From: Chloroflexota bacterium | GTDB taxonomy: Bacteria > Chloroflexota > Dehalococcoidia > JABGRK01 | DNA: 64,000 nucleotides | Direction of reading: 5' to 3' | NCBI GenBank assembly: GCA_018648325.1 | Contig: JABGRK010000012.1 | Coordinates: 102,549-166,548 of the forward strand | Shown: positions 1 to 64,000 of the stretch, in pieces | Position numbering within the stretch: position 1 is the stretch's first letter | How the letters are laid out: each line of letters opens with the position of its first letter | Position numbers and translations under genes: made by a program | Notes under the pieces: generated by a model | What the model was told of the DNA's origin: nothing | Database searches by the model: none | Seen by the model: only the letters and a program-made list of their open reading frames with translations

Positions 1-2
1 GC

Positions 3-86
3 ACGCCTGGTAATTCTGGAAACCAGGGCAACTCTGGCACGCCTGGCGACTCAGGTACACGTGGTAATTCAGGTAATTCCAGATAG
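3..86 (+). CDS. C-terminal end of a collagen-like (Gly-X-Y) protein, truncated by window start
   Basis: Frame 3 reads TPGNSGNQGNSGTPGDSGTRGNSGNSR-stop (TAG 84-86). Confidence 0.6.
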   Translation, partial: TPGNSGNQGNSGTPGDSGTRGNSGNSR

Positions 87-123
87 TAACTAAATTCAAT
101 TTGTGAAAGAGACTTAAAAAAGA

Positions 124-3100
124 GTGCAGATCGGTAAAGCAGCAATAGCAGTGATAATTGCGGTGGCAATATCTCCTCTACTCACATATTTGGTATTACC
201 TTCCTACTCCACTTCAGCACTCACCGTTCCCGTAATAAACAACCTTATTGTTGTAGCTGATGACGTATTTATAACCAGAGGTGATATTGAGCAAAGGGTC
301 GATACCAAGCAGGCAATTCTTAAGCAGGGCGATATCATCAGAACATCGGCAGATACTGGCAGGGCGCTTATCAACTTCTTCGACGGCAGTTCCACACAGC
401 TTGAACCCGGTGCCGAAATCAGCGTTGATGCATTAAGTATGAGCGTAAAAGGTTCTACAACCATCCAGTTCACGCAAAACGTGGGTACAACGTGGAGCCG
501 CGTAACCAAGCTGGTGGATACAAAATCAAGTTTCAACGTGAAAACGGCCTCTGCCGTTGCCATCATACGTGGCACTCTGATAGCCATTAACGTTGATGAG
601 TCAGACGGCGTAAAGACGGTAACCGAGGTAAAGGTATTTGAGGGGCTGTCTGATGTTTATGATACAAACGGACGAAACAGGGTTTCCGTGGGTGGAGGCA
701 ATCAGACTTTGGTAACAGAAGGCGAAAAACCTCAAACGCCTCAAGAAATACCGCCGCCGCCAAGCGAGCTTAATATTACCGTTGCCTCGCCGGTGTGGCT
801 ACATGTAGCTGATCCATATGAGAGAAACGCTGGTATCGTACCGCCCGGGTTTGAGGCCAATGAAATACCACTGTCTACAAATACGGGTGATTTGGATGAA
901 GAACAATCAATAAATATCGATGAGCCTGTTGCCGGCAGATACTATATTATGACCCATGCTCGTGGTGACGGCCCAGTTTCGCTTACGGTGCAAGCCAACA
1001 ATGATGGGGTGCTTTTTGATCAAAAGCTCTATTCGCAGTTTATCGTTACGACTGGTGATACCTACTACGTAACCGTTGATGTAGAGATTGATGACAACGG
1101 CCAAATTACCTCTTTTACTTATAGCGATGTTTATTTGCCGCCCAAGTCCGTTTTTTCTTCAGAGAGGGAGGCCGATGGCGGTATTGATGTCGCCGTTAAT
1201 GACTCACTTCAGTTCACCGGTGGTTATGGGCAGGGCTATTACACGTCAGAGGAGTGGGGCTTTGGTGATGGAACCACCAGCGATCAGCAAAACCCGTCGC
1301 ATGTTTATGATGAGGCTGGCGTTTATACGTTGCAGCATATCGTGGAAAACCCGGTCACCAGGCAAACCACTGTAAAAACCGATTACGTAACGGTATATAG
1401 TACTCCGCAGTCCGCATTTGGTACCAACTATACAGTCGCGGATCAGGATTATATTGAGGTGGTTGTAGGTCTGAACGTGAACTTTTACGATCAAACCATA
1501 GGTGGTTCCTCGTCCTGGGCTTGGGACTTTGGTGACGAGTCAACCAGCGATCAGCAACATCCGTCGTATGCCTACACTCTTCCGGGGGCATATACGGTGT
1601 CACTTACTACGTCTAATATCGCCGGCGATAATACACTAACAAAAACCGGATACGTACTGGTATTTGCTGAGCTTGTTGCTGATTTTACTGCAGTGCCAAC
1701 CAGTCTGCCTGCTAACAAACCTGTACAGTTTACCGATTTGTCAACGGGAGTTGCCAGTGCCTGGGCATGGACTTTTGGCGATGGCGGCACCAGCGATGTT
1801 CAAAACCCAACGCACTCCTACTCAAGCGCCGGGCTGTACGAAGTATCGCTGTTCGTGTCTAATCCGCTTGATAGCGATGTAGTGCTTAAAACCGGATATA
1901 TAGATGTTTATGCCGATATCACAAATCCCACGGTAACGCTTGCTGATATCGCAGATTTTGTAGATGAATTCACTATTATAAATGGCACTGCTGCTGACCT
2001 CGCACCCGGCGAGCTGGACAAGGTGCAGGTGCAGATAAAAAAGGGCCTTGATAGTAATTGGTGGGACGGAAACGATTGGGTTGATAGTGCCATCTGGGTT
2101 GATGCTGCTGGCACCACTTCGTGGTCATATACCATGCCCACACTAGAAGAGCAAAACTATATAGTGACGGCCAAATCCATAGACAAGGCTGATAACGAAT
2201 CTGAGCAGGTGTCTGATACTTCCAATTACGATACAACCGTTCCCACTGTGACGCTTGATGATATCGCAGATTTTGTGGATGAACTTGTTATCATTAGCGG
2301 CACGGCTGCTGATGCGCCTTACGGCATACTGGACAAGGTGCAGGTACAGATCAAAAAAGGGTTGGATAGTACCTGGTGGGACGGAAACGGCTGGGTTGAC
2401 AGCGGCGCTGCCTGGGTTGATGCTTTCGGCACTGCGTCGTGGACATATACTATGCCTGCGTTGGAAAATCAGAATTACACAGTAACGGCCAAATCCGTAG
2501 ACAAAATAGGTAACCAGTCAGCACAGGCGTTTGATACCTTTAATTATGATGCAACCAATCCTATCGTGATGCTTGATGATATCGCAGATTCCTTAGATGA
2601 GCTTGTTGTTATTGGCGGTACGGCGGCTGATTTGCCGAACGGTACACTTGATAAGGTGCAGGTGCAAATAAAAAGAGATCTTAATAACACATGGTGGGAT
2701 GGAAACGATTGGGTCGCCAGTGCCATCTGGGTTGATGCTACCGGCTCTGCGTCGTGGACATATACCATGCCTGCGCTTGAGATTGAGAGTTATACGATAA
2801 CGGCCAGGGCCATAGACATTCTTGGCAATCAGTCAACCGAGGCGACAGACAGCTTTATGTTTGGAGTGATTGTTGATGTTGATATTACAAGCCCTGTTGA
2901 CGCGCAACGCTTTGAGACCAGAACTATTGACGTTCAGGGTACTGTAGGCGATAGCAATGTAACCACGGCAACGCTGACGGTTAATGGTAGCGCCAGCACC
3001 ATAGCTATCAGCCGTGGCCAATTCGATCAGTCGGTCAATATTCTTGAAGGCGTAAACACCATTACCGTGGCGGTCGCCTATCCTGGCTACACAGGCAGCA

Positions 3101-3618
3101 GCACTATAACCGTTTACGGCGACATACCGCAGGTTGATGTACAGATCAAACTTACCTGGGATACTGATGTCACCGACTTTGACAGCCACTTTATATGGTC
3201 ACAGGACGCTAATTACTGGCAGTACTATGATGATCGTGACTACGATTGTTATTATCACACCGATGATCCTGATTGGGATGGTTCGGGTGATTTAAGCAGT
3301 GGTGATCCTGTACTCGATACAGATGATACCGATGGCTTTGGCCCGGAATTCATTACGCTGACCGATGTAAGCACGGATGACCGTTATTGGTTCTTTGTTC
3401 ATTACTACTCAGATGATAGACTTGGTGCTTCCATTGCTACAGTTGAGATACTGATTGACGATCAGGTAGTGTTCCAGTCCAGCAGGTTGATGGAAGACGA
3501 CTATGTATGGGAAGCGGCCTATATAGATTGGGCCAATGGCACGGGTACGGTTCATGCCGGTCCTGAGGATGCTTACTATGTCGAAGGGGCTGGTGATGAT
3601 TATCACGCCGGTTTATAG
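124..3618 (+). CDS. Large surface protein: N-terminal TM/signal, FecR-like domain, three PKD domains, three ~100-aa tandem repeats, C-terminal YfaP/DUF2135-like region
   Basis: 1164-aa ORF; FecR-like 'VDTKSSFNVKTASAVAIIRGT'; PKD motifs 'WGFGDGTTSDQQNPSHVY', 'WDFGDESTSDQQHPSYAY', 'WTFGDGGTSDVQNPTHSY'; three IADF/S..DEL repeats. Confidence 0.85.
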   Translation: MQIGKAAIAVIIAVAISPLLTYLVLPSYSTSALTVPVINNLIVVADDVFITRGDIEQRVDTKQAILKQGDIIRTSADTGRALINFFDGSSTQLEPGAEISVDALSMSVKGSTTIQFTQNVGTTWSRVTKLVDTKSSFNVKTASAVAIIRGTLIAINVDESDGVKTVTEVKVFEGLSDVYDTNGRNRVSVGGGNQTLVTEGEKPQTPQEIPPPPSELNITVASPVWLHVADPYERNAGIVPPGFEANEIPLSTNTGDLDEEQSINIDEPVAGRYYIMTHARGDGPVSLTVQANNDGVLFDQKLYSQFIVTTGDTYYVTVDVEIDDNGQITSFTYSDVYLPPKSVFSSEREADGGIDVAVNDSLQFTGGYGQGYYTSEEWGFGDGTTSDQQNPSHVYDEAGVYTLQHIVENPVTRQTTVKTDYVTVYSTPQSAFGTNYTVADQDYIEVVVGLNVNFYDQTIGGSSSWAWDFGDESTSDQQHPSYAYTLPGAYTVSLTTSNIAGDNTLTKTGYVLVFAELVADFTAVPTSLPANKPVQFTDLSTGVASAWAWTFGDGGTSDVQNPTHSYSSAGLYEVSLFVSNPLDSDVVLKTGYIDVYADITNPTVTLADIADFVDEFTIINGTAADLAPGELDKVQVQIKKGLDSNWWDGNDWVDSAIWVDAAGTTSWSYTMPTLEEQNYIVTAKSIDKADNESEQVSDTSNYDTTVPTVTLDDIADFVDELVIISGTAADAPYGILDKVQVQIKKGLDSTWWDGNGWVDSGAAWVDAFGTASWTYTMPALENQNYTVTAKSVDKIGNQSAQAFDTFNYDATNPIVMLDDIADSLDELVVIGGTAADLPNGTLDKVQVQIKRDLNNTWWDGNDWVASAIWVDATGSASWTYTMPALEIESYTITARAIDILGNQSTEATDSFMFGVIVDVDITSPVDAQRFETRTIDVQGTVGDSNVTTATLTVNGSASTIAISRGQFDQSVNILEGVNTITVAVAYPGYTGSSTITVYGDIPQVDVQIKLTWDTDVTDFDSHFIWSQDANYWQYYDDRDYDCYYHTDDPDWDGSGDLSSGDPVLDTDDTDGFGPEFITLTDVSTDDRYWFFVHYYSDDRLGASIATVEILIDDQVVFQSSRLMEDDYVWEAAYIDWANGTGTVHAGPEDAYYVEGAGDDYHAGL
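1927..2860 (+). repeat. Three tandem ~310-bp coding repeats (DKVQVQIKKGLDS-WWDGN-WVDS)
   Basis: Near-identical translated blocks starting about 1927, 2248 and 2557, with DNA-level similarity such as 'gacaaggtgcaggt(g/a)cagat(a/c)aaaaa'. Confidence 0.8.
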
Positions 3619-3664
3619 TAGTCTGGCTAAACTAGCCAGAAAATGATTGTGTAAGGGATTATAT

Positions 3665-5704
3665 ATGGTTTCGTTTTTTAAAAATATGTTTGCACCCCAG
3701 TCAACCCTTGCCGACTTCTGGCGCAAGGCCAAAAAGGGGCTTGCATCTACCTACAAAAGCCTTTCTACTGCGCAAGCGTGGCGTAACAGGTGGGCTGTGC
3801 TAAAGGCCGCTGGCAGGACGTGTATTACGGTCGCCTTCTGGAAAGAAAAATGGGATGACATCAAGGCTGGCACAAGGCAAAGCCAGAGAAACTTTAAACC
3901 GGCTCTTAAAACACTATTTAGTTTTAAAACCCGTAAAGACCGAAGGCTTTGGTACTACAGCTTCATCATTTTCGGTGCGGGTGTGGCAATAGCACTTGTC
4001 GTTTACTTTATAGCACCTTTTTATGGAGTCAATCAGAGTTTAAAAGATAAGTTATATGTTGCGCAGGTTCCGGCCTCCAATATCGTTATTGCTGCAATTG
4101 ATGATGCTACTTTGGATGAGTATGGCGATATTGGTACGTGGTCTCGTGAGCTGCATGGTCAGGCCATACAAAATATGAAGGATGCCAGGGCTCAGATTGT
4201 AGGCTATGATATTCTGTTCGGGAATTCGTGGACGGGTGATGGTGTTCTGAAAGCCCAGATGGATGCCGCGGGCAATGTAATGCTGGGTAATTTTGGAGTT
4301 ATAAACGATGCAAACAAGTATAAAAACGTAGACGGCGTTTTGGAGTTTGAAGACGTCATAACGCCGCTGGACTCCCTGGCATCCTCATCTATTGCCATCG
4401 GTCATGCCAATGTGCTTGTGGATAATGATAATAATGTAAGAAAGCTTCCACTCAAAATTAGAGAAAAGGGATCTACTACCGAGTATCTTGCATTTTCGGT
4501 TGCCATGCTTGAAGCTGCCAGAGTGATACAGGATATCAGCGACATACGCCTTGACGGTGAAGGCTATATGTATATCAACTACATTGGTCAGCGGTCAGCT
4601 TTTACCAGCGTGCCATATATGGATATCATAGAGGGTACCTTTGATGCCAGCCTGCTGGAGAACAAAATAGTGATTGTGGGTGTTACCACCTCCACCGATG
4701 CTGCCGTAGAAATAGATATACTTGATACTCCTTTTGGGCGTATGCCTGGTGTGCTGGTACATGCCAATGCCATGGACACTGTTCTGAGGGGCAACTATCT
4801 AACAGTTGTTGGCAGTTGGAGCAATCTACTGGTCATTCTAAGTTCTGCTTTTCTGTGTGGGATATTACTTCCACGCATTTCTATTAAAAAGGGTTCTTTG
4901 CTCACCGTTGTTTTGATAGGCGCGTTTATTGCTATTATTGCAATCAGCTCCGGTAAGGGATATATCCTCGATCCCATGTATCTTCCTCTTGCCGTTTTAA
5001 TACTGTTTACATGCGTGATTATCATTAAGATATCAATGGAAAGGGCTGATCAGAGGCAAGTTACCGGGCTGTTCGGTAAGTACGTATCGCCCAAAGTAGC
5101 GCAAGCCATCATAGGCATGGCCGATAGAGACGTGCTGGGGCTGAGCGGAGAAAATAGGGCAGTGACCGTGTTTTTTGCGGATTTGAGGGGTTTTACATCA
5201 CTATCCAGCGGGCTTGAGCCTCCACAAGTTGTCGAGCTACTCAACAGGTGCTTTGAGGTGATGATCGATCGAATTCAGGCAAACGATGGTATGATCAACA
5301 AGTTCGTCGGTGATAACGTTATGGCAATCTGGAACGCGCCACAAGATCAGCAGGATCATGAGTACCTGGCAGTAAAAACCGCTATTGAGTGTCAGCAGGG
5401 TATGGATGAGGTAAATGCCCAGTTCACAAAAGTTGGTCCGTTGCAGTGGGGAATTGGTATCAATACAGGCATCGCTACGGCCGGCAGTATTGGTGGTAGA
5501 GGTAGGTTGGAGTACACCGTAATTGGTGACACGGTCAATATGGCATCGCGCTTCTGTGGAGGTGCGCCGGGTGCAAAAATATGGGTCGGGTTCGATACAT
5601 ACGAAAGAGTGAAGGATAAGATCGTAGCCACGCCGCTTGAACCGCAGAGTTTTAAGGGCAAAGACAAACCTATAGTTGTTTATGATGTTGAGTCTATAGT
5701 CTAG
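3665..5704 (+). CDS. CHASE2 domain adenylate/guanylate cyclase (class III)
   Basis: CHASE2-like periplasmic region, TM segments, then 'VTVFFADLRGFTSLSSG...INKFVGDNVMAIWNAP...LEYTVIGDTVNMASRF'. ATG 3665 is preceded by AAGGGA at good spacing. Confidence 0.9.
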   Translation: MVSFFKNMFAPQSTLADFWRKAKKGLASTYKSLSTAQAWRNRWAVLKAAGRTCITVAFWKEKWDDIKAGTRQSQRNFKPALKTLFSFKTRKDRRLWYYSFIIFGAGVAIALVVYFIAPFYGVNQSLKDKLYVAQVPASNIVIAAIDDATLDEYGDIGTWSRELHGQAIQNMKDARAQIVGYDILFGNSWTGDGVLKAQMDAAGNVMLGNFGVINDANKYKNVDGVLEFEDVITPLDSLASSSIAIGHANVLVDNDNNVRKLPLKIREKGSTTEYLAFSVAMLEAARVIQDISDIRLDGEGYMYINYIGQRSAFTSVPYMDIIEGTFDASLLENKIVIVGVTTSTDAAVEIDILDTPFGRMPGVLVHANAMDTVLRGNYLTVVGSWSNLLVILSSAFLCGILLPRISIKKGSLLTVVLIGAFIAIIAISSGKGYILDPMYLPLAVLILFTCVIIIKISMERADQRQVTGLFGKYVSPKVAQAIIGMADRDVLGLSGENRAVTVFFADLRGFTSLSSGLEPPQVVELLNRCFEVMIDRIQANDGMINKFVGDNVMAIWNAPQDQQDHEYLAVKTAIECQQGMDEVNAQFTKVGPLQWGIGINTGIATAGSIGGRGRLEYTVIGDTVNMASRFCGGAPGAKIWVGFDTYERVKDKIVATPLEPQSFKGKDKPIVVYDVESIV

Positions 5705-5759
5705 TGCTTATATAAATCGGGCATTGGTTATCTCATGTTTCGCTATTATCGAGTGCTTG

Positions 5760-6803
5760 TTATGCCTTAGCTGCCTCGAGTACTTTTTCAAGCTTGTGTC
5801 CCTCCTCGGGCGTGGTCATGATAACCAAAGTTTCATTCGATTTGATAACGTGATTTTCCGGCGGATTATAAATCCAATCTCCACCCGATTTCATGGCAAG
5901 CAACACTATGTTGCGGTACTTCTTCAAATTCAAACTCATAAGATCTTTACCTGCAAACGTATCTGGTATAGGTACCTCTTCAACACGCAGGTTCTTTTCT
6001 GTGTCACGTAGCATCATATCTAAAAAACTAACCACGGTAGGGCGCACCATCTCGGAAGTCATTCTCATACCACCTATCAAATGAGGGCAAATCACAGCAT
6101 CAGCACCCGCAAGCTTCATCTTTTCAACGTTCTTTGTATCACGGCATCTGGAGACCACTTTTATCTTGGGATTAAGCTGCTTTGCTGATAAACCGATCAC
6201 AAGATTCTGATTATCGTCCTTGGTAACTGCAAAAACACCTTTGGCGTGCTCAATCCCAGCCTTAACCAGGGTATCATTATCAGAAGCATCACCGATGATA
6301 TAGATTTCGCCCTCTAGCTGCTTTGATATCTCTTCCATAAGGCACTCATCAGTATCCACCAGCACATGCGGTCGCTTGGTGGCTTGAAGCTCCTTTACAA
6401 TGTGAATCCCGGTGGTGCCAATACCACATACTATGTAATGCTTTTCTGATTTATTGGCTATCTTTTCCATTTTCCTTCTCCTAAAGGATTTCGTTAATTC
6501 CCCTTCTATGATAAGTGCAGTAAAATTGGTGATTATGTAGAACAGTGTACTGATACCGGCGATGGCGATGAATATGGTGAAAGCCCGGGCCGCGCCCTCA
6601 AGCTCAACCACCTCTCCATAGCCAACCGTGGTTATGGTTATTACTGTCATGTAGAAGCCATCGCCTACGCTGGCAACCTGACCGGAAAGCAGCCAGTACC
6701 CAATGCTGCCTATAATCAGGATCATTAATACTGCGGCTCCGGCCCAAACAAATTTCCTGTACATCGTAGCAATGATTATACATTCCACATGAGATACATG
6801 CAA
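5760..6803 (-). CDS. Two-TM potassium channel with RCK (TrkA-N/TrkA-C) domains
   Basis: Selectivity filter 'TITTVGYGEV'; RCK Rossmann 'HYIVCGIGTTGIHIVKEL'; likely start is the internal MYRKF. Confidence 0.9.
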   Translation of the reverse strand: MHVSHVECIIIATMYRKFVWAGAAVLMILIIGSIGYWLLSGQVASVGDGFYMTVITITTVGYGEVVELEGAARAFTIFIAIAGISTLFYIITNFTALIIEGELTKSFRRRKMEKIANKSEKHYIVCGIGTTGIHIVKELQATKRPHVLVDTDECLMEEISKQLEGEIYIIGDASDNDTLVKAGIEHAKGVFAVTKDDNQNLVIGLSAKQLNPKIKVVSRCRDTKNVEKMKLAGADAVICPHLIGGMRMTSEMVRPTVVSFLDMMLRDTEKNLRVEEVPIPDTFAGKDLMSLNLKKYRNIVLLAMKSGGDWIYNPPENHVIKSNETLVIMTTPEEGHKLEKVLEAAKA

Positions 6804-7109
6804 TCAATTAAAAGTTCGCTCTTCTCCATTACAGTAGCACTAATTATGCTCTGGCAATCTGCAGATAATACAAAGCCTACCTCAGAAGTTCCATGTATTG
6901 CTTTGTAGTTTAATCTTAAGCTTGAACTATCTGAAAACCAATATATACGGCAGCCACTTCAATACTATTTACATGGATTTTCCCACCTGAGGTATAAATA
7001 TCTGCATCGGTTTGTTATTATACTATTTGATTCCACTTAAATAAAAAGAGGGGATTGGCACTTTTGCTTTGAGTGCCAACCTCAATCCATTATTGATCGA
7101 GGGAGAATT

Positions 7110-7895
7110 ATGGAAATTACGCTTTTGGGAGTACATAATCTGGAGTCGGCAAATACCAGGCTCGTATCTATTCTGGTTGATGGCGTTGTGGCTATTGACG
7201 CTGGATGCATTACTTCTGCTCTAACTTTTAAAGAACAGCAAAAGCTGGAGGCTATATTACTGACGCACCGCCACTTTGATCATATAAGAGACCTGGCTAC
7301 ATTGGGGCTTGGCAATGTGCTTAGTAATATTCCATGGGGGACAAAAAAACTCTACTCCCTTGCTTCTGTGTTTGAGGCACTTGGGTCTCATATAATGAAT
7401 GGCGTAATGTATCCAGACCTTACTCGTCTTCCATCTCCCGAAGCCCCTTCTTTTAAAACAGTGTTGTTAGAGCCATATATATTAAAAACTGTTAGTGGCT
7501 ATAAGGTTTTACCTGTGCTTGTCAATCATGGGGTTCCCACCGTTGGTTATGAAATAACCGATGGTGATGGCAAGTCATTTTTCTTTAGTGCCGATACGAC
7601 AAAAGGACTTTCTGGGGCTTGGGAGTATATTTCTTCACCGCAGTTTTTAATTATTGAGACTACATTCCCTAACAGTATGATGGATTCTGCTATAGCTGTT
7701 GGCCACTTAACACCTGCCCTGCTGAAAGATGAATTGATATCTTTCAAGGAGGTTAAAGGCTATTTGCCCCCCACGATTGTTGTGCATATAAACCCTCTAT
7801 ATGAGGAGAAAATAGGCAAAGAAATCCAGCAGGTCAGCCAGGACCTAGATGCCGAAATCCAGCTTGGATTTGAGGGGATGAAGCTCGTAATTTAG
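7110..7895 (+). CDS. MBL-fold hydrolase, similar to 3',5'-cyclic-nucleotide phosphodiesterases
   Basis: 'LLTHRHFDHIRDL', 'SADTTKG', 'IIETTFPNSMMDSAIAVGHLTP', 'VVHINP'. Confidence 0.7.
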   Translation: MEITLLGVHNLESANTRLVSILVDGVVAIDAGCITSALTFKEQQKLEAILLTHRHFDHIRDLATLGLGNVLSNIPWGTKKLYSLASVFEALGSHIMNGVMYPDLTRLPSPEAPSFKTVLLEPYILKTVSGYKVLPVLVNHGVPTVGYEITDGDGKSFFFSADTTKGLSGAWEYISSPQFLIIETTFPNSMMDSAIAVGHLTPALLKDELISFKEVKGYLPPTIVVHINPLYEEKIGKEIQQVSQDLDAEIQLGFEGMKLVI

Positions 7896-8094
7896 CCTGT
7901 AACCGCAGACACTGAATCGCATAAGGAAGAACTTTTTAACAACGTTTAGGAATGGTAGGTCAAGACATGTTGGTGGTGGTCAAGCACGGTGGTCCTTCAT
8001 CCCATTTACCAAGAATTGCTGAAGGTGCTATGATAATGGTGCTTTGTAGCGCATAAAACTATCCTCAAACCCTTAACTTCATACCCGAACGTAC

Positions 8095-8146
8095 TCTCGA
8101 AATGGTATAGTCCAAGAGTACGCGTCAGTGGATAAACATCCCGATA
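8095..8146 (+). promoter_or_regulatory. Intergenic element copy 1 (shared with 12672-12734)
   Basis: 'ccgaacgtactctcgaaatggtatagtccaagagtacgcgtcagtggataaacatcccgata' aligns without gaps to copy 2; contains inverted repeat gtactct/agagtac. Confidence 0.6.
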
Positions 8147-8168
8147 TTGTATGCAACGGTGGTCACTA

Positions 8169-8196
8169 TAGACAAATTAGCAGATATGTGTATAAT
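8169..8196 (+). promoter_or_regulatory. Candidate sigma70 promoter for exosortase cassette
   Basis: TAGACA - 16 nt - TATAAT. Confidence 0.4.
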
Positions 8197-8231
8197 AAGC
8201 ATCAAACTGGCTTTAGTATCAAGGAATTGTT

Positions 8232-9698
8232 ATACGTAAGTTTGCTGATAGCAGAATAGTTATAATAACATTACTGATCAGTGTTATGGTCATGCTGTTT
8301 CCGGTAGCTGCAAATGCTGATGAAGTACTAAGAACAGCGGTTTCAGGAGAAACCGTTACAGATGGAGTGGCAGTTTCAGATGATAGTGTCTGGGAAAATG
8401 CCATAACTACCAGTACTTTGAACCTTGGGAGTAACACCAGTGATGTACAATCAGTATTGGTAGTAGCTTCTTTTGAGTGTACAACAGTTGGGTCATATGC
8501 CACTGATGCCCAGTATAAAATAGTTAATAGCGCCGATTCTAATGTGAGTCAAACACTGCAACGAGGACTAGCTGCTTCAAAAACAAACGATTATGGCATT
8601 GGTTCACTGGTGCATATTTTTGATGTGAGTTCATTATCAGGGAATCTTACTTATACGCTTCAACATTTGTCGACAGATAATCGTAGACTGGTTACCACTA
8701 CTGGTACTATAGTCGCCATTCCCCTTTCTACTACTGCAGGTACTCCGGAACATCTCGATAATGCCTGTGCGAGTGTTACTGGAAGCGACCAGATGCAGGT
8801 GAGTACATGGGAGGATGTGCCAAGTAGTACGGTCACAGGTGTCACCTTATCGGTAGCAGGGCACCTTTATGTTGCTGCATCAATTGAGAGTGGACAAACC
8901 GGACCTAACAGTACAAATACGGGCGAGTGGAAGATAATGTACAGGCAAGGCGCGGGTGATTGGACTGATCTGGGTTATTCGATGACTCGATCAACAGGTA
9001 CTTCCACCGATTCAGGATTGGTCAGTTTAGTTGCTGTTAAGTTGAATCAAGATGCCGCCGATTATTCTTTTAAGCTTCAACACAGGCAAACAGTGCAGGG
9101 ACATGTCAGTGCCTATTCTTTAACCAACAATTTCGAGGTTGTGGCTGTTGCCTTGGCTGATAGCAATCAATACTTCACCGCTTTTGAAGGATATACGGCA
9201 AGTCCATCAGGCATAACCAGCAGTGATATAACTGCTAATTCAGCCACAACTGCTAATATTACGCCTTATGTAGCAACTCCAATATTCGTACACGCTCAAT
9301 ATAATATGACTTCCAATGATAGTAGTGCCGTTAATACCGCAAAATACGATTTATGTGTTGATCAATCTACACCAGCAGGCCCAGTTGAATTGGACTCGAG
9401 AGAGCAGGATCGATACATAACAGATGATGCTGATTCAGGTAGTGGTGCGTCAGTCGGTTTGTCTTCGAGCCTAAGTGCTGCTACTGAGTATACGGCAAGT
9501 TTGCGGCATGCCTCGGATGGAACAAACACATTGGTGACTTCAAATGCATACATTGTGGGATTCACATTAGGCTATGCTACCGCGCAGCCTCCAGTACCAG
9601 AATGGCCTACTATGGCTCTGGTGTCTATCGGAATACTGGCGATTATATTGTACTATTGTGCCAAAAATCGTCGATTAATCAAAACAGTTGCGGATTAG
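8232..9698 (+). CDS. Secreted S/T-rich protein with three internal repeats and C-terminal VPEWP-type exosortase sorting signal
   Basis: Frame opens after TAG 8214. From ATA 8232 it reads MRKFADSRIVIITLLISVMVMLFPVAANA-DEV, a good signal peptide. C-terminus PPVPEWPTMALVSIGILAIILYYCAKNRR. The ORF track starts at internal ATG 8286. Confidence 0.75.
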   Translation: MRKFADSRIVIITLLISVMVMLFPVAANADEVLRTAVSGETVTDGVAVSDDSVWENAITTSTLNLGSNTSDVQSVLVVASFECTTVGSYATDAQYKIVNSADSNVSQTLQRGLAASKTNDYGIGSLVHIFDVSSLSGNLTYTLQHLSTDNRRLVTTTGTIVAIPLSTTAGTPEHLDNACASVTGSDQMQVSTWEDVPSSTVTGVTLSVAGHLYVAASIESGQTGPNSTNTGEWKIMYRQGAGDWTDLGYSMTRSTGTSTDSGLVSLVAVKLNQDAADYSFKLQHRQTVQGHVSAYSLTNNFEVVAVALADSNQYFTAFEGYTASPSGITSSDITANSATTANITPYVATPIFVHAQYNMTSNDSSAVNTAKYDLCVDQSTPAGPVELDSREQDRYITDDADSGSGASVGLSSSLSAATEYTASLRHASDGTNTLVTSNAYIVGFTLGYATAQPPVPEWPTMALVSIGILAIILYYCAKNRRLIKTVAD

Positions 9699-9758
9699 TC
9701 AAGCTTCTATAGTATCTCTATAGAGGTATATTCATTAAACGATGGATGGAGGGAATGA

Positions 9759-10592
9759 ATAATCAAAAAGCAAAATATTATTATTTCCCTTGCTTTATTT
9801 GTAGCATTAATAATCTACATTCCTACATTCATATGGTTAACTAATAATTGGATTAATAATCCCTATTACAGCCATGGATTTATTGTACCCATTGTGTCCG
9901 GTTCTGTTTTTTGGATAAGGCGTAATAGGCTGGTTTTAGGGAAGCCTTCATTAAATGGATATATTATTATTGGTGTGGGCTTAACAGTTTATTTGTTATC
10001 CTATATATGGAAAATGGAATATATTACTGCGTTATCCTTCCCACTAGTGTTATTCGGAACAATAACTGTTATATGCGGGAAGGCTAATGCACGGGCCTTT
10101 TTATTTCCCATATTGTTTATGTTTTTAATGATACCCTTGCCCTTGGTTTCAACAGTTAGTTCCTCCTTGCAGGTTGTAGCCACTCATTCATCAGCATGGA
10201 TAACTGGTTTGGTCTTAAGCGACGTAGTAACCAGTGGAAATCAAATTTATCTTCCTAATGCCAGCTTCACTGTTGGTACTGCTTGTAGCGGCATACACAG
10301 CGTAATAGCATTGCTGACTGTCTCCGCTGTTCTTGTCTTTCTGGAAAGTGGTCCCGCATGGAAAAAGTCTACAATATTCCTATCTGCTATTCCCGTGGCA
10401 ATTATCACGAATATTCTGAGGATTGTATCTGTGCTTCTTATAGCGAGCTGGTGGAATCCTGAAGTAGCAATTAACTATTTTCATGGAATCTCTGGGATAT
10501 TGTCATATGCGTTTGCTATTATCATATTTATAACACTTGCTAAATTACTTCAATGTAGGTTTAGAACGTGGGCAGAAATAAAAAATGATTGA
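9759..10592 (+). CDS. Exosortase/archaeosortase family protein
   Basis: Catalytic-type Cys 'GTACSGIHS', Arg 'NILRIVSV' and His 'YFHGISG'. The same frame upstream of track start 9894 encodes 'FIWLTNNWINNPYYSHGFIVP', the exosortase N-terminal signature. No ATG/GTG/TTG in this frame after stop 9756-9758. Confidence 0.85.
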   Translation: MIKKQNIIISLALFVALIIYIPTFIWLTNNWINNPYYSHGFIVPIVSGSVFWIRRNRLVLGKPSLNGYIIIGVGLTVYLLSYIWKMEYITALSFPLVLFGTITVICGKANARAFLFPILFMFLMIPLPLVSTVSSSLQVVATHSSAWITGLVLSDVVTSGNQIYLPNASFTVGTACSGIHSVIALLTVSAVLVFLESGPAWKKSTIFLSAIPVAIITNILRIVSVLLIASWWNPEVAINYFHGISGILSYAFAIIIFITLAKLLQCRFRTWAEIKND

Positions 10593-11460
10593 ATATAAAC
10601 AGTATGCTCCATTGCTTGGTCTGTTTATGCTAGCGATATTGTTTGTATTTCTATTATCAACACCAGATGATTTTACTAGTCGCCAAATGCATTTTAGTAC
10701 TCAATTACATAGCGGAACAGCAAGCGATGTACGCGTTAATGCAAGCTTGGAATTAGGCGATGACGTGCAACTGCAAAGTTTCCCCTATGAACTATCCGAT
10801 TTTATTGGATTTGATCAATCCATAGGGTCATTAAAGGAAACCTTGGGTGCGGATTCTATACTTTTCAGAGGGTACACTAATGAAGAGTCATCTCAGCTTA
10901 TATTCCTTCTAATAGTGCAAAGTAAGAGCAGTTTAAGTTTCCATTCACCACGTGGTTGTTACCAAGCTCTTGGGTACGAAATAGAAGAAGAGTCGGAAGA
11001 AATAATCCACGTTGCTGATCCATCGTGGACGCCAACACATCTTATAAATTACGAAGCTCTACCGGACTGGGCAAAACAAGAATTAGCCGTGTCGCCATAT
11101 GGAGGCTATTTACCAGTTAATAAAATCGTAGTATCCAAAATTGAAGGAGTAGAAATTAAGGAGCGGAGGGTAGCCCTCTACTTTTACATCAAGAGATGGC
11201 CAAGCAGTGATACGATCGATATGATCCGGGTATCAATGGTGGTACCTACATCAGGTGAATATGAAGAGTCGTTGAATGTTGCCAGAGAATTCATGGGTTA
11301 TACAGTGCCTCTTATACTTGAACCTTATGATGGGGGGGATGAACAGATATTGATTTTATCAATATTATCCTGGGGAGTAGGTGGATATTTTCTTATTATT
11401 TTGTTGTTATCTATTTGTTTATCTTTAGTTGCATTCCCCAAACTATTTAAAAAGAAATGA
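10585..11460 (+). CDS. EpsI-like exosortase-associated protein with C-terminal TM segment
   Basis: 'LIFLLIVQSKSSLSFHSPRGCYQALGYEIEEES' resembles the EpsI 'HSPxxC' region; 8-nt overlap with exosortase ORF. Confidence 0.75.
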   Translation: MIEYKQYAPLLGLFMLAILFVFLLSTPDDFTSRQMHFSTQLHSGTASDVRVNASLELGDDVQLQSFPYELSDFIGFDQSIGSLKETLGADSILFRGYTNEESSQLIFLLIVQSKSSLSFHSPRGCYQALGYEIEEESEEIIHVADPSWTPTHLINYEALPDWAKQELAVSPYGGYLPVNKIVVSKIEGVEIKERRVALYFYIKRWPSSDTIDMIRVSMVVPTSGEYEESLNVAREFMGYTVPLILEPYDGGDEQILILSILSWGVGGYFLIILLLSICLSLVAFPKLFKKK

Positions 11461-11498
11461 TAAATAGTGCCAAATAACTGGAGGCTCGTTACATAGGA

Positions 11499-12263
11499 AT
11501 GGATAAAGATCTTAAATCATTGTTGCCATTGTTGGCATATCTCTTAGCTATAATTACAGCAGAGTTACTTACTATATTAATCAATCCCTTTTGGGGAGTA
11601 TTGTGCAATATTGTACTGTTATTCGTAATTATTATTCATTCTTCAAGATCACTGACCAGTGCTCCAAATCAACTAATAGCATCACTTGCTTTAGTCCCAC
11701 TAATAAGGATTATCAGTTTATCCATTCCACTCGCTAGTATCTCACAACTTTGGCAATTCGCTATTATCTATATGCCATTACTGTTGGTCACAATCGTTGT
11801 TGCTCGCATATTGAATATAAGTGTAAAGCAACTTGGTATAAGTATAAGATTCAGTTGGCTACAGATAGTAATAGTATTATCTGGGCTTATTATCGGGGCA
11901 GTTGAGTATATAATATTGAAACCTGATCCTCTATTAACTGATTATTCCTGGGATAAAGTATTATCTTATTCAATTATTTTTATTGCCTGTCCTGGTTTTA
12001 TAGAGGAGTTAATCTTTCGTGGAGTATTACAGCATACGGCAGCTATGACTTTAAGACGTTGGGGAATTGTCTATGTTAGCATAATATTCGCTATTCTTCA
12101 TTTAGGTTTCCTTTCTTGGGTTTTTGTATTTTTTGTATTTTTTGTTTCACTATATTTAGGCTGGATGGCAAAAAAAACAGGATCACTATTTGGAGTGATC
12201 CTCGCACATGGTTTAGCTAATATTATATTGTTTATAGTTATGCCTGTTTTATTAATACAATGA
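11499..12263 (+). CDS. CPBP (CAAX/Abi) family intramembrane metalloprotease
   Basis: 'PGFIEELIFRGVLQH' (EExxxR), 'FAILHLGF', 'VILAHGLANIILF'; multiple TM segments. Confidence 0.85.
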   Translation: MDKDLKSLLPLLAYLLAIITAELLTILINPFWGVLCNIVLLFVIIIHSSRSLTSAPNQLIASLALVPLIRIISLSIPLASISQLWQFAIIYMPLLLVTIVVARILNISVKQLGISIRFSWLQIVIVLSGLIIGAVEYIILKPDPLLTDYSWDKVLSYSIIFIACPGFIEELIFRGVLQHTAAMTLRRWGIVYVSIIFAILHLGFLSWVFVFFVFFVSLYLGWMAKKTGSLFGVILAHGLANIILFIVMPVLLIQ

Positions 12264-12494
12264 TACTGTGACAAATTTATCGACTACCATAACACTAAAC
12301 AATATAAAGAATGGCACAACGATAATATTCATATCAGTGACTACACGAAGCCAATAACGGTTTTTACTCGCTTTCGCAATTTCAACGATAATTAAAATAA
12401 TAATTAGAGATAATGCCACCAAAAGTGAAAGAGCACTCACAAGACTATAAGTCATGCCAGTCACTATCGTCGTCGTTGTCACTGTTACTATCAT
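12252..12494 (-). CDS. Possible small two-TM membrane protein
   Basis: Hydrophobic ORF 'MIVTVTTTTIVTGMTYSLVSALSLLVALSLIIILIIVEIAKASKNRYWLRVVTDMNIIVVPFFILFSVMVVDKF'; convergent with the CPBP gene. Confidence 0.4.
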   Translation of the reverse strand: MIVTVTTTTIVTGMTYSLVSALSLLVALSLIIILIIVEIAKASKNRYWLRVVTDMNIIVVPFFILFSVMVVDKFVTVSLY

Positions 12495-12671
12495 AATATC
12501 TATCCCCAAGACTGTATTATCTGACCACAATATTTATCATATTGTATGTTATTTGTCAAGCATTGCTCCAACATACAATATGATAAAGGAGTTTGCCAAA
12601 TTTCATGCTTAAAAGCCAGCCACATATTATTGCCCATAGTACCAAATTGAGGAATTTTATCAGATTCTACA

Positions 12672-12734
12672 CCCCAACATGCTCTCGAAATGGTATCACC
12701 CAATCGTATGCATGAGTGGATAAACATCCCGATA
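12672..12734 (+). promoter_or_regulatory. Intergenic element copy 2 (shared with 8095-8146)
   Basis: 'cccaacatgctctcgaaatggtatcacccaatcgtatgcatgagtggataaacatcccgata', gapless match to copy 1. Confidence 0.6.
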
Positions 12735-12789
12735 AATATAACGAATATACAAAACAGTATTCGTATGAAATTATATACGTCTCGACTTG

Positions 12790-12818
12790 TTGACATTTCA
12801 TTAGCATGGGCATATTAT
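12790..12818 (+). promoter_or_regulatory. Candidate sigma70 promoter of histidine kinase gene
   Basis: TTGACA - 17 nt - TATTAT. Confidence 0.5.
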
Positions 12819-12864
12819 CAAGTGCAATTAATCTATGCAACATGTCTTTCTAGGGAGATAGTTA

Positions 12865-15573
12865 ATGAAGAATGACAGGGACAAGACAAAAGAACAATTG
12901 ATCATTGAGTTAGAGGAAATGCGTCAACAGATGGCAGAAAGGCTTGAGACCGCTGCAAATGAAGCTTTGCAGTTTAAGAAAGCATTGGATCAGGTGTCCT
13001 CATATGTCTATATTAAGGATACGAAATCTCGTTATCGTTACGCAAATGAATTAACACTAAAACTATTCGGATGTTCGGCCAAAGAGTTGGGCGGTTGCGC
13101 AGATTCCAACTTTTTCCCTCCAGATGTTGCAAAACGACTACGCAAAATCGACTTACGTGTCCTGCATGGTGAGCAGACTTCGGAAGAAATTGTATCTGTA
13201 CGTGATAGTGGCGAACAGCAAATATTTCTAGAAGTTAAGACTCCGCTGCGCTCAAAAAACAGAGAGGAGATTATTGGTTTACTGGGCATCTCAACAGACA
13301 TCACCGAGCGCAAGCAGGTAGAGGAGAAGTTAAATCTACAGGCATCACTTCTTGAACAAATTGATAGTGCCATAATTACTATAGATTTCAATAATATCAT
13401 CTTATCTTGGAATAAACGTGCTGAAGTTATGTATCAGTGGACAAACGAAGAAGCGGTGGGGAAAAACATCACAGAATTATTAGCTCCTGATGAATTGAAA
13501 GAGCAAACATTGGTTAACTTTGAACAGCTTAATAGAGACGGTCACTGGGAGGGTGATTATGAAGTACTGAGGAAAGATGGGAGTAAGATACCAGTCCATA
13601 TCGTTAACACATACTTGACGGACCTGAGTGGGAAAAATATAGGATTCATCGGTATGAGCAATGATATCACAGAGCGCAAGCTTTCAGAAAAGAAAATCAT
13701 AGAGTACTCGAAAAATCTGAAGATGGCACAGAGGATAGCCGAAATTGGGAATTGGAGATGGAACCCGAAAACAAACACACTGATTTGGTCAGAGCAAACC
13801 TATCGGCACCTCGGCTTTGAACCAGGCGAAGTCAATCCCACATTTGAGCTCTATGAGAATATGCTCCATCCTGATGACAGGGATAAGGTAAACGAAACCA
13901 TCCAACTATCGTTAGAAACAGGTGAACCTTACAGCCTAGAGATGAGAATGTTTCCAAAAGGCGGTGGAGAGAAAACCTTTCTCTCAGCAGTCGAGATAAT
14001 GCATGATGATAAAAGTGAAGCCGATATTTTCTACGGCACTATGCTTGATATTACTGAGAGCAGGCAGGCAGAGAGTGAATTATTGAAACAACAGCATTTC
14101 CTTGAAAAAGCTCAAGAGATGGGACATATAGGCACATGGATACTTGATATTACAAATAATATTCTTAAATGGACTGATGAGAACTACAAAATTTTTGGAG
14201 TAACTGTTGGAACAGAGTTAGACTATGAGAGATTTATTAATATCGTTCACCCTGAAGATAGAGCTACTATAGACTCTGCATGGAGAGATGCCTTGGAACA
14301 TGTGCCCTACAATGTTGAACACCGACTTCTGGTAAACGGGAAGACAAAGTGGGTACGCCAAGAAGCTAAAGTTAGATTTGATGAATCTGGGAAAGCAATA
14401 AGTGCAATCGGGTTTACGCAGGATATCACCGAGCGCAAGCAATCTGATAATATAATCAAGGAATACTCAGAAAACTTGGAGCACATGATTGAGAAGAGAA
14501 CAAAAGAAGTAAAAAAGGCAACAGAAGAGTTTGAGCGTATTTTCAAGCTGTCATCTGATATGATTTGTATTGCCGATCTAAAAACAGTCAACTTCCTCAA
14601 AGTAAATCCGGCCTTTACCAGCGTCCTTGGTTACAATGAGCAAGAGCTGCTCAGCAGTTCTATCATGGATTTTGTTCACCCAGATGATAAAGAAACAACC
14701 AGCGAACGTGCAAGATATCAACTCAATAATAAAAAATCGATTCTCGACTTTAATAACCGTTACATATGTAAGGATGGCTCAGTAAAATACCTCGAGTGGA
14801 CCGGCTCACCAGTTTATGATAAAGGAATAACCTATGCTATAGCACGTGATGCCACCGAACGCAAAGAGGCAGAAAAGGAGCTTGCCGAGGCCAACGACAA
14901 AGTTGCGCAAGCCCAAAGACTCACAGAAATAGGCCAACTTGCTACAGGAATAGCCCACGAGTTACGTAATCCACTGGCCATCATCAACAATGCCGCATAC
15001 TACCTGAAAATGAAACTGGCGAATAGTGATGAAAATATAACAAAATCTCTTAATCATCTGGAGACACAAGTGTTCAGGTCATCCAATATTATCGAAGGAC
15101 TGCTTGATTTTGCCAACACCAAGCAACCTAATTTGAGTAATGTTGATCTGCAGTCTGTAGTTGAAGAAACCATAAACTCAATATCTATACCCAAGTCAGT
15201 AGCGGTAAATATTGATATGGCAAAAGACCTGCCCGTGCTTGAAGTTGATAGAGAGCAAATGTTACGTGTGTTCAGTAACCTGATTAATAATTCCATTCAG
15301 GCAATACACGACAGCGGAAAGCTATCCATATCCAGCAAAAAGGTTGGCAACTACATAGTAACCGATGTAACTGATACAGGAAGAGGAATATCTCCTCATA
15401 ACATAGAGAAGATATTTGATGCCATGTTTACCACAAAGTCTTCTATGGGTGGCATTGGAATAGGTCTTGCTATTACCAAGACACTGGTTGAGGCAAACAA
15501 GGGGACCATTACTGTTAGAAGCACGGAGGGTAAAGGGACTATCTTCACTGTAAAATTACCAATTGTGCAATGA
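12865..15573 (+). CDS. Multi-PAS (about five) sensor histidine kinase
   Basis: Repeated PAS/PAC modules ending 'DITERK'; HisKA 'ATGIAHELRNPLAIINNAAYYL'; HATPase 'DTGRGISPHNIEKIFDAMFTTKSSMGGIGIGLAI'. Confidence 0.95.
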   Translation: MKNDRDKTKEQLIIELEEMRQQMAERLETAANEALQFKKALDQVSSYVYIKDTKSRYRYANELTLKLFGCSAKELGGCADSNFFPPDVAKRLRKIDLRVLHGEQTSEEIVSVRDSGEQQIFLEVKTPLRSKNREEIIGLLGISTDITERKQVEEKLNLQASLLEQIDSAIITIDFNNIILSWNKRAEVMYQWTNEEAVGKNITELLAPDELKEQTLVNFEQLNRDGHWEGDYEVLRKDGSKIPVHIVNTYLTDLSGKNIGFIGMSNDITERKLSEKKIIEYSKNLKMAQRIAEIGNWRWNPKTNTLIWSEQTYRHLGFEPGEVNPTFELYENMLHPDDRDKVNETIQLSLETGEPYSLEMRMFPKGGGEKTFLSAVEIMHDDKSEADIFYGTMLDITESRQAESELLKQQHFLEKAQEMGHIGTWILDITNNILKWTDENYKIFGVTVGTELDYERFINIVHPEDRATIDSAWRDALEHVPYNVEHRLLVNGKTKWVRQEAKVRFDESGKAISAIGFTQDITERKQSDNIIKEYSENLEHMIEKRTKEVKKATEEFERIFKLSSDMICIADLKTVNFLKVNPAFTSVLGYNEQELLSSSIMDFVHPDDKETTSERARYQLNNKKSILDFNNRYICKDGSVKYLEWTGSPVYDKGITYAIARDATERKEAEKELAEANDKVAQAQRLTEIGQLATGIAHELRNPLAIINNAAYYLKMKLANSDENITKSLNHLETQVFRSSNIIEGLLDFANTKQPNLSNVDLQSVVEETINSISIPKSVAVNIDMAKDLPVLEVDREQMLRVFSNLINNSIQAIHDSGKLSISSKKVGNYIVTDVTDTGRGISPHNIEKIFDAMFTTKSSMGGIGIGLAITKTLVEANKGTITVRSTEGKGTIFTVKLPIVQ

Positions 15574-15777
15574 TTAAAGTTGATTTCTATTAAAGGACCT
15601 CTCAAATATTCTCCAAGTGGCGCCCTAGTTTCACCCTAATGTACTCTATGACATCACCTCTCTTAGTAGCCACACAATATAGCGTTATTACCCTTGACAC
15701 GTTGTAACTGCGAGAGTATTCTGTAATCCGATATATATGTTATTGAATCTTTATTTGCAGACAATGGAGACTCAGGC

Positions 15778-15990
15778 TTGCTGAAAATAAATCCCATTTC
15801 AATAAAACATGGCCTGCCTGATATCATAAATGCTGTGAACCGAATACTGGATGTTGACGTGTCTATCTATGACGAGTTGTTTTTTGCTGAAGCCATTAGT
15901 AGGCGACTTACCGAAACATCTATCAAAACAGCAAGTGCATATTTGGAGTATTTATCGAAGAATCCCGCAGAGGCAAAACTACTTGCCGAC
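15778..15990 (+). pseudogene. CheR-type methyltransferase N-terminal fragment
   Basis: 'EAISRRLTETSIKTASAYLEYLSKNPAEAKLLADS' resembles the CheR N-terminal domain; the frame then runs into an oppositely oriented integrase remnant. Confidence 0.4.
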
Positions 15991-16576
15991 TCTTGCCCAT
16001 TTTCCCGTCCCTTATCATTATGCTTTTATTATCAAGATCTATGTCATTGATGGTTAGGTTTGTAAGCTCGCTAAGGCGCGCTCCGCTTTCCATAAACAGG
16101 CACACGATAGCAGTATTTCGTGCAGATCGCATCTTTTCTCTGGCAGTATGAGCCTGCTTGTGTTCCAGATCTAATGCTTGGGTTAGGCGTAGAACATGAT
16201 CTGGCTTGCATGGCTCAATAATAGGAGCACGTGGGGCCCTTAATGAGATGCCATCCATAGGATTGATTTCCAGTATTCCTTCATGAATTGCCCAGCTTGA
16301 ATAGCGCTTCAACGCGCGATAATAGGGCCACCGATAGCTGTTTATATCGCGCTCTCTACTAGTTGGTTCATTATGCGGGGTGAGATCGTGCAGGAACGCC
16401 TGGATATCTCTTTTGGATACCAAGGTGGGGGAATTTATACCATGTGTCTCTGAGGCCCATTTAGCGAAGCTTTTGACTCTACTGTGATAGTAGTCTACTG
16501 TCTTAGGCTTTACCTGCAGTTCAAGTTCGTATTTGAAGCCGTCTAAAGCCCATTGCCAAGTATTTTGTTGTACCAT
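15923..16576 (-). pseudogene. Truncated tyrosine recombinase/integrase (C-terminal catalytic part missing)
   Basis: SAM-like N-domain and 'MRSARNTAIVCLFMESGARLSELTNLTINDIDLDNKSIMIRDGKMGKSRQVVLPL'; ends before the HxxR and Y motifs. Confidence 0.75.
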
Positions 16577-16681
16577 TGCATTTTTGGGGAGCCCGCCCTG
16601 TGCAGGTTGTCTGCACTAGCTATATGTTGTATTTATACTTCCAACTCATGCAGGCTGTCAAGAGCCTGTTGCTTAGCTTCA

Positions 16682-16757
16682 TGGAGCGGGAGACGAGACT
16701 CGAACTCGCGACAGCCTGCTTGGGAAGCAGGTACTCTACCAACTGAGTTACTCCCGC
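16682..16757 (-). tRNA. tRNA-Gly (CCC), CCA encoded
   Basis: Reverse complement GCGGGAGTAACTCAGTTGGTAGAGTACCTGCTTCCCAAGCAGGCTGTCGCGAGTTCGAGTCTCGTCTCCCGCTCCA folds as a cloverleaf; anticodon loop TTCCCAA. Confidence 0.95.
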
Positions 16758-16850
16758 ACATAAAGTATTATAGTAATGCGAGAGAAGAAGTGTCAACGGG
16801 GAACGCTGGTTTTACGCCAAAAAATCATGCGAAAATCGGCTGAAGATAAT

Positions 16851-17069
16851 CTACTTTGGAGGACCCGGCTTAATCATTTGACAGTTAGGCAATATAATAG
16901 TGATTTCCGGTGGGCTTATTCCATCAGTGTCGGGATCAATATTGAAGACTGGTTTATTTCCAGAGCCCGCATCAATTAGGATACTGTATGGTGGAGAGGC
17001 CGAAACCGACGCGACCGACGAAATTGATAACAGCAATCCGATGACTATGCCTATAATGATTTTTTTCAA
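16851..17069 (-). CDS. Small secreted protein
   Basis: 72 aa with signal peptide 'MKKIIIGIVIGLLLSISSVASVSA'. Confidence 0.5.
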   Translation of the reverse strand: MKKIIIGIVIGLLLSISSVASVSASPPYSILIDAGSGNKPVFNIDPDTDGISPPEITIILPNCQMIKPGPPK

Positions 17070-17173
17070 CTGCTGCCTCCTTTTGGGTTTCTGTCAGCAT
17101 TATACCATCACAAACAAGATTTTTTTATAATTTTTACTTGCGGGCTAGTTAGTGGGTGCGTTACACTTGAAGT

Positions 17174-17785
17174 ATGCATTACGGACGTGGCGGCTATGGC
17201 CGTCCTAACTTAAATGTGCTTTGGACAATCATTGGCATAAACATTGTCGTATTTATTATAGATTTGATGGTTCAATATTCTTCTTTATCCCGTGATCTGG
17301 GCTACTTTTTTGCACTTTACCCTCTTTTCGTATGGAACGAACCATGGACACTTATAACCAGTATGTTCATGCACGCCGATATGATGCATATATTTTTCAA
17401 CATGCTTTGGCTTTATTTCTTTGGCTCGTACATAATTATGCTGGTGGGAGATCGTAAGTTTTTGATGGTGTATTTCATTGGTGGGATTGTTGGAGGATTG
17501 TTTTACGTATGGCTGGCTGCCTTTCCGTATCCTCCTGCTGTTGGTGCATCGGGGGCGGTTTTTGCGCTGGGTGGCATGCTGGCAGTAATGCAGCCCAAAC
17601 TCAAGGTGATGCTTATGTTTATACCTGTGCCGCTATCGCTTTGGGTGGTGGTCACTGGAAGCTTCCTTCTCGGCTTCATTTTTCCTAATATTGCCTGGCA
17701 GGGACATTTGGGTGGCCTATTGGTTGGCATGGCATTCGGGTTTTACTTTAGGCGCAAACCGCGTCGTATCATTTTTTATCGGTAA
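17174..17785 (+). CDS. Rhomboid family intramembrane serine protease
   Basis: 'GASGAVFALGGM' catalytic Ser motif; 'WQGHLGGLLVGMAFG' catalytic His. Confidence 0.92.
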   Translation: MHYGRGGYGRPNLNVLWTIIGINIVVFIIDLMVQYSSLSRDLGYFFALYPLFVWNEPWTLITSMFMHADMMHIFFNMLWLYFFGSYIIMLVGDRKFLMVYFIGGIVGGLFYVWLAAFPYPPAVGASGAVFALGGMLAVMQPKLKVMLMFIPVPLSLWVVVTGSFLLGFIFPNIAWQGHLGGLLVGMAFGFYFRRKPRRIIFYR

Positions 17786-18438
17786 ACTTCGTTCGACGAT
17801 TTTTCTCGAGACCTCTTAACATTGATGCCTCAAACTGTCTTTTCGGCTAACCAAAACGAGCTTCGTGGTACTTGGACAACTTCATTCTGCTGCGCTAGCA
17901 TGAGGTTACTGCTTATATATTCCTGATACTCTTGGACAATTGAATAACACAACATCGTAAGTTATCGCTATAAAACACTTGTGTGCTTGCCTTAGGTACG
18001 CCTTCTTGCCTGATACAGGACGGTGACTGCTGGATATAAATACAAGCTGTATAGAAGTGATAATCGCGTGGTGGTTGTTGCCAGTCACTTTTAGTAGCAT
18101 TGGACATTGTGACGTGCAAAGATATGTCTTATATTTCGAGGCCTTTTTGAGTTGTGCGCGCTTTTACCTGTCGGGTTGCCAATCATATGTGTTGGTGTGC
18201 CAGAGGCGGATGCTAGACGCCGTTTACTCTTGCCGTGTCTGGGATAGCTTGCTTACCTATGTATATCTACATATAGCCTAAGTGAGTGTTTTTGATATTC
18301 CTCTTTTACATCTCCCATTAGTACATTTGTATTCAATCATGCCCGTTGATATATCTGCCTGGTCATATTCCTTTCAAGTTGCGCGGTACTCCCTTTGCGG
18401 ATATTATAGATATCTAAATGGCAAGGAGGCAGAGGACA

Positions 18439-19194
18439 ATGGCAGATGAGGTGCAGCAGCTTTTAGCAAGCAGTGCAATCAATGATAGCATTATTTCCGA
18501 AAAGGATATTGAGGGATTGCCAGAGCCGGTACAGAGGAATTTACGCTATGCCGGAGTCGTCGGTAAGCTAAGAATCAGCACAGTGCGCCTCAAACAGACG
18601 GGTCTTTTCAAAATGAAGCAGGGCCAGAACTGGAAGCCTTATTCTGCCTTGCAGTACTTTACTATTGATCCCCCCGGTTTTATCTGGCAGGTCAAGTTGA
18701 AGTTCCTTCCTCTGATCTGGGTATCGGGGAGGGATTCGTATTTTGATGGCAAAGCAAGCATGCAGATGAAGCTGTTGTCTTTCATTAAGATTGTTGATGC
18801 TGCCGGACCAAAACTTGATCAGGGGGCCATGCTCAGATATCTGTCTGAAATCGTATGGTTTCCTACTGCCTATTTGAGTGACTATATAACATGGGAAGCA
18901 ATTGATGTAAATTCAGCCAAAGCGACAATGCGCTATGGTGGAGTAACCGCTTCGGCCATGTTTCATTACGACGAAGAAGGCAGGTTTATCGATTTTGTTG
19001 CCGATCGGTATATGGGCACGGATGACAACGCTGAGCTGGAAAAGTGGACGGCTGAAATCAGTCAGTATTCCGAGATAAGCGGGATGATGATACCGGTTGA
19101 TGGCAAAGCGACATGGAATCTTGCCATCGGTGATTTTACCTACATAGACCTCAAAATAACGGATATTGAGTACGACAATCCTACGAAGTATTGA
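18439..19194 (+). CDS. DUF6544-like protein
   Basis: 'LPEPVQRNLRYAGVVGK...TIDPPGFIWQVKLK...MLRYLSEIVWFPTAYLSDYITWEAID' family pattern; start at MADEV preceded by GGAGG. Confidence 0.6.
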   Translation: MADEVQQLLASSAINDSIISEKDIEGLPEPVQRNLRYAGVVGKLRISTVRLKQTGLFKMKQGQNWKPYSALQYFTIDPPGFIWQVKLKFLPLIWVSGRDSYFDGKASMQMKLLSFIKIVDAAGPKLDQGAMLRYLSEIVWFPTAYLSDYITWEAIDVNSAKATMRYGGVTASAMFHYDEEGRFIDFVADRYMGTDDNAELEKWTAEISQYSEISGMMIPVDGKATWNLAIGDFTYIDLKITDIEYDNPTKY

Positions 19195-19205
19195 TGCGCT
19201 TTTAG

Positions 19206-19640
19206 CTATTCGCCTTTTTGAATAGCGAATATGAGCTCGCCGTTGGCTACAACTTTATCATCGATAAACGCCTTGGCTGTGCCCTTGCCGATGCTGCCGC
19301 GAACCTTGTCCAGTGTGACCTCTAGCCTAACCGTGTCGCCAGGGCCTACCTGTTTGCGAAAGCGGAATCCGTCCATGCCAGCGAAAAAGGCGATTTTTCC
19401 TTTGTTGGCGGGAAGGCTCAGCAGAGCTACTGCACCCACTTGTGCCAGTGCCTCAGCCAGAATTACACCGGGAACTACCGGGTAATCCGGGAAATGTCCG
19501 GGAAAGAAGAACTCGGTTGAAGTGAAGTTTTTGAGCCCCACGGCCCTTACCCCTTCCTCAAGCTCTAGAATTTTATCCACCAGCAGAAAAGGCCAGCGGT
19601 GAGGTATGATTTCTTGAATCTCTTTAGAATTTAGAATCAT
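19206..19640 (-). CDS. fabZ: 3-hydroxyacyl-[ACP] dehydratase FabZ
   Basis: '[14 protein letters not shown]', '[26 protein letters not shown]'. Confidence 0.95.
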
Positions 19641-20479
19641 TACTTAAGATGTCCTTTCTGCCGGGCCAGAAGTAGTAGCTGCTCAATAGATTTTGATGGT
19701 ATATCCGTGTACCCCAGGGGGCCTCCGGCATCTCCATTATCATTATGATAGTCGCTACCGCCGGTTGTAATCAATCCGTGATTGTTTGCCAACTGGGACA
19801 GCCAGTCGATAGTTTTCATAGAATATCCATGGTAGTAGGTTTCTATGCCAATAAGGCCGTTTTTTTTGTATAAAGGCAGTAATTCTTCAAGGTTTTCTAT
19901 ATCGGCGGGGTGCGCCAGAACAGGAAGCCCTCCAGTTTGTGCTATGAGCTTAACAGCCTCCTGCGGAAGCATTTTCTCTCTTTCAGCGTATGCCGGGCCA
20001 TTTCGACCTATGTATTTGTCAAAGGCCTCACGAAAATCGCTAATATATCCTTTTTCCAGCAAAGCCTTTGCAATATGAGGCCGGCCTACCGAAGCGCCAT
20101 CTGCCAGTTGCAGAACACGCTCATACTCAATTGACAGTCCTAAACCATTGAGCTTGGCCGTCATGTTTTCGGCTCGCATTTGGCGTGATACACGCAGCCT
20201 TGTAAGTTCTGCTTGTAATTGCTGGTTTGCGTAGTCGACAAATAAGCCCAGAACATGGATTTCGTTGCCCGGGACATCGGTGCTTATCTCCACGCCGGGT
20301 ATGACGGTAAGCTGCTTATAGTTTTTTGCGGCTAGGGTGGCCTCCGGTATTCCCTCGACCGAGTCATGGTCTGTTATGGCGATAACACGTATGTCCTGAT
20401 CTGCGGCACGTTTAATCAGTTGCGCAGGTGTCAGACTGCCGTCTGATGCTGTTGTATGCAGGTGAAGATCGACTTTCAT
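19640..20479 (-). CDS. PHP domain phosphoesterase
   Basis: '[16 protein letters not shown]', 'ITDHDSV', '[10 protein letters not shown]', 'GGSDYHNDN'. Confidence 0.92.
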
Positions 20480-21249
20480 TAGTCTCTTATTATTTTATCG
20501 AGGCGGGTTATTGAGGTGGCCTGTCCCGTATCCTCCGATATTTCCAGAATTACCGAGTTAAAAAGGCGGTCGCCTTTGCCTATGGATAGGTTGAGTGGCG
20601 TCTGGGTCAAAAATGATTCCAGTACTGCGTCGGTGTTAGCTCCGATTACCGAGTCCATGGGGCCAACCATGCCTATATCGCTTACGTAGGCAGTGCCGTT
20701 GGGAAGTACCCTTGTGTCTACCGTACCTACATGTGTGTGTGTGCCCAGTACCGCCGATACTCTGCCGTCCAGATACCATCCCAGAGCGACTTTCTCCGAT
20801 GTTGCTTCGGCGTGAAAATCGACGATAATGATTTTTGGCCTCTGCGTAAGCTCTTCCAGCAGCTTGTCCATGGCCCTGAAAGGGCAGTCATAGGGCTGCA
20901 TGAAGGTTCGCCCAACCAGGTTTACCACCATGACTTGCCCTATTTTGATATATCCTCTGCCGGCAACACCCGGCGGGTAATTAAGAGGACGGATTATAGG
21001 GGCATCGCTGTCCAGATAAGGGATTACCTCTTTGCGCCTCCAGACATGATTGCCAGAGGTGAGTATATCTACTTCTGAATGCAGCATTTCTTCAGCGGTG
21101 GTTTGTGTGATTCCCACGCCTCCGGCCGCATTTTCAGCATTGGCGATAACCATGTCTATTTTATTTTGCTCACGTATCTCCGGTACAAACTCGTGGATTG
21201 TGTCCCTTCCGGGTTTGCCCACGATGTCTCCAATGACGAGTATTCTCAA
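20479..21249 (-). CDS. YmdB-like metallophosphoesterase (TIGR00282)
   Basis: 'MRILVIGDIVGKPGRDTI', 'TSGNHVWRRKE', 'VDFHAEATSEKVA', 'GTHTHVGT'. Confidence 0.93.
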   Translation of the reverse strand: MRILVIGDIVGKPGRDTIHEFVPEIREQNKIDMVIANAENAAGGVGITQTTAEEMLHSEVDILTSGNHVWRRKEVIPYLDSDAPIIRPLNYPPGVAGRGYIKIGQVMVVNLVGRTFMQPYDCPFRAMDKLLEELTQRPKIIIVDFHAEATSEKVALGWYLDGRVSAVLGTHTHVGTVDTRVLPNGTAYVSDIGMVGPMDSVIGANTDAVLESFLTQTPLNLSIGKGDRLFNSVILEISEDTGQATSITRLDKIIRD

Positions 21250-21272
21250 AAGCTATGCCTTTCTAGCTTGAT

Positions 21273-22802
21273 CTATTTTGCGTAGTCTACGGCTCTGGTT
21301 TCTCTTATCAGTGTGACCTTTATCTGTCCTGGATATTCCAGACTTTCCTCGATTTTTTTGACTATATCTCGTGCCAGTCTGAGGGAGCCCAGGTCGTCTA
21401 TCTCATCTGGTTTGACCAGTATTCTTACCTCACGGCCGGCCTGAATTGCGAACGATTTATCCACACCTTCAAAGCTGTTGGCCACGCTTTCCAGCGCCTC
21501 AAGACGTTTTATGTAGCGATCCATTGATTCGCGCCGGGCACCCGGTCTGGCGCATGATATGGCATCTGCCGTGGAGACGATCAGGCCGTACAGGTCGATG
21601 CTGCCCTCATCGTTGTGATGATCGGCTATGGCGCGAACCACCTGCGGTGATCTGCCCATGCGCTTGGCTATATCAGCACCGATGGCGGCATGTGTACCTT
21701 CTACCTCGTGGTCGACGGCTTTACCAAGGTCGTGCAGCAGTCCGCCCGCCTTGGCTATATTGACATCGGCACCCAGTTCGGCGGCCAGCATACCGGAGAC
21801 ATGAGCCACCTCGACGCTGTGTGCCAGTACGTTTTGTCCGTAGCTAAAGCGGTATTTCAGGCGGCCCAGTATCTTGATAAGTTCCGGGTTGAGCCCGCTC
21901 ATGCCTACTTTATAGGCTGCCTGTTCACCCTCGCTGTATATGGTTGCCTCTACATCGCTTCTGGCCTTGTTGACTATTTCCTCGATGCGTCCAGGATGGA
22001 TACGACCGTCTACGATCAGTTTTTGAAGGGCCACTTTTGCGATTTCGCGGCGGACCGGATCGAAGCTGGAGATAGTTACTACTTCCGGAGTGTCGTCTAT
22101 TATCAGGTCAACGCCGGTTGCGGCTTCCATGGCCCGGATGTTGCGACCCTCACGGCCGATCAGTCTACCCTTCATTTCATCCGATGGTAGCGGTATAGCA
22201 CTGACGGTGGATTCTGAGACAACATCGGCGGCCAAACGGTGTGCTGCGGTTGCTACCAGTTCTCTGGCTCGCTGGTCGGCCTCCATCTTGAGTCTGGATT
22301 CGGTCTCGAATATGCGTTTGCTTATATCGTCGCGGGCCTCGGTCTCTACCATATCAAGTAGCAGATCCTTGGCCTCATCTTTGGATAGATCAGCTATTTT
22401 TTCCAGTTGTGCCAGTTGCTGTTTCCTGATCTCATCCAGTTGGTTCTTTGCTATATCGTTGTCGCTTTCTCTTTTCCTGAGTTGTCCGTCGCGTTTGTCG
22501 ATAGTGTCGGTTCGGCGCTCCAGGTTTTCCTCTTTTTGGGAGATACGTTTTTCCATTCGCAGCAGTTCTTGTCTGCGCCCCCTGTTTTCAAGGTCAACCT
22601 CGGCTCTTACCTTTACGCCATGTTCTTTTGCCTCGACCAGCAGTTCTTTTTGTTTTGTTTGTGCCTCCGTAATTATTCTACTTGCTTCTTCTTCTGCCGT
22701 GTGTAGTTTACGTTGTGCTATAATTCGTGGAAGAACATACCATCCGATCACCAGACCACAAATAATAGCCAAGGGAACGCCTATATATAAAGCGTAATCC
22801 AT
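21273..22802 (-). CDS. rny: Ribonuclease Y
   Basis: N-terminal TM, coiled coil, KH '[29 protein letters not shown]', HD domain '[19 protein letters not shown]'. Confidence 0.97.
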
Positions 22803-22947
22803 ATCTGCCTCGCTTTCTAATCATATTAATTAACATTCTTATAATCATTTCGATATCCGATTATTGATAAAATAGATATATGTATATATAACCTTATATA
22901 CTAATGTTTCCATCGTGTTTAGTCAACAAAACACTAAAAGAGGATTC

Positions 22948-24309
22948 TTAAGCTTTCCAGGTAGTGCCGGAGGGCTTGTCTTCGAGGGTTATTCCCAATG
23001 CCAGCAGCCCATTACGAACGTTGTCTGCCAGTTCCCACTGCTTGGCTGTTCTCAATCCTTTGCGCGTTTCTATGAGAAGCTCGATCAGTGGTATCGCATC
23101 GAGCGAAATACTTTCCTCTTCTTTTAGCGTAAGCCCCAGTACTCCTGCAAACTCAGTAAGCATCTTTTGTGCCTTGCTAACCTGCATTTTTGCTTTTTGT
23201 CCTTTGTTAATCTCTTTTGCCAGATCGAAAAGAGCTGCTACTGCCTGAGCAGTGTTGAAATCATCGTCCATAGCCTCGATAAATCTATTTTTAAACGGCT
23301 CACCGTCGACGATGTTATCACTTTCGGTTGCGTTACTCTCGCTAAACGCAGCCTGGCGCAGTCTCTGTACTCCTCTGCTCATGGCAACCACATTATCTTT
23401 GGTGTAGGTTATGGGGCTGCGATAATGAGAGCTGAGGACGAAAAGCCTTAATGCATCAGAGCTGAATAGGCTTAGCGCCTCCTTTATTGTTATTAAATTT
23501 CCGGTGGATTTGCTCATTTTTTCTTTTTCGAATTGCAGAAGGCCGTTGTGCATCCAGTATTTAGCAAACGGCGCTTTTCCGGTATAAGCCTCCGATTGGG
23601 CGATCTCGTTTTCGTGGTGCGGAAACACCAGGTCCTGTCCGCCGCCATGAATATCCAGCGTTTCTCCCAGATACTTTAGCGACATGGAGGAACACTCGAT
23701 ATGCCAGCCCGGCCTGCCTTTGCCCCAGGGGCTGTCCCACTCAGGATCGCCAGGTTTGGCTGATTTCCATAGAGCAAAGTCCATAGGATGTTCTTTGTTA
23801 TCCAGATGTTGTCCCTGATCTCCGGTTACCATCTCATCTAAACTTCTGTGTGAAAGTTTGCCGTAGCCGGTAAAGGAATTGACTCTAAAGTATACGTCAC
23901 CCTCCGATTGATAGGCGTATCCTTTATCAATAAGACCCTTGACCAGATTGATAATGTCGGAAATCTCCTCGGTTACCTTGGGGTAGATATGTGCGTGTTG
24001 AATATTAAGTGCGTCCATATCTGCAAAGAAGTTGTCTATAAGTCCATCGGCAAGCTCTTTTGCCGGGACGTTTAGCCTGTTGGCGTTGGCGATTATCTTA
24101 TCATCAATGTCGGTGAAGTTCTGCACATGTTTTACACTATAACCACGATATTCCAGATAACGCCTGATTGTATCGAAAACGATGTAGCTCATGGCGTGTC
24201 CGATATGGCAGTCGCTGTAGGTGGTAACACCGCAGACGTACATCTTAACCGGGTCTGACGGTAAAAAGTCTTCTTTACTTTGTGACTGTGAGTTATATAC
24301 TTTTATCAT
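22948..24309 (-). CDS. cysS: Cysteinyl-tRNA synthetase
   Basis: 'MYVCGVTTYSDCHIGHAMSYIVFDTIRRYL', 'KMSKSTGN'. Confidence 0.97.
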   Translation of the reverse strand: MIKVYNSQSQSKEDFLPSDPVKMYVCGVTTYSDCHIGHAMSYIVFDTIRRYLEYRGYSVKHVQNFTDIDDKIIANANRLNVPAKELADGLIDNFFADMDALNIQHAHIYPKVTEEISDIINLVKGLIDKGYAYQSEGDVYFRVNSFTGYGKLSHRSLDEMVTGDQGQHLDNKEHPMDFALWKSAKPGDPEWDSPWGKGRPGWHIECSSMSLKYLGETLDIHGGGQDLVFPHHENEIAQSEAYTGKAPFAKYWMHNGLLQFEKEKMSKSTGNLITIKEALSLFSSDALRLFVLSSHYRSPITYTKDNVVAMSRGVQRLRQAAFSESNATESDNIVDGEPFKNRFIEAMDDDFNTAQAVAALFDLAKEINKGQKAKMQVSKAQKMLTEFAGVLGLTLKEEESISLDAIPLIELLIETRKGLRTAKQWELADNVRNGLLALGITLEDKPSGTTWKA

Positions 24310-24782
24310 TACTTCTTATCTATAAGGGCGACGGCCTGGGCTGCTATGCCTTCACCGCGACCCGTAAATCCCATTTTTTCCGTTGTTGTCGCTTTTATGC
24401 CAATTTGCGATTTATTTATTTCAAGAACGTTACTTATCGACTGCTTCATTTGATCTGTATAAGGAGCCAATTTTGGCTGCTCGGCAATTATAGTCGAATC
24501 GATATTTACTATTTTCCAGTCATCCTGGTCCAGCATTGCTTTTATTTTTTGCAGGAGCGCAAGACTGGACACGTTTTTATATGCGGGATCGGATGGGGGG
24601 AAATAAGTGCCAATGTCTGCAAGACCGGCGGCTCCGAGGAGAGCATCCATAATGGAGTGAACAAGAACATCGGCATCACTCCACCCGGCCAGTCCTAAAT
24701 TGTACTTTATCTCAACTCCGCCCAGAACGAGTTTTTCTCCTTCTGTGAGCGAATGAACATCGTAGCCAATACCTACACGCAC
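24309..24782 (-). CDS. ispF: 2-C-methyl-D-erythritol 2,4-cyclodiphosphate synthase
   Basis: 'MRVGIGYDVHSL', 'SDADVLVHSIMDALLGAAGLADIG'. Confidence 0.97.
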   Translation of the reverse strand: MRVGIGYDVHSLTEGEKLVLGGVEIKYNLGLAGWSDADVLVHSIMDALLGAAGLADIGTYFPPSDPAYKNVSSLALLQKIKAMLDQDDWKIVNIDSTIIAEQPKLAPYTDQMKQSISNVLEINKSQIGIKATTTEKMGFTGRGEGIAAQAVALIDKK

Positions 24783-25462
24783 TACTTGCCCCGATTACTT
24801 AAAATTAACCTTGCTAGGTGAATATCCTCCACTGTAGTTACTTTTATATTGTCGTATGATCCCATGTACAGTTTGATGCTTTTCCCCGTGCGCTCAACCA
24901 GCGCTGCATCGTCAGTTACATTTTCGCTAACCTTACTATAGGCCTGCGCTATTATATCATACTTGAAAACCTGGGGCGTTTGAACGTCCCACAGATTTTC
25001 CCGTTCAAGTGTTTTTACCACAAAACCACCATCATCCGCAACCTTAATGGTATTTTTTACAGGAACTGCGGCCACTGAAGTACCATGTTCTTTGGCAGTG
25101 GTAATCGCTTCATCAATAAGAGATGGCGTGATCAGAGGACGCGCACCGTCATGAATTAGTATAAAATCACAATTTGCAAGATGATCTAATCCCAGTTTTA
25201 CGGAGTCCTGCCGCCTTGGTCCGCCCTCACATATTTGCGCTACTTCACTGAAGCCATATCGTTTAACCAGGGATCGCCCGCGTTTGAGGTTGTGTTCGCT
25301 CAGAACCAGTACGATACTGTCTACCGATGAGCACTTAGCAAAAGCGCTCAGGGTATGATAAAGCAGAGGTTTTCTGCTTATGGAGGCAAATATTTTATCT
25401 ACTTGGCCCATCCTTTGGCTGCTTCCGGCAGCAACAATGATGGCGCCTGTTTTTACATTCAT
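24782..25462 (-). CDS. ispD: 2-C-methyl-D-erythritol 4-phosphate cytidylyltransferase
   Basis: 'AIIVAAGSSQRMG', 'LIHDGARPLI', 'TPQVFKYDII'. Confidence 0.96.
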   Translation of the reverse strand: MNVKTGAIIVAAGSSQRMGQVDKIFASISRKPLLYHTLSAFAKCSSVDSIVLVLSEHNLKRGRSLVKRYGFSEVAQICEGGPRRQDSVKLGLDHLANCDFILIHDGARPLITPSLIDEAITTAKEHGTSVAAVPVKNTIKVADDGGFVVKTLERENLWDVQTPQVFKYDIIAQAYSKVSENVTDDAALVERTGKSIKLYMGSYDNIKVTTVEDIHLARLILSNRGK

Positions 25463-25465
25463 GTC

Positions 25466-26338
25466 TTAGCCTGCTTCAGGTTTGAGGTTGGCGAAGATCA
25501 TGCGTCCGGCAGCGGTTTGCAGCACTCTTGCCACGATCACATTCAGGTGGCTATTGATGTACCGCCTGCCCCCTTCTACAACTATCATTGTGCCGTCATC
25601 AAGGAAACCGACTCCCTGGCTGGACTCGCGGCCCTCCTGTATTACGTGCACTTTGAGTTCCTCGCCGGGGAGTACTACAGGTTTTATGGCGTTTGCCAGT
25701 TCGTTCACATTGAGTACCTGTACTCCTTGAAGCTCGGCGACGCGGTTTAAATTGAAGTCGTTTGTTAGAATGGGGCAGCGAAGTATTCGTCCAAGCTGTA
25801 CCAGCTTGGCATCTACTTCATGCATGTCTTCGAAATCCACATCCGATATTTCGATAGGTATGTCTGAATCTTTTTGTAGTCTTGAGAGCATCTCAAGACC
25901 TCGTCTACCTCGGTTTCGCCTCAGTGAATCTGCCGAATCTGCTATATGTCTTAACTCGTCGAGTACGAATCTGGGTATAATCAGTGACCCTTGAATAAAG
26001 CCGGTCTGGCTGATATCGGCTATGCGCCCGTCTATAATGGCGCTGGTATCCATTATTATGTGCTTGCCACTGGACTCTTTTGGTGGTGCAGCACTGCCGC
26101 CGTTGCCGGTTGATGAGTAGGAGGACAGTGTATGCAGAATCTCCTGTCCTCTGATCAGCATTATGGTGATGCCCGCAACACCTAGCACCAGGATGGTTAT
26201 ATAAGGTGCGGCTGTTCCCCATGGGTCGGCAAGATCACGGAGGCCAAGTGATACTATGAGCAGGGCGGCGATTACCAGCCCGACAACCAGTCCGATTGTT
26301 ACCATTAAGATTTTATTAGCAGAAACATGTGTTGACAT
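25466..26338 (-). CDS. PIN/TRAM domain membrane protein (YacL-like)
   Basis: 'IIMDTSAIIDGRIADI', 'RRGLEMLSRLQ', 'ILTNDFNLNRVAELQGV', TRAM 'GVGFLDDGTMIVVEGGRRYI'. Confidence 0.92.
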   Translation of the reverse strand: MSTHVSANKILMVTIGLVVGLVIAALLIVSLGLRDLADPWGTAAPYITILVLGVAGITIMLIRGQEILHTLSSYSSTGNGGSAAPPKESSGKHIIMDTSAIIDGRIADISQTGFIQGSLIIPRFVLDELRHIADSADSLRRNRGRRGLEMLSRLQKDSDIPIEISDVDFEDMHEVDAKLVQLGRILRCPILTNDFNLNRVAELQGVQVLNVNELANAIKPVVLPGEELKVHVIQEGRESSQGVGFLDDGTMIVVEGGRRYINSHLNVIVARVLQTAAGRMIFANLKPEAG

Positions 26339-26532
26339 AACTATACACTTTCCAGAGCTGCAAACAAAAAAACGCACCTTACCGGTACGCTCAAACAAGA
26401 CCTTGATTTTTAAAGATTAATTATGACTTTGATAATGCCTGTGTGCTTGTTTGCAATTCTTGCCAAGCGTTCTCAGCAGATTTAAAGACTATTATTTTAC
26501 TAACTAAATATTAGCACAAATTCGCTAAAAAA

Positions 26533-27261
26533 TCAAAGATTATCGGGGGGTTCCTGTTTACGGTTCCTGTGTTTGCGGTAGTAGAAGAAGTAAACCAGTG
26601 TTCCAACAACAACTGCTATGCCTACTCCTGCAACAAGTATGATCCACAGAGCGTTTCCTCCGTTAATAAAAGGTTTGATTGTATTAAAAAGTCCTCTGCC
26701 GGCTAGGGCAAAGCATAACGATTTGATGATTTTGCCAGTGCATCCGATGATGAAATATTTCCACGCCGGATAGCGCAGTGCTCCGGCTGCGCCACCTACC
26801 AATTTGACGAAGTGGTTGGGAATAGCGGATGCCAGAAATATCACCAGCCAGCCGCGCCGTTTCATCCATGATTTGATTTTGGGGTAGAATCCAATTTTTT
26901 CAACCGCTATTTGCGAGCCAAACCCAGCTGTGTAGCCGATAAGTTCGCCGATACCCTCGCCTACACCGGCGGCAAGTGCAATGTAGAATGGATTCCAGCC
27001 CAGTCCCCCGGCAAAAAACGCTGCAACCGATCCCGGAACCAACCAGATAGGTGCGGAACTGCCTATAAGGCCCATGAGAAAAACGCCGGCAAGTCCATAG
27101 CTTTCGTATGTTTCGGTAAGGTATTCCAGTTTACCGGTGAGGTAGATGGCGAAAAGAATGGTTATGACAATCGAGGCTGCAAGAAATGAGATATGTATTA
27201 TCTTTTTTCTTTTGGTAAGGGGTTTGGGTTTGGCCTCCGGTTGTTCAATTATTGTTTCCAT
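26533..27261 (-). CDS. VTT (DedA-like) membrane protein
   Basis: Hydrophobic VTT pattern 'GLIGSSAPIWLVPGSVAAFFAGGLGWNPFYIALAAGVGEGIGELIGYTAGFGSQIAVEK'. Confidence 0.75.
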   Translation of the reverse strand: METIIEQPEAKPKPLTKRKKIIHISFLAASIVITILFAIYLTGKLEYLTETYESYGLAGVFLMGLIGSSAPIWLVPGSVAAFFAGGLGWNPFYIALAAGVGEGIGELIGYTAGFGSQIAVEKIGFYPKIKSWMKRRGWLVIFLASAIPNHFVKLVGGAAGALRYPAWKYFIIGCTGKIIKSLCFALAGRGLFNTIKPFINGGNALWIILVAGVGIAVVVGTLVYFFYYRKHRNRKQEPPDNL

Positions 27262-28003
27262 TTTCTGCTTTTTCCCGTTTTTTATCCCTGAGTTGCTTGA
27301 TAATTATAAAGATTACAATTACTAACGCTATAACTCCAATGAGGACGAAGACCAGAACCTTGTTCTCTATAACATCAAATCCCCATGCTGCTAGATAGGA
27401 CATGGTGATGTAAAGGATGGCTCGGCCTATCCAGCAGGCTATGATAAATCGCCATACAGGGTAGCGGAATGCTCCTGCTGCCAGTCCTGCAGCATCGAAG
27501 GCCAGCGCGAAAACGGAGAAGAAGATGATGGTGATGAAACCGCGGCGTTCCATCCAATGCTCAATTTTGAGGTAAAAACCGCGTTTTTTTATAGCGGCTT
27601 GGGAGCCGTATCCGGCCATATAACCCGATAGTTCGCCGATGCAGGCAGCTGATGCGCCGATGAGTGAGGCCTCCAGTGGTGTAATACCGAATGTTTGTGG
27701 AGCCAATATTACCGCGAAAACGGCGCCGACAGGAAATATAACGGTGGCGTTACTTGCCAGGCAAAACAGGAATAGGCCCAGAGGGCCCAGAGAGGAAAAA
27801 GTTTCCGGTTTTGCAAGTGTGTCTTTGTAAACGACAAGAACTATGGTAAGCGCAATTGCAATAACAAGCAGCCCAATGACCCAGTATCGTTTTCTGATGC
27901 CCAGGTATTTTTTGTGCAGTGTTCTGGTGTACGCTGCTTCTTGCTGCGCGTGACTTTCTATTGAGTCTGTTTGTTTGTCGTCCAAATCGATCGATTCATT
28001 CAT
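27245..28003 (-). CDS. VTT (DedA-like) membrane protein, paralog of previous
   Basis: 'ASLIGASAACIGELSGYMAGYGSQAAIKKRGFYLKIEHWMERRG' parallels the neighbour; start probably MNESIDLDD. Confidence 0.75.
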   Translation of the reverse strand: MNESIDLDDKQTDSIESHAQQEAAYTRTLHKKYLGIRKRYWVIGLLVIAIALTIVLVVYKDTLAKPETFSSLGPLGLFLFCLASNATVIFPVGAVFAVILAPQTFGITPLEASLIGASAACIGELSGYMAGYGSQAAIKKRGFYLKIEHWMERRGFITIIFFSVFALAFDAAGLAAGAFRYPVWRFIIACWIGRAILYITMSYLAAWGFDVIENKVLVFVLIGVIALVIVIFIIIKQLRDKKREKAENGNNN

Positions 28004-28116
28004 CTCGAAAATAAGCCTATATCTCAAAAAGGGAAAAGTCAACCTTGCATGCTGTTTGCTCGCCACCAGAGATTAGGGATATAATGATTTGAACCTACTT
28101 ACTGCATTGGAGAAGA

Positions 28117-29964
28117 ATGAACGGCACAGATAACCTGTTATACAAAGTTACCAAACCGGCGCGCTACAGAGGTGCCGAGTGGAATAGCATCACTAAAAAT
28201 TGGGACGACATTGATATCAAGATAGCGCTGGCCTTTCCCGATGTCTACGAAATTGGGATGTCCAACTTGGGGCTGGCGGTTCTTTACGATATTTTAAACG
28301 GGCAGCGCCATGTTTTAGCCGAGCGCGTTTTTACCCCGTGGGTTGATATGGAGTCCGAGATGCGTCAGTCCGGGATTGCGCTTTTTTCACTGGAATCCCA
28401 AAGGCCTTTGATTGACTTTGATGCCATCGGTTTTTCACTGGGGCATGAGCTTACCTATACCAACGTGCTTAACATGCTGGATCTGGCTGGTATTCCGGTA
28501 CTGGCGTGTGATCGTAATCAGTCGCATCCCCTGATAATTGGCGGGGGAGTATGTGTTCTCAACCCTGAACCTATGGCCGATTTTTTTGATTTGTTTGTCA
28601 TTGGTGATGGCGAAGAAGTTGTAGTTGAGCTTGCAGATGTGCTGCGTGAGTTGAAAAAATCAGGGATTGAACTCAGTAGAAACGAAATGCTCATGAAACT
28701 GGCGCAGATTTCCGGTATTTACGTTCCGTCGTTATACAAAGATAGTTATAACACAGACGGCACACTGGCCGCGCTGAAGCCGTTATTTGAAGATATTCCT
28801 GCGATTATTAATCGGCGCATAGTGCAAGAGCTGCCGCCGCCACCGGTTAAGTACCCCGTGCCCTATATTCAGGTGGTGCATGACCGCGCTGTTGTTGAGA
28901 TACAGCGTGGTTGTACTCAGGGGTGTCGCTTTTGCCAGGCGGGGATTGTGTATCGCCCACTGCGTCACAGAACGAGTGACCAGATTGTAGAAGCTGCAGA
29001 CCAGCTTATCGACAACTGCGGATATGACGAACTATCGCTGTTATCCTTAAGTACTGGCGATTATCCGGGGATAGAGGAACTGGTTACTGTACTGGCAAAG
29101 CGATACCAGCGTAAGCGTGTTTCCATCTCTCTTCCCAGTTTGCGTCTCGATACTTTCTCTGTGGATCTTGCCGAATCGCTCAAAGGGCGCAAAAAGACTG
29201 GCTTTACATTTGCTCCGGAAGCTGGCTCGGACAGGTTGCGCACTGTTATCAATAAACACCTTTCCAATGACGCCTTGATGCAGACCGTGACTATGGTTCT
29301 TGCCAAAGGGTGGAGCAACCTGAAGCTTTATTTTATGGTGGGTTTACCTACCGAAACGTTGGATGATGTCCGGTCCATAGTCGATTTGGTATACAGCATA
29401 CGCAAGATTCGTGGTTCAAATGGCAGGCAAGCACAGATAAAGGTCAATGTATCCACCTTCATTCCCAAGCCGCATACTCCGTTTCAGTGGGTGGGGCTGG
29501 ATAGCCCTGAGCAACTTGAACAGAAACACGATATTCTGAGGCAGGGATTCAGGAAAGGTGGCATTCAGCTTTCGTGGCATGACCCTGAATCAAGCCTGCT
29601 GGAAGCTCTAATGGCGCGTGGCGACAGGAGAGTGGGCAAGGCCATACACCGTGCATGGCAGTTGGGTTGCAGATACGATTCCTGGAGTGAGCATTTCAGG
29701 TACGATTTGTGGCAGCAGTCCTTTGATCAGACTGGTATTGATCCGGGACTATACGCTCGTCGGAAGCGTGATCTAGATGAGGTGCTGCCTTGGTCACATA
29801 TCGATATTGGCGTTAGTGTAGATTTTCTGCGGCGCGAATATCAGCGAGCCATGGATGAGAAGGATACACCTGATTGTTCTCAGAATGCGTGTGTGGCATG
29901 CGGGCTTCAGGCCTCGGACGTTAAGTGTCAGACGAGGCGTGAGTCTTCTGCTTCATCTGATTAA
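28117..29964 (+). CDS. TIGR03960-type B12-binding-like radical SAM protein
   Basis: 'YEIGMSNLGLAVLYDILN', 'VEIQRGCTQGCRFCQAGIVYRPLRHR', 'FTFAPEAGSDRLRTVINK'. Confidence 0.92.
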   Translation: MNGTDNLLYKVTKPARYRGAEWNSITKNWDDIDIKIALAFPDVYEIGMSNLGLAVLYDILNGQRHVLAERVFTPWVDMESEMRQSGIALFSLESQRPLIDFDAIGFSLGHELTYTNVLNMLDLAGIPVLACDRNQSHPLIIGGGVCVLNPEPMADFFDLFVIGDGEEVVVELADVLRELKKSGIELSRNEMLMKLAQISGIYVPSLYKDSYNTDGTLAALKPLFEDIPAIINRRIVQELPPPPVKYPVPYIQVVHDRAVVEIQRGCTQGCRFCQAGIVYRPLRHRTSDQIVEAADQLIDNCGYDELSLLSLSTGDYPGIEELVTVLAKRYQRKRVSISLPSLRLDTFSVDLAESLKGRKKTGFTFAPEAGSDRLRTVINKHLSNDALMQTVTMVLAKGWSNLKLYFMVGLPTETLDDVRSIVDLVYSIRKIRGSNGRQAQIKVNVSTFIPKPHTPFQWVGLDSPEQLEQKHDILRQGFRKGGIQLSWHDPESSLLEALMARGDRRVGKAIHRAWQLGCRYDSWSEHFRYDLWQQSFDQTGIDPGLYARRKRDLDEVLPWSHIDIGVSVDFLRREYQRAMDEKDTPDCSQNACVACGLQASDVKCQTRRESSASSD

Positions 29965-30710
29965 ACCACCACTGCTGCTATTTCTCGGCTGTTAATTGTG
30001 ATGCTATTGGATTGCAGGGTGAATACGAACTGGCTACCCTGTCCGTACTCACTTGATGCTGTAATATCGCCGCCCATAAGATTGGCCAGTTTTTTGCTCA
30101 AATACAGGCCCAGACCGGTGCCGTCCTGGCTTTTGGTAAGGTCTGAATTGACCTGTTGGAATGGCTGGAAGAGCCTTTTGAGGTCTGTACTTGTGATTCC
30201 TGCACCTGTGTCAGTAACTTTGAATTCCAGCGTTGTCTTGTCTTTAAGTTTGGTAGATATCTTGATACTGCCTTTTTCGGTAAATTTGATTGCATTACTA
30301 AGCAGATTGATTAAAATCTGTTTAATTCGTCTGCTGTCACTATGCAGGCATATGGCTTCTTGTATATCGGTGTTAATCGGCAGTTTTTTAAGATTGGCCA
30401 TTGGCGAAACAGTATTTAGCACTTCGGTTAACAGATCATCCAGTTTGATATCAGCGGTAATAAGTTCGAATTTTCCGGCTTCCAGCTTGGAAATATCCAG
30501 TACATCATTGATCAGGCACAGCAGATGGTCGGCACTGCTTTTTACCATTGTTAGTTGCTGGCGTTGTTCGTCGTTTATCTCGCCGGTAAGTCCTTGCAGC
30601 ATTATACCTGTAAAACCGATTACAGCGTTAAGTGGCGTTCTTAGTTCGTGACTCATACTGGCAAGAAATATGGATTTAAGCCTGTCAGCTTCCTGAAGGT
30701 GTATATTCAT
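29961..30710 (-). pseudogene. Histidine kinase HisKA/HATPase half, frame-split from 30685-32064
   Basis: 'QEADRLKSIFLASMSHELRTPLNAVIGFTG', 'DGTGLGLYLSKKLANLMGG'. Confidence 0.7.
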
Positions 30711-32064
30711 TTTTAATATGGGCGAAAGATGCCAGGGACGGGAAAAGGTATCCGTCTTTTCTAACGTGTTCTATTTCCGCCGTATGTGTGGAATTACCAG
30801 GTACAGATAGTATGCCAGAAAGTGTTTCAATTTTATTGGTGAGAAATCTGTTAATGTAATGCCGTAACTGTGTTCCGATGAGTTCTTGCGGAGTATATCC
30901 GAGCATGTCAGAGAATGCGTCATTAACATACGATATTTTCCTATCGATAGTGCTGATAATAACAATGCCATCGCTGGCTTGTTCCATGGCCAAGTTTAGC
31001 TTGCGTATGCTGTCTTCCATCTGTTGACGTGTTGTGATGTCACGGGCGATGAAAAGATATCCTATTCGTTTACCGTGCTCGTGTTGCAGCAAGGACGGCG
31101 ATATGGATACCGGGATGATTTTGCCTGTTTTGGACTGTAATGTTGCCTGGTAATCTTTTGCTTCTTTGAATTCGGGGCTATGCATTTTCCGAATAGTGTT
31201 CATTGTTATATCTGCTTGAGGGAAGTATGCTCTGAGTTCGTTCCCCACCAGTTCTTCCTGCCGATAGCCGATTGTGTCCATAGCAGCGCGGTTAACCGTT
31301 GTGATTTTACCATCAAGGTCGGTCAGAAACAGCAAGTCCGACATGGTATCCAGAATGTTTTCTGCTGCCATAGATGGTTCCACTGTAAATAGGCGGTATT
31401 TCCACATACCATACCAGATAAAAAGGCCGCCAACGGTCCAGGCAGAGACAGTCATATCCGGCATTTGGATACTCAGTAATGGAGAAAGCAAACCCGTTAG
31501 CATACCTACTAATGATGGTATTGTGTAGCCGATTGCGATATATTTGGCCAAGTGCTTTTTGGCATGGTCTTTTTGCTTGATATAGTATCTCCACATTATG
31601 AAACCAATAAGCACGACCATTGATATGAACCAGATATTAGTAATCAGTGTTGTTGCGTTGAATTGTGATTCATTTGCCCACCCCCACCAGGCCTGTTTGA
31701 TTTCCGAAGTCAGGTAATTTGTCGTTATAACGATAATAGTAAAGCACATTGCAGGAACATATATTAGTATGAGGGCTCGTTTTTTACTTAAGATCTTCCA
31801 TTGTTCGGTATAAGCCAGCGCGAAATGCAGGATGACTACCATGATAAGTGGCCACAGAACATCAATTTTTGCCCAAACCAGTGCCGCTGCTGTATTGCGT
31901 GACTGGCGAAGGCTGTATTCTGCGAAAGCGGTATAGGCCATCAGGATACATGTTATGGAGAAGAAACGATTGACTTTACTTTTAGAATTACTGGCATAAA
32001 CCAGCGCTGCCAGCACAAGCGAAATGATGGCAGAAGCTAGTGATACGAAGGCAAAAGAATTCAT
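30685..32064 (-). pseudogene. Sensor half (7TM-type N-terminus + two PAS domains) of the same histidine kinase
   Basis: Ends 'HVRKDGYLFPSLASFAHIKNEYTPSGS*', mid-PAC, overlapping the other half. Confidence 0.7.
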
Positions 32065-32244
32065 CGTTACCGCCGATTATAGATAATATCTTCCCGAAAT
32101 TATAAAATACGGCAGCTTGCAGGTGGGAAAAAGGTCTTTTAGGGTCATTTTAGTGAGCGGATCAGCTCGTTTTTTTATTGGACAAAAATACATCATTGAC
32201 ATGGCGCTTGCGCAAACCTAAAATGCGCACAAAGGGGAAAACAT

Positions 32245-33642
32245 TTGGCTAGCGCAAAAGTGAGAGACTACTACAAGCTGGTGCGGCGTGTGACAGCGGA
32301 ACTTCATGCCGAAAGTACGCTTGAGCATTTTAGTGCGACCGCTATCCGTGGTATCGCACGTAGCATGGATGGTTCCGCCTCTCTGCTTCTTTTGGATTCA
32401 ACCGGTAAAAAACTGGTGCATAGTACTTCTTGGAAGCTGCCTCAATTCTATCTAAAAAAGGGCGTGCTAGATGCCCAAAAAAGTATTGCCGAGATAGTCA
32501 AACGACAGCCAATAATAGTGCCCAGTGTGCGCCGTAGCAAGCGTATGCAGTATCGTGAGCAGGCACTAGAGGCGGGATTCGCCTCAGTTTTAGGTGTTCC
32601 GATAATGAATGGCAGCAGCCCGGTTGGCACTATAAGGGTTTATCTTAAAGAGCATAGGGAATTTACCAACAACGAGGTGGAGTTTGTTTCAACGATGGCT
32701 AGCTTAGTGTCGCTGGCCCTTGAGAAACAAACATGGTTGAATCAAACTAAGGATATGGCGGCAATCGAGCCAGTGGAACCCAAGCAATTGCCAAAGCTAA
32801 AGAAGGTAAAGTTTGTCCATCCCAGCGAGGAAGAATTTGCCAGTATCCTCGATTTCTACAACATCGAGTGGGTGTATGAGCCAAGGGCGTTTCCTCTGAA
32901 TTGGGAGGGGCAGAGAGTAACGCAGATGTTTACTCCCGATTTCTATCTACCCCGCTATGATTTGTATGTAGAGCTTACTACCATGAAGCAGCGGTCGGTT
33001 ACACTTAAAAACAAGAAATTGCGCCGCCTGCGTCAGCTCTATCCCGGCACTAAAATAACATTGTTGTATAAAAAAGACTTTGAGCGTATGCTTGCCCGGT
33101 TTGGGTATGAACCGATGGCACAGGCTAAAGGGCACGGCGTTGGCGAAGTACTCTTTTCTGCAGATCAAATACAGCGGCGCGTGAGTTCACTGGCAAAGCA
33201 AGTGTCCGAAGATTATGAAGGTAAAGTGCCACTGCTGGTGGGAGTTTTAAGGGGGGTGATTTGCTTTATGGCTGATCTTATACGAAATATGAGTATTCCC
33301 CTAAATGTTGACGTGATGTCGTTGTCTTCTTACGCAAGTGATAGGGGTGAGGTGGTTAAGATAACCAAGGATCTAGCTATGGATGTTGTGGGCAGGCATG
33401 TGATTATGGTGGAGGATATTATAGATACGGGCATAACTTTGAACTATCTGCTCAATCACCTGTGGTTAAAAAAACCGGCAAGTCTAGCGGTATGTACGTT
33501 ACTTGATAAAAAGGCGCGGCGTTTGTTGGATACTCCTTTAGACTATGTGGGATTTGAAGTGCCGGATCAATTTGTGATCGGCTATGGGCTTGATTATAAA
33601 GAAGAGTATCGCAATTTACCGTTTATAGGTGTGCTTGAGTAA
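32245..33642 (+). CDS. Three-part fusion: GAF domain + nuclease-like (PD-(D/E)XK/Vsr-like) module + hypoxanthine phosphoribosyltransferase
   Basis: GAF ~32245-32760; 'YEPRAFPLNWEGQRVTQMFTPDFYLPRYDLYVELTTMKQR..KNKKLRRLRQLYPGTKITLLYKKDF' ~32870-33090; HPRT 'VGVLRGVICFMADLIR...MVEDIIDTGITLNYLL' ~33160-33642. TTG start. Confidence 0.8.
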   Translation: MASAKVRDYYKLVRRVTAELHAESTLEHFSATAIRGIARSMDGSASLLLLDSTGKKLVHSTSWKLPQFYLKKGVLDAQKSIAEIVKRQPIIVPSVRRSKRMQYREQALEAGFASVLGVPIMNGSSPVGTIRVYLKEHREFTNNEVEFVSTMASLVSLALEKQTWLNQTKDMAAIEPVEPKQLPKLKKVKFVHPSEEEFASILDFYNIEWVYEPRAFPLNWEGQRVTQMFTPDFYLPRYDLYVELTTMKQRSVTLKNKKLRRLRQLYPGTKITLLYKKDFERMLARFGYEPMAQAKGHGVGEVLFSADQIQRRVSSLAKQVSEDYEGKVPLLVGVLRGVICFMADLIRNMSIPLNVDVMSLSSYASDRGEVVKITKDLAMDVVGRHVIMVEDIIDTGITLNYLLNHLWLKKPASLAVCTLLDKKARRLLDTPLDYVGFEVPDQFVIGYGLDYKEEYRNLPFIGVLE

Positions 33643-34056
33643 GAGTAAAAAACGGGCATAAAAAACCCTCCAGGTAACCTTTGTATCCTGTAACTTCCTG
33701 AGTAACTCCAGCCTTTCAGTTTAACCCTAATCGGCTTTTGTTTCCTCGTTCCTTTACTTTATACTCCGGTTTCCTGGAAGGACTTACAATTTGCCATAAA
33801 GCGGATTCCTTGTCAAACGTTGTATCGGGTAAATAGTGACGTTATAAGGCACTGACATCCAATGGCATATAGTATAATCTTCAATAATCCGCCTATTCCG
33901 TCAATTACCACGATTAACTCCCTCTTTTGCCAAGGGGAGGTCACTACTAACGGGGCCACGGATTTTTGTTTAAATAGATGATGCAATGGGTTGCACAAAG
34001 TTATTTATCGAACATATAATGGTTATTCGTTAAGCAATTATTTGGGAGAGAGTAGG

Positions 34057-34695
34057 ATGAATGATGATTTAATCGGGCTATACCGCTTGGATAAGACTGA
34101 TGTTGATCGTGCGGCTGAAGCTCTGGGGCGGGCTTTTACTGATGATCCGCTCACTCTGTTTGCCTTTCCCGATGGAGTGCCGGATGATGGGGTAATGTTC
34201 AATTTCTTTAAGGTTCCGGTGAAGTACACATTGAAATACGGCGAGGCCTATGCTCCTTCCTCTGAGATAGAGGGTGTTGCATTGTGGTTGCCATCGGGCA
34301 GGTCTGCGATGACCTTCTGGAGGATGTTACGTATTATGTCGCTGTGGTCCATGTTAAAGATGATGCGCAGAATAGGTTTTGGCAGGATGAAACGCATGGC
34401 CAGTATCGGCGGGTTTCTGGATAAAGCGCACAAGCGTCTGGCACCTTCTGAACACTGCTATCTACAAACACTGGGCGTTGATCCTGATCATCAAGGTAAC
34501 GGATATGCCAGTAAACTGCTGCGGCCTATGTTTGCCCGCCTCGATGAACAGCGTATGCCTTGCTACCTTGATACGCTCACCGAAAAGAACGCTGCGATGT
34601 ATGAGCACCTCGGTTTCAAGGTATTGGAAAAGATGGATATCCCTGATACTGACATCTCAGCTTGGGCTATGCTAAGGGAGCCGGGCGGAATATAA
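34057..34695 (+). CDS. GNAT family N-acetyltransferase
   Basis: 'CYLQTLGVDPDHQGNGYASKLLRPMFARLDEQRMPCYLDTLTEKNAAMYEHLGFKVLE'. Confidence 0.88.
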   Translation: MNDDLIGLYRLDKTDVDRAAEALGRAFTDDPLTLFAFPDGVPDDGVMFNFFKVPVKYTLKYGEAYAPSSEIEGVALWLPSGRSAMTFWRMLRIMSLWSMLKMMRRIGFGRMKRMASIGGFLDKAHKRLAPSEHCYLQTLGVDPDHQGNGYASKLLRPMFARLDEQRMPCYLDTLTEKNAAMYEHLGFKVLEKMDIPDTDISAWAMLREPGGI

Positions 34696-34733
34696 TGGTT
34701 AATCATTTACTGATTTTTAAAGGAGCAAGTGGG

Positions 34734-35375
34734 ATGGATGACGGTTTGAATGGGCTCTACAGACTTCAGAAGGATGATGCCGATAGTGTGGGTGAGATGC
34801 TGGGGAGGGCTTTCTACGATGATCCACTGACATTGTATGCTTATTCCGATAGGGAACGCGAAAGTGGTAGCCTGCACTACTTTTTCCAATTCCCCATAAG
34901 GTATTGTTTGCGCCACGGCGAAGGTTATACACTCACTTCCGAGATAGAGGGCGTTGCTTTGTGGTTGCCATCCAACAAGTATCCAATAACGTTCTGGAGG
35001 ACGTTGCGCACTGCATCGCTGTGGTCCATGTTAAAGATGAGCAGTAGGATAGGTATTGGTAGGATGAAACGCATGGCCCGCATAGGTAAACACATTGATG
35101 AAGCGCATAAACGTCTGGCTCCGTCTGAACACATGTATCTATATGTATTGGGCGTTGATCCTGAGCATCAAGGACAGGGCCTTGCCAGCAAGCTGCTAAA
35201 GCCGATGTTTGCCAAGCTTGATCAGGAAGGCATGCCGTGCTACCTGGATACACTCATGGAGAAAAACGTTGGAATGTATGAGCATTTTGGTTTCAAGGTG
35301 CTGGAAAAGATAGACATTCCAGACACTAATATTACAAGCTGGGCTATGCTTAGACAGCCCAGCTTGGCTATTTAA
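34734..35375 (+). CDS. GNAT family N-acetyltransferase, tandem paralog
   Basis: 'MYLYVLGVDPEHQGQGLASKLLKPMFAKLDQEGMPCYLDTLMEKNVGMYEHFGFKVLE'. Confidence 0.88.
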   Translation: MDDGLNGLYRLQKDDADSVGEMLGRAFYDDPLTLYAYSDRERESGSLHYFFQFPIRYCLRHGEGYTLTSEIEGVALWLPSNKYPITFWRTLRTASLWSMLKMSSRIGIGRMKRMARIGKHIDEAHKRLAPSEHMYLYVLGVDPEHQGQGLASKLLKPMFAKLDQEGMPCYLDTLMEKNVGMYEHFGFKVLEKIDIPDTNITSWAMLRQPSLAI

Positions 35376-35387
35376 CGTAGCATTTGT

Positions 35388-36161
35388 TTATACAGGCACA
35401 CCACCGTCTATGTACATGGTTTGGCCGCTCATATAGCTTGATGCATTTGATGCCAGATACAGCGCTGCTCCGGTAATCTCGCTTGTATGTCCTAAGCGCT
35501 TCATGGGTACGCCCACCTTGACCATAAGTTCCAACGCAGGTGATTCCATTACCGGCTCGCCAAGGTCAGTATGAATAAGTCCCGGTCCAATTCCATTTAC
35601 CCTGATGCCGTGCTGCGCCAGTTCCCACGAGAGCACGCGGGTAAGCATAACTACACCTGACTTGGCTACACTATAGGCACCAAGCTGGTAGATGGGGAAC
35701 CTGCCGGCAATAGAACTGACATTAATAATAACGCCACTTTTCTTTTCCAGCATGCATTTGGTGGCTGCTGCCTGACTGCACAGGTAGCCGCTTTTGAGGT
35801 TGTTGTTCATTACCTTGTCCCAGCCGTCCTCGCGCAGTTCCATAAGCGGTACCATAACATTCATTCCGGCGTTGTTTACCAGAATATCGATGGTGCCGAA
35901 TTCTTCAATACATTTATCCACCATATTGTCAACGTCGGCTTTAAGGGCAACGTTGGTGGGGACCACTAGCGCTTTTCGTCCCAGCGCTCTTATCTCAACA
36001 GCTACTTTTTCCAGATCTTCTGCCGTTCTACTGGCTATACAAACGTTGGCACCCGCTTCGGCATAGGTAAGGGCAATCGCTCTTCCTATTCCTTTGCTGC
36101 CGCCTGTTACTATCGCTACTTTCCCTTTAAGTGAGAAATCGGGTAAATTGGGCGTTGTCAT
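35388..36161 (-). CDS. Short-chain dehydrogenase/reductase
   Basis: 'VTGGSKGIGRAIALTYAEAGA', 'LVNNAGMN', 'YSVAKSGV', C-terminal 'SSYMSGQTMYIDGGVPV'. Confidence 0.93.
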   Translation of the reverse strand: MTTPNLPDFSLKGKVAIVTGGSKGIGRAIALTYAEAGANVCIASRTAEDLEKVAVEIRALGRKALVVPTNVALKADVDNMVDKCIEEFGTIDILVNNAGMNVMVPLMELREDGWDKVMNNNLKSGYLCSQAAATKCMLEKKSGVIINVSSIAGRFPIYQLGAYSVAKSGVVMLTRVLSWELAQHGIRVNGIGPGLIHTDLGEPVMESPALELMVKVGVPMKRLGHTSEITGAALYLASNASSYMSGQTMYIDGGVPV

Positions 36162-36256
36162 TTCTTAAACCTCTTTCTAAAATCCAACAGCTATACTTGT
36201 ACTTACCTGCGATATAGTTTAACCTGTTGTGTTACTTCATATCAAGTGGGGGCGAG

Positions 36257-37645
36257 TTACATATCGGCAACCATGTCCATAATAAGTGTAGTCCATCCGT
36301 AGTCGGTGGCACGTTCGCCCTTGCCTGTTTTTGCTGAGTAATATTCCCTGAATCCCTGGTTTTTTATCAGCTTATAAGTCCTTCTGGTCAGTTCGTCGGC
36401 AACATCGTTATATCCATGCAACCTGAGGCCTTTTGCCAGATACCAGTTGGTATATATCCACGTCTGATGGCCGCGCCAGATAACGTGCATATTGTGGAAC
36501 GGGGAGCTTACCGGCTCGACTGGTACGGGATATTTGGCCCAGAATTCGTTAGGATTTAGCAGCCAGTCGTTTACCAGTTTATCGGCGTGTTTCTTATCTA
36601 TATTTTCCAGTATCAGCGGCATAAGGCTTGATATGGTATTGACCTTGATTTGCTTATCTTTGCCGTGTCTTGCATCAAGGCTGAAGTATAGTCCTGTATC
36701 TGGGTCATACATTTTATCTAGGATAGAGCTTTCTACTTGATCTGCCATTTGGGTGAATCTAGCGCAGTCCTGATCATCACCTGATATATCACACAGGCGG
36801 CTTAAGGATCTTAAGTTCTGCGCGTAGACACAGCAGAAAAGGGTGTCTTTGACTCTAAACAAGTTGCTATCGATAATCTTTTTATGGTCCCATCCTATGC
36901 TTGCGTATCTGACGATAAGTCTTGCCATGGGACCTATCGGAGCCAGACCGGCGTTGGAATGGCCGTAGACGGGATCGTATTCAGGACTGCGATCCTTTGA
37001 TTCGTAGGAGATGAATATTTCCGGCAGATGATCGTTTCCGGTTACCCTGTGGTTGTGTATATAAAGATAGTACTTTTTTAATCGGGGCAGTGCCCATTTT
37101 AGAAAATCGAGATCGTCGGTTCCCTGATAAACATATTCTACGGCAATACGCTCTACCGTTGCAGCCATGGCCGGTGGTTGCAGATAGGGTGAGCCGTATC
37201 TTATAGGCAGCACCTTTTTTAAAAGAATATCGCCCCAGTGCATCCTGTGTGGATTCCATATCATATGAGGTATGAATCCGTCTTCTCTTTGGCCTCGCAG
37301 CAGAAGCTCCATTTCTTCTCGGGCCAGATCGAGGTCAAAGTGAGTCATGCTGACGACATGGGCGCAGGAATCCCAGTTCCATTGATGTGGATACCTTACG
37401 TCTATCGGTTCTTTGATTTTCCACCACAGCTTGTACATCCACTTAAGCCATGAGGGCCACTTATGTGGGTATGTGAGCGGTTTTAGACTGGGTGCGTGGT
37501 ATGACAACTTTCTGAAAGGGTTTCTTTTAGTGGGTGCCGGTTTGGTGACCCTGTTTTTTTCAAGGGTGGTCAGTACTGCTTCTTTCAGCCAGTTAACATC
37601 TATTTCATCCGATGCCTGCTGTATATGATTGGCTTTGTCTAACAC
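36257..37645 (-). CDS. MGH1/GH63-like alpha-glucosidase family protein
   Basis: 'HQWNWDSCAHVVSMTHFDLDLAREEMELLLRGQREDGFIPHMIWNP', 'IWRGHQTWIYTNWYLAKGL', 'EYYSAKTGKGERATDYGWTTLIMDM'. Confidence 0.8.
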   Translation of the reverse strand: MLDKANHIQQASDEIDVNWLKEAVLTTLEKNRVTKPAPTKRNPFRKLSYHAPSLKPLTYPHKWPSWLKWMYKLWWKIKEPIDVRYPHQWNWDSCAHVVSMTHFDLDLAREEMELLLRGQREDGFIPHMIWNPHRMHWGDILLKKVLPIRYGSPYLQPPAMAATVERIAVEYVYQGTDDLDFLKWALPRLKKYYLYIHNHRVTGNDHLPEIFISYESKDRSPEYDPVYGHSNAGLAPIGPMARLIVRYASIGWDHKKIIDSNLFRVKDTLFCCVYAQNLRSLSRLCDISGDDQDCARFTQMADQVESSILDKMYDPDTGLYFSLDARHGKDKQIKVNTISSLMPLILENIDKKHADKLVNDWLLNPNEFWAKYPVPVEPVSSPFHNMHVIWRGHQTWIYTNWYLAKGLRLHGYNDVADELTRRTYKLIKNQGFREYYSAKTGKGERATDYGWTTLIMDMVADM

Positions 37646-37700
37646 AAAAGCAGTATCCTTGCTAAATCCCTTTATTTATTACCTCTGACACCACATTTCA

Positions 37701-40286
37701 TTATTCGGGGGTATTTGTTTCAGTCTCTGGTTCACTTAACTCGGCTTTTTCGCTTTTGGTATCACTCTCTTTTTGCGGTTTAAGCGTTAGCTGTTTGTCC
37801 TTGGTTTGCTTTGGAGTGGTGGCGATTGGAACCTGGAAGCAGGCTATGGATGCTACGCTGTCGCCTTTGCCCAGCTTCATAATATTTGATCCGCGCGTTA
37901 GTCTGGAGCGAACTGATAGTTCTTCAAGCGGAACGTGATTGACTATTCCGCCAGTGGAAATAAGCATTACATCCTGTCCGGGGAAGACCATGTAAGATGC
38001 GACCAGTTTGCCCGTTTTTTCGGTGGCTCTGAATGTTTTAACGCCGACGCCGCCTCTGGCCTGCAATCTGTATTTTTCGATCTTGGTTAGTTTTCCGTAT
38101 CCGTTTTCACTTACCACCAGTAAGGATTTATCCGGCTCCTCGATCCCATCTTCGTCTATTAGTTTGGGACGGATAATACTCATACCTATAAGCTCATCGC
38201 CCGGAGCCAGTTTAATTCCTCTTACTCCTCCGCTGGTTCTGGTGCGTAGAGGGATGGCCGGAACGGTAAATCGGATAGACCTGGTGTTTTTGGTAACCAG
38301 AACCACTTCGTTTGCATCGTCTGCCAGATCTACAGATACCAGCTCGTCACCCAGTTCAAGGTCCATGGCAATCAGGCCGTTGCTGCGTACCGCACTGAAG
38401 TTTTCCAGTTTCATTCGTTTTATTTCGCCCATTCTGGTAGACAGAATAATATAAGCATTTGCATCCCAGTTTTTCACCGATACGACTGCAGTGACTTTTT
38501 CCTGCTGGTCGATAGAAATCAGGTTTATGATAGGAACGCCTCTGGAGGTTCTGGAGGAATCCTGATGCACCTCATAGCATTTCATGTGGAATGCCTTGCC
38601 CCTGTTGGTGAAAAAGAGCAGACTGTTGTGTGTATCTGCGACCAGTAATTGGTTGATGACATCGGCCTCTCTTGTTGTCTGGCCGGTAACGCCCCTGCCA
38701 CCCCTGTGTTGCAGTTTATAGGTATCGGCAGCGACTCTTTTTATATATCCACGGTTGCTTATGGTGACCACCATCATCTGATGAGGTATCAGGTCTTCCA
38801 GTTTGAAGTCCCTGGCCTCTTCCTGGCTGATGGCACTGCGGCGTTTGTCGCCGAACTTCTCCTTGATTTCGACAATCTCGTCTTTAATCAGGAAGTATAT
38901 TTTCTGAGGATTTTCCAGCAGGTCCTGTAGATATGTGATTTTTATCATAAGCTCGTCGTACTCGTCGTTGATCTTCTTGCGTTCCAGTGCTGCCAGCCGA
39001 CGTAGTTGCATGTCCAGGATGGCCTGGGCTTGAGCCTGGCTCAGGAAAAAGCGGTTCATCAGGTTTTTACGGGCATCTTCCACGTTGGCCGAACCCCTGA
39101 TTGCCGCGATAATCTCGTTGAGGTGATCCAGTGCGATTTTTAGTCCCTCAAGGATATGTGCCCTGTCCTGGGCCTTTTTCAGGTCGAACTGGGAGCGTCT
39201 GACGATGACCTCGTGGCGGAATTTAATGTATTGCTGCAATGCAGTCTTCAGGCTTAAGACGCGTGGTTGTCCGTCTACCAGTGCCAGCATGTTGGCATAG
39301 AACGCCGACTGCATTGAGGTGAACTTGTACAAGCTATTGAGCACCATCTGAGGCTGGGCCTCTTTTTTGAGTTCGATAACGATGCGCATGCCCTGCCTGT
39401 CGGACTCATCGCGCAGATCGCTTATTCCCGTAAGTTTCTTATCTTTTACCAGCTCGGCAATTCTTTCGACAAGTGTTGCCTTGTTAGTTTGATATGGCAG
39501 CTCGGTGACCGCTATAAGGAATCTGTTGCCTTTGGCCATTTCCTCGATCTGAGTTTTGGCTCTGACCACGATGCGTCCGTGCCCCATGGTGTATGCGTTG
39601 TTGATTCCCTCTGTGCCTAAAATTATGCCGCCGGTGGGGAAATCCGGGCCTTTTATAAACTCTGTCAGTTCTTCAATGGTGGCGTTGGGATTGTCGATAA
39701 GGCAGGCTATGCCATCGCACAATTCAGACAGGTTATGCGGCGGGATGGCCGTTGCCATACCTACGGCGATACCGGAGCCGCCGTTAAGCAGCAGATTGGG
39801 TATTCTTGAGGGAAGGACAGTAGGTTCGTTAAGTGAATCGTCAAAGTTGGGGCTAAAATTGACGGTATTTTTTTCGATATCGACCAGCATTTCTTCGGCA
39901 ACTGCACCAAGGCGTGCTTCGGTGTACCTCATTGCTGCGGCAGGATCGTTATCCATGCTGCCGAAGTTACCCTGACCATCCACAAGCATGTATCTCATGG
40001 AAAAGTCCTGGGCCAGTCTTACCATGGCATCGTAAACGGATTGATCGCCGTGCGGGTGGTATTTACCAAGTACTTCACCCACGATTCTGGCACTTTTTTT
40101 GTAGGAACTGCTATGCGAAATACCCATCTCGTTCATAGCAAAGAGGATGCGGCGCTGTACCGGCTTTAATCCGTCACGCACATCAGGAAGGGCACGCGAT
40201 ACGATTACACTCATAGCGTAATCCAGATACGAGTTGCGCATTTCATCTTCGATGTTAATGGGCTTTACGACGCCGATATTATCCAT
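37701..40286 (-). CDS. gyrA: DNA gyrase subunit A
   Basis: '[32 protein letters not shown]', '[26 protein letters not shown]', '[10 protein letters not shown]'. Confidence 0.97.
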
Positions 40287-40448
40287 GCTTATTTCCCCTT
40301 TGGCATTAATATCTAAAACTTAGTTCTAATTTGCATTAATATGTAGCTGATACACTGCACAAATTTTATATCTTCCGGCGCACTTTTTCAAGGGTAAAAG
40401 ATAGTATATATTGCTATTGGATGTATTACCCGTTTATGGGGGGATATT

Positions 40449-41222
40449 TTAGTCGAGTGCGGCCCTTAGCTCTGTGGCGAAGTTACGCAGTGAGTCCAGC
40501 GAAACTCCTGATTCCAGCAGCTGGATTATACGGCTACCTATGATTACCCCGTCTGATATTTCGGCTACCTGTTTTGCCTGCTGTGGCGTGGATATGCCGA
40601 AGCCGACGCATAGCGGTTTATCGGTGACCTGTTTTACCCGCGATACAAAAGAACTCAACTCCTGGGGAAGTGCGGCTCTGGCGCCGGTCACACCCGTAAC
40701 CGAAACCATGTAAATGAAACCACTGGATTTTTCGGCTATAAGTTTGGTGCGCTCATCAGTGCTGGTTGGGGCAAGCAGGTAGATGAGATCCAAGCCGTGT
40801 TTTGCACAGGCGTTGCCCAGTTCTGTGCCCTCCTCGGGGGGAAGATCGGGTATTATCAGGCCGTCTACTCCTGCTTCTTTCGAATCAGCGCAGAATTTTT
40901 CCACACCGTAGTGGAAGATAGGATTGTAATAGCTCATAAACACAATCGGTACATTGGTTTTCAGACGCAGTTTCTGTGCGGTTTCAATACAGGTTTTTGG
41001 GGTTACACCGTTTTGCAGTGCATCGAAGCTGGCCTTCTGGATGGTAGTACCGTCGGCCAATGGATCTGAAAAAGGGATGCCCAGCTCTATGATGTCGCAG
41101 CCACATTCGGCCAGTAGCGGGACTGCCTGAAGTGTTGCCCACATGCTGGGGTAGCCCACAGTTACGTAGGCGATAAAGGCTTTGTGATCTTTTTTGGCAA
41201 ATACCGCTGCTATTCGGCTCAT
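40449..41222 (-). CDS. trpA: Tryptophan synthase alpha
   Basis: '[11 protein letters not shown]', '[23 protein letters not shown]', '[10 protein letters not shown]'. Confidence 0.97.
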
Positions 41223-42412
41223 ATATTTTCTCCCAATGCGTTTATGACAATGTCCATGTCCTTGTCGCCGCGTCCGCTCAAGTTTACCAGGACGATTTTA
41301 TCTTTATCCAGAGTTTTAGCCAGCTGGGTCGCGTGGTACACTGCATGCGCCGATTCCAGCGCCGGTACTATACCCTCCGTCTTGCACAGCAGTTTGAATC
41401 CGTCCAGCGCCTGATCGTCATTCACGGCGATGTAGGTAGCACGGCCTGTGTCTTTGTAGTAGCTATGCTCCGGCCCTACGCCGGGATAGTCTAGTCCTGC
41501 CGAGATGCTGTGCGTTTCCATAACCTGACCGTTACTATCCTGCAGCAGGTATGATTTTGCTCCGTGCAGTACGCCGGGAGACCCTGCGGTCAGCGGTGCA
41601 GCATGCGCTGTTGTATCCAGCCCCCTGCCTCCTGCCTCCACGCCGACAAGCTTGACGTCGGCATCATCAACAAAGGGATAGAATATACCGATGGCGTTTG
41701 ATCCGCCGCCGACGCAAGCGACAATATAGTCGGGCAATTGTTTGTAATCATCCTGCATTTGTTGCTTAGCCTCTATACCGATGACCGACTGGAAATCGCG
41801 CACCATGATGGGATATGGATGAGGGCCTACTGCACTTCCGATCAGGTAGTGGGTAGTTTCAACATTGGTTACCCAGTCACGTATGGCTTCGTTAATGGCG
41901 TCTTTGAGAGTTTTGCTTCCGGCATCTACCGATACAACCGTGGCTCCGGCCAGTTTCATTCTGAAAACGTTAAGCGCCTGACGCTGCACATCCTCCGAAC
42001 CCATGTAGACAATGCATTCGATTCCCAGCATGGCACATACACATGCTGACGCTACGCCGTGCTGTCCGGCTCCTGTTTCGGCAACGATGCGTTTTTTACC
42101 CATGCGTTTGGCAAGCAGTCCCTGCCCTAGCGCGTTGTTTATTTTGTGTGCGCCGGTGTGGGCCATGTCCTCTCGCTTAAGCATTATCTTCGCGCCGCCG
42201 CATTGTTCGCTCAGTCGTTTTGCATAGTACAGTGGCGTGGGTCGTCCCGAATAATAAGCCGACAGCGATTCCAGTTCGCTTAAGAACTCGGGATCGCCTA
42301 TCGCTTCTGTATAGGCATTTTCCAGTTCGCTTAGCGCTGGCATCAACGTTTCAGGCACGTATTTGCCGCCGTAGTCACCGAAGTAGCCGTTGAATCTTGC
42401 GGGTTGTTTCAT
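41219..42412 (-). CDS. trpB: Tryptophan synthase beta
   Basis: '[42 protein letters not shown]', '[14 protein letters not shown]'. Confidence 0.97.
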
Positions 42413-43047
42413 TTTTTGGCCTCGCTAATAAATTTTCTGATTTTTGCCACGTCTTTTACGCCATCCGTTTCCACCCCGGAGGAAACGTCCACTCCCAGTG
42501 GTTTCATAGTTTTAATTGCCTCCTGCACATTGTTGGGATCAAGGCCTCCGGCAACAAATATTGGATATCTGGCTGAGATGGAGCGCGCAAGTTCCCAGTC
42601 AAAGGTTTTGCCGGTGCCGCCGTACTGCCCCTCTATATGGGTATCCAGTAATACGATGTAAAGGTTATCTGTAAGTACGTCTGTCCCGGCTACTATGGAG
42701 ACAGTCATCTCTTTGTCAGTTTGATTTTTCATATGGATTGCTTTTATTATCGTCTTCTGAATATCTTCGCAGTATTCCCATGACTCATCACCACTGAGTT
42801 GCACCATATCCAGATTGCAATCGCGGGCGATACGGTTGACTTCATAAGCCAGTGTATTTACGAAAACGCCTACAGTTTTTACGGTGTCGCTTGTCTGCCT
42901 TACCGCTTCTACTATCTGTTTTGCCTGCTCAGGCGTGACCTGACGCCTGCTTTTAGCAAAGACCATACCGATTAGATCAGCGCCGGCTTCTACCGCAGCT
43001 ATGGCATGGCCTTTTTCCTGTATGCCGCATATTTTTACCTTTGTCAT
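42409..43047 (-). CDS. trpF: Phosphoribosylanthranilate isomerase
   Basis: 'KVKICGIQ', '[21 protein letters not shown]', '[15 protein letters not shown]', 'GVDVSSGVE'. Confidence 0.95.
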
Positions 43048-43820
43048 AACACCAACTCTTTCAGCTTTTGCAGCGCATCGCTGGCTGTGACCAGAGATTC
43101 GCCAATAAGCGCTGCGTTTACCTTCCAGCTATTTAGCGTTTTTATATCGCTTCGGTTTTTTATACCGCTTTCACTTACGATTTTAGCGCCATCCGGCACC
43201 AGCGGCAACAGGCGTTTTGTTGTATTGATATCTACGTTAAAGGTTTTTAGATCACGATTGTTTATACCTATGATCTTGGCGTTTGCATCGGCTGCCCTTT
43301 TCATCTCATATTCATCATGAACTTCTATTAAGCATCCAAGTTTAAGGTCACGTGCAAGTGCGATTAGGTCAGTTAGTTGCGTCTGCTCCAAAATTGCCAC
43401 AATAAGCAGTAGTGCGTCTGCCCCGTAAGCTCTGGCTTCATATATCTGGTATGCATCGAATATGAAGTCTTTTCTTAAGATGGGGATGTTCACCTTGTCT
43501 CTGATATCAGCAAGATAGTTGATGTTACCCATAAAATATTTGCTTTCAGTAAGCACAGAAATAGCGGCGGCACTGCCCTGCTGGTATAGCTTCGCTTGTG
43601 CAACGTGATCAAGGTTGGGGGCCAGATTACCCTTGGATGGCGATGCCTTTTTTATCTCTGCGATAATGCTGGTTTTGTCACCGGTTAGAGCACGTGCAAA
43701 ATCAAGCGGCGGCTTTTGCTCTGCAATGAGCTTTTCAAGAGTAGCAACTGGTCGTTCAACCTTGAGCCGCTGGACCTCTATTTTCTTATCTTTAACGATT
43801 TTTTTTAGTATGTCTGTCAT
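43044..43820 (-). CDS. trpC: Indole-3-glycerol phosphate synthase
   Basis: 'IIAEIKKASPSKG', 'LRKDFIFDAYQIYEARAYGADALLLI', 'IGINNRDLKTF', 'VSESGI'. Confidence 0.96.
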   Translation of the reverse strand: MTDILKKIVKDKKIEVQRLKVERPVATLEKLIAEQKPPLDFARALTGDKTSIIAEIKKASPSKGNLAPNLDHVAQAKLYQQGSAAAISVLTESKYFMGNINYLADIRDKVNIPILRKDFIFDAYQIYEARAYGADALLLIVAILEQTQLTDLIALARDLKLGCLIEVHDEYEMKRAADANAKIIGINNRDLKTFNVDINTTKRLLPLVPDGAKIVSESGIKNRSDIKTLNSWKVNAALIGESLVTASDALQKLKELVL

Positions 43821-43825
43821 TTCAA

Positions 43826-44842
43826 TTATCCAAGGCTCTGGCTTAGTTTAATCAGCGCATTAAGCTTTTCAAGTGCTTTGCCGCTATCAATGGCTTGCTC
43901 TGCCAGCACTGCACCGCTTTTAAGGTCGGCAGCTAAGTTTCCTGCAACCAGCGCGGCGGCGGCGTTCATTACTACCACGTCGCGATGTGCGCCTTTTTCA
44001 CCCGCAAGTATGCGTTTGATTATATCCGCGTTTCCCTGCGGGCTCTCGCCTCTGATCAGACTTATGTCTGCTGACTGGTAACCGAAGTAACCGGGTGAGA
44101 CCTGATATGGATCGGCAACGCCATTTTCGGTGATATTCCATACAAGGGAAGTGGCGCCAATAGATATTTCGTCCATACCGTCCTTGCCGTGTACCACCAG
44201 CGAGTGTTTTGTACCAAGCCTGTGCAGTACATGCGCTATTTTCTCACCGATGTCCTTGCTGGCAACGCCTATGACCTGCGATTTGGCCCTGGCCGGGTTG
44301 GTTAGTGGACCAAGGATGTTAAACACGGTGCGTATTCCTATCTCTTTGCGTGGCGGGCCTGCATACTTCATTGCAGGGTGGAACATGGGGGCGAACATAA
44401 ATCCAAATCCCACTTCCTGGATACATTTGGTAACTGCATCGGCTCCAAGCTCTATTTTTACGCCCAGCGCTTCCAGCACATCGGCGCTGCCGCACTTGCT
44501 GCTCATGGCGCGGTTACCGTGCTTGGCCACCTTGAGTCCTGCGCCCGCTGCGACGAATGCTGCGGCAGTGGAGATATTAAAGCTGGACGAGTTATCTCCG
44601 CCGGTGCCGCAGGTATCTACGACATCGCCTTTTACATTAACAGGAGTTGCTTTATCTTTCATTACGCTTGCCATACCAGCGATTTCGTCGACTGTTTCGC
44701 CTTTTATCCTGAGCGCGACAACGAATGCGCCGAACTGCGCCGGTGTGGCTTGCCCGCTCATGATCTGGTCCATGGCGCTGGCCGCCTGATCGAAGCTGAG
44801 CGATTTATTTGAAACCAGAATATTGATTGCTTCAGTTATCAT
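43826..44842 (-). CDS. trpD: Anthranilate phosphoribosyltransferase
   Basis: 'VDTCGTGGDNSSSFNISTAAAFVAAGAGLKVAKHGNRAMSSKCGSADVLEALG'. Confidence 0.97.
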   Translation of the reverse strand: MITEAINILVSNKSLSFDQAASAMDQIMSGQATPAQFGAFVVALRIKGETVDEIAGMASVMKDKATPVNVKGDVVDTCGTGGDNSSSFNISTAAAFVAAGAGLKVAKHGNRAMSSKCGSADVLEALGVKIELGADAVTKCIQEVGFGFMFAPMFHPAMKYAGPPRKEIGIRTVFNILGPLTNPARAKSQVIGVASKDIGEKIAHVLHRLGTKHSLVVHGKDGMDEISIGATSLVWNITENGVADPYQVSPGYFGYQSADISLIRGESPQGNADIIKRILAGEKGAHRDVVVMNAAAALVAGNLAADLKSGAVLAEQAIDSGKALEKLNALIKLSQSLG

Positions 44843-45564
44843 ACAGGAAACTCCTCATCCTCTATCAGGTTTATATCTAAATTTCCTACAGAGTAATAGG
44901 CTTCTTTTTCATTTATGTGAATTGTTCTTGTCGATTTAAAGCATCTGCCATAAATGTCTCTATAATATGCTAGCAGTACTGATTTGTCTTCCATTTGTTC
45001 CACACATAGTTTAATTGGATAGGAATTGTTTTCTTTATTAGTCAGAGTCCCAAAAGAGAACAGGCGACGCTGCGGTTCAGGTATATACGAATATATGTCC
45101 AGTGCCGGACCTGCTCCTATATTTTGCAGTGCGCAACCCAAATATTGAAGTTGACCTGATTGAATAGCTATCTCTTGTTTTACCAGTCTCTGGCCTGCGG
45201 TTGGTTTGTTTGCGATAATATCAATTATTGGTCGGGCTGAATCATACCTTTGCTCGTTCATCTCCTTGGCCATTGTAATGCTGGCTCTGGATTGTCTGGT
45301 TGCCACCGTTGCAAAAATCACTGTAACTGCTACAAGTCCAATCATAAGTATGATTTGAGCTTGATCGGCAGGTCCGATAGTGCTTGAGTAATAACCTAAA
45401 TACACTATGAACAGGGCACCCATGCCCAGAGCAAGAAAAGCAGTAGACTTGTTGGTGGAACCGTCTTTGCGAATCATGCGGATTGCCAGTACACAAAGGG
45501 TTATTGCGCACGATATAGCAATGACTATACTAATGCTCAAAATCCACGTTAATGCAATTATCAC
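44839..45564 (-). CDS. Uncharacterised TM-anchored protein embedded in the trp operon
   Basis: 241-aa ORF with three predicted N-terminal TM segments and a soluble C-terminus; 4-nt overlap with the trpD start and ~28 nt from trpG. Confidence 0.75.
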   Translation of the reverse strand: MIIALTWILSISIVIAISCAITLCVLAIRMIRKDGSTNKSTAFLALGMGALFIVYLGYYSSTIGPADQAQIILMIGLVAVTVIFATVATRQSRASITMAKEMNEQRYDSARPIIDIIANKPTAGQRLVKQEIAIQSGQLQYLGCALQNIGAGPALDIYSYIPEPQRRLFSFGTLTNKENNSYPIKLCVEQMEDKSVLLAYYRDIYGRCFKSTRTIHINEKEAYYSVGNLDINLIEDEEFPV

Positions 45565-45591
45565 TTTTTATCCTCCCATAGCAAGGAAGTT

Positions 45592-46176
45592 TTAATAAGT
45601 CTTTGCCCTACTCTCCATTGCCAGGAAATTTGCCAGCAGGTCTTTACCTTCTTTGGTCATAATGGACTCAGGATGGAACTGCACTCCCTCGATGGGGTAT
45701 TCTTTGTGGCGCAGCCCCATTATAATACCGTTTTCCGTATGTGCGCTAACCTCGAAGCAGTCCGGCAGTCCTTGTCTTACAACAGTAAGCGAATGATATC
45801 TGATGGCCGAGAACGGATTGGGCAGCCCGGCGAGCACGCCTTCGCTATTGTGATAAACCAGCGATGATTTGCCGTGCTTTATCTCTCCGGCGCGATCAAT
45901 GTTAGCACCGAAGGCCTGTGCGATGCACTGGTGTCCCAAGCATACACCCAGTATGGGCAGCTTTCCGGCGAAGTGACGTATTACATCGTTGGAAATACCC
46001 GCATTCTCTGGCCTGCCGGGGCCGGGCGAGATAACGATACGTTCCGGTGTCATCTTCTGGATATCGTCAATCGTTGTTTTGTCGTTTCTTATCACCACCA
46101 CTTCCTGTCCCAGTTCGCATAGGTACTGGTACAGGTTGTAGGTGAAGCTGTCGTAGTTATCAATAAGTAGCAGCAT
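45592..46176 (-). CDS. trpG: Anthranilate synthase component II (glutamine amidotransferase)
   Basis: '[18 protein letters not shown]', '[16 protein letters not shown]', 'GVQFHPESI'. Confidence 0.96.
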
Positions 46177-47605
46177 GATCCGCCTCCGCCTGCTGAATTG
46201 CACGAATAAGCGCCTTGGCTTTATTCATGCTTTCGTTGTATTCAAGTTCCGGCACGCTGTCGGCCACAATGCCGCCGCCTGCCTGAATGTATGCCGTACC
46301 GTCTTTAATGACGATGGTTCTTATGGTGATAGCTGTGTCCATATTGCCGGAAAACGAGAAGTAACCGACTGCGCCTGCGTATGGACCTCGCTTGTCGGGC
46401 TCAAGCTCGGCGATGATCTCCATGGCGCGTATTTTGGGTGCGCCGGATACAGTGCCCGCCGGAAGGCTGGCTCTAAATGCATCGAAGGCCGACATGCCGC
46501 TCTCGATTTTGCCCTGCACATGTGATACCAGGTGCATTACATGTGAGTAGCGCTCTACATCCATGAGTTGTGTTACCTCGACAGTGGCTGGCTGGCTCAC
46601 CCTGCCCACATCGTTTCTAGCCAGATCGACCAGCATGATGTGCTCCGCCTGCTCTTTCTCATCGGCGCGAAGTTCTTTCTCAAGCGCCAGGTCTTCTGCA
46701 TCGTCCTTGCCCCTGGGGCGTGTGCCGGCGATGGGATGGTTAGATACGACGTCGTCCTCCAGTCGTACCAGCAATTCAGGAGACGAGCCGACGATGTGAA
46801 AATCGCCAAGGTTAAGGAAGTACATATATGGGGAGGGGTTAATAGACCGCAGCGCCCGGTATATGGCGAAGGGCTCGGCGCTGGTTTTTTTGGACAGGCG
46901 TTGTGAAAGCACTACCTGAATGACGTCTCCGGCGTATATATATTCCTTGCCATTTTCCACCATGTTCTCGAACTGTTCTTTGGTCATATTGGACTGCACT
47001 TCGCCGTTAGTCGAAGTAGGCTCCGGCAGTGTTTCTTCGTAGGCTATGGGCTGGCTTAGCCTTTTGACTATCTCATCGATCTTGTCGGTAGCAACCTTGT
47101 AGGCAGATTCGACATTGTCGTCGATTTTGGCATGGGATATTACCTTTATTCGGTGGGCGATATGATCGAAGATAAGGATGGTATCGGCCAGCATCATTAC
47201 CGATTCAGGGACGCCCTGTGGGTCGGAATCAGGCGATGGCAGTTCCTCATAGTAGCGCGCTACTTCGTAGGTGAGATATCCCACCATGCCGCCGTGAAAG
47301 CGGGGAAGTTCGGGAATCGAAATGAGCTTGAGTCCGGCAAACTCTTTCTCCATAGCTTTTAGCGGATCGACAGGGTTGTCCTTGCCCGTTGTCAGCACCA
47401 GCGATGGGTCGGTGCCGATGACGCTGTATCTGCCCAGACGCTCGCCGCCCTCTACGCTTTCAAGCAGGAAGGAATGATCGCCGCGAGCTACTTTAAGGTA
47501 TGCAGATACCGGCGTTTCCAGGTCGGCTCGAATCTCGCGATAGACCGGCAGCAGGTTACCCTGTGTGCTTAACTTTTTTGCCTCTTGCAGAGTTGGATTG
47601 TACAT
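46160..47605 (-). CDS. trpE: Anthranilate synthase component I
   Basis: '[45 protein letters not shown]' type motifs; '[18 protein letters not shown]'. Confidence 0.97.
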
Positions 47606-47625
47606 GATTTTACCCCCGTAGAAAA

Positions 47626-47656
47626 TAGAAAAACCCGTCCACTAAAGGGACGGGTC
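47626..47656 (-). terminator. Intrinsic terminator of trp T-box leader
   Basis: Minus strand ACCCGTCC-CTTTAGT-GGACGGGT-TTTTC. Confidence 0.85.
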
Positions 47657-47915
47657 AAAATATTCCCGCGGTGCCACCCTCCTTGGCCAAACTTTTGATT
47701 TGACCCTCTTGTCAGGTACGGAAAAGGCCAAGCCTTAACGATACCCTGAGCTCTGATAACGGTGCTCTTTCCGTCGACGCCTACTTGGTACTTGACCGTT
47801 CGGGTCGCAGCTCCCGAGTCCATTCAACTCCTGCGATAAGCACCGGCTCACACCTTACCCGGCTCTCTCTTGCCCCGCCTTTGAGTCTACTACTCTCGTT
47901 CACAGCTTTTGGGTG
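47628..47915 (-). ncRNA. T-box riboswitch leader, tRNA-Trp specific
   Basis: Minus strand: 'GAACGAGAGTAGTAGA' 5' signature; 'GTTGAATGGACTC' with UGG specifier candidate (47820-47822); T-box 'AGGGTGGCACCGCGGG' (47665-47680); terminator; directly upstream of trpE. Confidence 0.93.
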
Positions 47916-48028
47916 ATATCAATTTATTAAGCTACTAGACATAAGCATATCAAATTTAAATCTTTTGTCAAGTACGTGAATTTGATGTCTTGTTTTTGGT
48001 TGACGCAGGTATTCCAATCGTGTTAATA

Positions 48029-48043
48029 TTTCCATAGTGGAAA
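48029..48043. promoter_or_regulatory. Candidate MarR operator 1
   Basis: Palindrome TTTCCATAGTGGAAA just upstream of the MarR gene. Confidence 0.6.
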
Positions 48044-48061
48044 TAAATATGGCAGAATTTG

Positions 48062-48553
48062 ATGACAGATAATAATCAAGATGACGATGTAGTACTGCAA
48101 TTAATGCGTAGTGCAACAAGGCTGGGCATAAAATTCGAGATCAGCACTCCTGCAGAGCTTTTGAAAATGCAACGGCAGATATTTGGCGACGAGAGCAATA
48201 CTCCTCATCTATTCGATCTTCAGGGTTACTACCACATCGGCTCTACTATTCATGAAATGGGCTCTCCTACTATGGGTGAGCTGGCAAAGAAGCTGGATGT
48301 GCCGCTTTCTACTACTACACGAATGGTAACATGGCTGGTTGATAATGAATATGTTCACAGAATTGTGGATGAGAATGACAGGCGTATTGTAAGGATTGCA
48401 CTGGCCGATAAGGGTATGCAGGTTTACGAGGTGGCCACACAGTTTTTTGCACAGATAATCAAGCATAATCTGAGTGTGCTTACCGAGGAAGAAAGGGCAA
48501 TTCTGTTTACACTGTTGCACAAGATAGTTAGGGGATTGCTTAATCAAGAATAG
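48062..48553 (+). CDS. MarR family transcriptional regulator
   Basis: wHTH 'GSPTMGELAKKLDVPLSTTTRMVTWLVDNEYVHRIVDENDRRIVRIALADKG'. Confidence 0.92.
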   Translation: MTDNNQDDDVVLQLMRSATRLGIKFEISTPAELLKMQRQIFGDESNTPHLFDLQGYYHIGSTIHEMGSPTMGELAKKLDVPLSTTTRMVTWLVDNEYVHRIVDENDRRIVRIALADKGMQVYEVATQFFAQIIKHNLSVLTEEERAILFTLLHKIVRGLLNQE

Positions 48554-48560
48554 TTAAGTA

Positions 48561-48575
48561 TTACCACTATGGAAA
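48561..48575. promoter_or_regulatory. Candidate MarR operator 2
   Basis: TTACCACTATGGAAA, 14/15 to the reverse complement of operator 1, between marR-like gene and transporter. Confidence 0.6.
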
Positions 48576-48605
48576 CAAAATGACAAATATTGGAAGAGGA
48601 ACTGG

Positions 48606-51014
48606 ATGAACCGCTTTTTTAACAGACTGGGACACATAATAGAAAACAAGTATATCTGGGTGCTGGTTATTGCCGGATTGCTGGTGGTAAGTGCCTTTTA
48701 TGGAATGACCCGCATCAAGATGGAATCAGGCATGGGCTCCTTTCTGCCGGCCGACAATCCGGTACAGATAGATTACGAGAAGTTCACAGATGACTTTGGG
48801 GACGAGCAGGTAATTGTTTTGCTTTCTGCTGACAGTATTGAAGAGTTACTCTCGGCCCAGAATCTTCAGGCGATGAAGGACATTGAAGATGACGTCCAGG
48901 GCAATAATGAACTGGAAGATGTTACGACGATAGGTCCGGCTTTTCTGCTCAATCAAGCGATAACACAGATGGAGAAGTGGGATGCGTCGCCTGATCCATC
49001 TCCGATAACTTTACCGAACCCGCTTCCGACGTGGCCACCCGATATGGATATGATTGAAGACATTAGGTCTATCCCTCTGTTTGGCGAAGGGTTTGGCCAG
49101 ATGGTTGTGGACAATACGGAAAGCGAGGAAAAAGAGCAAAAGGCCCACGCCATTATAGTTGTTTCATCCAATACCGATTTTATGTCTAAAAACATTAAAA
49201 TTACTGGTGATGCGATCAAAAAGGCGGTTGCAGATTCCGGCTTTGTTGGCGATGAGCCGGTTATTACCGGTGGTCCCCTGATTATGGATGAGGTTCAGGG
49301 TATGATGTCGGGCAATTTGATAGTGATGATGGTTTTGGCCATCTTTTTACTGTTTGTTCTGCTGGCGGTAATCTTCAAGGTGCGAGGTGTTTTTATTTGG
49401 CGCTGGTTGCCGCTGGGTGTGGTGCTTATCGGTCTCATATATACACTTGGTACTATGGGGTACCTCAGTGTTCCGCTAACCATGGTTTCTATGGCGGTAT
49501 TTCCCGTGATGTTGGGGCTTGGCATTGACTACGGTATTCAGTTGCATAACCGCTATGACGAGGACAGCATTGATAAATCGCCGGCGCAGGCCATTATTCA
49601 TGCAGTTACCCATATGGGGCCGGCCGTTGGAGTTGCGCTTATCGCCAGTTGTCTGGGCCTGGCTGCCATGTTCTTCTCGCCGATGCTGATGGTAAGAGAC
49701 TTTGGTTTGATGCTGATGATTGGTATGGTTGCCAGTTATATTGTAGCCATGTTCCCGTTACCGGTCATTTTATACTGGTTTCATCGTCGCAAGCACAACA
49801 ACAATGGTAACGGCAAAGCAGAAGCCAAGCAAATCAACGTAGAAAGCCATAAGATGGGCTTTCTTGAAAAAGGATTGCGTCGCATTGCACCGCGCATAAT
49901 AAGGTCGCCCAAGATAATTCTACCTATTGCACTGATTCTGGCGGCGGGTGGAGTGGTGGCCGACTACAATTTAGATGTCTCATTTGATGAAACCGAGTTT
50001 CTTTCTGAAAGCTCACCTGTTATGCAAAAGATAAACAAGCTTGCTGAGGTCGTTGAGGGGATGGCAGTCATTAATATTCTGGTTGAAGGCGATGATCTTG
50101 CCAACCCTGAAACTATGGACTGGATGCTGGGCATTAAGCAGGAAATTATGGATGACAAAGCGTTAGGTGACAGCGACATTAAGTATGTTGATAACGTAAA
50201 TACTATCGCTGACACGGTTAAGCAGATAGAGGGTGGCAATATGCCAACAGATGTTGCCGCACTCAGATTAGTTCTGGAGGGGATTGACGTTGGACAGAAG
50301 AGCAATCTGGTGGTTTTGGCAGACGACGGGGTAAAGTACAGGGCAGCCAATATCATAGTTGCGGTAACCGAATGGGATATTGAGATTATTCCGGGAATCA
50401 GGGATAAGTTAATCGGGTATGCGGACAATCGTCCTGATGGCGTGAGTGTTGCCGTCACAGGTACTCAAATACTAAGTGCTGAGATAAAAGATGCTATGAC
50501 CAGCAGTCGGTCGAAGATAACTTTTTATAGCATTGGGTTTATTCTTCTCGGATTGTTTTTAATGTTCAGGTTTGATATTTTGAATGCGATTATAGCTACA
50601 CTGCCGGTGGTTCTGATTGTCGGTTGGTCGGCACTGACCATGTACGTGCTGGGTATGAATTACACTCCGCTTACCGCTGCACTGGGAGCGATGGCTATAG
50701 CTATAGGCGTTGAGTTTACCATATTGCTGATGAGCCGTTACTACGAGGAACGTGGCAAAGGTAATGCTCCTGCGGAGGCGATGACCATGGCCATGACCAA
50801 GATAGGGCGAGCTATAGCTGCCTCGGCACTGACTACCATAGGCGGATTTGCCGCACTGTTGTTTGCCTTTGATTTCCTCATACTACAGGATTTCGGCGTT
50901 ATTACCATGATAAACGTGTTCTTTGCACTGGCGGTGACCATATTTGTGCTGCCTTCGCTGGTGGTGATAATGGATAAATGGAAGATGAGACGCAAACAGG
51001 CGCGTATCGAGTAG
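48606..51014 (+). CDS. RND/MMPL family transporter (HAE3-like)
   Basis: 802 aa, two repeated TM halves; 'FPVMLGLGIDYGIQLHNRY' and 'MAIAIGVEFTILLMSRYYEE'. Confidence 0.93.
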   Translation: MNRFFNRLGHIIENKYIWVLVIAGLLVVSAFYGMTRIKMESGMGSFLPADNPVQIDYEKFTDDFGDEQVIVLLSADSIEELLSAQNLQAMKDIEDDVQGNNELEDVTTIGPAFLLNQAITQMEKWDASPDPSPITLPNPLPTWPPDMDMIEDIRSIPLFGEGFGQMVVDNTESEEKEQKAHAIIVVSSNTDFMSKNIKITGDAIKKAVADSGFVGDEPVITGGPLIMDEVQGMMSGNLIVMMVLAIFLLFVLLAVIFKVRGVFIWRWLPLGVVLIGLIYTLGTMGYLSVPLTMVSMAVFPVMLGLGIDYGIQLHNRYDEDSIDKSPAQAIIHAVTHMGPAVGVALIASCLGLAAMFFSPMLMVRDFGLMLMIGMVASYIVAMFPLPVILYWFHRRKHNNNGNGKAEAKQINVESHKMGFLEKGLRRIAPRIIRSPKIILPIALILAAGGVVADYNLDVSFDETEFLSESSPVMQKINKLAEVVEGMAVINILVEGDDLANPETMDWMLGIKQEIMDDKALGDSDIKYVDNVNTIADTVKQIEGGNMPTDVAALRLVLEGIDVGQKSNLVVLADDGVKYRAANIIVAVTEWDIEIIPGIRDKLIGYADNRPDGVSVAVTGTQILSAEIKDAMTSSRSKITFYSIGFILLGLFLMFRFDILNAIIATLPVVLIVGWSALTMYVLGMNYTPLTAALGAMAIAIGVEFTILLMSRYYEERGKGNAPAEAMTMAMTKIGRAIAASALTTIGGFAALLFAFDFLILQDFGVITMINVFFALAVTIFVLPSLVVIMDKWKMRRKQARIE

Positions 51015-51036
51015 TCATCATTTGTATTATAAGATC

Positions 51037-51068
51037 AAAAGGGCTCCTTTACGGAGCCCTTTCTTTTT
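51037..51068 (+). terminator. Intrinsic terminator
   Basis: AAGGGCTCC-TTTAC-GGAGCCCTT followed by TCTTTTT. Confidence 0.85.
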
Positions 51069-51594
51069 ATATTGGTAGCCAGCCTTTACCAGCAATGAGG
51101 CCACGTACATAAGAAGCTTGGCCCGAGTGCTGCAGCCCTTCCTCCAGCAGGCTGATCAGGCGTACTCCGACAGTAGGCGTTGGTGTGAACCATGACTCAT
51201 CAAGTTCACGGTCAAGGTCGGCTTCAGAGAGCGAGTTTATATAGTCTTTTGCGCGATTTAATACGGCATGGTGATAGTCGAGCAGGATTCTGGTATCGGG
51301 CGATTTAAATGCTGCTACCTGCTCCGGCGTATGTTTGAATCCCGAATCCGCCGGATCGGCAGGACGGTTGAATTTCTCATACCATTTGTCTTTCATCCAT
51401 AGCTGATCCTGATCGCTTAAACTGGCGATGTTACGGTCGCGTCCGCGGGATAAATGCCAGCACAGCCAGCCAATGGTGTTTGTGTCTGAGCTTGGCTGCT
51501 GGTTGATTTCCTTTTCCGTGAGTCCGTCAAGCGTTCGTTTTATTGATTGCTCCACTCGTTCATATCCATCGATAAGTAATTGCTGCCAGTTCAT
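51067..51594 (-). CDS. DinB-like/mycothiol-dependent enzyme N-terminal family protein
   Basis: 'SIKRTLDGLTEKEINQQPSSDTNTIGWLCWHLSRGRDRNIASLS', 'LLEEGLQHSGQASYVRGLI'. Confidence 0.8.
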   Translation of the reverse strand: MNWQQLLIDGYERVEQSIKRTLDGLTEKEINQQPSSDTNTIGWLCWHLSRGRDRNIASLSDQDQLWMKDKWYEKFNRPADPADSGFKHTPEQVAAFKSPDTRILLDYHHAVLNRAKDYINSLSEADLDRELDESWFTPTPTVGVRLISLLEEGLQHSGQASYVRGLIAGKGWLPI

Positions 51595-51605
51595 ACCTAG
51601 CCTCC

Positions 51606-52007
51606 TTATTTAAGGTAATCGGGGAGTTTTTTCGGGTCACATTTGTCGGCCCGGCTATATGGGCACCTGTTTGCACAGAAATCAAGGGGTGCATTTTTCT
51701 TGATCAGACGTTTTACCTTGTCGATCTTTATTGTCTGCCCATACTCAATATCCAGCCCCCGGAGTATTTTCGCATCCCATTTTCTGACCTGAGTTTCATC
51801 GCCATTGGGGTGAGTGCACGCGTCTCCATCGAAATAAGCACACGGCGTACAAAGCATGTCCGGGCCCTCGGTTACCTCTACCTCACCTTTTTCTTGCCTG
51901 AATGCTTCTTCTATCTGCTGTCGGGCGATCAGATAATCCTGACCTCTTTCCGGATCGGTAAGTCCCAGTATATGAAAACAATAGATATGATGTGGTCGCA
52001 ACCTCAT
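51606..52007 (-). CDS. DUF1284-like protein
   Basis: 'RLRPHHIYCFH', Cys-rich 'LCTPCAYFDGDACTHP...FCANRCPYSRADKC'. Confidence 0.75.
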   Translation of the reverse strand: MRLRPHHIYCFHILGLTDPERGQDYLIARQQIEEAFRQEKGEVEVTEGPDMLCTPCAYFDGDACTHPNGDETQVRKWDAKILRGLDIEYGQTIKIDKVKRLIKKNAPLDFCANRCPYSRADKCDPKKLPDYLK

Positions 52008-52234
52008 TTTTTTGTATTCTACTCCGTTTCGCTTAAGTTCATGTCGCGGTTATATACGTAGATTGTCGTTTGTTGCTTAGTAAGAATGTTTTTGATCTCT
52101 TCTTTTTAGGTTTCTCATGATTATATGACTTTTGCGCTCTGTTGACCATATCTAGTAATATGAACTTGGATACTGTATGAACGGATGACTATATAGCCCT
52201 GATACTGTTCTTGAGACGTGTTACGACCAAAAAT

Positions 52235-52262
52235 GAACTTTTTTTCGCAATTTGGCGTATAT
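52235..52262 (+). promoter_or_regulatory. ECF-type promoter of sigma operon
   Basis: GAACTT - 15 nt - CGTATA, matching 58271-58297 with identical spacing. Confidence 0.65.
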
Positions 52263-52293
52263 AGTAACAGGGGTAAGATAAGGAGAATAAAGC

Positions 52294-52824
52294 TTGGCGA
52301 AGCGCATCGGGTTGGACGATTTCGATAAGATCTTTCAACAGTACAAGGACATGGTATTTAAAACCGCGTACTTGACGGTAGGAAACGTGCAGGAGGCTGA
52401 GGATATATTGCAAGAGGTTTTTTTAAAGGTGTATGAGTCGGGCGGGACGTTTGATCCGGCTAAGGGTAGCATGAGTACTTGGCTGCACCGTATCACCGTT
52501 AACCACTGCATATCGGGAAAGCGCAAAAAACGCCTTACCTCTTATTCCAGCGATGAGATGATGGAAGAAAGCGGCTTTGATATAGCCGATGTGACAGCCG
52601 AAGTTCCCGGGGAAATGCTGATAGAGCAGGAAGAGTGTTCAGAGATGTGGCAAGCGATCAACTCCATCGATAAGAAGCATCGTGCTGTATTAGCACTGAG
52701 ATATTTTGACGGTCTTTCTTACGATGAAATTGCCCGAGCACTGAATATGCCGCTGGGAACAGTAAAATCAAGGCTTAACGTGGCCATCAAAAACTTACGA
52801 AGCCAGATGGCCAAAGGTGAGTGA
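52294..52824 (+). CDS. ECF RNA polymerase sigma factor
   Basis: 'DMVFKTAYLTVGNVQEAEDILQEVFLKVYE', 'RAVLALRYFDGLSYDEIARALNMPLGTVKSRLNVAIKNLR'; TTG start. Confidence 0.95.
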   Translation: MAKRIGLDDFDKIFQQYKDMVFKTAYLTVGNVQEAEDILQEVFLKVYESGGTFDPAKGSMSTWLHRITVNHCISGKRKKRLTSYSSDEMMEESGFDIADVTAEVPGEMLIEQEECSEMWQAINSIDKKHRAVLALRYFDGLSYDEIARALNMPLGTVKSRLNVAIKNLRSQMAKGE

Positions 52825-53878
52825 CAAGATGAATTGCGAACATATAAAAGAACAATTGCTCAGTTATATTAATAATGAATTAGATGCTAGCGAGCGGGAA
52901 AATATTGAAAGCCACTTTTTTGTGTGCCCTACATGTAAGGGCGAGATGGAGGCTCTTGCTGCAACCGAATCAAAGCTTCGCCAAGTATACGGTACGGTTG
53001 CGGCAGGGGTCTCTCCATCGCCCGGGGTCTTAAGTGAGATAAGGCAGGAAGTGGCAAGGCGCGAGCGCTCCCGTTCCACTCTTAGGGGTTGGATTGGTTT
53101 GCAGTTGAGACAGACCTTTGCCAGATTCAATTGGCGCCGTCCTGTGCGACAGACGGCATTTGCCGGTAGTGTGGCAATGATCTGCCTCGCTGTGATTATG
53201 TTTAACAGGGGGCCAGGCAGTGAGCAGCTGTCAAATTCCGATTCTTTAAGCTTCGCATGGACGGCTAATGAGCAGGCGGCTATAGATATAGCCCTGAATG
53301 ATCCCAGCGTGCAGGCCATGCTGGACGGTGAGGGAGTTGTGTATGAAGTTATACCCGTTAATGGTAACGGGACTACTGAAAAATATAAGGTTGCATTTTT
53401 TGATGTTGATGAAGACGTAGCTGATGATATTAGCGAGAGAGGCTGGGACTCATATTCGGCCCCCAGTACTTATTCGGATGGGGTTGCTGTACCTCTTTCT
53501 GGAGAACTGGCATTTGATGCGTCAAACAATGCGATTGTGGACATAGAGGCTAACTCGGTGCTTCAATCTCATTCCAATAAAAATGCTGGTGCCAGTGTTT
53601 GGCTTAGTACCGAGCAGATAGAGGAAGCGGCAGATATAGCTGTGTCCTACGGTAGCCTTGGGTCGGAGGCGGTTACTAATGGGGCGCTATCGATTGATTC
53701 GGAGGCGGAGGTACTTGTTAGAAACGTAACTCAGTTTAACGTTTATGATTCCTATTCCAACTCATTTAGTGACGAAATGGAGGTTTGGGTAAGGCTAACT
53801 ATTGACGAAACATCGTATTTTGCACAGGTTGATTTGGAAGAGGACAACGTGGTTAAGCTGATTGAAGGAGGAGAGTAA
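52817..53878 (+). CDS. Anti-sigma factor (zf-HC2) with extracytoplasmic region
   Basis: 'NCEHIKEQLLSYINNELDASERENIESHFFVCPTCKGEME'; TM 'AFAGSVAMICLAVIMF'; overlaps the sigma gene. Confidence 0.88.
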   Translation: MSDKMNCEHIKEQLLSYINNELDASERENIESHFFVCPTCKGEMEALAATESKLRQVYGTVAAGVSPSPGVLSEIRQEVARRERSRSTLRGWIGLQLRQTFARFNWRRPVRQTAFAGSVAMICLAVIMFNRGPGSEQLSNSDSLSFAWTANEQAAIDIALNDPSVQAMLDGEGVVYEVIPVNGNGTTEKYKVAFFDVDEDVADDISERGWDSYSAPSTYSDGVAVPLSGELAFDASNNAIVDIEANSVLQSHSNKNAGASVWLSTEQIEEAADIAVSYGSLGSEAVTNGALSIDSEAEVLVRNVTQFNVYDSYSNSFSDEMEVWVRLTIDETSYFAQVDLEEDNVVKLIEGGE

Positions 53879-55932
53879 TGGTAACTACCAGAGTTAAAAA
53901 AACATTGTTAATTATTCTGGCTTGTGTTGGGATTATTGCTCAGGCGATGTTTGTTATGGCCTGTGATGTGCCGGCTGTAGGGGAAAACCAGATGCAACAG
54001 TTTTCCTCGCAAACTGAGTTAGAACAAACGCTTGAGCAGATGCGTTCTAATAAGTCTGGCGGCTGGAATAGTTATGATTCAGGGGGCATTCGCACATTTG
54101 GTAATCCTTTTGTTAATGGGGCTGTGATGGAATCTACAGATTCTACGATGGGTCCACAAGGGGCTGAAGGGACTGCAGGCGCTGCAGGGGATGATGGTTC
54201 AGTGCCGGGTACCTATTCGCAGACCAATAATCAGGTTGTGGATGTGGACGAGGCCGACATAGTTAAAACCGATGGTAGCTATATTTACTACAGCGCAGGT
54301 CAAACGATTTACATTTTGAGGGCGTATCCGGCTGATCAGGCCGAGATAGTATCCAAGATAGAGTTAGATGGGAACCCCTATCAACTTTTTGTAAACGACG
54401 ACAGACTTGTGGTATTTGAATACCCTTCATATTCCTGGTACGGTGAATATGATCTGTACGTTGAAGATGCTAAGCATGGAGGTTCATTTGTTAGCAGTCA
54501 ATATGTGAAAGTGTATGATATATCTGACAGGGCCAATCCTGAACTGGTAAGGGATATATCCACCAGCGGTAATTACGTAAGCTCGAGAATGATAGGCGAT
54601 TATGTTTACATGGTGATGAACGAGTATGCTTATGATTATAGTCGTGAAGATATAAACCTTCCCCAGATAAAGGTGGATAACGACGTTATTACTGTTCCGG
54701 CAACAGATATTTACTATCCGGACATTATCGATGAAAGTGGCTATGGCTTTACCACGATTGTGGCCATAAACTTGAGTGATGATGACGCAGCACCGGATTA
54801 TACGTCAATGCTTTTAGGCGCAAGTGGGGCAGTATATGTTTCCACAGATAACATTTATATAAGCCTGCAAAAGTATCTTCCCACCGGCAGTGTAACTCAG
54901 ATTCACCGCTTCAGTGTTATCGATGGCGATGTGATTTACAGAGCAGCTGGTGAAGTTCCCGGCTGGCTTCTGAATCAATTTTCCATGGATGAGTACAACG
55001 GATACTTCAGGGTAGTAACTACCTCAAACGGCTTGGCTACAGGAACCACGCGGACGGACGTTATCACAGAGGATGGAGTTACCACAAGTGCGCCCGCGCC
55101 TATAGATGTAGAGATAGATAGCTGGACCACCAAAAACAACCTGTACGTTTTGGATATGGACATGGATGTGGTGGGCAAGGTGGAAGATTTGGCACCTGGC
55201 GAACGTATCTATTCGGCGCGTTTTATGGGCGGTAGAGGTTATATGGTTACTTTCAGGCAGGTTGATCCGCTGTTTGCCATTGATCTTTCTGATCCGTACG
55301 ATCCACAGGTGATGGGCGAACTAAAGATAACAGGGTACTCCGATTACCTGCATCCATATGATGAGAATCACCTTATCGGAATAGGCAAGGAGGCTACTGA
55401 ACAAGGTAGATTCCTGGGAATGAAGATTGCGCTGTTTGACGTAAGTGATATTAGCAATCCTCAACAAATCAGCGTATATGAGATTGGCGATAGAGGAACA
55501 GAATCACCTGCGCTGCATGACCACAAGGCGTTTCTGCTTGATACGGAAAGAAATGTGATGATAATCCCCGTTTCAATAGCGGAGGTTTATTCCGGTAATA
55601 ATGCTGAGTGGTGGAACAGTCAGTATGTGTGGCAGGGAGCCATGGTCTTTGATATTTCGCCAGAGGATGGTATTGATCTGAAAGGCGGGATTTCTCACTA
55701 CAGTGAAGGGCTGCCTGAGAATTACTATGGTTATAATGGGGGCTATGATGTTAAGAGGTCTCTCTATATAGACGACGTGTTGTATACTATGTCCGATGGC
55801 AAGATGAAGATGAACGACTTTGACTCGCTAGATTACATAAATCAGGTGGCGCTTGAGGATGTGGATACAACGAATAATCCTGTTGGTATAGATGACGGAA
55901 TACGAATGCCTCTTATGCCTATGATAGATTAA
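53878..55932 (+). CDS. Secreted beta-propeller domain protein (Beta_propel/COG4880 type) with short collagen-like stretch
   Basis: 'TNNQVVDVDEADIVKTDGSYIYYSAGQTIYILRAYP', 'GPQGAEGTAGAAGDDG', 'SARFMGGRGYMVTFRQVDPLFAIDLSDPYDPQVMGELKITGYSDYLHPYDENHLIGIGKE'. Confidence 0.9.
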   Translation: MVTTRVKKTLLIILACVGIIAQAMFVMACDVPAVGENQMQQFSSQTELEQTLEQMRSNKSGGWNSYDSGGIRTFGNPFVNGAVMESTDSTMGPQGAEGTAGAAGDDGSVPGTYSQTNNQVVDVDEADIVKTDGSYIYYSAGQTIYILRAYPADQAEIVSKIELDGNPYQLFVNDDRLVVFEYPSYSWYGEYDLYVEDAKHGGSFVSSQYVKVYDISDRANPELVRDISTSGNYVSSRMIGDYVYMVMNEYAYDYSREDINLPQIKVDNDVITVPATDIYYPDIIDESGYGFTTIVAINLSDDDAAPDYTSMLLGASGAVYVSTDNIYISLQKYLPTGSVTQIHRFSVIDGDVIYRAAGEVPGWLLNQFSMDEYNGYFRVVTTSNGLATGTTRTDVITEDGVTTSAPAPIDVEIDSWTTKNNLYVLDMDMDVVGKVEDLAPGERIYSARFMGGRGYMVTFRQVDPLFAIDLSDPYDPQVMGELKITGYSDYLHPYDENHLIGIGKEATEQGRFLGMKIALFDVSDISNPQQISVYEIGDRGTESPALHDHKAFLLDTERNVMIIPVSIAEVYSGNNAEWWNSQYVWQGAMVFDISPEDGIDLKGGISHYSEGLPENYYGYNGGYDVKRSLYIDDVLYTMSDGKMKMNDFDSLDYINQVALEDVDTTNNPVGIDDGIRMPLMPMID

Positions 55933-55959
55933 ACTGGTTTGTGTTTTATTATACAAAGG

Positions 55960-55999
55960 AGGGAGTTTGCTTGAGCACTTAAGCAAACTCCCTCTTACT
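55960..55999. terminator. Strong, probably bidirectional intrinsic terminator between convergent genes
   Basis: AGGGAGTTTGCTT-GAGCACTT-AAGCAAACTCCCT followed by a T-rich run. Confidence 0.85.
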
Positions 56000-56000
56000 T

Positions 56001-56687
56001 TTATTTATCATCCAGCGCTGGTTTGCCCATAAGTTCCTGTTTGTTATACCACTGCTCAACTGCATCGGTAACCTCGTCAGGGTGATCACAGACGCGCAGC
56101 AGGGAAAAGTCCTCATATGATATAAATCCCTTGGCCAGAACAGTGTGCCTGAGCCAGTCCAGGAAGCCCTTCCAGTAATCGCTGTCAAAAAGTATTACCG
56201 GAAATGGCTTTATTTTGTGTGTCTGCATAAGTGTAAGTACCTCGGAAAGCTCGTCCATTGTGCCAAGTCCGCCCGGGAATATGATAAAGGCAGAGGCGTA
56301 TTTTACCAGCATTACCTTGCGTATAAAGAAGTGGTCAAAGCTAACCGATTTTGTGGTGTAGGCATTGACGTTCTGTTCTTCAGGAAGCTCGATATTGAGT
56401 CCAACGGAAGTAGCCCCAGCTTCCATAGCACCCTTGTTTCCTGCTTCCATAACACCGGGGCCGCCGCCTGTGATAATGGCGAATCCCATCTCTCCCAGCT
56501 TCTTGGCTGTTTGCTCGATCTGTTTGTACAGCACTGTGTCCCGTTTAAGGCGAGCGCTGCCGTAGATAGTAACTGCCGGTTCGATACCGGACAACTTGTC
56601 AAATCCCTCTACAAATTCGCCAATGAGGCGGAACATTCGCCAGGAGTCTTCTTTTACCAGATCATTTATTTCGTATCCGTTGGGCAT
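56001..56687 (-). CDS. LOG family (TIGR00730) Rossmann protein
   Basis: 'VTIYGSARLK', 'ITGGGPGVMEAGNKGAMEAG', 'FPGGLGTMDELSEVLTLMQT'. Confidence 0.92.
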   Translation of the reverse strand: MPNGYEINDLVKEDSWRMFRLIGEFVEGFDKLSGIEPAVTIYGSARLKRDTVLYKQIEQTAKKLGEMGFAIITGGGPGVMEAGNKGAMEAGATSVGLNIELPEEQNVNAYTTKSVSFDHFFIRKVMLVKYASAFIIFPGGLGTMDELSEVLTLMQTHKIKPFPVILFDSDYWKGFLDWLRHTVLAKGFISYEDFSLLRVCDHPDEVTDAVEQWYNKQELMGKPALDDK

Positions 56688-56717
56688 GATAACCTCCGTA
56701 TGAACCTGTTTAAGCAA

Positions 56718-58124
56718 CTAATCCAGGATTACCTTTTGTCTGTATTCCGGCACCAGCGTGTCCCATCCTGTTTTTTGAGTGATATACTTACCGAAACTGT
56801 GAGCCGATTTTTCCTCACCGTGAATGATAAACACCTTTTTAGGTGGGTTTGTTAGTGCGGTTAACCACGTTAGAAGTTCATCTTTGTCGGCGTGTGCGGA
56901 GAATCCGTATATCTGTGCTACATTGGCCTTTACCCTGTACTGTTGACCCATAACCCTGACGCTTTTTTTGCCGTCTACTATGATTCTGCCCAGCGTGCCG
57001 ATAGCCTGGTATCCGATGAACATCAGTGTACTCTGTTTACGCTCTATATTGGCGGCCAGGTGATGTTTTACTCTGCCGCCGGTGCACATTCCTGATCCGG
57101 CAATTATCATGATGGTGCCTTTTATGAAATTGATGCCCTTTGACTCCTCTGTTGCCGGGGTCATCTTCAGACCCGGGAAGTCAAACGGAGATTTATTCTG
57201 TTCTACCAGTTCGGTCATTTCCTCGTCGTAGTATTCCGGGTGGTTTCTGAACACCTCGGTCATTTTGATGGCCATGGGACTATCAAGAAATACCATGATG
57301 GGAGGTATTCGCTTTTCTTTACGCAACTTGTACATGAAGTACAGCATCTCTTGCGTTCGCTCTAGCGCGAAGCTGGGCACGACGATATTCCCGCCCGCTT
57401 CATATGTGTCGTTTATTATAGTAGCAAGGTTGTCTTCTATGCTTGAGGTTGGCGGGTGTACCCTGTCGCCGTACGTAGATTCGGTTACAACATAGTCGGT
57501 GTTCTTAAACGTGTGCGGGTCGTTAATTATTGGCTTGTCATTTCTGCCCACGTCTCCCGAAAAGAGTATGGTTCTTTTTTCGCCGTCAACGCCTGCTGTT
57601 ACCTTTATCATAGATGAGCCCAGCACGTGTCCTGCATCGCAGAATCTGGCTGAAATACCGTCGCTGATTACGATCTCATCCTCGTACTCAATCGGTTTAA
57701 AGTGCGGCGCAACGGCTCTGGCGTCTTCTACGGTGTACAGCGGAACATCAGGGAAAGGGCCGCTTCTGCCTTCACGTTTATGTCTTTTTGCTTTATACTT
57801 GGCATCTTCTTCCTGAATGTGTCCCGAATCCAGCATAATTATATGAGCCAGCTCGGCGGTGGCATCTGTGCAATAGATTTTGCCTTTGAAACCATCCTTT
57901 ACCAGCTTGGGTATCAGCCCGCTGTGGTCCAGATGGGCGTGAGTCAGTAGCACTGCGTCTATGGTATCCGGTGGTACGGCAAAAGGCTCCCAGTTTCTTA
58001 CCTTCAGCTTCCTTTCCTGATACATGCCGCAGTCCACAAGTACCCTGCTGCCGTTGGCCTCGATCAGCGTACATGATCCGGTAACGCCGCGGGTGGCTCC
58101 CAAAAAGCTTAGTTTGGTTTGCAT
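56718..58124 (-). CDS. MBL-fold beta-CASP RNA-processing exonuclease
   Basis: 'AVLLTHAHLDHSGLIPKLVKDGF', 'FSGDVGR', 'GSGMCTGGRVKHHL', 'YGFSAHADKDELL', 'IHGEEKSAHSF'. Confidence 0.95.
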   Translation of the reverse strand: MQTKLSFLGATRGVTGSCTLIEANGSRVLVDCGMYQERKLKVRNWEPFAVPPDTIDAVLLTHAHLDHSGLIPKLVKDGFKGKIYCTDATAELAHIIMLDSGHIQEEDAKYKAKRHKREGRSGPFPDVPLYTVEDARAVAPHFKPIEYEDEIVISDGISARFCDAGHVLGSSMIKVTAGVDGEKRTILFSGDVGRNDKPIINDPHTFKNTDYVVTESTYGDRVHPPTSSIEDNLATIINDTYEAGGNIVVPSFALERTQEMLYFMYKLRKEKRIPPIMVFLDSPMAIKMTEVFRNHPEYYDEEMTELVEQNKSPFDFPGLKMTPATEESKGINFIKGTIMIIAGSGMCTGGRVKHHLAANIERKQSTLMFIGYQAIGTLGRIIVDGKKSVRVMGQQYRVKANVAQIYGFSAHADKDELLTWLTALTNPPKKVFIIHGEEKSAHSFGKYITQKTGWDTLVPEYRQKVILD

Positions 58125-58270
58125 AGATAATCACCTCATAAATAATTCAGTCGTTTGAGTGTGGGATATAAGATAACTTGCGCAATTATACACCATCTAT
58201 CAGGTTTATGACATATTCACTTGACTGTGAAACCTGCAGTGGTATGATGCGGGCATAATAGTGAAAAAAT

Positions 58271-58297
58271 GAACTTTTTCTGCTGATTTGGCGTATA
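58271..58297 (+). promoter_or_regulatory. ECF-type promoter, second copy
   Basis: 'aaaaaatGAACTTtttctgctgatttggCGTATAtat', same -35/-10 and 15-nt spacing as 52235-52261. Confidence 0.65.
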
Positions 58298-58315
58298 TAT
58301 TAGTAGGAGAATGGT

Positions 58316-59828
58316 TTGAGCCTCATACGATTTACAATGGCGCTCCTTGTTGCAGCCATGCTGGTTGTGGGTATAGGCTGTAATGCTGGGGTGCGCACAA
58401 ACGAACCTGTTGAAGGGCCAGTTGATAATTCTTCTCTGTCTACCGTAGTGCCTCCTGATACTAACGATATTCCCGAAGATGAGCCTGAACCTGAACCTGA
58501 TCCTGAGCTTGTTGCTTGAGCCTTGGCCTATGCCTGTGATTATGTTTGAACCTGATCCTGAACCGGAAGATATGTGGCCCATTACCAGCTATCATAATGG
58601 TAACTGGAATCCTGATAATTTTATTGCGCTGGATAGACCTCATGACCGTGACATATATATTATGAACGGGGATGGTTCGGAACCGGTAAATCTTACAAAA
58701 GATATAACAACAAACTATTTCTTAGCAGACCTTCCTTCAGAAATAGGCTATATGATGTTCACTCACCCTCAATGGTCACCGGATGGGAGTAAAATCCTTT
58801 TCTGGGGTAGTGCTTACTATGAACCTACTTATTATGAAAGACCGAATCAATTCGGTGGATTAAGTAGTGGCTACGATAGGGAAGTAGCTGACAGTGCATA
58901 CTATGTGATGGATTCGGACGGATCAAATATCATCAGGGTTATTGATTCTGGTTATGATAGGATTTTTTGGTCGCCCGATGGCAAAATCACTGTGGTTTAC
59001 ATAGATAAAGACTATGTGGCAAACGAGCTTACTGAGGCAATAGTGGCAATGGATGCAGATGGCTCTAATTTAACAGAGCTCTTTTTTGAAATAACCCCGG
59101 ATGGCAGGACGTATAATAGGGTTAAGCAGGTATACTGGTCTCCAGATGGAAGTAAACTGGCTTTCATAAGAGATGACCACTTATATACGCTTAACAAAGA
59201 TGGCTCAGATTTGAAAGTACTCAATAGTGATGAAAACAAGATAAACACTTATAGCTGGTCACCGGATAGCTCCAAAATTGGATATGGCATATCTTGGGAA
59301 TTCTACCTAATGAATGCTGACGGTTCCAATCTTGTGGCAGTGTACAAAGCCGATAGTGCTACAATGAGACTTGAGTATTCACGTCGCTGGTCGGCAGATG
59401 GCAGCATAGCGGTGTATCATTTTAACAATTATCTTAATTACTTCGTATATGCAGATGGCAGCATCCAATCAATAGATCATCGTGATAACGGATGGTCTTT
59501 CATATCGCCGGATGGTTCCAAAGTTGCCTTTGAGCAATCCCACGACGTATACGTAATGAACGTTGATGAATCAGATAAAATAAACCTGACAGATAACGAT
59601 ATAGGTGGAAGTTTTCGTCGCTGGTCTGCCGACGGCAGCCAAATATATGTTAAAGCAAGTAGTGCAATATATGCTATAGATACGGATGGTTCAAATGTAA
59701 TTAAGATAATCGACAATCCTGCCGGAGAGTCGACAATAGTAAAAAAGTATTACTGGTCACCTGATAATAGCAAAATACTTGCTGATATAGAAAACAGGGA
59801 TACCTTTGAGATTTTAACCTCGGAATAG
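58316..59828 (+). pseudogene. TolB/PD40-repeat lipoprotein with apparent +1 frameshift after the lipobox/linker region
   Basis: 58316-58519 encodes 'MSLIRFTMALLVAAMLVVGIGCNAG...EPEPEPDPELVA*'; the body (eight 'WSPDGSK'-type repeats) is in the 58479 frame. Removing one T at 'gctTgagcct' rejoins the frames. Confidence 0.65.
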
Positions 59829-59934
59829 AATATCGCATCAAGTTATCCTCAAGTCACCAGCTTCGTTCGTATGTACCATATAATAAGAAACATCCCCTTG
59901 ACTATCGTGCTGTAGCTACCTAAACTGAGGTGCT

Positions 59935-60906
59935 ATGACAACGGTTATCACCGGTGCAACGGGTCACATAGGCGTAAACCTTATTCCGGCGCTGCTTGAG
60001 CAGGGCAGGATGGTTCGCGCTGTAATCCATCGTACCAAGCCAGCAATAGCCGATCCAAACCTTGATGTTGTTAAGGGCGACATAGGTGATGTCGATTCAT
60101 TGTGTCGTGCCTTTGAGGGTGCCGATGTTGTTTATCATCTAGCTGCCGCCATATCGCTGTCCAAGAAGGACTGGCCGCTGGTCGAGAAAACGAATGTCGT
60201 TGGTACGCGCAATGTCGTAGAGGCATGCTTGCGATTGGGTGTCCGTCGTTTAGTGTCTTTTAGCTCCATACATGCTATAGCGGACAATGATGATTGCATC
60301 GACGAGTCCTGTACGCTCAACGATTTGAGCTGCCGCCATCCGTATGACCGCTCCAAGGCCGCTGCTGAAAGGGCACTACGTGATGGAATTGAGCGCGGGC
60401 TGGATACGGTTATCGTCAGTCCGACGGGCGTTATCGGGCCATACGACTGGGCACCATCCTTTATGGGTCAGGCACTTCTCATGATGGTTAGCGGCAAACT
60501 GCCGGCGCGTATTACCGGCGGGTTCAATTGGGTGGATGTGCGCGATGTTGTGGCCGGAGCGATGGCTGCCGAACAGAAGGCGGTAAACGGTGCCAAATAC
60601 ATACTCTCAGGGCACTGGGTGTCTATAGCGGGGATTACACTTGCGGTGCACCAGATCGCAGGGTCCAAGGTGCCGTCTTTTATAATTCCCACAAGGTTTG
60701 TATCTTTTATCGCTCCTTTGGTGGAACTGCTCTATAAGGTAAGAAAGCAACCTGTGCTGTTTACCCGCATGGCCATGGATTCCATTTGTGGTTATGGGCA
60801 GATAAGTCATGACAGGGCGACACGCGAGCTGGGATACAAGCCGCGACGTTTTGAGCAAACAATTTCTGATACACTTGCGTGGTTTGGGCAAAACGGGTAC
60901 ATTTGA
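59935..60906 (+). CDS. NAD-dependent epimerase/dehydratase (extended SDR, 3beta-HSD-like)
   Basis: 'TVITGATGHIGVNLIPALLEQGR', 'VYHLAAAISLSK', 'HPYDRSKAAAERAL', 'FNWVDVRDV'. Confidence 0.93.
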   Translation: MTTVITGATGHIGVNLIPALLEQGRMVRAVIHRTKPAIADPNLDVVKGDIGDVDSLCRAFEGADVVYHLAAAISLSKKDWPLVEKTNVVGTRNVVEACLRLGVRRLVSFSSIHAIADNDDCIDESCTLNDLSCRHPYDRSKAAAERALRDGIERGLDTVIVSPTGVIGPYDWAPSFMGQALLMMVSGKLPARITGGFNWVDVRDVVAGAMAAEQKAVNGAKYILSGHWVSIAGITLAVHQIAGSKVPSFIIPTRFVSFIAPLVELLYKVRKQPVLFTRMAMDSICGYGQISHDRATRELGYKPRRFEQTISDTLAWFGQNGYI

Positions 60907-60923
60907 GGTGAGAAAGGCAGTAA

Positions 60924-61688
60924 TTGAACGAACACACCATTTTTAATGGGCTGATAATAGGCTGGTTTGTGCTGGCAGCGGTAGTATTTATAGCGCTGCT
61001 CTTTTTTGTTGCGCCCTATGGCAGGCACGTGCGAAAAGGGTGGGGACCGACCTTAAGCAATCGCGTCGGCTGGATAGTAATGGAGGCCGGAGCGCCGGTA
61101 ATTCTTGCAGTGTGCTTTGTGCTAAAAGGCAACATAATATCGGTTACTTCGGTGGCCTTTCTTGTGTTGTGGGAAACGCATTATGTTTACCGCTCGTTCG
61201 TCTATCCGTTCACACTGCGCGGAGTCACGGCCAAACGCATGCCGATATCTATTGCGGGTATGGGCGTTTTATTTAACGGCGTAAATGGATATTTGAATGG
61301 TCGTTATATCTTTAATTTATCCGGTGGTTATGCTGAAAGCTGGTTGCGTGATCCGCGCTTTATTATCGGCGTTATTATTTTTATTCTGGGCTACTTGCTC
61401 AACCGCCGTGCCGATCACATACTGCGTAGTTTGCGCAAACCGGGTGAGACCGGATACAAGGTCACGGACAAGTGGCCGTATCAATGGATATCATGTCCCA
61501 ACTATCTGGGTGAGATATTGCAGTGGGTGGGCTGGGCTATTGCCACATGGTCTCTGGCGGGGCTGGCCTTTGTCGTGTGGACGGCGGCTAACCTTATTCC
61601 GCGGGCGCGTGCCAATCACTTATGGTACAGGCGTACTTTTCCCGATTATCCGCCTGAGCGCAAGGCGCTAATACCGCATGTGTGGTAA
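60924..61688 (+). CDS. 3-oxo-5-alpha-steroid 4-dehydrogenase-like membrane protein
   Basis: C-terminus 'GYKVTDKWPYQWISCPNYLGEILQWVGWAIATWSLAGLAFVVWTAANLIPRARANHLWYRRTFPDYPPERKALIPHVW'; multi-TM; TTG start. Confidence 0.88.
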   Translation: MNEHTIFNGLIIGWFVLAAVVFIALLFFVAPYGRHVRKGWGPTLSNRVGWIVMEAGAPVILAVCFVLKGNIISVTSVAFLVLWETHYVYRSFVYPFTLRGVTAKRMPISIAGMGVLFNGVNGYLNGRYIFNLSGGYAESWLRDPRFIIGVIIFILGYLLNRRADHILRSLRKPGETGYKVTDKWPYQWISCPNYLGEILQWVGWAIATWSLAGLAFVVWTAANLIPRARANHLWYRRTFPDYPPERKALIPHVW

Positions 61689-61711
61689 TCTGTTTTTAAA
61701 AAGAGGATGTA

Positions 61712-62467
61712 TTGAGCGAAGCACTCAAACCTTTAAAGTGGTATAAGCAGTTATCTGGCAAGAAGGATCGTCTTACCGAAGGCGCTTTTCTGGTGGAGGG
61801 TCCGCGCGCCGTTGCGCAGGTGATGACGTCGTCACCTGACTCGATAATCGAGATTCTTACCGTCGAAAAGCTTGATGTATCTTTTGACTCTTATCCAACC
61901 AGACTTCTTACTCAAAGCCGGTTAAATTCGATTTGTGCCACGCAGCATCCACAGGGGCCGATCGCGCTCGTTCGTTTGCCCGAGGGAGTTTATTCAGCCA
62001 GTCTGCCTGATAATCTGGGTAGCAGGTTGCTGCTGCTGGAGGACGTGCAGGACCCGGGCAATGTAGGCACGCTTATTCGCACCGCCGCCGCTTTTGGTTT
62101 TGATGGCGTTATCCTAACGTCAAAGTGCGCTGATCCGTTGTCTCCGAAATGTGTTCAGGCCAGCGCCGGTACCGTGCTGTCACTGTGGCTTAGGGTAAGC
62201 GACGATTACATTAGCCTTGCGTCTGATATCCAAGAAAGAGGCTATGCCTTGGTAGCGACGGACCTTGATGGCGATGAGGATATATCGGCACTGGGTAAGG
62301 ATAAATTACTGCTGACGCTGGGCAATGAGGCCGCCGGGTTATCCTCGAATGTTATTGACTTGGCTGACTATCGCATCAAATTTCCTGTTGTAAGCGCTAA
62401 GGCGGAGTCGCTGAACGTGGCGGCATGTGGCGCCATATGCATGTATCTGGCATCGCGCGGGGCATAA
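61712..62467 (+). CDS. TrmH/SpoU family RNA 2'-O-methyltransferase
   Basis: 'LLLEDVQDPGNVGTLIRTAAAFGFDGVIL', 'LLTLGNEAAGLSSNVIDLADYRIKFPVVSAKAESLNVAACGAICMYL'. Confidence 0.95.
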   Translation: MSEALKPLKWYKQLSGKKDRLTEGAFLVEGPRAVAQVMTSSPDSIIEILTVEKLDVSFDSYPTRLLTQSRLNSICATQHPQGPIALVRLPEGVYSASLPDNLGSRLLLLEDVQDPGNVGTLIRTAAAFGFDGVILTSKCADPLSPKCVQASAGTVLSLWLRVSDDYISLASDIQERGYALVATDLDGDEDISALGKDKLLLTLGNEAAGLSSNVIDLADYRIKFPVVSAKAESLNVAACGAICMYLASRGA

Positions 62468-62565
62468 AATCAAGTTTCCATATCTGCTTGTTTTACTCCT
62501 CAAATCACCCTGTTTAGGGCTTCGGATGAGGCCTCCTGCTATGATATAATACAGCTCAACTAACT

Positions 62566-64000
62566 ATGTTTACTCATCTTCATGTACATACCGAATACAG
62601 CCTGCTTGATGGCATGTGCCGCATTCCGTTGGCTATCGCAAAGGCCAAAGAGCTGGGTATGACCAGCCTTGCCATTACCGATCATGGGGCGATGCATGGT
62701 GTTATCGACTTTTATCTGGAGGCTAAAAAGGCCGGTATTAAGCCGATAATAGGTTGTGAAGTATATCTGGCTTCAACCGATCGCCATAACAGGACCACCG
62801 GTCAAAAGGGACCATATCACCTTGTGTTGCTGGTCAAGGACATCGAGGGCTATCGCAATTTGCTCAAGCTGGTCACTCTGTCGAATATGGAGGGATTTTA
62901 CTACAAGCCGAGAGTGGATAAGGAGCTGCTGGAAAAGTATAGCGGGGGGCTTATAGCTCTTTCGGCATGCCTGAAAGGTGAGATACCACAGCTTATTTTA
63001 GAGGGCATGACCGATGAGGCGGACAAGGCGGCGTTGTGGTACAAGCAGGTTTTTGGCGATTTTTATCTTGAGTTGCAGCAACACGACATACCAGCACTGG
63101 CTAAGGCAAACCAGGGGCTTATAGACATGTCTGCAAGGCTGAATCTGCCGCTGGTGGTTACCAACGATTCGCACTACATAAACCAAGCCGACAGTTATGC
63201 TCAGGATGTGTTGCTGTGCATTCAGACCAATGCATCCGTTCATGATGAAAAGCGCATCAGGATGAGTGATGATTCGTATTATCTAAAGAGCGAGCAGGAA
63301 ATGGCGGCCCTTTTCCCGGATATCCCCGAAGCAGTAACAAACACCCAGCGCATTGCTGATATGTGCAATCTTGAGCTTGAGTTTGGGCGCTTGCATCTGC
63401 CGGAGCATGATACACCAAATGGACAAAGCGCGGATGAGTATCTGTCTGAGTTGTGCTGGAAGGGATTGGCTGAGCGCTATACAGACGTGACGCCTGAGAT
63501 TGAGCAGCGCCTTACTTACGAACTGGACGTTATCAAACAGACGCAGTTTGCCAACTACTTTCTTGTAGTCTGGGAGCTGGTTGATTACGTACACGAGAAA
63601 GATATTTATTTCGGTGTTCGAGGGAGTGCCGCTGCCAGTATTGTGCTCTACTGTCTGTACATCACCAGTATCGATCCCATGGCTGGTGCCCTAATTTTCG
63701 AGCGATTCCTCAATATCGAGCGCAAGGAGATGCCTGATATCGATCTCGATTTTCAGGATGATCGCCGTGAAGAGGTGATTGCATGGGTATCACGCAAGTA
63801 CGGCTATGATCATGTGGCCCAAATCATAACATTCGGTACGCTGGGCGCCCGGGCATCGATTCGTGATGTGGGACGGGCGCTGGGTTTTGCCTATGGTGAG
63901 GTTGATCCACTGGCAAAGCTGGTTCCCGCAGCACCACACATGACAATAGAACGTGCTTTTGAGGAGAGCCCGGAATTTAAGAATATGTACAATAGCGATG
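62566..64000 (+). CDS. dnaE: DNA polymerase III alpha subunit, partial (runs off window)
   Basis: ATG 62566 'MFTHLHVHTEYSLLDGMCRI...SLAITDHGAMHGVIDFY', later 'IERKEMPDIDLDFQDDRREEVI'. Absent from the ORF track because it has no stop in the window. Confidence 0.95.
   Translation, partial: MFTHLHVHTEYSLLDGMCRIPLAIAKAKELGMTSLAITDHGAMHGVIDFYLEAKKAGIKPIIGCEVYLASTDRHNRTTGQKGPYHLVLLVKDIEGYRNLLKLVTLSNMEGFYYKPRVDKELLEKYSGGLIALSACLKGEIPQLILEGMTDEADKAALWYKQVFGDFYLELQQHDIPALAKANQGLIDMSARLNLPLVVTNDSHYINQADSYAQDVLLCIQTNASVHDEKRIRMSDDSYYLKSEQEMAALFPDIPEAVTNTQRIADMCNLELEFGRLHLPEHDTPNGQSADEYLSELCWKGLAERYTDVTPEIEQRLTYELDVIKQTQFANYFLVVWELVDYVHEKDIYFGVRGSAAASIVLYCLYITSIDPMAGALIFERFLNIERKEMPDIDLDFQDDRREEVIAWVSRKYGYDHVAQIITFGTLGARASIRDVGRALGFAYGEVDPLAKLVPAAPHMTIERAFEESPEFKNMYNSD

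Follow-up and report, generated by a model that had tools for sequence, protein, structure and literature searches.

Two adjacent genes in a genome of the class Dehalococcoidia (Chloroflexota), for an exosortase and its probable substrate, are in our judgement probably intact and translated weakly from AUA codons, at positions 8232 and 9759 of the window (the whole stretch of 64,000 nucleotides that we analysed), with IF3 expected to discriminate against both. The case is built on the anatomy of the two start regions, on the homology observed at the start column of the exosortase, and on AUA and AUU starts observed in other genes of the lineage. The host genome is a 2.0-Mb assembly of 19 contigs, and the two genes open a cluster of four (Table 1), all of whose reading frames are open, with no stop or frameshift.

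Table 1. Coordinates of the features discussed (window positions unless a contig is given; SD, Shine-Dalgarno)
Feature	Position	Strand	Remarks
Four-gene cluster	8169-12263	+	Probable exosortase substrate, exosortase, EpsI-like protein, CPBP protease
Promoter-like site TAGACA-16-TATAAT	8169..8196	+	11/12 match to sigma-70 consensus; consensus match only
SD core AAGGA, substrate gene	8221..8225	+	6-nt spacer to ATA 8232
Probable exosortase substrate	8232..9698	+	488 aa if read from ATA 8232; putative signal peptide MRKFADSRIVIITLLISVMVMLFPVAANA; C-terminus PPVPEWPTM-transmembrane-KNRR
Substrate-exosortase intergenic hairpin, directly after substrate stop	9703..9727	+	10 pairs; z -2.2; single-sequence prediction
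Predicted hairpin in which early coding sequence pairs with SD (GAGGGAA) and AUA region (AAUAAU)	9741..9799	+	-14.6 kcal/mol; z -2.4
SD core GGAGG, exosortase gene	9748..9752	+	6-nt spacer to ATA 9759
Exosortase	9759..10592	+	277 aa from ATA 9759; PF09721 E 1.5e-53; TIGR02602 E 4.7e-37
EpsI/DUF3485-like protein	10585..11460	+	NF045608 E 4.5e-6; PF11984 E 1.2e-4, below cut-off
CPBP/Rce1-like intramembrane protease	11499..12263	+	PF02517 E 5.9e-17
Host rplU	G000:C12:79068-79370	-	Loci L188, L216; relatives L210-L232

Start regions of the substrate and the exosortase

The original prediction held that neither frame offers an ATG, GTG or TTG at the point where translation has to begin, and that each gene has instead an SD core followed, after 6 nt, by ATA (AAGGA before ATA 8232, GGAGG before ATA 9759). 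Both points are confirmed in the sequence. After TAG 8214-8216 the substrate frame reads TAT CAA GGA ATT GTT ATA(8232) CGT AAG, and its earliest canonical codons are ATG 8286 and ATG 8292. Judged by eye, the signal peptide is complete only with a start at ATA 8232. Translation from ATG 8286, ahead of which no SD is visible, bears out the expectation that the basic n-region and part of the signal peptide would be removed: the basic end and much of the core are lost. The promoter-like site places the expected transcription start near 8203, with ATA 8232 about 30 nt downstream. A leader open reading frame from ATG 8187 that overlaps ATA 8232 was considered and rejected, as its ATG lies upstream of the predicted transcript start. 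The cost of opening the substrate ribosome-binding site is average relative to SD-led genes.

No homologue of the substrate was found in searches that included 393 genomes of the class and viral contigs, and the protein matches no NCBIfam or Pfam family. Its C-terminus (VPEWPTM-helix-KNRR), however, resembles a tail, PIPELPT..GFKRYRK, that adjoins the orthologous exosortase in another locus (L041). A start at ATA 8232 is the best reading for the substrate, placed by signal-peptide, promoter and SD anatomy without orthologues.

The exosortase scores above the curated cut-offs of both general models (TIGR02602, 127.8 bits versus 105.55; PF09721, 182.2 versus 25.7), and below the cut-off of every model for a named subtype (XrtA, XrtW, XrtD and others). 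As seen from the alignment with Dehalococcoidia homologues, the catalytic-type Cys176, Arg221 and His242 are kept and invariant, and indeed every residue invariant among these relatives is present. Following TGA 9756-9758 the frame reads ATA(9759) ATC AAA AAG, and the earliest canonical codon is GTG 9894. Initiation there would cost the first transmembrane helix and nine residues that do not vary in the Dehalococcoidia alignment. Among them is YSHGF, in agreement with the earlier remark that a conserved exosortase motif is encoded upstream of 9894.

All 80 of the exosortase homologues that were fetched have a canonical start codon close to the column of ATA 9759. In one Dehalococcoidia orthologue (L004) a TTG occupies the identical column, 22 residues before TFIW and after GGAGAGG. 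The best reading is thus that ATA 9759 is the start of the exosortase, its column being fixed by orthologues. The comparison of 5′ ends with orthologues, which had been proposed as a check, therefore succeeded for the exosortase and failed for the substrate, for which no homologue was found. The proposal that both genes initiate at ATA stands as the best reading, on the orthologue column in one case and on promoter, SD and signal peptide in the other, with the reservation that ATC 9762, one codon after ATA 9759 and 9 nt from GGAGG, is also within SD range.

Opening the exosortase ribosome-binding site was predicted to cost 10.7 kcal/mol, which ranks it in the highest 3.3% among 209 SD-led genes (single-sequence prediction), and the predicted hairpin over the SD and AUA would probably throttle the exosortase further. 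The hairpin directly after the substrate stop could possibly act as an attenuator of transcription into the exosortase gene, or as a stabiliser of the transcript. An Rfam search gave no credible match to a riboswitch or other element. The EpsI-like gene, whose ATG start overlaps the exosortase stop, is on this arrangement taken to be translationally coupled to the exosortase. We also noted that the SD of the CPBP gene, fourth in the cluster (GGAGG 11480-11484), lies 8 nt from an in-frame ATA 11493 and 14 nt from ATG 11499; initiation of this gene may occur partly at the ATA.

The exosortase has a GC content of 0.37 (0.33 at third codon positions, GC3) against genome medians of 0.48 and 0.51, the cluster being AT-rich and atypical. 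The genus and order are represented by one further genome, that of the sister (G001), and it lacks the exosortase. Among the genomes searched the operon was found in one only, and no close relative carries it. The AT-richness of the cluster and its absence from the sister suggest acquisition or loss.

Chance expectation and near-cognate starts elsewhere in the class

At this composition, a run of 45 codons without ATG, GTG or TTG has a probability of about 0.07, and a run of 18 codons one of about 0.33. The length of the canonical-free runs is thus only mildly unusual, and the case rests on homology and the SD. An SD match of at least 5 bases at suitable spacing precedes about 3% of random codons. 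Our genome-wide scans covered 0.8 Mb of sampled stretches, with 615 sampled genes, in which 22 of 710 ATA codons near starts (3.1%) had an SD, versus a background of 3.1% and a value of 23% for ATG. General use of ATA starts in this genome was rejected, as an SD is no commoner at near-start ATA codons than in the background; an adjacent pair of ATA starts, each with an SD, is thus not typical of the genome. Non-canonical starts make up about 1% of the sampled genes (infC, rplU, rdgB, gatA and probably tsaE). That two such starts should adjoin by chance is improbable for any one pair, but across a whole genome it would be no great surprise. The earlier view that the arrangement is hard to explain by chance is, accordingly, moderately true: the adjacent SD-led pair is atypical, but non-canonical starts at about 1% of genes soften the argument.

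A coding-potential scan for hidden N-termini picked out tsaE and the frameshift gene prfB; the AT-rich codons of the exosortase operon kept its own score below the calling level. Most matches from an ortholog-extension search were antisense shadow frames and were discarded.

Near-cognate starts recur in housekeeping genes of the lineage. In 17 of 19 genomes of the class, including the host and its sister, infC (loci L148-L168; host copy L151) begins with ATA, always at the same column; the remaining two have ATT or ATC. The gene for ribosomal protein L21, rplU, starts with ATT or ATC, mostly behind an SD of the GGAGG type, in 11 of 23 genomes, among them the host, the sister G001 and the single-contig genome G014. 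A pattern search found such rplU starts in 24 of 54 Dehalococcoidia, while 346 other Chloroflexota gave none. Contig 1 of genomes with a completeness rating of 99-100% holds several of these matches; G014 consists of one contig of 1.52 Mb. In rdgB, the host (L259) and the sister (L261) share an ATA start that overlaps the apparent end of the preceding gene, and gatA starts with CTG in the host (L235) and in G018 (L242), behind AGGAG or AGGAGAGG. For tsaE we restrict the claim to the absence of a canonical start: the host gene (L118) has no ATG, GTG or TTG across about its first 70 codons, and the sister (L119) has ATG where the host has ACT. A tsaE start at ATC was rejected, because its apparent conservation stems from overlapping thiL codons and the sister has ATG. 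Separately, a transporter-like gene at L102:15213 has an apparent ATT start after GGAAGG.

AUA and AUU starts are already known elsewhere, AUA for example in S. aureus and Listeria. In the open-access literature we found no report of rplU with an AUU start or of start codons in Dehalococcoidia, an absence that is not proof of novelty.

Competing explanations

The main rival to weak translation from AUA is recent attenuation or silencing, in which both starts were originally ATG, turned into ATA in this strain through drift or selection for switch-off, and have no regulatory role. The operon is AT-rich and atypical, like acquired DNA, and has no close relatives, hence no conservation of the ATA codons; selected ATG-to-ATA start mutations are, moreover, documented in Listeria rsbW (PMC13068326). 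Set against this, none of the four genes has acquired a stop or frameshift, the SD cores and their spacings are intact, the invariant residues of the exosortase are kept, and AUA and AUU starts are tolerated in housekeeping genes of the lineage. We consider attenuation unlikely, if still worth serious thought, and the paired loss of function that had been offered as one meaning of the ATA codons is not favoured, given the four open frames and the preserved exosortase residues.

An assembly or sequencing error seems very improbable, whether as substitutions at both starts or as a one-base indel masking ATG 9755. Although deleting one A near 9765 would put this ATG in the exosortase frame, it would sit just 2 nt from GGAGG 9748-9752, and 125 protein matches across 0.8 Mb revealed no more than one plausible change of frame; both points speak against ATG 9755 as a true start hidden by an indel. 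An error at both genes would, in addition, take two independent events, GATC is not depleted, contrary to a methylation-linked miscall, and near-cognate starts recur across independent genomes. Since the same lineage uses AUA and AUU starts in housekeeping genes, the AUA starts are probably real and weak rather than errors.

We give very little credence to shortened proteins made from ATG 8286/8292 and GTG 9894. These are the first canonical codons of their frames, but no SD was seen ahead of 8286, within 20 codons of GTG 9894 no canonical codon has an SD run longer than 2 bases, and the end of the signal peptide and the conserved exosortase N-terminus would be lost. Use of another near-cognate codon, such as ATC 9762 in the exosortase or ATT 8226 in the substrate, is just as hard to credit: the class does have ATC and ATT starts, and ATC 9762 is 9 nt from GGAGG, but ATT 8226 directly adjoins its SD, the spacing is better for ATA in both genes, and the column of ATA 9759 is that of the TTG in the L004 orthologue.

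A model for the module and its relation to known systems

In the reading that we prefer, weak translation of both genes from AUA, each AUA 6 nt past its SD core would be decoded as formyl-methionine by the initiator tRNA. As a weak start discriminated against by IF3, it would limit both proteins to part of what AUG would give. For the substrate gene, a strong promoter-like site would be combined with an open ribosome-binding site; the exosortase would be restrained further by the hairpin covering its SD and AUA, and, with EpsI coupled to the exosortase, the output of the module would be much substrate and little enzyme. Low expression of both genes is expected by analogy with published reporters, AUA starts having given about 10-30% of AUG output in S. 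aureus (PMC13009471) and lowered output in Listeria (PMC13068326). IF3 is known to repress the non-canonical start (GTC) of Streptomyces sigR (PMC5472188). Because infC has an AUA start of its own class-wide, IF3 sensitivity of the two genes is plausible. More broadly, though we think it unlikely, Dehalococcoidia might have an IF3-tuned set of near-cognate starts (infC AUA, rplU AUU, rdgB AUA, gatA CUG, and the exosortase and substrate), in which initiation fidelity would jointly set the output of ribosome assembly and surface protein sorting.

Gene callers recognise ATG, GTG and TTG as starts; they would shorten both proteins or overlook them, with loss of the first helix of the exosortase and the signal peptide of the substrate. 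If AUA is truly used, the pair would be an unusual example of initiation limiting two adjacent members of the same pathway. Clade-wide AUU starts of rplU and AUA starts of infC would make Dehalococcoidia, several of them represented by single-contig genomes, a good whole-genome testbed for near-cognate starts and IF3.

The cluster shares with exosortase/PEP-CTERM systems (PF09721, TIGR02602) the exosortase, an EpsI-like partner and an adjacent protein whose C-terminus carries a putative P-E motif, followed by a transmembrane segment and a basic end; it differs in its start codons, in a substrate with no curated family match and in the extra terminal CPBP protease. Streptomyces sigR (PMC5472188) likewise has a non-canonical start on an operon gene that sets protein ratios, as we infer here; its codon, however, is GTC and not AUA, and its control by IF3 has been demonstrated, where ours would be an extension. 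In the Listeria monocytogenes rsbW variants (PMC13068326) ATG-to-ATA changes lower but do not abolish translation, in one gene and from laboratory selection. A further parallel is with the AUA starts of S. aureus infC, ccpN and citZ (PMC13009471), which similarly stand behind a strong SD, extended in S. aureus versus 5-base cores here. The S. aureus starts were established by ribosome profiling and reporters, in contrast to two adjacent exosortase-module genes read here from sequence alone. Output is reduced in S. aureus, as it would be in the present genes, and an AUA start of infC is common to both lineages.
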